A DNA stretch of 36,813 bases from the NCBI GenBank assembly GCA_963575655.1, contig CAUYTY010000189.1, forward strand, positions 1 through 36,813, read 5' to 3'. Source of the DNA: Gammaproteobacteria bacterium (GTDB taxonomy: Bacteria > Pseudomonadota > Gammaproteobacteria > CAIRSR01). The notes below the pieces were generated by a model, which was given only the letters and a program-made list of their open reading frames with translations, was not told the origin of the DNA and did no database searches. The number at the start of each line of letters is the position of its first letter. The stretch's first letter is position 1. Both the position numbers and the translations under genes were made by a program. Shown here piece by piece: positions 1-36,813 of the stretch.

Positions 1-283
1 GAATGTGATGAGATGTTTAACAAATCCCTGATTGCTTACGTCGAACTCAGGTTAACTAGGGTCTGGCCGAAAACCCCGATTTTGTGCTTCACAACCCGGA
101 GAATTGCCAGCTATTAGCCAAGGGTTGAGCGAAACGCCCTTCTCTGATCGCAGCAAAAATTGTCTTTCAATCTTGGAGGGTCGTGAATTTTCCACAGGAT
201 CCTGGAGTAGAGCTTCACTCAACCCCCAGCTAATGGCTCATAACCCTCTGAGTTGCAAAATCAGGACAATTTTCAGCCAAACA
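1..283. other. Stretch without a recognisable gene
   Basis: I see no convincing coding region here on either strand. Open frames are short, lack family motifs and have no good ribosome binding site. The stretch lies just downstream of the decayed toxin fragment on the minus strand and may be part of the same degraded accessory region. Confidence 0.5.
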
Positions 284-526
284 CTAGATATCATTGTTAT
301 TGCGCTTTCCAATCAAGGCGACTTTTACCTTATCGTCTGCGACTCGGTAGATTATTAGACATTCTCCGACATCGAAGCCCAGGTAATTCGATCCTTTGAT
401 CGGTTGAGTGTCGAGAAGTTCTTGGTTTTTGCAGAGCGCAATAATGCCTAAGACAACTTGCCGAAATTGGCTGCGCAGGAATCTGCCAACCCATTCGATA
501 AGAATCCAACTTTGTAGAGCGTCAGC
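284..526 (-). pseudogene. Decayed RelE/ParE-family toxin remnant
   Basis: Reading the minus strand towards a TAG at 286-284 gives a frame whose C-terminal half looks like a RelE-family mRNA interferase. It contains QPIKGSNYLGFDVGECLIIY followed by RVADDKVKVALIGKRN, matching the family pattern 'KPLKGS..L..VGEYRIIYRVEDD.V.V..IGKRND'. I find no ATG in this frame ahead of the conserved part, and the frame stops right after GKRNNNDI, a few residues earlier than usual. It lies directly downstream of an antitoxin-like remnant, the normal order for relBE-type operons. I infer a dead toxin gene that lost its start. The family call rests on the C-terminal half; the N-terminal half is weak. Confidence 0.55.
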
Positions 527-527
527 C

Positions 528-755
528 TCACAATAATTTTCCTGTAACCTCGGCCCCGAGAAATTCTTCTGTCTTGGCCCTACGATCCATTTCTATTCAA
601 TATGCATCCTCCAGGGCCTGCAAGCGTATAAACTCCCAAAAGGAAAGTAGTACAGCTGCGTCTCGACCATTTCTCTCCACAATGATGAGTTCTGTCTGTG
701 CCGTATCAAGGTACAAACAAAAGCGATTTTTGATCGTGGTAATAGTAGCTTTCAT
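528..755 (-). pseudogene. Phd/YefM-like antitoxin with in-frame TGA
   Basis: An ATG at 755 opens a 52-residue frame with Phd/YefM-type antitoxin features: an N-terminal MKATITTIKNRFCLYLDTAQ, a NGRDAAVLLS strand-turn, and FIRLQALEDAY. The typical continuation 'LEDAYW' is cut by TGA at 599-597, a single-base change from TGG. Past it the same frame continues with antitoxin-like residues (RRAKTEEFLGAEVTGKLL) to a second TGA at 530-528. Such antitoxins bind DNA through the N-terminal part and neutralise a RelE/ParE toxin through the C-terminal part. Losing the tail would remove the neutralising part, which fits a toxin that is also broken. Family call by motif; a sequencing error at the TGA cannot be excluded. 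Confidence 0.55.
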
Positions 756-1351
756 GGACAATCACACAGTAACACCATATGTTAAGATTGCCCGTTTTAA
801 CTGATTTGGATCGACAACAGACCAAGGCCACGACCTAGCCCACCAAATTCAAAGTAGATACCAAAAAATCCTTCGACTAGTATGGTACTGCCAGATTCGT
901 AAAAAAGCATAACTTTCACCTAACGGGCGGAGGTTAGGTAAGAAATTATATTGTAGTCAGGTATATAAGTTTGTACCTACGGATAGGCGTTAGGTAAAGG
1001 CTATGTTGATGCGCGGAGTCTTTCTGATATGGAATTTATTCTTGGCACAACTACCCACAAGGAAAACACTGAGTTATTCGCCGCCGTGTTGCCCGATAAA
1101 CGGCTCGATTCTTCTGGCGCGTATTGGGTGTGTGGTTAGGGATCGGATGGAGGCTGAACAGTGCCCCTGTTGCTACCTACCGGAGAAAATGATAGTTGGG
1201 GTCTCTGCCTTGCTGGCGTTGGGAACCAAACAACAGCGCCTCTTGTCACAAACCAAGGTACTTCAGTGAGAAGGGACAACAAGTGGGACTACCAACAACA
1301 CGGCAAGCGCGGCCTACGGAGTAGAAAACTCTAAATTGAGGATAAATCACG
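756..1351. other. Gene-free stretch with small hairpins
   Basis: No gene is recognised. There are two small inverted repeats: 918-924 with 933-939 (ACCTAAC/GTTAGGT) and 960-964 with 975-979 (AGGTA/TACCT). The plus-strand frame at 1003-1269 and an alternative short frame from 1030 (starts MEFILGTTTHKENTELFA) do not resemble a family I know. The latter ends after about 36 codons, so it may be a gene remnant. Confidence 0.4.
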
Positions 1352-1500
1352 GAGGAAGAAACCGCATAGGATGCGGTGAAGAACAAACCGCATCAATCGA
1401 GTAACTGCATTCGACACAAGATGTATTCCTCTGATCGAGTGTACGACCTTGGAATGACCATCACCGCTGGAGAACACCGCGAATGATGCGGTTACCTATA
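1352..1500. repeat. GGATGCGGTGA...ACCGCATC repeat, copy 1
   Basis: An imperfect palindromic repeat with the core AGGATGCGGTGAAGAAC-AAACCGCATCA at about 1369-1400, and a second ATGATGCGGTTA near 1483-1494. Related copies flank the long inverted repeat near 10.53 kb and 10.80 kb. The arrangement of GATGCGGT and ACCGCATC arms lets the transcript fold, as in REP-type intergenic repeats. Confidence 0.5.
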
Positions 1501-1527
1501 ATTCAATCCACTCGTCACTCCAGAAGG

Positions 1528-1637
1528 AATTGCCGGAATCCAGGGCACAGAAGTATGATCTATCGACCATATCCTCCATGCTCTCCGGATTCCGACACTC
1601 CTTACCGAAATGACGGATAGGTAGCAACTTGGATTGT
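1528..1637. repeat. Intergenic ATTCCGG/GGTAGCAACTTGG repeat, copy 1
   Basis: Segments GGATTCCGACACTCC, ACCGAAATGACGG and ATAGGTAGCAACTTGG occur in this order. The same order with small changes recurs at about 3288-3370 on the other side of guaA. GTAGC-AACTTGGGT-like motifs recur again in the hairpin element at 15721-15810. This is a dispersed intergenic repeat family of unknown function. Confidence 0.5.
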
Positions 1638-1640
1638 CTT

Positions 1641-3218
1641 TCATTCCCACTCAATGGTAGCGGGGGGTTTCCCGGAAATGTCATAGACTACCCGGGAAAT
1701 ACGCGAGATCTCATTGATAATGCGGTGGGAGATACGTTCTAAAAGATCATAGGGCAGATGAACCCAACGCGCAGTCATAAAGTCTACCGTCTGTACCGCA
1801 CGCAACGCGACCACGTAATCATAATGGCGAGCATCCCCCAATACACCAACACTCTTCACGGGCAGGAAGACAACAAAGGCCTGGGAAATTTCATGATAGA
1901 GCCCCGCCCGATGTAGCTCCCCAAGATAGATATGATCAGCGGCACGCAAAATCTCAGCATATTCCTGCTTTACCTCCCCTAAAATACGTACCCCCAGCCC
2001 CGGACCTGGAAAGGGATGACGATAAACTAGGTCGTAGGGTAGACCTAATTCAACACCAATCTTGCGGACCTCATCCTTGAATAATTCACGCAACGGCTCA
2101 ATTAACATGAGCCGCATCCGCTCCGGCAACCCTCCCACATTGTGGTGAGACTTGATCACATGGGCCTTGCCAGTACGCGCCCCTGCCGATTCAATGACAT
2201 CGGGATAGATAGTACCTTGGGCAAGCCAACGCACCCCCGCAAGTTTATTTGCCTCCTCCTCGAAGACCTCAATAAACAACCGACCAATCACCTTGCGTTT
2301 CAATTCCGGGTCAGTCACCCCAACCAACGCACTAAAAAAACGCTCCGCAGCATCCACCCGTATGACCCGTACCCCAAGGTGACGCGCAAAGGTGGCCATT
2401 ACCTGATCACCCTCGTGTAGACGCAGCAACCCGTTATCCACAAAGACGCAGGTAAGTTGATCGCCAATCGCCCGATGCATTAAAGCCGCGACCACTGCCG
2501 AATCCACTCCCCCCGATAGACCAAGTAAAACCTCGTCACTCCCCACCTGATTACGAATACGCGCAATGTTATCTTCGATAATATTGCTGGGGGTCCACAG
2601 CGCGGCACAACCGCAAATCTCATGGACAAAGCGGGAAAGGATGCGTATCCCCTGGCGCGTATGAGTAACCTCTGGGTGAAATTGGAGACCGTAGAAACCA
2701 CGTCCCTCATCGGCCATACCGGCCAGCGGTGCATGGTCGGTCTCAGAAATCACCTTAAAACCCGGCGGCAGAATACGAACCCGATCACCATGACTCATCC
2801 ATACGTCAAGCAATCCATAACCCTCGGGGCTGGCGTGATCCTCAATCTCGGCCAGAAGTCGGGAATGACTGCGGGCACGAACCTGGGCATAACCATATTC
2901 ACGCTTCGCGGAAGATTCCACCTCACCACCCAATTGGGCCGCCATGGTTTGGAGTCCGTAACAAATCCCAAGTACCGGTACCCCCAGATCAAATACCGCT
3001 TGGGGGGCACGCGGGGTATTCTCGGCAGTGACCGATTCTGGTCCACCCGATAAAATAATGCCCTTCGGGGTAAAAGCCCGGACCTCCACCTCGGAAATAT
3101 CGTAGGGAAGAATCTCGCAATAGACCCCCGCCTCCCGCACCCGGCGGGCGATGAGTTGGGTGTATTGGGAACCAAAATCTAGGATCAATATGCGGTCAGT
3201 ATGAAGGTTGGCGGTCAT
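1641..3218 (-). CDS. guaA: GMP synthase (glutamine-hydrolysing)
   Basis: Converts XMP to GMP using ATP and glutamine, the last step of guanine nucleotide synthesis in the cytoplasm. The protein has 525 residues, the usual length. It opens with a class I glutamine amidotransferase domain: nucleophile Cys86 in GICYGLQ, and His181/Glu183 in FHPEVTH. This is followed by an ATP-pyrophosphatase domain with the P-loop SGGVDS at 235-240 and the dimerisation domain ending TIEWE, the canonical GuaA C-terminus. The ATG at 3218 gives the expected N-terminus ([12 protein letters not shown]), although no good Shine-Dalgarno sequence precedes it. guaB, its common partner, is not upstream; soxB lies 183 bp away on the same strand. 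Dispersed repeats lie on both sides. Confidence 0.98.
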
Positions 3219-3287
3219 GTTTAGAGGATTGATGGTTCGTGGGTCTACAATTCAGTCTGAGACTGTTGTAACGGTTATAATCTATGG

Positions 3288-3370
3288 CCTACGTCCCTGT
3301 GCTTCTGAATTCCGGCAATCCCCACCGAAATGACGACCTAAGAGGTTATAGGTAGCAATCTGAGTTAGAG
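3288..3370. repeat. Intergenic ATTCCGG/GGTAGCAA repeat, copy 2
   Basis: The segments AATTCCGGCAATCCCC, ACCGAAATGACGA and TATAGGTAGCAATCTGAG appear in the same order as in the copy at 1528-1637. The two copies bracket guaA in the same orientation. Between this repeat and the guaA start there is no clear promoter I can assign. Confidence 0.5.
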
Positions 3371-3401
3371 AATTTTGCTACTTGTTTCACCATCCGTAGC
3401 C

Positions 3402-5144
3402 TCATCCCAATAGGCCGGAGTAGTCGGCAATACCAGGATTACCCCGAACGTTTTTGAGGATCGGGGTGTTGACTCGCTCGATGCGCACCGTGTTTTTCTC
3501 TCGTAGGTAGCGAACCACCACATCCCAGATATCGTCGAGGTCGTCTGGCTGCTCCTTTATACTCGCCCAGCCCGCTACCAGATATTCACGCTTTGCCTCT
3601 AGTGGTCGATTGCCAATTTGTATCTCGGTAATTCGCTTACCGATGGTTTCGTTGGGGTCAAGTACATAGTTGATCCCCCCGACGCGCACCATATCGCCTC
3701 CTTGTTGGTAATACGGGTCCTTGTGAAAGAGGTTGTCGCAGATATCCTCCAGGGTAGCGTGGAGCTGCTCTCCGGTAATGCGCGAGAGAGTCACCTTCGG
3801 ATAGGTAATTGCCGTTTGGGCCATAACCTGCTCAAAGGTAATCTCCTCCCCCGCCAATACCGTAGTCCCCCACCGAAAACCCGGTGACAACGCAACATCC
3901 GCCCCTTTTACCGCCATCAGGGCATCCACAATTAGCTGATCAAACGTACCATTAAAATTGCCACGTCGATACAAAGTAGTTTCGGTGGTGGCGATCCGTT
4001 CCTGAAGCCGATTGAGCCAAGGCTTACGAACTTGATCAATTAGCGCCGTCATCCCTGGGTCGGGGGCGAGTAGGTTGGAGAAGACTGGGAGCAAACGATA
4101 GCGATAGTCAACAACCGTGGCCCCCTTGACCTCCAGGTCCAGTACCGATAGGAACTTGCCCTGAGAACCGGAATTGATGACTAGGGTCTTACCACCCGGA
4201 TTGTCCATCAGAACTGGGGCCGGTATTCCATCGTGGGTATGACCGCCGAGAATGGCGTGCAACCCGCGCACACGACTCGCCATCTTGAGGTCCACGTCCA
4301 TCCCGTTGTGCGACAGAAGCACCACCACCTCGGCCCCCTGGCTGCGGGCCTCATCAATCGTGGCCTGGAGGTGTTCCTCACGGATCCCAAACGACCAGTG
4401 CGCAACCTTGTAGGCGGGATTGGCAATACTCGTGTAGGGAAATGCCTGCCCAATGATGGCCACTCGGTGCCCACCAACTTCCTTAATCACAAACGGCGGA
4501 AAAATCAGGTCGCCAAACTCCTGATCCTGGAGATTTTGCGCCAAGAAATCGATGCGCCCCTTGAGGTCATGCTCAACGAGTTGTTTGACACGCTCCTCAC
4601 CGTAGGTAAATTCCCAGTGCCCGACCATGCAATCGACCCCAAGCAGTTTGCAGGCGTCTACCATATCCTGCCCTTGAGTCCACAAGGCGGTTGCCGACCC
4701 CTGCCAGGTGTCACCACCGTCCAGAAGCAGGCTGTTCCCGTCGCCCACGACCGCACGCAACTGCTTGACCAGGGTACAAAGGTGGGCGAAGCCACCCACT
4801 TTGCCGTAGCGGTGCGCAGTCTCCTCGAAGCGTAGGTAGCTCAAAGCCGATGCCCCAAAACTATCCTGGGAAATACCGAAGTGTTCGAGGAAGGCAGCAC
4901 CCACCAGGTGCGGAACCTTACCAAATGCACCACCGACACCTAGGTTTACATTCGGTTCCCGGAAATAAACCGGCAGGAGCTGGGCATGGGCATCAGTGAA
5001 GTGCAACAACCGCACATTGCCAAAACGCGGTATCTCGTAGGGGTCGCTCGGTTGGAGACGTTCAGCAAATACCGATCGCCCACCCAACCCGGCAATACCA
5101 GCGAGCCCCATGAGTTTAAGAAGTTCACGACGGGAAAGGGACAT
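3402..5144 (-). CDS. soxB: Thiosulfohydrolase SoxB
   Basis: SoxB is the dimanganese hydrolase of the periplasmic Sox pathway. It releases sulfate from the cysteine-S-thiosulfonate carried on SoxY. The 580-residue protein begins with a twin-arginine signal (SRRELLKLMGLAGIAG), so it should be exported folded by Tat. The metallophosphatase domain shows HFTDAHAQ (Asp51, His53), LDGGDTWQGS (141-150), GHWEFT (175-180, a SoxB-type motif), SHNGMD (278-283) and GGHTHD (300-305). A 5'-nucleotidase C-terminal domain follows. The ATG at 5144 has GGAG nine bases upstream. No soxXYZA gene is in the window, so either the Sox genes are scattered or the rest lie elsewhere, as in sulfur-storing gammaproteobacteria that lack SoxCD. 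It faces the Rieske fusion gene across 328 bp. Confidence 0.95.
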   Translation of the reverse strand: MSLSRRELLKLMGLAGIAGLGGRSVFAERLQPSDPYEIPRFGNVRLLHFTDAHAQLLPVYFREPNVNLGVGGAFGKVPHLVGAAFLEHFGISQDSFGASALSYLRFEETAHRYGKVGGFAHLCTLVKQLRAVVGDGNSLLLDGGDTWQGSATALWTQGQDMVDACKLLGVDCMVGHWEFTYGEERVKQLVEHDLKGRIDFLAQNLQDQEFGDLIFPPFVIKEVGGHRVAIIGQAFPYTSIANPAYKVAHWSFGIREEHLQATIDEARSQGAEVVVLLSHNGMDVDLKMASRVRGLHAILGGHTHDGIPAPVLMDNPGGKTLVINSGSQGKFLSVLDLEVKGATVVDYRYRLLPVFSNLLAPDPGMTALIDQVRKPWLNRLQERIATTETTLYRRGNFNGTFDQLIVDALMAVKGADVALSPGFRWGTTVLAGEEITFEQVMAQTAITYPKVTLSRITGEQLHATLEDICDNLFHKDPYYQQGGDMVRVGGINYVLDPNETIGKRITEIQIGNRPLEAKREYLVAGWASIKEQPDDLDDIWDVVVRYLREKNTVRIERVNTPILKNVRGNPGIADYSGLLG

Positions 5145-5472
5145 TGGTCCATTCTCCAGAGAATTAGTCGAGATTGCCCAACCTAGGTTTTCACTCGAGA
5201 TTGATCCAGCATCGACAATCTGAGTCAGCCAACCCCCAGTGGGTCAATCAGGATTGATCTAGTTTCCTAGCAAATCAATCAAGAAACCCGAATAGAAGGA
5301 AAGACCGTGGCCTACCTTCAATCTGCTGAATCCTAAATATAAAATTTCCAAAATCCAAAGTCGGATGGTCAACATATCGCACTCTTTTAAGAACCTCGTG
5401 CAACTTTCTGTTCCATAGAGTAATCTACGTCCCTTCGAAGCCTATTACCACCCTAACTCACAGGGAACCAAG
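5145..5472. other. Divergent intergenic region between soxB and Rieske fusion gene
   Basis: This 328-bp space must carry the promoters for soxB (leftward) and the fusion gene (rightward). It contains several GATTGATC/CAATCA-type half sites between about 5200 and 5285 (for example GATTGATCC, TCAATCAGGATTGATC and AATCAATCAAG) that could bind a regulator. I cannot assign -35/-10 boxes with confidence. Confidence 0.35.
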
Positions 5473-6099
5473 ATGAGCGATGCTCTTAACTATTTGATTA
5501 GTGCGCGCCCGGATGCAATCCTGCCCTACTTTAAGTTTCTGAAAGAGGCAGGTAAACATCTCGACCCTAAGACGCGCGATCTCATTTCTGTTATCACTAA
5601 GGTCCATTCCCAAACGGATAGGGGTTTCCGCCAATATCTTACGCGTGCCTTGCGTGATGGAGTAGCACCGATAGAAATATTGGACGCCCTCCTGATGGCC
5701 TTTCCCGCGCTGGGACTCGCCAAAATCGTATGGGCAGTGGATATTCTGTTAGAGATGGACCTCCCCGAGTTTCGCCCGGAGAATCTCGGTACTGATGGAC
5801 GTTGGCATGATGTCATGGCCATCGACGAGGCCGCCGAGGGTAGTGTCACCTACCGTGAGTGCGACAACCGTCACCTTTTTATCTACCGCAAAGGCGAGGC
5901 CGTGCAGGTCTACGACAGCCGCTGCCCTCACCAAGTCACCGACATACCGCATCTGGCCCTGGATGGTCTACGCCTCACCTGCCCCAAGCATAATTGGGCC
6001 TTCGATGTAAGTACTGGTGAGTGTGTTGCCAAAGGCGAGCGCTCCTTACGAACCTTTGAAAACAAGGTCGAGGACGGCCGTCTAAAGGTCTTTTGGTAG
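5473..6099 (+). CDS. AhpD/carboxymuconolactone-decarboxylase-like domain fused to Rieske [2Fe-2S] domain
   Basis: A 208-residue two-domain protein. Residues 1-105 are helical and resemble the carboxymuconolactone decarboxylase/AhpD fold (FLKEAGKHLDPKTRDLISVI, then DGVAPIEILDALLMAFPALG). I see no CxxC redox pair, so AhpD-type peroxidase chemistry is not supported. Residues about 115-208 form a small ferredoxin-type Rieske domain with the ligand set CPH and CPKH, which should hold a [2Fe-2S] cluster through two Cys and two His. There is no signal peptide, so it is probably cytoplasmic. The ATG at 5473 follows AGGGA with good spacing, and a terminator lies about 95 bp downstream, so the gene is probably monocistronic. 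Role unknown; electron transfer linked to sulfur or aromatic metabolism is conjecture. Confidence 0.8.
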   Translation: MSDALNYLISARPDAILPYFKFLKEAGKHLDPKTRDLISVITKVHSQTDRGFRQYLTRALRDGVAPIEILDALLMAFPALGLAKIVWAVDILLEMDLPEFRPENLGTDGRWHDVMAIDEAAEGSVTYRECDNRHLFIYRKGEAVQVYDSRCPHQVTDIPHLALDGLRLTCPKHNWAFDVSTGECVAKGERSLRTFENKVEDGRLKVFW

Positions 6100-6194
6100 G
6101 TTGTTCAGTGATTTACCTCGATACTCGTTTCGGTGCCCCCTACTGATTACCTGTCCACTATCGTGGGACGGTGACCGAAACGGGTACCCTGGTT

Positions 6195-6218
6195 CCCAGG
6201 CTAGGTCTGGGTTTTTTT
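6195..6218 (+). terminator. Rho-independent terminator after the Rieske fusion gene
   Basis: CCCAG at 6195-6199 pairs with CTGGG at 6207-6211 and is followed at once by a run of seven T. It lies between the Rieske fusion gene and the lytic transglycosylase gene and argues against co-transcription. It also argues against using the upstream ATG at 6171 as the start of the next gene. Confidence 0.7.
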
Positions 6219-6248
6219 GTATTTAAGAGATGCAGGGGAAGAAAAGTA

Positions 6249-8078
6249 ATGCGCAAAAACAGTTTCCGTTTCTTGGTGGCGGGTGGTGCCGCCCTGTTTG
6301 TAGCCCTCTCCCTCGTTCCCGTTTTCAGCGGCGCGGACCCCGAGTTGCCGGATGAGGCCTTTGCCCAGGTCATCGCAGCCGATGATCCGTTTCCTCACCA
6401 GCAAGAACTCGCCGCCCGTGTCAGTTTTTGGCGTCACGTCTTCGGGGTCTGGGATCGTCGCCAGGTAGCCCTGCACGACATGAATAACCCAGGGTTGGTG
6501 TACGAGGTCCTGACTCTACCCGACTCAAAAACTGAGAGTCGTAGCACGGATCGAAAAGAATTCATCCGCGAGCATGTCGAAGACCTGTCCCAACGTCTCC
6601 ACACTCTAGAGCAGAAGGTCGCGCGGGGAAATGACCTCGACGACAACGAGCAGGCACTGCTGAACAAATTTCGGACGCTTGGCAAGGTCTCTCAGCTACC
6701 CGGTGCCCATGAGCGGATCCGAATCCAACGCGGTATCCGCGATAAGTTCCTAGAAGGGGTAGAGATTAGCGGGCGTTACGACGCTCAATTTCGGCAGATC
6801 TTCCGTGCCCACGGGGTACCCGAGGACCTAGCCTTCCTGCCTCATGTGGAATCCTCCTTCCAGACCGGTGCCCGTTCGAGCGTTGGCGCCGTGGGTATCT
6901 GGCAATTCACTCTATCGGCGGCCCGTACCTTCATGAAGGTAAACGCCGCAGTGGATGAACGCTACGACCCAGTACTGGCTGCTGAGGGCTGTGCTCGCTA
7001 CCTCGCCCATGCCTACGAACAACTCGGAGACTGGGGACTTGCCATTACCTCCTACAATCATGGTATCGGTGGGATGGCGCGGGCGTCATCCGAATTCGGT
7101 ACGGACTTCCCAAAGATTCTGGAGGAGTACGACGGCCCCCTCTTCGGTTTCGACTCTCGTAACTTCTACGTGGAATTCCTGGCGGCCCGCGAAGTGGCCC
7201 GCAATGCTGAGCGCTACTTCAGTGAGGTACACCGCGAACGTCCCTTGGGTTGGGAAAAGGTGGCCCTGGACCATTCCGCCCCAATTCACAAGGTGGCTCG
7301 TGAATATGGGGTTGGTCTGAATGAGCTTACGGAGATCAACACTGCCCTGACCACTAGCGCCATGAAGGGTCGAGTCGCGCTACCGGAAGGCACCTCGATC
7401 TGGCTACCGGCCGGTACTCAGCAGCGACTGGCGGCGCGCACGGTGGACGAGGAAACCCCGGCCGAGCGGCCGATCCGAGTGGTACGTGCGCCTGAACCGA
7501 CTGCCGCGCGGATGATGGTGGCCATGGCCGAAGATTCCCTGTCGACACGCCCCAAGAAATTAGATGTCCCGACTGTGACTCATCGCGTTTTGGCGAGCAA
7601 GGATGATGATGACGACGACGAAGCCGACGATAGCGACGACAACACCAAACGGACTTCCAGGCATGTATCCGTCCACAGCAAGGCAGAGACAAGGCCAAAG
7701 GTCGAAAAGACCGTAGCAAGAGATGCTCGTACCGAAGAAAAGGCGGTATCCACCAAGAAGGCTGACATTGCGTCCGCGAAGACCACCACTGTGGTCACCA
7801 AAGGCGCTCAGGCGAAGGGTCCTCAAGCCAAAACTGTGGCAAAGACCGCCAAGGCCCAACCATCCAAGACTGCCCAAACGAAGGTTGCGCAAGTCGCCAA
7901 AGCCGCTCCGAGCAAGGGACAGGCGGCGACGCCAGTCAAGGTTGCTGCGACCAAGGCAGCCTCGGCGGCAACAGCTAAGGCCGCTGCTAAGCCGGTTGCC
8001 AAAGCTTCAACCCCTCTCCCTTCGACTGCCAAGAAGAAGGTCGCCACGGCTGCCAAGGGAACTGGTCGCCACGGCTAA
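6249..8078 (+). CDS. MltD-like membrane-bound lytic transglycosylase with long Lys/Ala-rich tail
   Basis: Cleaves peptidoglycan glycan strands to leave 1,6-anhydromuramic acid ends. The ATG at 6249 is chosen because AGGGGAAG precedes it by seven bases and it begins a signal sequence (MRKNSFRFLVAGGAALFVALSL). The frame also opens upstream at 6171, but that reads through a terminator hairpin. The SLT domain carries the catalytic Glu in PHVESSF (about residue 201), GAVGIWQF (213-220) and YNHG (269-272). A LysM-like segment follows at about 343-388 (PIHKVAREYGVGLNELTEIN...). The last 200 residues are low complexity: an acidic stretch (KDDDDDDEADDSDD), then a Lys/Ala/Thr-rich tail that could bind wall polymers or DNA. 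Total 609 residues, longer than typical MltD. Confidence 0.88.
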   Translation: MRKNSFRFLVAGGAALFVALSLVPVFSGADPELPDEAFAQVIAADDPFPHQQELAARVSFWRHVFGVWDRRQVALHDMNNPGLVYEVLTLPDSKTESRSTDRKEFIREHVEDLSQRLHTLEQKVARGNDLDDNEQALLNKFRTLGKVSQLPGAHERIRIQRGIRDKFLEGVEISGRYDAQFRQIFRAHGVPEDLAFLPHVESSFQTGARSSVGAVGIWQFTLSAARTFMKVNAAVDERYDPVLAAEGCARYLAHAYEQLGDWGLAITSYNHGIGGMARASSEFGTDFPKILEEYDGPLFGFDSRNFYVEFLAAREVARNAERYFSEVHRERPLGWEKVALDHSAPIHKVAREYGVGLNELTEINTALTTSAMKGRVALPEGTSIWLPAGTQQRLAARTVDEETPAERPIRVVRAPEPTAARMMVAMAEDSLSTRPKKLDVPTVTHRVLASKDDDDDDEADDSDDNTKRTSRHVSVHSKAETRPKVEKTVARDARTEEKAVSTKKADIASAKTTTVVTKGAQAKGPQAKTVAKTAKAQPSKTAQTKVAQVAKAAPSKGQAATPVKVAATKAASAATAKAAAKPVAKASTPLPSTAKKKVATAAKGTGRHG

Positions 8079-8237
8079 ATCGACGAACTTCACCGCAGAA
8101 GGTAAAGTACTAAGGGTGGACAGGCGAGAAACGCCTGCCCGCCCTCGTGCCTTGGTAGAAATATCCTCCTGAATCAAAAATCTCCTCGCTGTAAGTTGTC
8201 GTCATTCTCTCCCGCGAATGCCGGATTTTCTTTGAGA

Positions 8238-10415
8238 TCATCCCGACAGATCGCTCATGCTCGTCAGAACCGCCTCCAGGATATCGGGATCGGTAATTGG
8301 TGCAGCGCATACCGACCCGGTGCAGATATAGGCCACGGTTGTCGCATGAGGGACACGGATACTCAACGCAGCGGGTAGATCAGACGTAATGGAGGGAATA
8401 GCAAAGATTAAACGACGTGGTGTGTATTGGTGGGCCGTTCGCGCCATCCAAAACGCCAGGGATTCGGGTTCACCGCGTAGGATTACGATCTCGGGCGGGT
8501 AGAGATATTCCTCCAGGGCGTGGAGGAGCGCGCAGTGGGCATTGGGGATTTTCTCCAGGGAGGTACGAGCGGCGCGTAGCGTCTCCTCACTAGCGGCTAG
8601 ATAACGGGATTCGCCCAATAGGTGCCCGAGGCGACCCAGCGCCAGGGCTGCAATTCCGTTACCCGCTGGCAGTGATTCATCGGCCATTGGCTTGGGTCGA
8701 TAGATCAGCGACTCGTGATCATCGGAGGTAAACCAAAACCCTCCCGCTGAGTCGGCAAAATGCGCCAGCAGAACCTCGGCAATCTCCACGGCAAAATCCA
8801 GATCCGCCCCTCGCCAACGAACCTGTAAGAGCGCCAATAGGGCATCCAACAAGAAGGCATAATCGTCCAGGTAGGCATTATGTCGTGCCCTCCCCTCTTT
8901 CCAAGTAGCGAATAATCGCCCATCCTGCCAGAGATTCGCCCTGAGGAAATCTAGCGCACGCTCCGCTGCCGTAACATAATCGGGACGCATCAGACGTCGT
9001 GCGGCTACGGCCATGCCGCGAATCATTAGGGCATTCCAGGCGGTCAGAATCTTTTCGTCGCGCCCCGGTCGTTCTCGTGGCTCGCGGGCGGCAAAGAGCT
9101 TTGCCCGGGCCGCGTCTAATATGGCTTGGGTCTCTTCTTCCGATTCAGGTACTCCGTTGGGCCGACTTTCGACGCCTTCCCACATCTGAGCAAGCTCGGC
9201 GCTGGTGCGATAACCATGCAGGTGCCAGCGTCCCTCAAAATTGGGACGCCGATCCAATCCAAAAGCAGCGGCGAGCAAGGAATATTCTTGGGGATTGGTT
9301 AAAAGGGCGGCGACTTCTTCACGGGTCCATAGATAAAAGCGTCCTTCTTCTCCCTCGCTGTCGGCATCTAGGCTGGACCAATAGCCTCCCAGCGGAGATT
9401 GCATCTCGCGTATTGCCCATGCCGCAGTTTCCTCGACCGTGCGCCGATACAGTGGGTCGTCGGTTAATACCCAGGCATCGGCATAGAGTGCAAGGAGTGG
9501 ACCATTGTCGTAGAGCATTTTCTCGAAGTGGGGAATCATCCACTGTGCATCCACCGAATAGCGGCAGAAACCACCTCCCAAATGATCGTAGATTCCTCCT
9601 CGCGCCATAGCGGTTAGGGTGGCGTTTACCATCTCCAATGCTCTAACGTCCGGTTGTCTGGTACGCCAACTCAGTGCGTAGTGACGCATGAGGCGTTCCA
9701 AGTAGGTAGGATGCGGAAACTTGGGGGGCTGATAGAAACCACCATGGTAGGAATCGAAGTTCTTTTGGAGTTGATGGCGAGCAATATTCAATGGTTCCGC
9801 ATTTAATGGTTCGGGCTCCGTTAGCTTCGTTCCGCCAAAACCTGGACCTTCCTCCAATGAATTGGTAGTGGTCTCCCAAATTCCGTATTCCCCGATCAGG
9901 GCCGTGCGCAGATAGCCATTTTGACGAATCAATTCGGCACGCTGTGTACGAAATACGCCCGATACGCGGATGAGCAGTTCCTTAAAAGCAGGTAGGCCGT
10001 GACGTGCCTCAGACGGAAAATAAGTCCCGCAGAAGAAAGGGGTCTGGTCGGAGGGGTCGAGAAATAGGGTAAGCGGCCATCCTCCCGAGCGTTCAGTAAG
10101 TAGGGCATGGGCGGTCTGATAGATACGGTCTAAATCAGGGCGTTCTTCTCGATCTACCTTGATATTGACGTAGTAAGCATTCATTAGCGCCGCCGTTTCC
10201 TCGTCCTCAAAGGATTCGTGGGCCATGACATGACACCAATGGCAAGAGGAATAACCAATCGAAAGCAAGATGGGGCGATTCAGTTGGCGTGCTAATTCCA
10301 ACGCCTGTGAACCCCAAGGATACCAATCCACAGGATTTAGGGCGTGTTGGAGTAGATACGGGCTAGTTTCTTGGACAAGATGATTGGGCGAGGGTGTTTT
10401 ATGGGAATGATTCAT
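8238..10415 (-). CDS. Thioredoxin-domain protein, YyaL/DUF255 family
   Basis: A 725-residue member of the widespread YyaL/SSP411 family: an N-terminal thioredoxin-like domain followed by an (alpha/alpha)6-type glycosidase-like domain. The N-terminus shows [20 protein letters not shown] and [10 protein letters not shown], with the Cys58/Cys61 pair, the hallmark of the family. The body keeps the conserved [27 protein letters not shown] and [10 protein letters not shown] blocks. The biochemical role is not established; similarity to N-acylglucosamine 2-epimerases suggests sugar or thiol-linked chemistry. The ATG at 10415 is preferred because AAGGA lies ten bases upstream and the protein then starts just before the conserved LVQETSPYL. 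The gene converges with the transglycosylase gene. Confidence 0.93.
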
Positions 10416-10529
10416 TGGAGAGAAATCCTTGAGGTAATCGTTTACGATGGTAATTGAGTCGTGTAAGGCACGCAACACGTATCCTACATTATCATAACCA
10501 ATTGACTACAAGGAGATGTAATCTTGTCA

Positions 10530-10606
10530 GGGTAGGATGCAGTGAGGAACGAACCGCATCATTCGCATTGTCCAATTTCCACGCCTATATTCGACGCGGT
10601 GTGTAT
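10530..10606. repeat. GGATGCGGTGA...ACCGCATC repeat, copy 2
   Basis: Contains GTAGGATGCAGTGAGGAACG followed by AACCGCATCATTCG, closely matching the copy near 1369-1400. It directly abuts the left arm of the long inverted repeat. A further ATTCGACGCGGTGTGTATTA segment resembles 1409-1427. Confidence 0.55.
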
Positions 10607-10775
10607 TAGACATTATCGGAAACCTCACCCCCCGCCCCCCTCTCCTTAACAGGAGAGGGGGAGAATTATTCCGTTGTTATGCTTAACTCCTGAACGGAAC
10701 AGGCAAAAAATCTCCCCCTCTCCTGTTAAGGAGAGGGGGGCGGGGGGTGAGGTTTTGGGTTTCCGATAATGTCTA
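10607..10775. repeat. Long inverted repeat, MITE- or REP-like
   Basis: The left arm (10607-10664) and right arm (10711-10775) are reverse complements over nearly their full length: TAGACATTATCGGAAA at the outer ends, then the CCTCACCCCCCGCCCCCC and TCTCCTTAACAGGAGAGGGG blocks. The right arm has about seven extra bases (CCCAAAA read in the left-arm sense). The loop holds a smaller stem (TTCCGTT/AACGGAA). The structure resembles CCCCTCTCC-type intergenic hairpins that move or spread in bacterial genomes. It carries no gene. Confidence 0.8.
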
Positions 10776-10794
10776 TTGACTGAATTGGGTGTGC

Positions 10795-10880
10795 GAGGGT
10801 AGGGAATGACGCAACTGATGTAGCCCTCGTAGGATAAAGAACGCGAGTGATGCGGTTCGCTCCGCTCACCGCATCCTCTG
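10795..10880. repeat. GGATGCGGTGA...ACCGCATC repeat, copy 3 (inverted)
   Basis: GTGATGCGGTTCGCTCCGC followed by TCACCGCATCCTCTGCGG is the reverse orientation of the copies at 1369 and 10530. Copies 2 and 3 thus flank the long inverted repeat in opposite orientation, which makes the whole 10530-10880 block one large imperfect palindrome. Confidence 0.5.
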
Positions 10881-10929
10881 CGGACTGACTCTGTTCACTC
10901 AAATGTGAAACCTGACCCCAAGAAGGTGA

Positions 10930-11058
10930 TTAATCTGGTTCAATACCTGCTTGTTTTAATAATTTTAATAGCCGTTCTTTTTCTGTGCGCTCCAACTCCT
11001 TTTCGGCACGCTTTCGTTCTTTCTCAGAACGCTCCCATTTGGCCTCCCGCTCTAGTTC
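10930..11058 (-). pseudogene. Cut-off C-terminal tail of the Rpn-type nuclease gene
   Basis: Immediately after the TAG at 11061-11059 the same reading frame continues for 42 codons without a stop to a TAA at 10932-10930. It encodes a highly charged helix (ELEREAKWERSEKERKRAEK...) ending LLKLLKQAGIEPD. This is the usual C-terminal tail of Rpn/Uma2-type PD-(D/E)XK proteins. The frame agreement and family-like ending show that the gene once ran to 10930, and that the amber codon is recent or is read through. Confidence 0.7.
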
Positions 11059-11829
11059 CTAAAGTTCACACAGAACCTCATCCTCCAAGTCCATCGCTTC
11101 TACTACTTCCTGTTCCGCAATGGCTTTCTGGAGGCGGCATAGGATCGGCCGATAGCGTTCGGGAATCTCTTCCTCATTGATCTCCAGGATATGCCTGTTA
11201 ACAATGCCAGACTTTCCGCCAGAGATATATTCCTGATCAAAAATTTGTAGCAGTTCCTCAATCTCGCTACGCCGCTCATGACGGAGATGAGGAATTTGTA
11301 TGATATAGCTATCGTGTGTGAGACTTTCTATGAATGATTCTTTCTCGCTGAGTTTCTCACCGGTAGTGAGGTCGTAACAATCACGACAAACGTGGATGAC
11401 TGGCGCCTTACTATGCTCCAGAGAATGCCCCAGGAAATAGATCGTTAGGAGTGGCAGGGCCTGTTTGTGACGACCAGTTGCTTTTTCATCCTTACCCTCG
11501 ACAGTTACCACCGGTTTAATATTGTTGGCGTCACGATATTGTTCTCCCAGATAGCGACGAAAGCGCATAATATCGGTATCGAGCTTGGCCTTTTGGATCT
11601 CAATCAACACCTGCCGGTATTCCCCTGCCGCATTATTGATCCTCGCCGCGAAATCGAGACGGTAGACTGTCAAGTGCCGCGAACCAATCGCAACAATACG
11701 TTCCTGAGGACGAAACTCAAGATCCGAAACCTCTTCATTGAGAATAGTGAAAAGTATAAATTTTGCGAGTTGATTGTATTCCAGTAAGTATTTAAAAGCA
11801 GCATCATAGATCGGATTAGCAATACGCAT
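11059..11829 (-). CDS. Rpn-family recombination-promoting nuclease / PD-(D/E)XK transposase-like protein, amber-truncated
   Basis: A 256-residue protein of the Rpn (PD-(D/E)XK 'putative transposase') family, DNA nucleases that promote recombination and are often multicopy in bacteria with large genomes. The start MRIANPIYDAAFKYLLEY is the family signature. The nuclease core is visible as YRLDFAARI followed by VLIEIQKAK (Asp and Glu-x-Gln/Lys ligands). The ATG at 11829 has AAGGA eight bases upstream; the ATG at 11871 in the same frame lacks this. The open frame ends at an amber codon, but coding continues in frame for 42 more codons (10930-11058), so the protein lacks its charged C-terminal helix unless TAG is read through. 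The nuclease core itself is whole. Confidence 0.8.
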   Translation of the reverse strand: MRIANPIYDAAFKYLLEYNQLAKFILFTILNEEVSDLEFRPQERIVAIGSRHLTVYRLDFAARINNAAGEYRQVLIEIQKAKLDTDIMRFRRYLGEQYRDANNIKPVVTVEGKDEKATGRHKQALPLLTIYFLGHSLEHSKAPVIHVCRDCYDLTTGEKLSEKESFIESLTHDSYIIQIPHLRHERRSEIEELLQIFDQEYISGGKSGIVNRHILEINEEEIPERYRPILCRLQKAIAEQEVVEAMDLEDEVLCEL

Positions 11830-11897
11830 CGTATTTTCCTTATTCTTCAGAGTTAGTTGGTTCGATGTCAAATTAAACCCTGAGCTCAGCTAGCGGG

Positions 11898-12223
11898 TTA
11901 TCTCCCCAGATACGAGATGTAATCCCAGGTTAAGATTTCCTGGGTTGCGGTAAGTGCTCCGGTGCCGGCCGTGAATCCCACGAAAGCCATGTCACCTCCT
12001 ATCTTAGATGGAATGTCCACAATGAACTGCTTCGAAAAATACTTACTGCTGTCGGTGAGGTCTATGAGTTCCAAATTGAGATATGGATTGTGGTAGTTCA
12101 GGCGCGCTCTGAATGGGTGTCCACTGTGCAGGCTGACGCCTGAAAGCGTCAAATCAGTGGATGGTACAAAAGGCTGTCTGCCATTCGTATAGATTCCGAT
12201 AGAGTTAGTTCCCTCCTCAGCAT
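11898..12223 (-). pseudogene. C-terminal fragment of the IS-split lectin-like domain protein
   Basis: This is the 3' end of the secreted protein gene that starts at 15506. Read through the insertion point, the frame gives VKFDLYSNAEEGTNSIGIYT, then LSGVSLHSGHPFRARLNY and ends ILTWDYISYLGR before a TAA at 11900-11898. The residues match the second half of a legume-lectin-like beta-sandwich (metal-site Asp in KFDLY, then G.NS.G.Y.NG). Without its own start or signal peptide the fragment cannot be made as a functional protein. Confidence 0.85.
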
Positions 12224-12225
12224 TA

Positions 12226-13369
12226 CTAACCTGCGCGTTGGTTAGGGGACAAGCAAGTAAAAATAATCTATTATTAGTCCAACCAAAAAATAAGACATGA
12301 AATTGCTAAAATTATGAAAAATTCTGATGGACGTTCTCTCGATCACTCTACCCTTGAGTATATAAGGCTTCAAGCAGTAAAAGCTGTACGTAAAGGAATG
12401 TCTCCTAGGGAGGTGGGCGAGATTTTCGGTATGCACCGATCGAAGGTGTACGAATGGGTGAAGAAGGCAAAAGAGATGGGTCTAGCTACGTTAAATGCGA
12501 AACCTGTCCCTGGAAGAAAATCCTTCATCAATGAACAGCAAGAAGGAATACTCGTATTCTGGCTGTGCGCATTTACCCCATTGGATTTTGAATTCTCGAC
12601 AGTCTTATGGACAACTGAAATGATAAAGACATTAATAGAGAGGAAATTTTCTATTTACATGAGTCGTTCCGCGGTGGGCCGTTTTTTGCGCCGCATTAAT
12701 TTAACTCCACAACGGCCAGTATATCGTGCGATAGAGAGGGACCAATTTTCAGTAGATAATTGGATTAACAAAGAGTTTCCTAGAATCAAAGAGTTGGCAA
12801 GTAATGAGGGTGCTATAATCTATTTTCTTGATGAGGCTGGGGCGCGCACCGATTATCACGCGGGTACAACTTGGGGGCTAGAAGGTTTAACTCCCATAAT
12901 TCCCTCCACTGGTGGACGTTATCGCATAAATATGATCGCTGCGATAACTTCTGAAGGAAAGATGCATTTCCAAATAGGTCCCTCATCGCTCAATGGTGGT
13001 GCGTTTGTTGAATATCTAAAAATTTTGGCTCAAGAGAATTCATGCCCCATCTATATTGTAACAGACGGGTATTCTGCCCATCATGCAAAAGTAGTTAAGG
13101 AATATCTGGAGACGACAAATGGAAAGGTTAAAATATTCTTTCTTCCCACCTATTCTCCACACCTTAATCCTGTCGAGCTAGTATGGAGCAATATTAAGAC
13201 ACAAGGAATTGCGCGTCACCTTATTCGTAATGTGGAGGAGTTAAAAAATAAAGCTACTCAACTTTTAGAGGATTTAAAAAAATCGCCAGAGAAAGTCAGA
13301 GAACTTTTTAAAGAAGAATCCGTCCAATATGCTATTTAGCTGGAGTCCCCTAACCAACGCGCAGGTTAG
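12226..13369 (+). mobile_element. IS630-family insertion sequence, complete
   Basis: The element is 1144 bp long with near-perfect terminal inverted repeats: CTAACCTGCGCGTTGGTTAG and GGGAC at the left end (12226-12250), and the reverse complement at the right end (13345-13369). It is flanked by TA on both sides (12224-12225 and 13370-13371), the target duplication made by IS630/Tc1-mariner elements. It carries one intact transposase gene. It sits inside a secreted-protein gene whose frame is restored when the element and one TA are removed, so insertion was precise and probably recent. Confidence 0.95.
12314..13339 (+). CDS. IS630-family transposase
   Basis: A 341-residue DDE transposase that excises and inserts its element at TA sites. 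Residues about 15-60 form a helix-turn-helix (GMSPREVGEIFGMHRSKVYE WV), followed by a winged-helix region and a DDE_3 catalytic domain. The acidic residues are visible: Asp173 (YFLDEAGAR), Asp251 (VTDGYSAHH) and Glu288 (SPHLNPVELVWSNIK). No frameshift or stop interrupts the gene, so it could be active. The ATG at 12314 lies 88 bp inside the left inverted repeat. Only one frame is needed, unlike IS630 members that use frameshifting. Confidence 0.95.
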   Translation: MKNSDGRSLDHSTLEYIRLQAVKAVRKGMSPREVGEIFGMHRSKVYEWVKKAKEMGLATLNAKPVPGRKSFINEQQEGILVFWLCAFTPLDFEFSTVLWTTEMIKTLIERKFSIYMSRSAVGRFLRRINLTPQRPVYRAIERDQFSVDNWINKEFPRIKELASNEGAIIYFLDEAGARTDYHAGTTWGLEGLTPIIPSTGGRYRINMIAAITSEGKMHFQIGPSSLNGGAFVEYLKILAQENSCPIYIVTDGYSAHHAKVVKEYLETTNGKVKIFFLPTYSPHLNPVELVWSNIKTQGIARHLIRNVEELKNKATQLLEDLKKSPEKVRELFKEESVQYAI

Positions 13370-15506
13370 TAGAGTACAGGTCAAATTTCACAGCCACGCT
13401 TGACTGAATTGATGGCGCGTAACCCAAATATCCACCAACCTGTCCGAGCACTGTTGATCCATTGTTTTGGATGCAGAAGGTAAATCCATCTGCTTTCGGA
13501 TCTGTCAATTGAAACGTAAAATCACTGGTGAAATGTTGCACGCTAACTTTGGCATTAAAGAATGCGCTGCCGGCATTCATGAAGTTATTTTTATTAGTGA
13601 GCTGCAAGCGGTTTTCATTCAAAGATGCATTCCCATTAAAGGTGAGACCTTGCTCGGAAAATCCTTCTTGGTAACTAGGATTATTGCCTGGAAAATTTTT
13701 GATCGTATAAATGGAAGTACTGGCTTGGCTCGATCGCATCCCCGGCACTACGGCAATAGCTCTAAGTGTATCCGTATTGTCGATAATTATCGGACCCGTG
13801 TACAGAATCGAATGCACAGTGGGAAACGAACCATCCCTAGTGTAATAAATAGTTGCATCTGCCGTGGCACTAGTAATGGTGACGAACTGTCTTGAGGTAT
13901 ACACATTGCCCGCTGGCATGAATGTAGGCATGGAGGCCGATCTTATGTGCCCGTAAACTGCCAATTGCGTTGCTGTCCCCACATAAACCTTTCCATTCGC
14001 TACGGTAGGTACCGAGAATTTAACTGCAGGTCCTGGAGCATCCCGCGATCCCCCCGAACTCTGGTATAGTTCATTGGCCAAATTTGTAGCATCGTAAGCG
14101 TACAGCACAGCCTGTTTTCCAACATAAGCAATAGTCCACACGATGCCATTTGTGCTGCCTTTTGCAGAGATTGATGGCGTCGTTCCGGGATACGAGAAAT
14201 TCTCTGGCGAATAAGAAGTTGGAGTGGTCGAAAGCAAACCTTCTCCATCTGCATTGAAGGAAAAGACATTCAGAGCATCATTTACGCCACCGTAATAGAC
14301 GTTATTATTCCAATACGCCGGCATACCCCAGATACCACCCACTGCGTTAGGAAGCTTCTGAACAATGTGGTCTATGCGGAAATCATATCCACCCAATACA
14401 TCGCGATCCACTAGGTAAATGGTACCTTCCTTGCCAACTTGCGTCAGCAGATGTGGATGAGCGAAACTAATCGGAAGATTCGGTAACACGAGTGGCCCAC
14501 CCGAACCGAGGTCAATGTCTTCGTTGTTCAGATACTCCTGATTGAACGGGGTGAAGTAACTCACCACGGGAAGGGTTCCACCCGACGGGCGACCCAGTTT
14601 AAGAATGGTGTTTCCTGCGTCTCGCCCCCCGGTGTTTAAGTCGAATGTACCATTTCCTACAGCAAGATAAATGCTCGTCGCATCTGAAGAAGGGGCGGCC
14701 CCTCCCTGCCATATTCCGCCCAATTCGCCATTCGGAGTAGTGTTCCAAACCACTGCTTGCCGTAGAGTAGACGCCTCATATGCAATAATCCACCCGTGAT
14801 ATGGAAAAATATCGCAGTGCGAACCCCAGGTGATATAAACCAAACCATTCTTCAATAACAGACCTGATCGCTGGTTTTGTCTAAGCGGATTGAATGTAAT
14901 TATTCCGCCGGAGTGGTCGCCTCCCGTTCCTGACACTACAGCATTAATTATCACCGGACCACCAAACTTTTCTTGACCAGAGGTAATATCCAAAGCGTGT
15001 AATCGCTGAAAGAAGTGTCCATTCTCCTTAGTACGTGCAACCACATAAAGTGTATCACTTGCGGGATCAATTACCGGTGTTCCTGTGATTCCGACTTCAG
15101 GCACCAGATCCTCGCAGCCCAGATCATTCATACTGTTCAGAGTAGTCACCGCAGGTGGATTTATAAAGCTTACTTTCCAGAGCGGATTTTTATTTAATCC
15201 TAAGTCACTATCTGCATCAAAGGCGTAGACACTATTATGCTCCGTTGCTACAAACACTACGTTATGGCTTTTTCCTCCAATCACCACGTTTGACATATAC
15301 AGTGGTTGTGCGTAAATATAACCGTCCACTGACTTCACGAATAATCTCCCAAATTGACTAGGGCTCACATTCGCGGGACGGAGAATCGATTCTTTCAAAT
15401 TCTGTCCTGTGCGTGCATTATCATTATGGTATGTGGTGACATTCACCTGAGCAAAGGCAGCATGTATAAAAGAAAGAAAGAAATATATTACTATTCTTCG
15501 AACCAT
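13350..15506 (-). pseudogene. Secreted beta-propeller/chitobiase-like/lectin-like protein, N-terminal part, split by IS630
   Basis: The remaining open frame has 718 codons; the last few (about STNLRVG) come from the insertion element. It starts with a Sec signal peptide (VRRIVIYFFLSFIHAAFA before QVNV). A PQQ-like beta-propeller follows (NNARTGQN-type start 'YHNDNARTGQN', repeats such as YIYAQPLYM, VFVATEHNSVYAFDAD, DTLYVVART and TIYLVDRDVLGG). Then comes a chitobiase-like immunoglobulin-fold domain at about 530-605 (ATIYYTRDGSFPTVHSILYT) and the first half of a legume-lectin-like domain (FTFQLTDPKADGFTFCIQN). The domain set suggests an extracellular carbohydrate-binding protein. Undisrupted, the product would be about 820 residues. 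The truncated protein might still be exported, but the lectin fold is incomplete. Confidence 0.88.
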
Positions 15507-16029
15507 TGTTGGAATTCCTCAGAAGAATTAGAAATACCGGGTAGTATTCCAGAAATATTGTTGGTGATACTAAGTAGAACAGTAGCTGCAATCAACTTAA
15601 TCAGCAAGGAACCGAACCACAAGAAATACTATTCGACTTTCTGAATGGGCGGATCAAAGAAAAAGGCATATCCAAACTCGCTATTTAGGGAATAATGGAG
15701 TTGGCTTCGCGAAATAGATAACCCAAGTTGCTACCTCGCACGCTTTTCTCCCCCTCTCCCTCAGGGAGAGGGGCTTTTTCGTTTCTCATCGCATAGATAG
15801 TAACTTGGGTGAGATAAGAAAGTTGGATTGCGGAGTATCCAACCTTATATCTACGCGATTTCTGAAAATAGCCTTAGCGAATTGTCATTACCCCTTTTCT
15901 CTCCCAGTAAGGGTTTATCCTCTCCAGGAAACGCGGGCATCGCGTCCGCTCTGGTGCAGCCAAAATGGCCGCGCTCCCGGGGGGATCTGAACGGTTACCC
16001 CTCTCAAACGTCCGTACCCACTTTCTCCT
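15507..16029. other. Intergenic region with hairpin repeats, no gene
   Basis: No coding frame with family features is seen. The region holds the 15721-15810 hairpin element. Around 15931-15985 there is a segment (ACGCGGGCATCGCGTCCGCT followed by GCAGCCAAAATGGCCGCG) that looks like another intergenic repeat type. The rest is unremarkable. Confidence 0.5.
15721..15810. repeat. Nested hairpin element with CCCCTCTCCC stem
   Basis: Outer arms ACCCAAGTT (15721-15729) and AACTTGGGT (15802-15810) enclose an inner perfect stem CCCCTCTCCC/GGGAGAGGGG (15751-15760 with 15764-15773) with a three-base loop and CTTTTTC after it. The inner stem resembles the arms of the long inverted repeat at 10607-10775. 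The outer arms resemble the GTAGCAACTTGG motif near guaA. It could act as a terminator on the plus strand, but no plus-strand gene lies upstream. Confidence 0.6.
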
Positions 16030-17595
16030 TCATCCGGGATGCAGTACGTCAAATATGTCCATCTGATAATAGGTATATTCCCGAACGGTCAGTTTTGCAT
16101 TTTCCCCTTTGGTTCGGCGAAGATTCGGCTCGACGGAAAGGCTGGGTGCCTTATTTACGTAGGCTAATAGATCCGTGGGCGAAACGGCGGCGATATCATC
16201 ATTCTTTGCACGCCAGGAATCTTTTACGTACTCAAATACCGTACGCGAGACCTCGTCGTGTCGGACGAGACGTGCTACTAATAGGTCTTCCACGGAAAAT
16301 GCGGACACAACCACCGGTGAATGCGTATTAATGATCACCTGACGTAGCGGATTTCCTACCCTGAGCGTGGAATTGGTATCCACAACGGCATGATCCTCAA
16401 CCTGTAGATCTAATTGATTTTTAGCATTAACGGATGGTGTTGCCTCAGACGAACCAATATTCTCTACGGACCGGCTGATTTGTTCTTGGGTATCCACCGC
16501 CTTCTTGGTATCGACCACCATCTCACGCAAAAGTTGAAGAATCGCGGAAATCCGCGAGGGATGGATGCCATTTTCCGGTTCCTCCAGACAGAGGAGACGA
16601 CCCGATTCTGGGTCAGCGGAGAGAATCGCAAGTGCTAAGAACCTCAAGGTACCATCAGAAAGAGAACGAGCAGGATGACTGGTACCGTCGCGTCCACTGA
16701 CGTGCAAGGTGTAGGTTCTGCGGCTATCGTCCCGCTCCACGGATACCGAACCCACGTCATCTAATAGATTGGCCAGTCGATTCGAAACCTCGGTTTCGGC
16801 CCGAAGACGTAGTAGCGTCGCTGCCATGTGCCCGCCATTCGAGGCAAGGTGCGCATCCGCAGAAAAAGCATCGGGCTGTCGTAGCGCGGAGGGCTCCAAT
16901 TGAAAAAGAGTCCAACCTTGCATCTCACGACGCGCCGCCAGAACGGTCGGGTAATCGTTAGTATTAATCCCCCCGACAATTGTCTTTGGCGAAACAGCAG
17001 CCGGCACACGAAACGGCGGTCCTTTGGCGCCACCATCTTGATGCAGTTGGATAATGGTGTTGCCGTCTTTGGTTTCAGTCGAGATAAAAGGGGTACTGCG
17101 CCGTTTACTCTTGACCGCTGAGTTACGGAATACCGGGGTTGTCGGAAATCCGAGTTCTGCCTCTACCACCGTCTTTAAAATATACGTCAATTTCTCGTAG
17201 AGTAACTCGATCCGCTCTGCAGATTTCTCACTACTTGCGGTATAACGCAAGCCTAATTCATAGCGGAGAAAAGTTGCGGTCGGCGTCGCCACCCGATTAA
17301 AATCATCATAGATTCGATCCGGGACAATAAAATCGGCCTCGATACGCACATCCGGCGGGCATAACTGGCCCTGGGTAAAAATAGCGCGAATATCTCCCGT
17401 TCTCCCCGCAGGGTCGCGTACCCGAGATGCCGCCTCAATAATCGGAAACTCAGTCAAATCACGTAGGAACTGTATAGCGTCGAACAGATTCGACTTTCCT
17501 ACACCGTTTGCCCCCGCGATACAGGTAAAGGGACCAAAGCGTACCTCGACATCTTCAAAGCTCTTGAATCCTTGTAACCTAATTCGCGTCAGCAT
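16030..17595 (-). CDS. AAA_21-type ATPase (SMC/RecF-like, OLD-related)
   Basis: A 521-residue ATPase of the AAA_15/AAA_21 group, relatives of RecF, Rad50 and OLD-family ATPases. The start at 17595 gives MLTRIRLQGFKSF, the standard beginning; a second ATG six codons upstream is possible. Motifs: Walker A GANGVGKS (28-35), an ABC-like signature LSDGTLRFLALAILS, Walker B LLCLEEPENGIHP and the His switch INTHSPVVVSAF. A stretch rich in polar residues lies between Walker B and the His switch. No TOPRIM nuclease domain is seen, so it is not a complete OLD nuclease, and no obvious effector gene is adjacent. Such ATPases often occur in phage-defence loci, but here this is only an inference. Confidence 0.85.
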   Translation of the reverse strand: MLTRIRLQGFKSFEDVEVRFGPFTCIAGANGVGKSNLFDAIQFLRDLTEFPIIEAASRVRDPAGRTGDIRAIFTQGQLCPPDVRIEADFIVPDRIYDDFNRVATPTATFLRYELGLRYTASSEKSAERIELLYEKLTYILKTVVEAELGFPTTPVFRNSAVKSKRRSTPFISTETKDGNTIIQLHQDGGAKGPPFRVPAAVSPKTIVGGINTNDYPTVLAARREMQGWTLFQLEPSALRQPDAFSADAHLASNGGHMAATLLRLRAETEVSNRLANLLDDVGSVSVERDDSRRTYTLHVSGRDGTSHPARSLSDGTLRFLALAILSADPESGRLLCLEEPENGIHPSRISAILQLLREMVVDTKKAVDTQEQISRSVENIGSSEATPSVNAKNQLDLQVEDHAVVDTNSTLRVGNPLRQVIINTHSPVVVSAFSVEDLLVARLVRHDEVSRTVFEYVKDSWRAKNDDIAAVSPTDLLAYVNKAPSLSVEPNLRRTKGENAKLTVREYTYYQMDIFDVLHPG

Positions 17596-17708
17596 CACAG
17601 AGCTCTCAGGCAATTACGTGGAATAGGTATCAGACGGGCAGACATAGAATGCTCATCCTGAACATAATGATTTTGGTTAGAACGAATGGGAGGGGATAAC
17701 AAAAGGAT

Positions 17709-18104
17709 TCACACCCCAAACGCCCCCTTTAACCAACGTGGTTCGACACTCGCGTCTGGTCCATCGAAGGCGATCACGTCGAAACGGCAGAATTGGTGCG
17801 CTAATTCGCGGTGTCGTTGTAAATAATGAGCGGCGGTGGCGGTAATGTGAGCTCGTTTACGAGCATTTATGCTATCCAGCGCGTCACCGAAACGCGAGGG
17901 GCGACGCATCCGTACCTCCACGAATACTACGGCGGCTCCATCACGCATGATCAGATCAAGTTCGCCGCAGGGGGCACGATAGTTGCCCTCCAAGAAACGC
18001 AATCCTCGGGCCTCCAAAAAATGCCGCGCCGCCTCCTCGGCCCGACGACCGCGTGCGGTAGTGCAATGGGGATCCTCTAAGGGTGGGCGTTGGACTGGCA
18101 TCAT
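17709..18104 (-). CDS. yraN: YraN/UPF0102 family predicted endonuclease
   Basis: A 131-residue protein of the YraN family, which has a Holliday-junction-resolvase-like PD-(D/E)XK fold. Visible motifs are GRRAEEAARHFLEARGLRFL, then the metal-site region GELDLIMRDGAAVVFVEVRMR (Glu, Asp, Glu-x-Arg) and the helix KRAHITATAAHYLQ. The start ATG at 18104 overlaps the lpoA stop codon (TGATG), so translation is probably coupled to lpoA; a further ATG codon follows at once. An lpoA-yraN order is common in Gammaproteobacteria. The cellular role is not firmly known; DNA processing is inferred from the fold. Confidence 0.92.
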   Translation of the reverse strand: MMPVQRPPLEDPHCTTARGRRAEEAARHFLEARGLRFLEGNYRAPCGELDLIMRDGAAVVFVEVRMRRPSRFGDALDSINARKRAHITATAAHYLQRHRELAHQFCRFDVIAFDGPDASVEPRWLKGAFGV

Positions 18105-19996
18105 CACTTTGCCGCAGACATCGGTATCAGTCGTCCTCCCTCCACCTTGGCCCACGCCCCCTGGCGTACCACCCGCCGCTCAGCATCCAGGGACAGGCTA
18201 CCCGTTACTCCCTGCACACGGGCACTAGGTTCGTTCTCCAAGTGCCCCAACTCTCCGGCCAGACGAAAGGCATCCACGCCCAAGGCGTAGATCCGTCGGT
18301 AGGTCACAAAATCGTTGGGCCACAACCGTTCGAGATCGGCGCGTAACTGGGCCGCGGTTGGGTCAGGCGCCACCAGCCAAGGTAGGTCTACCACCTGCAA
18401 ATCAGTCAGTTCGGCATCCTGTCTCGTCCCGGATAGGACATGAGAGGTGGCATAGACCGGCAGCCCGGTCTGGCGTAGCAAAGGAGAAACGCGGCGCGCG
18501 ATCTCCGGCGGGGTCGACAAGAAAATGAAATCCTTACGATTCGCATTATTGAACATCGTCCCCAGCGGGTTGTCATGGCCCTGCTGGAGCGCGGCTGCGA
18601 TCTCCGCTGGGTCACTCTCCGCAGCGATGGAGCGCAGCACCGTTCCCCCGATGGTCTCCCACTGTGCACGAAACGCCTGCTGCACCCGCCCCCCCCAATC
18701 GCCGCTCGGGATCACAATAAAGGCTTGAGTGCGACCATCGATCCAGGCCTGTTGTGCCCCCTGACGCGCCTCATCGGTGGGAGACAGCCCAAACTGATAG
18801 AGACGCGCAGGGACCTCTGCCCCTTCCGACAGGTAGTTCAACGCCAAGGTGGGACGCGATAGCTCACCACCTTGAATCAGAGTCTGAACCTCCTCCTTGG
18901 CGATTGGTCCGATGATCAGGGTTGCCCCTGCCTCCACCGCCGCATGGTAGGCCGTCTTAACCATACCGCTAGCAAACAGGTGAAAGGTTACAGGGGGGCG
19001 ATTCTGCTCGGGCGCGGCATACCAGGCAGCCAGAAAACCATCACGTACTGCAGCAGCGGCGCGCGCTGCGGAACCGTCGTTGGGCAGCACCAGCGCTACT
19101 TGGCTCGATGCCGCTGATTTCAACGGTACCGGCATCGGTAGTGGCAACGGCGACGGCGACGGCGACGGCGACGGCGGTGAACGAGGACGCTGCGGGCGGG
19201 CGAGTAGCTGCGCGAGCAATTCCTCAGTGACAGGGTGGATCTTGTGACGCTGATGCCAGTTGCGCACCCCTGCATCCAGGCCCTCGGGATTCTTTCCCCA
19301 ATAGGTACGCTGGATCTGCGCCAGTTCGGCCCACGGCCCTAGGATCGGGTGAGCAGAGGCAGCCAGCGCAGGCAATTCAGCGTCTGGTACCGTCCCCAGG
19401 GCCTCCCACAGGGCCTCCCGATTAGCCCGCACCTTCTCGGTTTCCACCAGCAAGGGGGCGATATCAGCAAGTACGCGGGCAGCGGCAGCCCCTTGTTCCT
19501 GATTGAGCAAGGCCCACGCCCGTAGTTCCGCCATCAGGACACGCGAGATCGTGGGCGTCGAAGGTTGAGGTAGGCCCTCCAGGGCGGTCATGACCTCTGT
19601 CGGACGGCCCCGGATCTTGGCCAGGCGGGCGGTGAGCAGTTGGGCACGGCCAACCATGGGAAAATCGCGAGGGTCGGGAGCGGCAGCCGCCAAAGCCGCC
19701 GCCGCTGATTCCGTTCGACCAACCCGTAGCCAATCCTCAGCGGCGGATAGTAAATAGCTGCTGCGCGTTCGTCCTGATACGGTCTCCGCCAAGCGCTGAT
19801 ACTCCTGGGCACTCCCCTCGTAACCTTTGGCAGGTAACGTTTTGGAAGGAGTAGAGCTACATCCGGTTAACAGGGCAGTAAAATACCCAGTGATAAAACA
19901 CAATAGGATCATTGTCGCAATCTTGCCACGGGGAATCGCGACAGAATTGCGCACCGGAGGGCAAGCAGAGCAATAACCAATAATGGGCACAAACAT
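18104..19996 (-). CDS. lpoA: Outer-membrane lipoprotein LpoA/LppC family, activator of penicillin-binding protein 1A
   Basis: LpoA is an outer-membrane lipoprotein that reaches across the periplasm to stimulate PBP1A, a peptidoglycan synthase. The lipobox LLTGC follows a hydrophobic segment (MILLCFITGYFTAL). An N-terminal helical TPR-like region is followed by a Pro/Ser-rich linker (RSPPSPSPSPSPLPLPMPVP). A C-terminal periplasmic-binding-protein-like domain follows (VALVLPNDGSAARAAAAVRD, then ATLIIGPIAKEEVQTLI). The start at 19996 is chosen because GGAGG lies eight bases upstream, overlapping the moaA stop. It leaves an unusually long n-region before the signal, and the ATG at 19912 would give a more normal signal peptide. 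The 630-residue length fits the family. Likely one transcript with moaA and yraN. Confidence 0.9.
   Translation of the reverse strand: MFVPIIGYCSACPPVRNSVAIPRGKIATMILLCFITGYFTALLTGCSSTPSKTLPAKGYEGSAQEYQRLAETVSGRTRSSYLLSAAEDWLRVGRTESAAAALAAAAPDPRDFPMVGRAQLLTARLAKIRGRPTEVMTALEGLPQPSTPTISRVLMAELRAWALLNQEQGAAAARVLADIAPLLVETEKVRANREALWEALGTVPDAELPALAASAHPILGPWAELAQIQRTYWGKNPEGLDAGVRNWHQRHKIHPVTEELLAQLLARPQRPRSPPSPSPSPSPLPLPMPVPLKSAASSQVALVLPNDGSAARAAAAVRDGFLAAWYAAPEQNRPPVTFHLFASGMVKTAYHAAVEAGATLIIGPIAKEEVQTLIQGGELSRPTLALNYLSEGAEVPARLYQFGLSPTDEARQGAQQAWIDGRTQAFIVIPSGDWGGRVQQAFRAQWETIGGTVLRSIAAESDPAEIAAALQQGHDNPLGTMFNNANRKDFIFLSTPPEIARRVSPLLRQTGLPVYATSHVLSGTRQDAELTDLQVVDLPWLVAPDPTAAQLRADLERLWPNDFVTYRRIYALGVDAFRLAGELGHLENEPSARVQGVTGSLSLDAERRVVRQGAWAKVEGGRLIPMSAAK
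19149..19172. repeat. Hexamer tandem repeat GGCGAC x4 inside lpoA
   Basis: Four exact copies of GGCGAC, with one imperfect copy on each side, encode the Ser-Pro repeat of the LpoA linker on the minus strand. Because the unit is six bases, copy-number slippage would change linker length by two residues without breaking the frame. Confidence 0.8.
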
Positions 19997-20000
19997 GGAG

Positions 20001-21020
20001 TTAACCTCCGAGGGCGACCATATAGTGACCAGGATGGTGCGTAGTAACTTCACCAAAATGGTGGCGCATGGGTTTGTCTTGAATGGCCTTGAGCAGGAGC
20101 CCCTTCAATTCTTGGTCATTCCATCCCGACCGCAACGGTGTTTTAAGATCTACCCAGTCATTTTGTCCTAGGCACAAGACCAAAGCACCACGAGCAGTCA
20201 AACGCACTCGGTTGCAGGTATCACAGAAATGTTGCGACAACGCCGAGATCAAACCAAAATCAACCCCATTACCAGATAAACTAAAATAACGGGCCGGACC
20301 GACCCCACTCGTAGACTTATTGACAGGATGCAACTCAGATCCGAAGTGATGACGAATTCGTTCCAAAATTTCATCCGCAGGCACCAGCCGATTAACAACC
20401 TCTAAACCCTCTTCCCCGATGGGCATGGTTTCAATAAAACGCAGCACCACCCCTTTCTGGTGGGCAAAGAAAACCATATCGCCAACCTCGTGATCATTGA
20501 TCCCGCGCATCACCACCATATTAATCTTAACGGGGTGGAAACCATGCTGAAGGGCTGCATTGATCCCCGCTAGGGCATCTTGCAATATGCCGCCACGGGT
20601 AATAGTGGCAAAGGTAGCATCATTGAGAGAATCCAGCGAAATATTGACCCGTTGCACCCCAGCCTCACGTAATGCAGCGGCATGACGGGCGAGGAGAATG
20701 GCGTTGGTAGAAAGGGATAGTTCTTCCAGATTGGGAAGAGCCGTGATTGCACGGGCCAGCGCAATAATGGCACGATGCATGAGTGGCTCGCCTCCCGTAA
20801 GGCGTACCCGGCGCACGCCCAAATCGACAAAGAGGCGCACCAATCGGATCGTCTCGTCTGTGGTCAGCAAGTCGTCTTCGGTTTGATAGCGCACACCCGT
20901 TGCGGATCGGCAGTAGCAACAACGCAAATTGCAACGCTCCGTTATCGACAGGCGCAAATAGCGAATGCTTCGACCAAAGGTATCTTGAAGCAAGGCCTGG
21001 GAGCGCTGGTCTTCAACCAT
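20001..21020 (-). CDS. moaA: GTP 3',8-cyclase MoaA
   Basis: A radical SAM enzyme that, with MoaC, converts GTP to cyclic pyranopterin monophosphate, the first step of molybdenum cofactor synthesis. Of 339 residues, the N-terminal [4Fe-4S] ligands are Cys30, Cys34 and Cys37 (CNLRCCYC), and the second cluster ligands are Cys266, Cys269 and Cys283 (CDTCNRVRL...CLG). The glycine-rich LTGGEP motif is at 74-79. The C-terminus ends in GG, a conserved feature that enters the active site. It overlaps mobA by eight bases and its stop lies four bases before lpoA, so it is in an operon. moaC and moeA are not in the window. Confidence 0.97.
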   Translation of the reverse strand: MVEDQRSQALLQDTFGRSIRYLRLSITERCNLRCCYCRSATGVRYQTEDDLLTTDETIRLVRLFVDLGVRRVRLTGGEPLMHRAIIALARAITALPNLEELSLSTNAILLARHAAALREAGVQRVNISLDSLNDATFATITRGGILQDALAGINAALQHGFHPVKINMVVMRGINDHEVGDMVFFAHQKGVVLRFIETMPIGEEGLEVVNRLVPADEILERIRHHFGSELHPVNKSTSGVGPARYFSLSGNGVDFGLISALSQHFCDTCNRVRLTARGALVLCLGQNDWVDLKTPLRSGWNDQELKGLLLKAIQDKPMRHHFGEVTTHHPGHYMVALGG

Positions 21021-21759
21021 GCGAATCTTTCCAAGCAGTGCAGCGCGTCATTGAATCATTTTCCTGTTTGATGGTAGCGTCGATTCCTTTTGATAACAGG
21101 GACTGCGCAACGTCCAAGTCGTGGGGATAATTGATATTGAAGAATGGATCAATTCCGTCGTCACGCAAAGGAAAGTCCGCTACTACATAGCGTTTTTCCT
21201 CAATCCAGTCGAATAGCCGGGGGGAACTGTGTCCCAGCGTGGCGGAGATCGCGGGTAATAGGCAACGTGACCATAGGCCCACCACAGGATGACGTCCGGT
21301 GGGACCTGCCGCAATTACCAATTCTGTATTCGCGTCCGCGCGCATTAATAATCTTTCCGCCAGGTCCAAGGGTAAAAACGGTAGATCTACCGGAATCGAG
21401 AGCAACCAATCTGCGTTAGAAGCAAGCAACGCTGCTTCAATACCTGCCAGAGGACCGGGATGATGAGGACGACAATCTGTAACCACTGGGAGCGCAAAGC
21501 TCGCAAAGTGTGCTGCCTCACCATTGGCGTTGATCATAATCGTTGCTACCTGGGGTGATAAACGGCCGAGGACCCGTTGTAATAAAGTCTGCCCATTCAG
21601 CAACAGGAACGCCTTATCCATTCGTCCCATGCGTCTGGATAGACCTCCGGCCAGGACAACAGCGACCAAGGAGGCGGCTGGCAAAGTCGTTTCACTCTCA
21701 TATGGGGAATTAGAAAAGCTGCGCGGCGCCACCCTAGAGTGTAACTCGTAACCGTTCAC
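21013..21759 (-). CDS. mobA: Molybdenum cofactor guanylyltransferase MobA
   Basis: Transfers GMP from GTP to molybdopterin-Mo to make the guanine dinucleotide cofactor used by DMSO-reductase-family enzymes. The GTP-binding motif LAGGLSRRMGRMDKAFL follows about 36 residues from the GTG start. Further family blocks are TDCRPHHPGPLAGIEAAL and PVDLPFLPLDLAERLL, and FFNINYPHDLDVA near the end. A roughly 30-residue C-terminal extension overlaps the start of moaA. The GTG at 21759 sits directly after AAGGGG, unusually close, so the exact start is uncertain; a family-typical start would lie about 28 codons further in. A small hairpin (CCCCTTT/AAAGGGG) overlaps the start region. Confidence 0.93.
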   Translation of the reverse strand: MNGYELHSRVAPRSFSNSPYESETTLPAASLVAVVLAGGLSRRMGRMDKAFLLLNGQTLLQRVLGRLSPQVATIMINANGEAAHFASFALPVVTDCRPHHPGPLAGIEAALLASNADWLLSIPVDLPFLPLDLAERLLMRADANTELVIAAGPTGRHPVVGLWSRCLLPAISATLGHSSPRLFDWIEEKRYVVADFPLRDDGIDPFFNINYPHDLDVAQSLLSKGIDATIKQENDSMTRCTAWKDSHG

Positions 21760-21794
21760 CCCTTTTAACGAAAGGGGAGGTAAACAGTTACTAT

Positions 21795-22415
21795 TTAACT
21801 ACTCCGCCGCAGAAAGCGACAATAGATAAATGGCTGTACCTGATTGGCAGGCGTAACATGGCGCTCGTGGTGGACCTCTAGCAATTGGAATTCCTGACCG
21901 AGCACCGCTTGAAGACTATGTTCGTCGTGGTGCCGTACCTCTAGGTTTGAGCACCGGAGTGGTGCACCGTAGGTAAAGGAAGCAATGACAACTTGCCCCT
22001 CTGGCTCTAACGCCTCGCGCAATACGGAGACATAGACCTCTTGGTCACTCGGGTCCGTCAAGAAATGAAACACCGCACGGTCGTGCCAGATCGTAAAACG
22101 GTGGGATGGATGAAAGAGAGCCACCTCCGACGCATACCAATCCACCAGATCAGCCCGTTCACCGAGTCGTTGACGGTTCTGTTCTAATGCAGCGGCAGAG
22201 ACATCCAATACCGCTGGACGTGGGTAACCACGCTCTAGTAGTGCATCCACCAATCGAGAAGTGCCGCCCCCTATGTCAATAATCCGTTGTGCGGCCGGGG
22301 CACCGACACTGCTAATGAGTAACAATGAACCGACCGGATCGGTCTGATACCAGCTTAATTCATCGGCGGGTCGGTGCTGATAAACCGTTTCCCAATGGGC
22401 ATGGATATCTTTCAT
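21795..22415 (-). CDS. Class I SAM-dependent methyltransferase
   Basis: A 206-residue Rossmann-fold methyltransferase. The SAM-binding motif is IIDIGGGTSRLVDALLERGY, followed by VLDVSAAALEQNRQRLG (acidic residue binding the SAM ribose) and DWYASEV. The motif WHDRAVFHFLTDPSDQEVY and LEPEGQVVIASF complete the fold. It begins HWETVYQHRPADELSWYQ, as in thiopurine- and tellurite-resistance-like methyltransferases and other small-molecule methyltransferases. The ATG at 22415 has AGGA six bases upstream; the frame is open 24 codons further but runs back into cheR. It follows cheR by 49 bp and precedes mobA by 35 bp. Substrate unknown. Confidence 0.88.
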   Translation of the reverse strand: MKDIHAHWETVYQHRPADELSWYQTDPVGSLLLISSVGAPAAQRIIDIGGGTSRLVDALLERGYPRPAVLDVSAAALEQNRQRLGERADLVDWYASEVALFHPSHRFTIWHDRAVFHFLTDPSDQEVYVSVLREALEPEGQVVIASFTYGAPLRCSNLEVRHHDEHSLQAVLGQEFQLLEVHHERHVTPANQVQPFIYCRFLRRSS

Positions 22416-22464
22416 CGAATTCCTGCTTTGTTTGGGAGCAGCATTGCGTGGGTAGCCGGGTTGC

Positions 22465-23382
22465 CTAATATTGACCCTTTGGGCCAATCAGCATCAGCGT
22501 GCGTTCGGTAGATTGGTTCAATCCCGGTGGAGATGGCTGTGAAACAAGACTACGGTAGACCACACTACGTTCGGCACGCACCATCTCGAAGGTATCCGAG
22601 ATACCGGCGATAGATTCCGAGGCCCCCAGTATTAACCATCCTCTGGGATTTAGGGCTCCAGCCAGTCGGGCGATTAGGGCACGCTTGAGGTCCGAGGAAA
22701 AATAGATGAGCACATTGCGACAGAAAATTACATCGAAACGCCCGATTCCCACCAATGGCTGGGTTAGGTTGAGTTCCCTGAAGTTTACCCGTGCCCGAAT
22801 CTCGGGACGGACCTCCCAGGCTGGCCCGCTCTTGGTAGTTACCGGGTTCATAAAACGCTTCCGGCGCTCTTCTGACAGACCTCTGGCCACACTAGTCGCG
22901 TCGTAGACGGCACGCCGTGCCTCGTTTAGGACTCGCGTCGAGATATCGGTGGCCAGGATTGAGGCCCCGCCGGACAACGCACCCGGATGTGTGGATACAA
23001 AATCATCCACTACCATGCTGATGGAATAGGGTTCTTGACCGGTCGAACAGGCTGCCGACCAAATCGCTGCCCGACGCATCCCAGTGCGTGCCAACTCGGG
23101 CAGGATAAGGTTTTTCAGGATTTCGTAGGGGTGAATATCTCGGAACCACAGGGTTTCATTGGTGGTCATTGCCTCGATAACTCGGTTGCGGAGATCTCCA
23201 TGCCGCTCCCGACGGAGGCGTACCATCAACTCCCCAACATTCGGCAGTGCGTACTCCTCCAGCAACCGATGCAGACGACTGGTTACCAGGTAGTGCTTAT
23301 TGTCCCCAAGCAGAATCCCCGTCGCATCCTCTAGGAAGCTCCGAAAATCGCGGTATTCTTCTTCTGTGACGGACTGTTGCAC
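22465..23382 (-). CDS. cheR: Chemotaxis protein methyltransferase CheR
   Basis: Methylates glutamate residues of chemoreceptors with SAM, setting adaptation. The N-terminal helical domain (EYRDFRSFLEDATGI...) precedes the methyltransferase core with IWSAACSTGQEPYSISMV, ILATDIS, FDVIFCRNVLIYF and GWLILGASESI, all classic CheR motifs. I choose the GTG at 23382: it follows the cheV stop by one base, has AAGGGG upstream, and begins the family region at once. An ATG at 23424 in the same frame would overlap cheV by 41 bases. The 305-residue length fits. It forms a coupled pair with cheV; no receptor, cheA or cheB is near. Confidence 0.95.
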   Translation of the reverse strand: MQQSVTEEEYRDFRSFLEDATGILLGDNKHYLVTSRLHRLLEEYALPNVGELMVRLRRERHGDLRNRVIEAMTTNETLWFRDIHPYEILKNLILPELARTGMRRAAIWSAACSTGQEPYSISMVVDDFVSTHPGALSGGASILATDISTRVLNEARRAVYDATSVARGLSEERRKRFMNPVTTKSGPAWEVRPEIRARVNFRELNLTQPLVGIGRFDVIFCRNVLIYFSSDLKRALIARLAGALNPRGWLILGASESIAGISDTFEMVRAERSVVYRSLVSQPSPPGLNQSTERTLMLIGPKGQY

Positions 23383-23383
23383 A

Positions 23384-24307
23384 TTACCCCTTGACGCGGT
23401 CCAACACCGCTCGGGCCAGATCATCTGGTGAGAATTTTGCGATGAATTGGTCCGCTCCCACCTTCTTGATCATGGACTGGTTAAAGACTCCACTCAAAGA
23501 GGTATGGAGCAATACGTAGAGGTCTTTGAGTGCTGGATCACGGCGAATCTCCGTAGTCAGGGTATAGCCATCCATCTCGGGCATTTCAATGTCGGAGATG
23601 ACCATCGCCAAATGCTCTCCGGCCACCCGTCCACCCGCAGCCGCCATCTCACGTAGTACGTTGAGTGCGTCGCGCCCATTGTTCGCCATCACGCAGGTTA
23701 TCCCCACCTGTTCCAGGGTCCGTTGGATCTGTTTGCGGGCCACCGACGAGTCGTCCACCACCAGCACGTTCTTGGAGGTTTTAGTCATCCCCGCCCCTTC
23801 CACCGCCAAGGATTCGGAAATCTCCTCAGTGGGACGTGTAACCTCAGCCAATACCTTCTCTACGTCGATGATTTCCACCAATTCCTTGTCTACCTGGGTT
23901 ACAGCGGTGAGATATGAAACCCGCCCCGACCCCCCCGGTGGTGGATGGATCTCCTCCCAGTTCATATTGACAATCCGATCCACACTACTCACCAAGAATC
24001 CTTGCGTTATGCGGTTGTACTCAGTGATGATTACATAACAGGTACTGATGTTTTCCAGAGGCAATTTACCTACGGCCACACCCAGGTCGACCACCGGGAT
24101 GGTCCGCCCTCGAATGTTGGCAATACCCCGCACAACCGGGTTCGCCCCAGGCAAGCGAGTAAGCGCCGGACACTGGATCACCTCCCGCACCTTAAAGACA
24201 TTGATCCCGAAGCGTTGCCGCCCCCCCAAACGAAACAACAGCAATTCGAGTCGGTTATAACCTACCAGTTGGGTTCGTTGATCGACTCCATCCAACACGC
24301 CAGCCAT
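23384..24307 (-). CDS. cheV: Chemotaxis coupling protein CheV (CheW-receiver)
   Basis: CheV couples chemoreceptors to CheA and carries a receiver domain that can take phosphate from CheA. Residues about 18-170 form a CheW domain (LLLFRLGGRQRFGINVFKVREV..., IRGRTIPVVDLGVAVG). Residues about 183-305 form the receiver, with the acidic pair VVDDSS, the phosphoacceptor Asp in VISDIEMPEMDGY, the conserved Thr/Ser in LLHTSL and Lys in IAKFSPDD. The ATG at 24307 has GGAGGA six bases upstream, a strong site. It overlaps almost directly with cheR (GTG start one base after its TAA), which points to a CheV-CheR signalling unit serving receptors encoded elsewhere. Confidence 0.96.
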   Translation of the reverse strand: MAGVLDGVDQRTQLVGYNRLELLLFRLGGRQRFGINVFKVREVIQCPALTRLPGANPVVRGIANIRGRTIPVVDLGVAVGKLPLENISTCYVIITEYNRITQGFLVSSVDRIVNMNWEEIHPPPGGSGRVSYLTAVTQVDKELVEIIDVEKVLAEVTRPTEEISESLAVEGAGMTKTSKNVLVVDDSSVARKQIQRTLEQVGITCVMANNGRDALNVLREMAAAGGRVAGEHLAMVISDIEMPEMDGYTLTTEIRRDPALKDLYVLLHTSLSGVFNQSMIKKVGADQFIAKFSPDDLARAVLDRVKG

Positions 24308-24388
24308 TGCTATCCTCCCCCATTCTTTGTGCTACGGGTGTTATCGCCTTCTCTCAGTAGGGTTCGAGAAAGGGCGAGGTGTATGAGG

Positions 24389-24727
24389 CTATTCCGCATC
24401 TTCCCCGGCAGGACGCTCGCCAGGCGGCCGACGGCCGGACTTACCAAAACTGCTCGGCCACTCTCCAAAGGGGAAGGGCTTATCTTCACCGGCAAAAGTA
24501 AGGTAACGCAAGACTGCGGAGGTGTAGTCGGTAAGGACTTTACCAACCCATATCAACTGGCGATTGCGTCGGCCGGTAACGAGTAGATGAACAAACTGCA
24601 CTAGCATTATCGCCGGCAGGAGAGTGTCCGCGATTGCAGTGAATAGTACAATAAATACAAGCATGTACGCCGCACGGCGAGTTACGTAGGGGTCACTCAC
24701 ACGGCTTTTAAGGTTTTCGGTCAACAT
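24389..24727 (-). CDS. DUF4389 membrane protein
   Basis: A 112-residue protein with two hydrophobic segments (AYMLVFIVLFTAIADTLLPA and IMLVQFVHLLVTG), a short LIWVGKVLTDYTSAVLRYLTF helix and the sequence EDKPFPFGEWP. This set (MTEN..KS start, then 'YxxQILRFLTFNTEEKPFPFxDWP') is typical of DUF4389 proteins, found in many Proteobacteria and of unknown function. The tail after FPFGEWP is Pro/Gly/Arg-rich and acidic at the end. The ATG at 24727 has only a weak ribosome binding site. It is 81 bp upstream of cheV and may be co-transcribed with it. Confidence 0.8.
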   Translation of the reverse strand: MLTENLKSRVSDPYVTRRAAYMLVFIVLFTAIADTLLPAIMLVQFVHLLVTGRRNRQLIWVGKVLTDYTSAVLRYLTFAGEDKPFPFGEWPSSFGKSGRRPPGERPAGEDAE

Positions 24728-24891
24728 GGTAGGTCGGCGGTTCAGAGATTGGGGGCATTATCCGCGAGGTTACGGTAATGCGCACGCTTCTTATGACATC
24801 ACAGGAGAATTAATCAGTGGTCTCGGCCATCGGCCCCACTCGATCGTACCCCTGCCGGAAGAGTAAAGATGGGCCACGCCAATACGATGAT

Positions 24892-27800
24892 TCATCCTTC
24901 GTCAACGGTGGGGGAATTCCCCTTTTTTTCGGCAATGCCCAGCCAGTGACGTATCCGCGTCTGAAGCTCCAGGTCTTCAGGTGGGAGCAGGGCAAGAGCT
25001 TTCTGGTACCAATACTTGGCCTTATCCAAATCGCGCAAGTTAGGTAGGTCCTGGTAGGCCAACCCCAACTGAAAGGCGATGATAGCTGTGCCACGATAGT
25101 TGCCAACACGCTCATTCAATTCCAATGCTACTTGAAAGGGGTGAAGGCAGTCAGCCTTCTCCTGTTTTCGTAACAGATGGCCGAGTTTCAGGATGGACAA
25201 CGCTAGGTTTTGGATACGGGTATGCGCCCCGTCGTCTAACGACTCCGGGGGACGGTCCAGCAGCCCAGCAGCACGTCGACGATCCCAATCAATGCGCAAC
25301 TGCTGCAAGCGCTCTGCCTGTGGCCAGTCTTCAAACCAGGAGGCAAGTTCAACTCGATAGTCAGTAATCTGCCCCCAATACTCTTCCCGGTCAGGGTCAT
25401 CCGAGATAGGGCCGTCGGTCTCATGGTTCACAAAGTCGGTGGTTAGCTTCTCCACGACCCCAGACCAAGCATCTTTCCGCTGGGCGTGGTGATACAGGGC
25501 CAAAAGACCACGCGCAACACTAATAACAATGTCCCACTGCTCCTGTTCACGAGCGAGTTGCCAGGCTTGGCACAGGTTTGCCTCCTCATTCACGAGGATA
25601 TTTAGCGCATCAGAATTTTCACATATATATTCATTGTGGTAATAATCGCCTATATCCTTCATTGCCATCACATAAGTGCTCTCAGCGATTACCTTTGCTT
25701 CATCGTCAAATTTGGTCGTAAATAGTCGCGAGAAGATCACCGATCGGAGAGGGTCGATATTGTAGTAACCTTCGCCAAGACGAATAAGCATCTTTGCATC
25801 GGCCGCCCGATCCAAAATTGGGTCCCAATCCTCCGGGGCTAGATCACTAAAAACGGTAGGATGGACCTTGGGATCTAGGTAACCACCCATCCAGACCAAA
25901 GTATCCACGTCTACAAATCCCCGGAACAGATGAAGCAGACCTAACAGGCACTGTTGCTGCTCAGTAAAACCTAATTCCGTGAATTGATAGGCGAGAATAA
26001 TACCTAGGGGATAGTCATAACCCGGGGCAATGATCTCCGAGAATTCCCCATTGCTAATTTTTTTAGTGATTAAGAGGGCATTAATAAATGCCGCAATCTG
26101 TTTCGCAGTCTTCAGTTCTTTTTGGAGGACCACCTCGGTAAGTAACGTCAACGCAGAGGGGTTGCCCTCGGCAAAGTCAAGTAGAGGACGCCAGATGGTC
26201 GGGTCAGGAAGTTCTCGTCCGAATTTCCTGGAAATATCCCGAATCAGAGACAATCCTTCTTGGATCGGCAGTGGTAATAACCGCACACGTCTCGGAATTT
26301 GACCTAGCCACGTCTGTTCTTCGCAATAAGAGAGAAGCAAAATCTGGACATTGGTCCGCGTAATAACACGCATAAGAAATCTGACAGACTTTCGTTCCTC
26401 CGTATTCCATGATGAATTAGCAATCGACTCCACATGGTCCCAGACCCACAATATCAGAACATCTGAGGACCTGATTAAAATCCGTATGATGAAGCGTATC
26501 CTTTGACGTTGTTCCGTGGGAGGAGGCCAAGGCATGCCTTCTTGTTCTGCAAAGGGTTCTAATTTTTCACAGATGTCGTTTAAGAGTCGATCGACGGTTC
26601 GATAATGGGTCAAATCACTCCATATCAATAGATGGTCAGGATGGTCAACAAAATGCGCGGCCTTCATCATCCAGCGCATCAATTCAGCTGCAGCTTGGGT
26701 CTTGCCACTGCCGACAGGGCCGTGGAGTAGAACTGTATTGTGATGCCTAAAGGCCCGCAACAAAAGTGCAAAGGTTTCGTCACGACCTAAGAAACCAACA
26801 CTGGAACGGATTGGCAGCTTCCATTGCATATGCTCGGGTAAGGGGGCTGCATTCTTGGGCAATTTGAGCGCAGGACGACGGCTGGGGGGAAAAAGTCGCT
26901 GCGGGCTTGCCTCGTAAACGATTGGTGCAATCCAATCGTCGGGAAGATTAAGCGCGGCTAACCCCACTTCACGTTGAGGCTGCCGGTATAAATGTCGACG
27001 ACCACGATTAACCGCCTCTCCCAGGGTGCAACCCGCCTCCAAGGCGGAATAGAGGTTAGTGACAAATTGGGCAGAGGCTGCAATGGGGATCATATAGTTC
27101 AAGGCAACAACGCCATTGGCGCCGTTCTCCAAAACTTTCTGACCCAGGGAGGAGACACCATAAATCTGGTAGTAGGGGTCGTGGGCGTATGAAGCGTTCG
27201 AGCTATCAGAGTCTGGATTCTCCACGTAATGCAGGTGGCAGCTATTGATCAGCAACCAGGGGGTGTCGGTCTCAACCATAAGTTTGCCTAGAGCGCTCCC
27301 GTCGACGGGACGATGACTGATACCGCGCCCAGTGGGCTCAAGCAACAGATAGCCCTGGTAACCTAAGCGTTTCTTACTCATCATACGCACGATTAGGGAG
27401 ACTAATCGAGACTTCAACCACCCAACCAAGTTCCGGTAAGGAAGTTGCGTCGGATCTACCGAGACCACCTGACCGTCGTAGTGGATCACATGGAAGGGAC
27501 GACCCTGCTCCTTGGCTTGGTGTAGGCGTTCGGTCAGAGCCTTCAAAGTGGGAGGATAGAGTACCTCCAGGTCTAAACGATTCTGTGCTGCTGTTGACAG
27601 TCTCTGGAGGATGTGCCGCGTTATCGGACGGAAGGGTACGCCATCCGTCTCTTCGACGTGAACAATAACGCACAGAACGCGTAGTTTACCTTCGCCTGGC
27701 GGGAACGTAGCGGGAGAGAATGGGTTAACGACACGGACGAAGGAGCGAGTGAGTGAGGCCAGCGGTTCACCACCAGCCGGGTCGCGCAGCAATTCCCAAG

Positions 27801-28296
27801 GAGGTCCCACGATCTGCTCTTGGGAAGGGCTATCAGTACTGGATATCTCAACACATAGGCGATTCAACGCCTGCTTGGCCCGCTCCCAAAGGACACGACT
27901 CTCCTCATTGGCCAGGAACAAGATCTTGAACAGGGTTTCGCCGAGTTCTTTCAAACGAAGTCGGGCTTGGGTAACACGATCGTTGCCCTGATGTTCAATA
28001 GGGTATTGGGGGTACTCTTCGAGGTACCAGTGGATCTCAGCCGCGTCATGGGATTCCCGGCGATAGAGGAAATCCGCAGTAGTCGCGGCGAAGATCCCCT
28101 TGCTATCGAGGGTAAGGAGGCAACGGTAGTGGTCATTTCCCAAGAATATCTGGGTAATCTTTAGAGTAGGATAGTCCACGACGATCTGTAGTTGAGATAT
28201 TCGAGCCGATCGACAATTATGACCTAACTCTTTTAAGGTTGCTCTAACCAATGCCCTGATTTTAGTATTATCCCTTCGCCCAGTCAGTTTGGGCAA
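24892..28296 (-). CDS. CHAT-domain protease fused to STAND/NB-ARC-like ATPase and TPR repeats
   Basis: A 1134-residue protein. After an N-terminal region of about 160 residues, GPPWELLRDP (164-173) leads into a CHAT (caspase-like) protease domain. Its likely catalytic His272 lies in FHVIHYDGQ and Cys353 in LLINSCHLHY; GANGVVALNYMIP follows. A STAND/NB-ARC-like ATPase comes next: FLGRDE at about 502, Walker A GPVGSGKT (526-533), a Walker-B-like VLILWVWDH (613-621) and GNPSAL (711-716). The C-terminal third is helical with TPR-like repeats from about 1050 (LGLAYQDLPNLRDLDKAKYWYQKAL). No signal or membrane segment is seen. CHAT-ATPase-TPR proteins are suspected immune or cell-death sensors; that role is inferred. 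The first start codon after an in-frame TAA is TTG at 28296, with no strong ribosome site, so the start is uncertain. Confidence 0.87.
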   Translation of the reverse strand: MPKLTGRRDNTKIRALVRATLKELGHNCRSARISQLQIVVDYPTLKITQIFLGNDHYRCLLTLDSKGIFAATTADFLYRRESHDAAEIHWYLEEYPQYPIEHQGNDRVTQARLRLKELGETLFKILFLANEESRVLWERAKQALNRLCVEISSTDSPSQEQIVGPPWELLRDPAGGEPLASLTRSFVRVVNPFSPATFPPGEGKLRVLCVIVHVEETDGVPFRPITRHILQRLSTAAQNRLDLEVLYPPTLKALTERLHQAKEQGRPFHVIHYDGQVVSVDPTQLPYRNLVGWLKSRLVSLIVRMMSKKRLGYQGYLLLEPTGRGISHRPVDGSALGKLMVETDTPWLLINSCHLHYVENPDSDSSNASYAHDPYYQIYGVSSLGQKVLENGANGVVALNYMIPIAASAQFVTNLYSALEAGCTLGEAVNRGRRHLYRQPQREVGLAALNLPDDWIAPIVYEASPQRLFPPSRRPALKLPKNAAPLPEHMQWKLPIRSSVGFLGRDETFALLLRAFRHHNTVLLHGPVGSGKTQAAAELMRWMMKAAHFVDHPDHLLIWSDLTHYRTVDRLLNDICEKLEPFAEQEGMPWPPPTEQRQRIRFIIRILIRSSDVLILWVWDHVESIANSSWNTEERKSVRFLMRVITRTNVQILLLSYCEEQTWLGQIPRRVRLLPLPIQEGLSLIRDISRKFGRELPDPTIWRPLLDFAEGNPSALTLLTEVVLQKELKTAKQIAAFINALLITKKISNGEFSEIIAPGYDYPLGIILAYQFTELGFTEQQQCLLGLLHLFRGFVDVDTLVWMGGYLDPKVHPTVFSDLAPEDWDPILDRAADAKMLIRLGEGYYNIDPLRSVIFSRLFTTKFDDEAKVIAESTYVMAMKDIGDYYHNEYICENSDALNILVNEEANLCQAWQLAREQEQWDIVISVARGLLALYHHAQRKDAWSGVVEKLTTDFVNHETDGPISDDPDREEYWGQITDYRVELASWFEDWPQAERLQQLRIDWDRRRAAGLLDRPPESLDDGAHTRIQNLALSILKLGHLLRKQEKADCLHPFQVALELNERVGNYRGTAIIAFQLGLAYQDLPNLRDLDKAKYWYQKALALLPPEDLELQTRIRHWLGIAEKKGNSPTVDEG

Positions 28297-28316
28297 CCCG
28301 GCCGTCTGGCCCCTTC

Positions 28317-28335
28317 TCCGGCTGTGTTAGCCGGA
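28317..28335 (+). promoter_or_regulatory. Leader hairpin upstream of greA
   Basis: TCCGGCT (28317-28323) and AGCCGGA (28329-28335) form a perfect seven-base-pair stem with a GTGTT loop, ending 23 bases before the greA start. It lies in the 62-bp divergent space between greA and the CHAT gene. It could sit in the greA leader or simply be a structured promoter region. No T-run follows, so it is not a plain terminator. Confidence 0.4.
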
Positions 28336-28358
28336 TCTTGACCTACTGAGGAACAAAA

Positions 28359-28835
28359 ATGCAAAAGGTGCCTTTGACTGCCCGGGGTGCGGAGAAGTTG
28401 CGTACAGAGCTACAACACCTCAAGAGCGTGGCACGACCCACCGTTATCAAGGCCATCGCCGAGGCGCGCGCCCACGGCGACCTGAAGGAAAATGCCGAGT
28501 ACCACGCCGCCCGTGAGCAGCAGAGTTTTATCGAGGGAAGGATCAATGAATTGGAGTCGAAACTATCCACCGCCCAGATCATTGATGTAACTACCGTTAA
28601 CGCCCATGGAAAGGTGGTCTTCGGTACTACGATCACTCTGGTCAATGTCGAGACCGAGGACGAGGTAACCTATCAGATTGTGGGCGAAGAGGAGGCCGAT
28701 CTCAAGCAGAACTTGGTCTCTATCACTTCTCCCATTGCCCGTGCCCTCATTGGAAAAACCAATGGTGATACGGTTCTGGTTCGTGCCCCAAGCGGCGAAA
28801 TAGAATACGAAATCACGGATGTTCGCTACGTATAG
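28359..28835 (+). CDS. greA: Transcription elongation factor GreA
   Basis: GreA enters the RNA polymerase secondary channel and stimulates cleavage of backtracked RNA. The 158-residue length and both domains fit: the N-terminal coiled coil with [23 protein letters not shown], whose acidic tip (Asp and Glu) is catalytic, and the C-terminal FKBP-like domain ([24 protein letters not shown]). The ATG at 28359 has GAGGA seven bases upstream. In many Gammaproteobacteria greA follows carB; here it stands alone, divergent from the CHAT-STAND gene. Confidence 0.98.
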
Positions 28836-28864
28836 CGTTTGCTAGGTAACCCAAGAGGTCAGAT

Positions 28865-28901
28865 CTTCGTCGTTCCGGTAAAAAATGCCGGAACGACGAA
28901 G
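28865..28901. repeat. Perfect 14-bp hairpin downstream of greA
   Basis: CTTCGTCGTTCCGG (28865-28878) pairs perfectly with CCGGAACGACGAAG (28888-28901) around a nine-base A-rich loop. There is no T-run on either side, so it looks more like a REP-type element that may block exonucleases at the greA mRNA end than an intrinsic terminator. Confidence 0.6.
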
Positions 28902-29206
28902 AGGTGGCGGCGAGGGTTGGGTCGCTCCAGCAACCCAACAATTAATGCGGGCGACTAAAAATGAAAGAGCAAGCAAGCGCGTAAGTTGAGCTGACAAAGA
29001 AAACCCAACACGCTTACATCTCAAAGTTGGGCTTCGCAAAAAGACGCTCAGCAACCTACCTGTGGCATATACCACAGATGGATCGGCTGTTCGATCCCAA
29101 ACATGTATCCCAACCTGATCAGGTCGAGACAGCAGCTGAGGCTTTGAGCCGCCATATCGAGGTGGGGACAATGTAAGGATTGAGGGATACCGCTCTCGGA
29201 TAGCCA

Positions 29207-29236
29207 TTGACAAAGCCCTAGTTTCTTGGGTAAGTT
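29207..29236 (+). promoter_or_regulatory. Possible sigma70 promoter for rpmH
   Basis: A consensus TTGACA lies at 29207-29212, with a weak -10-like TAAGTT at 29231-29236 after an 18-base spacer, about 65 bp before rpmH. The -35 is perfect but the -10 is poor, so the call is tentative. Confidence 0.35.
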
Positions 29237-29301
29237 GCGGTTTTTTATGGGACCCCATGCGGGGACATACCCAAAGCCCTTCTTTGATAGGTAGCGATGT
29301 C

Positions 29302-29436
29302 ATGAAACAAACCTTCCAGCCTCATGTTCTGAAACGTAAACGTGACCACGGCTTTCGCGCGCGGATGAAAACCCGGGGTGGCCGACTGGTGCTCAAGGCA
29401 CGTCGTGCCAAAGGGCGTGCCCGTTTGACGGTCTAA
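29302..29436 (+). CDS. rpmH: Large ribosomal subunit protein bL34
   Basis: A 44-residue protein ([18 protein letters not shown]..., ending KGRARLTV) with the complete bL34 signature, including KR.R.HGFRARM and the Arg/Lys-rich helix that binds 23S rRNA. It is the first gene of the rpmH-rnpA-yidD-yidC block and lies 13 bp before rnpA. Confidence 0.98.
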
Positions 29437-29449
29437 TCCCCAGCTAAAG

Positions 29450-29818
29450 TTGACGAACGTGGCAGGAGCAGAGTTTCCTCAGACGTTGCGACTCCTCCGT
29501 GCGTCGCAGTTTGAGCGTGTCTTCGCGCAGGCCCGCAAGGTGAGCGGGTCCGGCCTAACGGTGCTGGCGCGTGGTAATGACCTCTCTCACCCGCGGTTGG
29601 GTCTCGTCGTCTCCAAGCGAAGCGCGCGTGCGGCAGTCGCACGTAACCGTATCAAGCGCCTAGCTCGAGAGGCCTTCCGCCACCTCCAAGATCGTCTAGG
29701 CGGGGTGGATCTGATCGTCTTGTCCCGTCCCGGGCTAACGGAGCGGGATAATCCCACCCTTGCTGGATTGCTCTCCAAATACCTCCTCGACGCCGCGAGC
29801 CGATGCAGAGGGTCCTAA
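29450..29818 (+). CDS. rnpA: Ribonuclease P protein component
   Basis: The protein subunit of RNase P, which helps the catalytic RNA remove 5' leaders from tRNA precursors. The 122-residue chain shows [39 protein letters not shown] and the signature [13 protein letters not shown] that binds RNA. The frame opens with a TTG at 29450; a GTG at 29459 is equally possible, and neither has a strong ribosome binding site, consistent with coupling to rpmH. The end overlaps yidD by 16 bases. Confidence 0.96.
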
Positions 29819-30030
29819 TCCTGCTGGTACGGGGCTATCGTTATGTACTGAGCCCCCTGCTCGGCAATCATTGCCGCTTCTACCCCACCTGCTCCCAATA
29901 CGCCCTCGACGCCCTTGAGCGCCATGGCGCGTTTTGGGGTACCTGGCTGGCCGTGCGGCGGTTGGCCCGCTGCCACCCTTGGCATCACGGTGGGATCGAT
30001 CCGGTCCCCGACAAACTTCCCAGGCGTTGA
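29803..30030 (+). CDS. yidD: Membrane protein insertion efficiency factor YidD
   Basis: A 75-residue member of the YidD family, a small peripheral inner-membrane protein that aids YidC/Sec-dependent insertion. The hallmark [12 protein letters not shown], then [19 protein letters not shown] and [13 protein letters not shown] are all present. It overlaps rnpA at its start and ends one base before yidC. Confidence 0.97.
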
Positions 30031-30031
30031 T

Positions 30032-31708
30032 ATGGATAACCAAAAATTAATGCTGTACGTCGCCCTGTCCTTCGTTCTGCTGATGCTGTGGCAGGCTTGG
30101 CAAGAGGACTATGGTCCTAAATCCGGAACTCCTACCACTCAGGTGGCTGAGCCCCTTGCCAATGGCAGTGGTATGGCCCCACCCACTACTGCGAATTCTT
30201 CGGCTAAGGCAGACACCAGTGCCGATATACCCAAACTCGCCACGCCCAATCTACCGACGCTGCCCCCATCACCAGCCCAACCGATGTTGAAATCCGCCGA
30301 GCGGATTCATGTTGTTACTGACCTGTACAACATCGAGATCGATGCCCTGGGCGGGGATCTGCGCCAAATAGAACTACGAGCCTATCCGGTCACAGCAGAA
30401 AATCCCGATCAGCCTTTCCGATTTCTTTCCGATAATCCAGAGCAATTCTTTATTGCCCAAGGCGGATTACTAGGTAATGCGGCCCCCAATCACTACGCTC
30501 TATATCAGATCGAACAGACTAATTACCGTCTGGCGGACGGCGCCACTGAATTACAGGTGCCACTCTCCTGGCGTGACCCGTCTGGTGTAGAAGTAATCAA
30601 GACCTATGTCTTCCAGCGCGGTAGCTATCTGGTACAGATAAAATACCAGGTGCGTAACGCCACGAATACTGAGTGGCGCGGCCAGCTTTATACCCAATTT
30701 CAACGTACCGAACCGGCCAACAAAAAATCGGCCTTTGGTATCTATACCTACACTGGTGGTATCGTCTCCAGCCCTGAAACAACTTATGACAAGGTCGACT
30801 TTGCACGGATGAAGAAAGAAAATCTCTCACAGGATTTCAAGAACGGCTGGCTGGCAATGATTGAACACTATTTTGCAGCGGCCTGGATTCCTCCGCGAGA
30901 TCTTGCGATTCATGCCTATACCAAGGTAGTGGATGGTGATCGCTACGTTTTGGGTTATACCCAGTTGCCCGTAACAGTCTCTGCTGGGGGTAATGCGACC
31001 CTTGCCACCCAGCTTTATGTAGGGCCAAAAGTTCAATATCGTATGAAGGAGGCCGCTCCCAACCTGGAACTGACCGTTGATTACGGAAAATTGACCGTCA
31101 TTGCCCAGCCAATCTATTGGTTGCTCGAAGTCATTCAGCACATGGTATCCAACTGGGGTTGGTCGATTATTCTGCTGACGATTATTATCAAGGCAGCCTT
31201 TTTCCATCTCTCGGCGACCAGTTACAAATCCATGGCCCAGATGCGTAAGCTCAGCCCACGTATCCAGGCCCTTAAGGAGCGCTATGGGGATGACCGCCAG
31301 AAAATGAACGAGGCGATGATGGAGATCTATCGCAAGGAGAAAATTAATCCCCTCGGTGGTTGCCTGCCAATTGTTGTCCAGATCCCAGTCTTCATTGCCC
31401 TCTATTGGGTGTTAGTAGAGAGTGTAGAGTTGCGCCAGGCCCCCTGGATGTTCTGGATCCATGACCTCTCAGCCCAGGACCCCTACTATGTGCTGCCGCT
31501 GATTATGGGCGTCACCATGTTCATTCAGCAAAAGCTCAGCCCCGCGCCCCCCGATCCGATCCAGGCCAAGGTAATGATGTTCATGCCTATTATGTTCACG
31601 GGCATGTTCCTATTCTTCCCGTCCGGCCTGGTGCTGTATTGGATAGTAAACAATACTCTCTCGATTACCCAACAGTGGTACATCACCAATAAGCTCGCTA
31701 AGGAATAG
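30032..31708 (+). CDS. yidC: Membrane protein insertase YidC
   Basis: Inserts and folds inner-membrane proteins, alone or with SecYEG. The ATG at 30032 gives MDNQKLMLYVALSFVLLMLW, the typical first membrane segment; the frame is open further upstream but that part overlaps yidD. The protein is 558 residues: a large periplasmic beta-sandwich domain (about 90-340), then the conserved insertase core starting YWLLEVIQHMVSNWGWSIIL, the cytoplasmic hairpin (LKERYGDDRQKMNEAMMEIYRKEKINP) and four more membrane segments ending with SGLVLYWIVNN and ITQQWYI. The inter-domain linker at about 30-80 is Pro/Ala/Thr-rich. mnmE, the usual next gene, does not follow. Confidence 0.98.
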   Translation: MDNQKLMLYVALSFVLLMLWQAWQEDYGPKSGTPTTQVAEPLANGSGMAPPTTANSSAKADTSADIPKLATPNLPTLPPSPAQPMLKSAERIHVVTDLYNIEIDALGGDLRQIELRAYPVTAENPDQPFRFLSDNPEQFFIAQGGLLGNAAPNHYALYQIEQTNYRLADGATELQVPLSWRDPSGVEVIKTYVFQRGSYLVQIKYQVRNATNTEWRGQLYTQFQRTEPANKKSAFGIYTYTGGIVSSPETTYDKVDFARMKKENLSQDFKNGWLAMIEHYFAAAWIPPRDLAIHAYTKVVDGDRYVLGYTQLPVTVSAGGNATLATQLYVGPKVQYRMKEAAPNLELTVDYGKLTVIAQPIYWLLEVIQHMVSNWGWSIILLTIIIKAAFFHLSATSYKSMAQMRKLSPRIQALKERYGDDRQKMNEAMMEIYRKEKINPLGGCLPIVVQIPVFIALYWVLVESVELRQAPWMFWIHDLSAQDPYYVLPLIMGVTMFIQQKLSPAPPDPIQAKVMMFMPIMFTGMFLFFPSGLVLYWIVNNTLSITQQWYITNKLAKE

Positions 31709-31721
31709 CGCTATTTGCTTG

Positions 31722-31757
31722 CGCATCGTTCTCACACGGGCTCGTGAGAACGATGCG
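31722..31757 (+). terminator. 14-bp hairpin after yidC
   Basis: CGCATCGTTCTCAC (31722-31735) and GTGAGAACGATGCG (31744-31757) pair perfectly around an eight-base loop. It begins 13 bases after the yidC stop. No T-run follows, so it may stabilise the mRNA 3' end or act as a Rho-aided terminator rather than an intrinsic one. It covers two in-frame start candidates of the next gene (GTG at 31744, ATG at 31753), favouring the ATG at 31789 as the real start. Confidence 0.5.
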
Positions 31758-31788
31758 TAAAGTGGGTAGCCAAAAGACGGGCAAAGTC

Positions 31789-32400
31789 ATGGCATATAGT
31801 GATTTTAAAACACTAGATCAAATTCATAGGGAATTGGGCATCGTCATCCACGGCGATAATGAGATCTATGCTCATATCGAACCCATCGTTGTAACTCCAT
31901 GGTTTCATGAAACGATGAGGATCGCGTACACGAAGGCCATTCGCATCAATACTGAAAGTTCACGACAGGCGTTAATTGTCGATCAGGTGTTACTCGAGTT
32001 AACCCAGCATGTGACGGTCAGCTTCTTCTTGGGAAACGCCTTTAATGTTGATAACAACAAGGGGCTTACCGGGAACCCCGACGGGATCATCACCAAGAGT
32101 GAGAATCAACTTTATATCACTTCGCCGGTTATCGTCTTAGTGGAGGCAAAGAAATCAGACTTAGGCAGCGGATTGGCCCAGTGCATTGCTGAAATGGAAG
32201 CCGCGCGGATTTTCAACGAACAACAAGAACAACCTATCTCGCCCCTCTACGGTGTCGTAACCGACGGGGTGCTCTGGCAATTCCTCTCACTCCAGAAAAA
32301 CGTAGCGACCATCGATAGCTCGTTCTACAATTTCGGTGATGGAAGTAAAATTGTGGGAATTCTGAAATATTTCGTGGAAAATAGCAGCCCTCTCCTCTGA
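31789..32400 (+). CDS. PD-(D/E)XK nuclease-like protein of unknown role
   Basis: A 203-residue soluble protein. The middle holds GNPDGIITKSE followed by PVIVLVEAKKSDLGSGLAQC. Asp in PDG, then Glu-Ala-Lys (EAK), fits the PD-(D/E)XK nuclease core, with a Gln in the following helix (AQCIAEMEAARIF) as often seen. PLYGVVTDGVLWQFL is typical of restriction-like subunits that give such folds. The start MAYSDFKTLDQIHRELGI at 31789 is chosen because the upstream in-frame starts sit inside the hairpin, although no clear ribosome site precedes it. It breaks the usual yidC-mnmE order and may be an accessory insertion. Activity not proven. Confidence 0.65.
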   Translation: MAYSDFKTLDQIHRELGIVIHGDNEIYAHIEPIVVTPWFHETMRIAYTKAIRINTESSRQALIVDQVLLELTQHVTVSFFLGNAFNVDNNKGLTGNPDGIITKSENQLYITSPVIVLVEAKKSDLGSGLAQCIAEMEAARIFNEQQEQPISPLYGVVTDGVLWQFLSLQKNVATIDSSFYNFGDGSKIVGILKYFVENSSPLL

Positions 32401-32710
32401 GAAAAGCATCGTAAAAATTCAAAGTGTCGGAAAAATGGCCTTGGTCACCGTTTCGTCAGGCCACGTTTAGCTTGCTACCCCGAAGGGGTTACGTCATTCA
32501 TCCCAGAATTGCGACGTAGTCGCTACCCTGGGCTTACTGGGCTGGCCTGGCTTGCCTAAGGCCGGGAAAATTAGCCAAGAGTTAACAGACAGTAAACCTC
32601 TATTTTCTCTCCCTTCCCTCCAGGTATTGGTTGTTGCCATTTCTGATCGTCCCTTCCCGCCGTGCTTTTCATTTCGTAGAAATCTATCCCCCTCCATTAG
32701 AGGAATATTA
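32401..32710. other. Intergenic stretch upstream of the ABC exporter operon
   Basis: No gene is seen. It has repeat-like words (GCTTGCTACCCCGAAGGGGT near 32471 and GTAGTCGCTACCCTGGGCTT near 32516) that resemble the dispersed GGTAGC repeats of this window, and a GGCCT/AGGCC palindrome near 32545-32562. The operon promoter should lie at its right end, but I cannot place boxes. Confidence 0.4.
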
Positions 32711-33784
32711 ATGCGCAAGATTCTATTGTTTTTGGTGCTAATGGGTGGCATTGGCGCACTTGTGCTGAAATTCATGCCCCGCCCGCCCTCTCCAATTGTT
32801 GCGGCCGGTACGATTGAGGCGCGTACTATTCGAGTTGGCTCCAAGGTGGGGGGTCGTATTGCCATGGTTCACATGCAGGAAGGTGATCGGGTTCGAGCGG
32901 GGGATTTGCTGGTTGAGTTTGAAGCCGTTGGCCTAGCGGCAGAGCTAGACCAAGCCCGCGCCCAACGCGCTGAGGCAGCAGCACAACTGGCCCGACTCGA
33001 ACACGGTGCACGCCCCGAGGAGGTGGCCGAGGCCCGAGCCACCGCCAATAAAACCGACGGTATCCGCAATGCCGAGGTCGCCCAGGCCCACGCTGAACTC
33101 GACCGCGCCAAGACCGATCTCGGCAATGCCGAACGCAGCTTTCACCGTGCCGCCACGCTGCGCGCTAAGGACCTGGTATCACGCCAAAACCTAGATGACC
33201 TTGAGGCACGCTGGCATGCACAACAGGCGGCGGTGCGAGTTGCGCAACAGGCCCTCGCGGCCGCCGAGGCCCGCCTGAAGGCAGGACGCGCGATTACGCT
33301 CCGCACTGAGCATGGTTTCCGGCCGGAGGATGTTGAGGTTGGCCGCGCCGCGCTGGCGCGTGCCGAAGCGGCAGTACACGAGGTCGAGGCCCGCTACGCC
33401 GAACACGAGGTACATGCCCCGACCGATGCGACAGTTGAGGTTTTTGATCGACGACCAGGAGATCTGGTGGGAGCAGGAACGATACTCGCCCGGCTACTGG
33501 AGGATCGGCAGCTCTATCTCATGGTCTACGTACCAGAGACCATGATTGGCCAGATCCACGTTGGGCAACCCGTAATGGTGCTGGTGGATGCCTTTCCCAA
33601 CGCGGCCCAACCGGGGCGCGTCGAGCAGATCCGCGAGGAGGCGGAATTTCTCCCACGCAACGTACAGACCCCAGAAGAGCGGGTACACCAGGTCATGGGC
33701 GTGAAAGTGGGACTCGGTGAGACCGATACCCACCTCCATCCAGGAATGGCAGCAACGGTCCAATTCTCCGAGCACCGGCCATGA
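32711..33784 (+). CDS. HlyD/YbhG-family periplasmic adaptor of an ABC exporter
   Basis: A 357-residue membrane-fusion protein. An N-terminal membrane anchor (RKILLFLVLMGGIGALVLKF) precedes a biotinyl-lipoyl half-motif (GTIEARTIRVGSKVGGRIAMVHMQEGDRVRAGDLLVE). A long Ala/Glu/Arg-rich coiled coil follows at about 80-230. The other half of the lipoyl and barrel domains comes next (VHAPTDATVEVFDRRPGDLV). It would link an inner-membrane ABC transporter to an outer-membrane channel. The ATG at 32711 has AGAGGA seven bases upstream; the frame is open upstream, but that part lacks family features. It overlaps the ATPase gene by four bases (ATGA). No TolC-like gene lies in the window. Confidence 0.93.
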   Translation: MRKILLFLVLMGGIGALVLKFMPRPPSPIVAAGTIEARTIRVGSKVGGRIAMVHMQEGDRVRAGDLLVEFEAVGLAAELDQARAQRAEAAAQLARLEHGARPEEVAEARATANKTDGIRNAEVAQAHAELDRAKTDLGNAERSFHRAATLRAKDLVSRQNLDDLEARWHAQQAAVRVAQQALAAAEARLKAGRAITLRTEHGFRPEDVEVGRAALARAEAAVHEVEARYAEHEVHAPTDATVEVFDRRPGDLVGAGTILARLLEDRQLYLMVYVPETMIGQIHVGQPVMVLVDAFPNAAQPGRVEQIREEAEFLPRNVQTPEERVHQVMGVKVGLGETDTHLHPGMAATVQFSEHRP

Positions 33785-34743
33785 GCGCCATCCGTACTAC
33801 CGACCTAACTCGTCGCTTCGGGACATTTACTGCGGTGGATCGCGTCAATCTCACCGTGGAACGCGGCGAGATCTTCGGCTTCCTCGGCCCCAATGGTAGC
33901 GGTAAGACCACCGTAATCAAAATGTTGTGTGGCCTGTTGCCGATGAGCGGGGGGGACGCCTGGGTAGATGGCATCGATGTGCGGCATCACCCGGATTTGG
34001 TACGCACCCGCATCGGCTACATGAGCCAGAAATTTGCGCTCTACGACGACCTGACGGTGCTCGAAAATCTACGTTTCTACGGTCGGGTCTATGGTCTCTA
34101 CGGCGCAACGCTGGAGACACGGATCGCCCGTATGGTCGAGGACAGTCACATCAGCCCCTACCTACAACGCCTCGCCGGTCGCCTCTCTGGTGGCTGGAAA
34201 CAGCGTCTGGCGCTGGCCTGCGCGATGCTCCACGACCCGACCATTCTCTATCTTGATGAGCCAACCGCAGGCATCGACCCGGTTGCCCGTCGCCAATTGT
34301 GGGACCTGTTGTTTCATCTCTCGGCGCAAGGCATCACCTTTTTCGTCACCACCCACTATATGGACGAGGCCGAGCGTTGTAGTCATCTCGCTTATATCTA
34401 TTACGGCCAGATTATTGCCGATGGAACCCCAGCAACCCTCCGCACCCTGCCGGATATTACCCCTCCCGGCACCCACCGCTACGAAATCACCACCGATGAG
34501 GTCACCCGCGCATTAGCCCTGGCACGCACCTGGCCAGACGTACACAATGCCACGATCTTTGGTCGCTCCATTCATATCTTGGTGGATGTAACGCTTTCTG
34601 GAAACGAATTAGCGGAACGACTCCGCGCCGCCGGTATGGCGGTAGAAGAGATTCGTTCTTTATTGCCGAGCCTCGAAGACGTATTTGTCGAACTCACCTT
34701 GCGTCGTCAGTGCGAGACCGCAGAATCGGGGGCAGCGCTATGA
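33781..34743 (+). CDS. ABC transporter ATP-binding protein (YbhF/CcmA-type)
   Basis: The 320-residue ATPase of the exporter. Walker A is GPNGSGKTT, the Q-loop MSQKFALYDDLTV, the signature LSGGWKQRLALA, Walker B ILYLDEPTAGIDP and the switch His in TTHYMDEAERC. The C-terminal extension (about 225-310) resembles that of drug- and ABC-2-type ATPases. Unlike E. coli YbhF it has a single ATPase domain, so it must dimerise. It overlaps both the adaptor and the permease gene by four bases each, implying translational coupling. Confidence 0.95.
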   Translation: MSAIRTTDLTRRFGTFTAVDRVNLTVERGEIFGFLGPNGSGKTTVIKMLCGLLPMSGGDAWVDGIDVRHHPDLVRTRIGYMSQKFALYDDLTVLENLRFYGRVYGLYGATLETRIARMVEDSHISPYLQRLAGRLSGGWKQRLALACAMLHDPTILYLDEPTAGIDPVARRQLWDLLFHLSAQGITFFVTTHYMDEAERCSHLAYIYYGQIIADGTPATLRTLPDITPPGTHRYEITTDEVTRALALARTWPDVHNATIFGRSIHILVDVTLSGNELAERLRAAGMAVEEIRSLLPSLEDVFVELTLRRQCETAESGAAL

Positions 34744-35885
34744 ATCCATTGCGCGGAATCACCGCCATTATCTACAAAGAGTTTATCCACGCGCGCCGCG
34801 ACAGCATGGCAATCATGTTTTCCTTGCTGATGCCATTGATCCAGATGACCATCCTTGGGAGTGCCATCGATACTAATGTTCGACAACTCCCCACAGTAGT
34901 TCTTGACCAAAGTGGCACAATCCAGGGCAATGATCGCGTGGGTCGTGGGAGTAGCGATAGCCGATCACTAATCGACCGTTTACGTAATACAGATACCTTC
35001 CGCATTGTCAAATTTGTCGATTCCGATCAGGCACTCAATGGGGAATTAATCGCCGGGCGCGCCAAGGTCGGGATCAAGATCCCCCATAACTATGCACGCC
35101 AACTATTGGATGGAGACACGGCACAGGTATTAATTTTGGTGGATGGTTCAGATTCATCCGTCGCCGGACAGGCGGTTAACGTTGCGGGTCAGGTGGGCCT
35201 GCGTGAATCCCTGGCCCGACTTCTACCGAATGGTCAACAGCTAGCGGTCGATATCCGTCCGAAGGTGATGTTTAATCCCGATTCACGCTCTCCCAACTTC
35301 TTTCTGCCGGGTCTGATGGCGGTATTGTTATTGTTTGTTACCACGATGCTGACGGCCTTCTCGGTAGTACGTGAAAAGGAACGAGGCACACTGGAGCAAT
35401 TACTAGTGACGCCAGTACGACCGCTCGCCCTGATGCTCGGAAAGATCACACCCTATTTCCTATTGGGTATCACTGAGATGTGTGCGATCCTCTTCTTCAT
35501 GCGTTATTTGTTTCAGGTACCGATCCATGGAAATGCCATACTATTGGTAATACTCTCGACCTGCTACCTGTTCGTCAATCTAACCCTCGGTATACTCATC
35601 TCGACCAAGGCCAATTCTCAGGCAGAGGCGATGCAATTGGCGATGATGACGATACTACCCAGTATCTTTTTATCGGGTTATATCTTTCCCCGCGACAACA
35701 TGCCATTGGTATTTCAGGCAATTAGCTATGTAATCCCGGCAAGCTACATGATCAATATCACTCGTGGAGTCATCCTGCGTGGCGCGGGCCTATTCGAATT
35801 GTGGCCAGATACTTTGGCGCTATTCTCGATGGGCGTTGCTATCCTATTACTCGCGGCACGCCGTTTTACGCGCATGATTGTTTGA
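34740..35885 (+). CDS. ABC-2 type permease of the exporter (YbhS/YbhR-like)
   Basis: A 381-residue permease. One N-terminal membrane segment (SMAIMFSLLMPLIQMTILGSA) is followed by a large periplasmic domain (about 45-185), then five membrane segments at the C-terminal end, including FFLPGLMAVLLLFVTTMLTAF and PYFLLGITEMCAILFFMRYLF. The short conserved stretch KERGTLEQLLVTPVRP is the ABC-2 signature loop. The ATG at 34740 overlaps the ATPase stop (ATGA). Related E. coli operons have two permeases (ybhS and ybhR); only one is present here, so it should work as a homodimer. Confidence 0.93.
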   Translation: MNPLRGITAIIYKEFIHARRDSMAIMFSLLMPLIQMTILGSAIDTNVRQLPTVVLDQSGTIQGNDRVGRGSSDSRSLIDRLRNTDTFRIVKFVDSDQALNGELIAGRAKVGIKIPHNYARQLLDGDTAQVLILVDGSDSSVAGQAVNVAGQVGLRESLARLLPNGQQLAVDIRPKVMFNPDSRSPNFFLPGLMAVLLLFVTTMLTAFSVVREKERGTLEQLLVTPVRPLALMLGKITPYFLLGITEMCAILFFMRYLFQVPIHGNAILLVILSTCYLFVNLTLGILISTKANSQAEAMQLAMMTILPSIFLSGYIFPRDNMPLVFQAISYVIPASYMINITRGVILRGAGLFELWPDTLALFSMGVAILLLAARRFTRMIV

Positions 35886-35906
35886 TCGAGAAAAGAAGTC
35901 GATGCC

Positions 35907-36023
35907 ATGCAAAAATATTTCGACACCACTGGCCCTTGTTTCCCGGAACAGCACTATATGGTGCCCCCGCTACTTAGATTGAAAGGCGTGGAATTACTTA
36001 TATTGGACTTTGGAAAGAGGTAA
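35907..36023 (+). pseudogene. 5' fragment of an AAA-type ATPase gene
   Basis: A 38-codon frame starting MQKYFDTTGPCFPEQHYMVP matches the start of a family of AAA-like ATPases common in bacteria with many mobile elements ('..FNTAGPC.P..HYMLPP..RL'). It continues PLLRLKGVELL, then diverges and stops at TAA 36021-36023 before any Walker A could be reached. I read it as the leftover 5' end of a deleted gene. Identification is from a remembered family start only. Confidence 0.55.
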
Positions 36024-36032
36024 GAAAAGGAC

Positions 36033-36070
36033 ACCCACTTTGCTGGTCAAAACAAAGTGGGTATCCTTTT
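36033..36070 (+). terminator. Terminator-like repeat, left of brnTA
   Basis: ACCCACTTTG (36033-36042) pairs with CAAAGTGGGT (36053-36062), extended by GGA/TCC outside one mismatch, and is followed by TTTTGTTTG. The loop CTGGTCAAAA is nearly the same as in the second copy after brnA. It would end transcription of the exporter operon or of the fragment before it. Confidence 0.7.
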
Positions 36071-36109
36071 GTTTGTGCATTTGTAATTACGAACATGATA
36101 CGGTTGTGC

Positions 36110-36394
36110 ATGAAGATTTCGGGATTCGATTGGGACGACGGCAACTGGCCGAAGTGCGGCAAGCATGGTGTTTCACGCGAAGAAATCGAACAGGTGCTGA
36201 CGGGGACGCCTGCCGTGATGGCCGATCCGTATCCCGGCGAGCCGCGCATGAGGGCCATCGGAAAGACGGCAGCTGGCCGCTACATCTTTCTGGTGTTCAT
36301 GCCCCGCGAGATTGACGGACAAACCATGCTACGTCCGGTCAGCGCCCGTTACATGCACAGGAAGGAGATAGAGCACTATGAAAGCCAAATCTAA
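36110..36394 (+). CDS. brnT: BrnT-family toxin
   Basis: A 94-residue toxin of the BrnT family, RelE-fold ribonucleases that stop translation. The start MKISGFDWDDGNWPKCGKHG fits the family pattern 'F.WD..K...N..KHGVS'. HGVSREEIEQVL, then a strand KTAAGRYIFLVFMPRE and RPVSARYMHRKEIEHYE (the conserved 'RPISAR..' end) follow. I choose the ATG at 36110; an ATG at 36095 in frame is possible, and neither has a clear Shine-Dalgarno sequence. It overlaps the antitoxin gene by 17 bases, toxin first, the usual brnTA order. Confidence 0.88.
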   Translation: MKISGFDWDDGNWPKCGKHGVSREEIEQVLTGTPAVMADPYPGEPRMRAIGKTAAGRYIFLVFMPREIDGQTMLRPVSARYMHRKEIEHYESQI

Positions 36395-36635
36395 GCCCCT
36401 GCCATCGCTTCGTAGCGACGCTGAGGCGGAACGGTTCGTCGAGACCGCCGACTTATCGGAATACGACCTGTCCAGCTTCAAACCGGTGCGTTTCGAGTTC
36501 ACGCCAAAGGACGCGACACTGACCATGCGCCTGCCCGCATCTCTTCTGGACGCCGTGAAGCTGAAGGCCAAGAGCAAAGGCATCCCCTATACCCGGTATG
36601 TGCGGATGCTGCTTGAGAACGACACGGCGCGATGA
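36378..36635 (+). CDS. brnA: BrnA-family antitoxin
   Basis: An 85-residue antitoxin that binds BrnT through its N-terminal half and DNA through a C-terminal ribbon-helix-helix. The sequence shows LTMRLPASLLDAVKLKAKSK and KGIPYTRYVRMLLEND, the typical BrnA ribbon-helix-helix. BrnTA operons are usually autoregulated by the toxin-antitoxin complex at the promoter upstream of brnT; I cannot mark the operator. Intact, so the module may be functional, unlike the decayed pair near position 500. Confidence 0.88.
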   Translation: MKAKSKPLPSLRSDAEAERFVETADLSEYDLSSFKPVRFEFTPKDATLTMRLPASLLDAVKLKAKSKGIPYTRYVRMLLENDTAR

Positions 36636-36678
36636 CGGCGGCGAGCTTCTAACTCTCAGCAAGAAAAAGCAAGAAAAT

Positions 36679-36722
36679 GACATCAGCTTTGTTGGTCAAA
36701 ATAAAGCGAGCGTCCTTTTTTT
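36679..36722 (+). terminator. Terminator-like repeat, right of brnTA
   Basis: An imperfect stem built on GCTTTG (36686-36691) and TAAAGC (36702-36707), with the loop TTGGTCAAAA, followed by GCGTCC and a long T-run (36714-36722). It resembles the left copy at about 36029-36070 over about 40 bases, loop included, and lies about 45 bases after the brnA stop. Confidence 0.6.
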
Positions 36723-36813
36723 GTAACTACCTACCTACCACCAATCTACCAACCTTCCGCAAAAAACGATAATGTAAGCGGATGCTCAACAACCTACCCA
36801 ATGAGATAGCGCC

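Follow-up and report, generated by a model that had tools for sequence, protein, structure and literature searches.

Gene, neighbourhood and domain order

Within the window, which is the whole 36,813-nucleotide stretch of DNA analysed, a CHAT-STAND-TPR gene lies on the minus strand at 24892..28296. The 1134-residue frame reported there by an earlier note is real and uninterrupted, with 1134 codons counted from the first listed TTG. It is not a chance frame, because one genome of the genus carries an ortholog with 49-50% identity along the full length and one motif scan of genome contigs returned 341 relatives. The start is perhaps further in, at TTG 28251 or GTG 28179 (residue 40); residues 1-40 mostly have low pLDDT in the AlphaFold2 model (block means 41, 69, 52 and 46), and most relatives have no counterpart to them.

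The plus-strand gene greA (28359..28835) is the divergent neighbour and also adjoins the ortholog in the sister species, so that the divergence described earlier was seen in both. The downstream gene encodes a DUF4389 protein here, compared to an NnrU-like protein in the sister species. A conserved partner adjoining the gene was looked for in both species and none was found, the downstream genes being different, which bears out the earlier observation that no obvious partner is adjacent. EACC1 is a small one-TM gene 5' of and adjoining its caspase gene (PMC7159879); this two-gene arrangement was not found at the locus, where the neighbours are greA and the DUF4389 protein gene. Profiles of PADLOC-DB 2.0.0 gave zero matches to the window protein at E up to 1. 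The gene holds a conserved place by greA in both genomes, not on an evident defence island, and it was not found in two genomes of the family's other genus. Elsewhere in the window, a BrnT-type toxin gene (36095-36394, plus strand; Pfam, 56 bits) lies near the contig end, and an AAA_21/AAA_15 ATPase gene (AbiEii-type or OLD-like; 16030-17613, minus strand) is possibly defence-related.

The order CHAT, STAND, TPR proposed in the earlier note was confirmed by Pfam (for CHAT), by fold matches and by the predicted helices of a full-protein AlphaFold2 model (built from 66 sequences; mean pLDDT 85.4, pTM 0.80). An N-terminal domain of about residues 40-200 (27697..28179, minus strand), in which the WY.E and PPWELL motifs are kept in relatives, is matched to the part of Csx29 and separase lying before the active caspase domain. 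It is followed by a catalytically degenerate CHAT domain of caspase/separase fold (about residues 200-470; 26887..27699, minus strand), assigned by Pfam and by fold; the Pfam match (PF12770, 26.2 bits against a cut-off of 24) covered only profile positions 161-282 of 289. The STAND NTPase core (about residues 497-720; 26137..26808, minus strand) was recognised from Apaf-1 and CED-4 fold matches, and several Pfam NTPase models matched under their cut-offs (AAA_16, 27.7 of 32.6, 4.4e-6; AAA_22, 25.2 of 27; nSTAND3, 22 of 27.2). Its Walker A motif GPVGSGKT (residues 526-533; 26698..26721, minus strand) is intact, and an acidic Walker B (Asp620) and a GxP motif (Gly711/Pro713, within GNPS 711-714) are present. 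TPR-like helical repeats (about residues 865-1132; 24901..25704, minus strand) were assigned from the model, in which helical pairs extend to the C terminus, and from the fold match of residues 795-1108 to the TPR protein BtubC (Z 15.2); the Pfam match to TPR_12 was weak and under cut-off (3.9e-4). A variable insert of about residues 287-310 (27367..27438, minus strand), partly of low pLDDT, contains a hydrophobic cationic helix. We considered this insert after Gln276 as a newly gained membrane helix and dropped the idea, as intact relatives have comparable helices, though less cationic ones.

Over their full span, residues 40-472 best matched the fold of separase (residues 1710-2219; Z 19.7, rmsd 4.1, 309 residues), which is an active cohesin protease and only about 15-16% identical. 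Residues 40-466 matched Csx29, the TPR-CHAT protein of the type III-E CRISPR Craspase (residues 419-750; Z 18.3), which shares the paired caspase-like fold and TPR but lacks STAND, is activated by the Cas7-11 RNA complex and has an intact H615/C658 dyad (PMC10028731). SAVED-CHAT (8tl0) matched at Z 17-19 (18.6 for residues 200-469 and 17.1 for the CHAT part modelled alone, which matched DdvA at Z 13.7); it carries a SAVED sensor domain in place of STAND-TPR and has the HG motif. The NTPase fold with its helical extension resembles Apaf-1, CED-4 and plant NB-ARC receptors (Z 15-17; Apaf-1, Z 17.0 over residues 482-1010), but for Apaf-1 and CED-4 the caspase is a separate, recruited protein, whereas the window protein has a caspase fold on the same chain.

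Relatives and the catalytic and switch positions

A single-sequence scan of genome contigs found no relatives, whereas an alignment-based scan found them. The motif-scan relatives, 79 loci of which were retrieved, belong to Chloroflexota, Acidobacteriota, Cyanobacteriota, Actinomycetota, Planctomycetota, Beggiatoa-like and methylotrophic Proteobacteria, and Methanothrix, and many of them are collinear across most of the length. Further relatives lie on plasmids of Streptomyces, Nostoc and Tolypothrix, and only two with the motif used were found on viral contigs. Their annotations read only CHAT domain-containing, TPR or hypothetical protein. Against PDB sequences, phmmer with the window protein and with a Streptomyces CHAT gave no CHAT match, and with a full-length profile, TPR proteins dominated the matches. 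Among the relatives of the same architecture without TIR (L041 of Parabeggiatoa HSG14, G241, Anaerolineales, Streptomyces avidinii WP_331732656.1 and Nostoc), collinearity at 21-37% identity goes with common PPWELL, HxDG, NxC, Walker A and WDxxE motifs; these proteins differ from the window protein in retaining the HG His, the strand-end Args and the sensor-1 Arg, and some have small adjacent partner genes.

The earlier note had called the catalytic residues intact, naming His272 and Cys353. Cys353 (27238..27240, minus strand) is indeed the dyad Cys, kept in both species and present in 108/110 relatives, but His272 (27481..27483, minus strand) is an invariant strand residue and not the dyad His. 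In caspase-fold proteases, Gly comes right after the dyad His. The relatives read H-F-D-G-H-G, both histidines being invariant (109/109 with letters there), compared to H272-Y-D-G-Q276-V277 in the window protein and HYDGEG in the ortholog; the dyad position is therefore occupied by Gln276 (27469..27471, minus strand), with Glu in the ortholog. In a profile alignment, HILHFIGHG and LNACC of SAVED-CHAT (8tl0) align with HIVHFDGHG and LNAC, which places the dyad His at position 276, and two intact CHAT proteins of the own genome read HLASHG or HIASHG. In the CHAT model, His272 is predicted within strand 270-274 and Gln276 directly beyond it; Cys353 likewise directly follows strand 347-352. This placement agrees with 276 being the dyad position.

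The motif scan required His or Gln at 276, which biases its count of intact relatives. As a check on this bias, a whole-protein profile with no fixed motif was run over 398 genomes of the phylum; its 20 other matches had His at 276 in 20/20 and Cys in 19/20. In class-level searches, G241, G035, G304 and G176 all had the HG His. The homologues lacking catalytic residues that the earlier note had considered were found in reverse: it is the window protein that lacks the real dyad, whereas its homologues carry it.

Three further conserved positions are changed in the window protein, and the ortholog also has the Arg replaced at each. His213 (27658..27660, minus strand), after beta-1, stands where 108/109 relatives with letters there have Arg, and may be the counterpart of the caspase P1-binding Arg. 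Tyr247 (27556..27558, minus strand), after beta-2, replaces an Arg present in 97/110 relatives with letters there. Tyr657 (26326..26328, minus strand; His in the ortholog) occupies a position at which 101/102 relatives have Arg, and which we take to be sensor 1 by analogy with Apaf-1 and from where it sits, at the end of strand 650-656. For annotation, it follows that the first His of HxxxHG in CHAT proteins should not be called catalytic.

Selection and a second degenerate family

Across 1058 aligned codons of the window gene and its ortholog, pN was 0.315 compared to a saturated pS of 0.755. Nonsynonymous change lay well below synonymous change in every domain, CHAT included, the values differing little from one domain to another, with a less clear result in a short stretch around Cys353. 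The full frame has no stop or frameshift in either species. Identity within the pair is 50%, compared to 80% for greA. Plain decay is less favoured by these data than purifying selection on the protein, of a kind that is faster than, and distinct from, the selection on its relatives.

The same two genomes also encode TIR-CHAT-STAND-TPR proteins, L012 (8793-13556, contig C259 of the own genome) and L014 (3064-7563, minus strand, sister species), in which TIR and CHAT were identified by Pfam (TIR under cut-off in L014). They share the CHAT-STAND-TPR core of the window protein with intact members of this type (L128-L130 and L137) and differ from the window protein by an extra N-terminal TIR and by belonging to a separate clade; the members from this genus are also without the Cys. 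In L012 and L014, Tyr stands at the HG position, Gly or Ala in place of the Cys, and His in place of the sensor-1 Arg. The combination His-Cys-Arg is present in 97/100 relatives with letters at all three places, with a single change in the other three, and TIR-type relatives are mostly intact. In the tree, the window protein with its ortholog and the TIR pair fall into two separate clades, both long-branched and both beside intact relatives, indicating two joint losses of catalytic His and sensor-1 Arg within a single genus. Two cases make a small sample, and the same pattern could come from a shared relaxed constraint.

Two other CHAT genes were observed in the own genome: L018 (4438-7674, contig C177), a TPR-CHAT whose HG motif is apparently lost (AFATPVL) and whose Cys remains (LLPICNTA), and L016 (about 6750-7553, minus strand, contig C110), an intact TPR-CHAT near a large repetitive hemagglutinin-like protein.

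Interpretation and candidate partners of intact relatives

We propose that the CHAT domain of this chromosomal protein is probably a maintained pseudoprotease in this genus. Judged from the residues replaced, peptidase activity has very likely been lost; that a non-proteolytic function is maintained is less certain, but still favoured. Of the sensor-switched protease suggested in the earlier note, the sensor, NTPase switch and caspase-fold design stood, while the switchable protease did not, the HG His, the two strand-end Args and the sensor-1 Arg being replaced in both species. Elsewhere this type is built as a sensor-switched caspase-fold protease; here, the TPR end would still sense something and the NTPase, with its intact Walker A, would still bind nucleotide, but without the sensor-1 Arg, hydrolysis or switching would be altered. 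The CHAT domain might then hold a protein that it does not cleave, serving as scaffold or decoy or acting as a brake on an active protease, of which the intact TPR-CHAT proteins encoded on contigs C110 and C206 are examples in the own genome. Eukaryotic pseudoproteases are well-known regulators of caspases and rhomboids. Precedents exist in catalytically inactive caspase-family domains of bacterial conflict systems (PMC7159879) and in pseudo-orthocaspases (PMC7889975), which likewise have a caspase fold with replaced catalytic residues but belong to other caspase families and architectures.

Cys353, kept in both species, speaks against this reading, as a pure pseudoprotease does not need it. 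Together with His272, also kept in both, and with the intact Walker A, it could instead belong to an active switched protease in which His272 or a residue elsewhere serves as base. We consider this very unlikely, because His272 is invariant also in relatives that carry the HG His, which argues for a separate role, and because it lies inside a strand four residues before the dyad position, with Arg213 and Arg247 replaced too. Slow decay, in which constraint on catalysis and switching relaxed after loss of a partner or substrate and little function is left, poses the more serious challenge to a maintained function: the fast evolution of the pair relative to greA and the long branch also fit relaxed constraint, several conserved positions are gone at once, no partner gene is present and two CHAT-STAND families degenerate in parallel within the genus. 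The intact full frames, the low nonsynonymous change in all domains and the retained place by greA nevertheless make decay the less plausible account, though one with appreciable weight.

The pseudoprotease reading would also be compatible with a housekeeping or signalling regulator outside phage defence, which differs in the pathway served. DdvA, an anti-sigma factor with a CHAT-fold domain, would be its model; it is among the closest solved CHAT-domain folds, and the stable greA-side place in two species and the lack of a PADLOC match point the same way. We regard such a role as unlikely, since the STAND-TPR architecture and the spread of the relatives resemble conflict systems (PMC7159879). 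The immune function suggested earlier is itself unproven.

The architecture, the fold and inactive caspase homologs in general are already known; the interesting part is that two families of one genus show the loss in parallel. On a tentative and rather doubtful extension of the pseudoprotease reading, two separately inherited families, with and without TIR, would have undergone a parallel conversion of proteases to non-proteolytic sensor-scaffolds, with joint loss of the His and the sensor-1 Arg in each case. Were this true, sensor-1-dependent switching would serve proteolytic output only, and the remaining protein would have a separate selected job, such as decoy or brake on active CHAT proteases. 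A maintained, full-length, dead bacterial NLR-like CHAT protein and a second dead family would, if real, offer a natural experiment on the roles of the NTPase and TPR parts without proteolysis.

Several protein families without a Pfam match recur beside intact relatives. At nine actinobacterial loci, a protein of about 125 residues with one hydrophobic segment begins where the CHAT-STAND-TPR gene ends or a short way beyond (L114, 11555-11938; L099, 7655-8026; also L036, L097, L107, L108, L109, L113 and L116), and is a candidate substrate or membrane effector. At eight cyanobacterial loci, a protein of about 140 residues with a hydrophobic C terminus is encoded near the gene (L105, 11513-11920; also L035, L037, L098, L101, L111, L112 and L115). 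Two more adjacent families recur by intact relatives in the clade of the window protein, one of about 220 residues (L045, 11687-12346; L082, L038 and L095) and one of about 306 residues (L072, 11620-12540; L054, L050 and L081). Recurring neighbours without a Pfam match were also found in Chloroflexota, Methanothrix, Cyanobacteria and Proteobacteria, and the recurring neighbours of intact relatives are candidate substrates or effectors of active systems.
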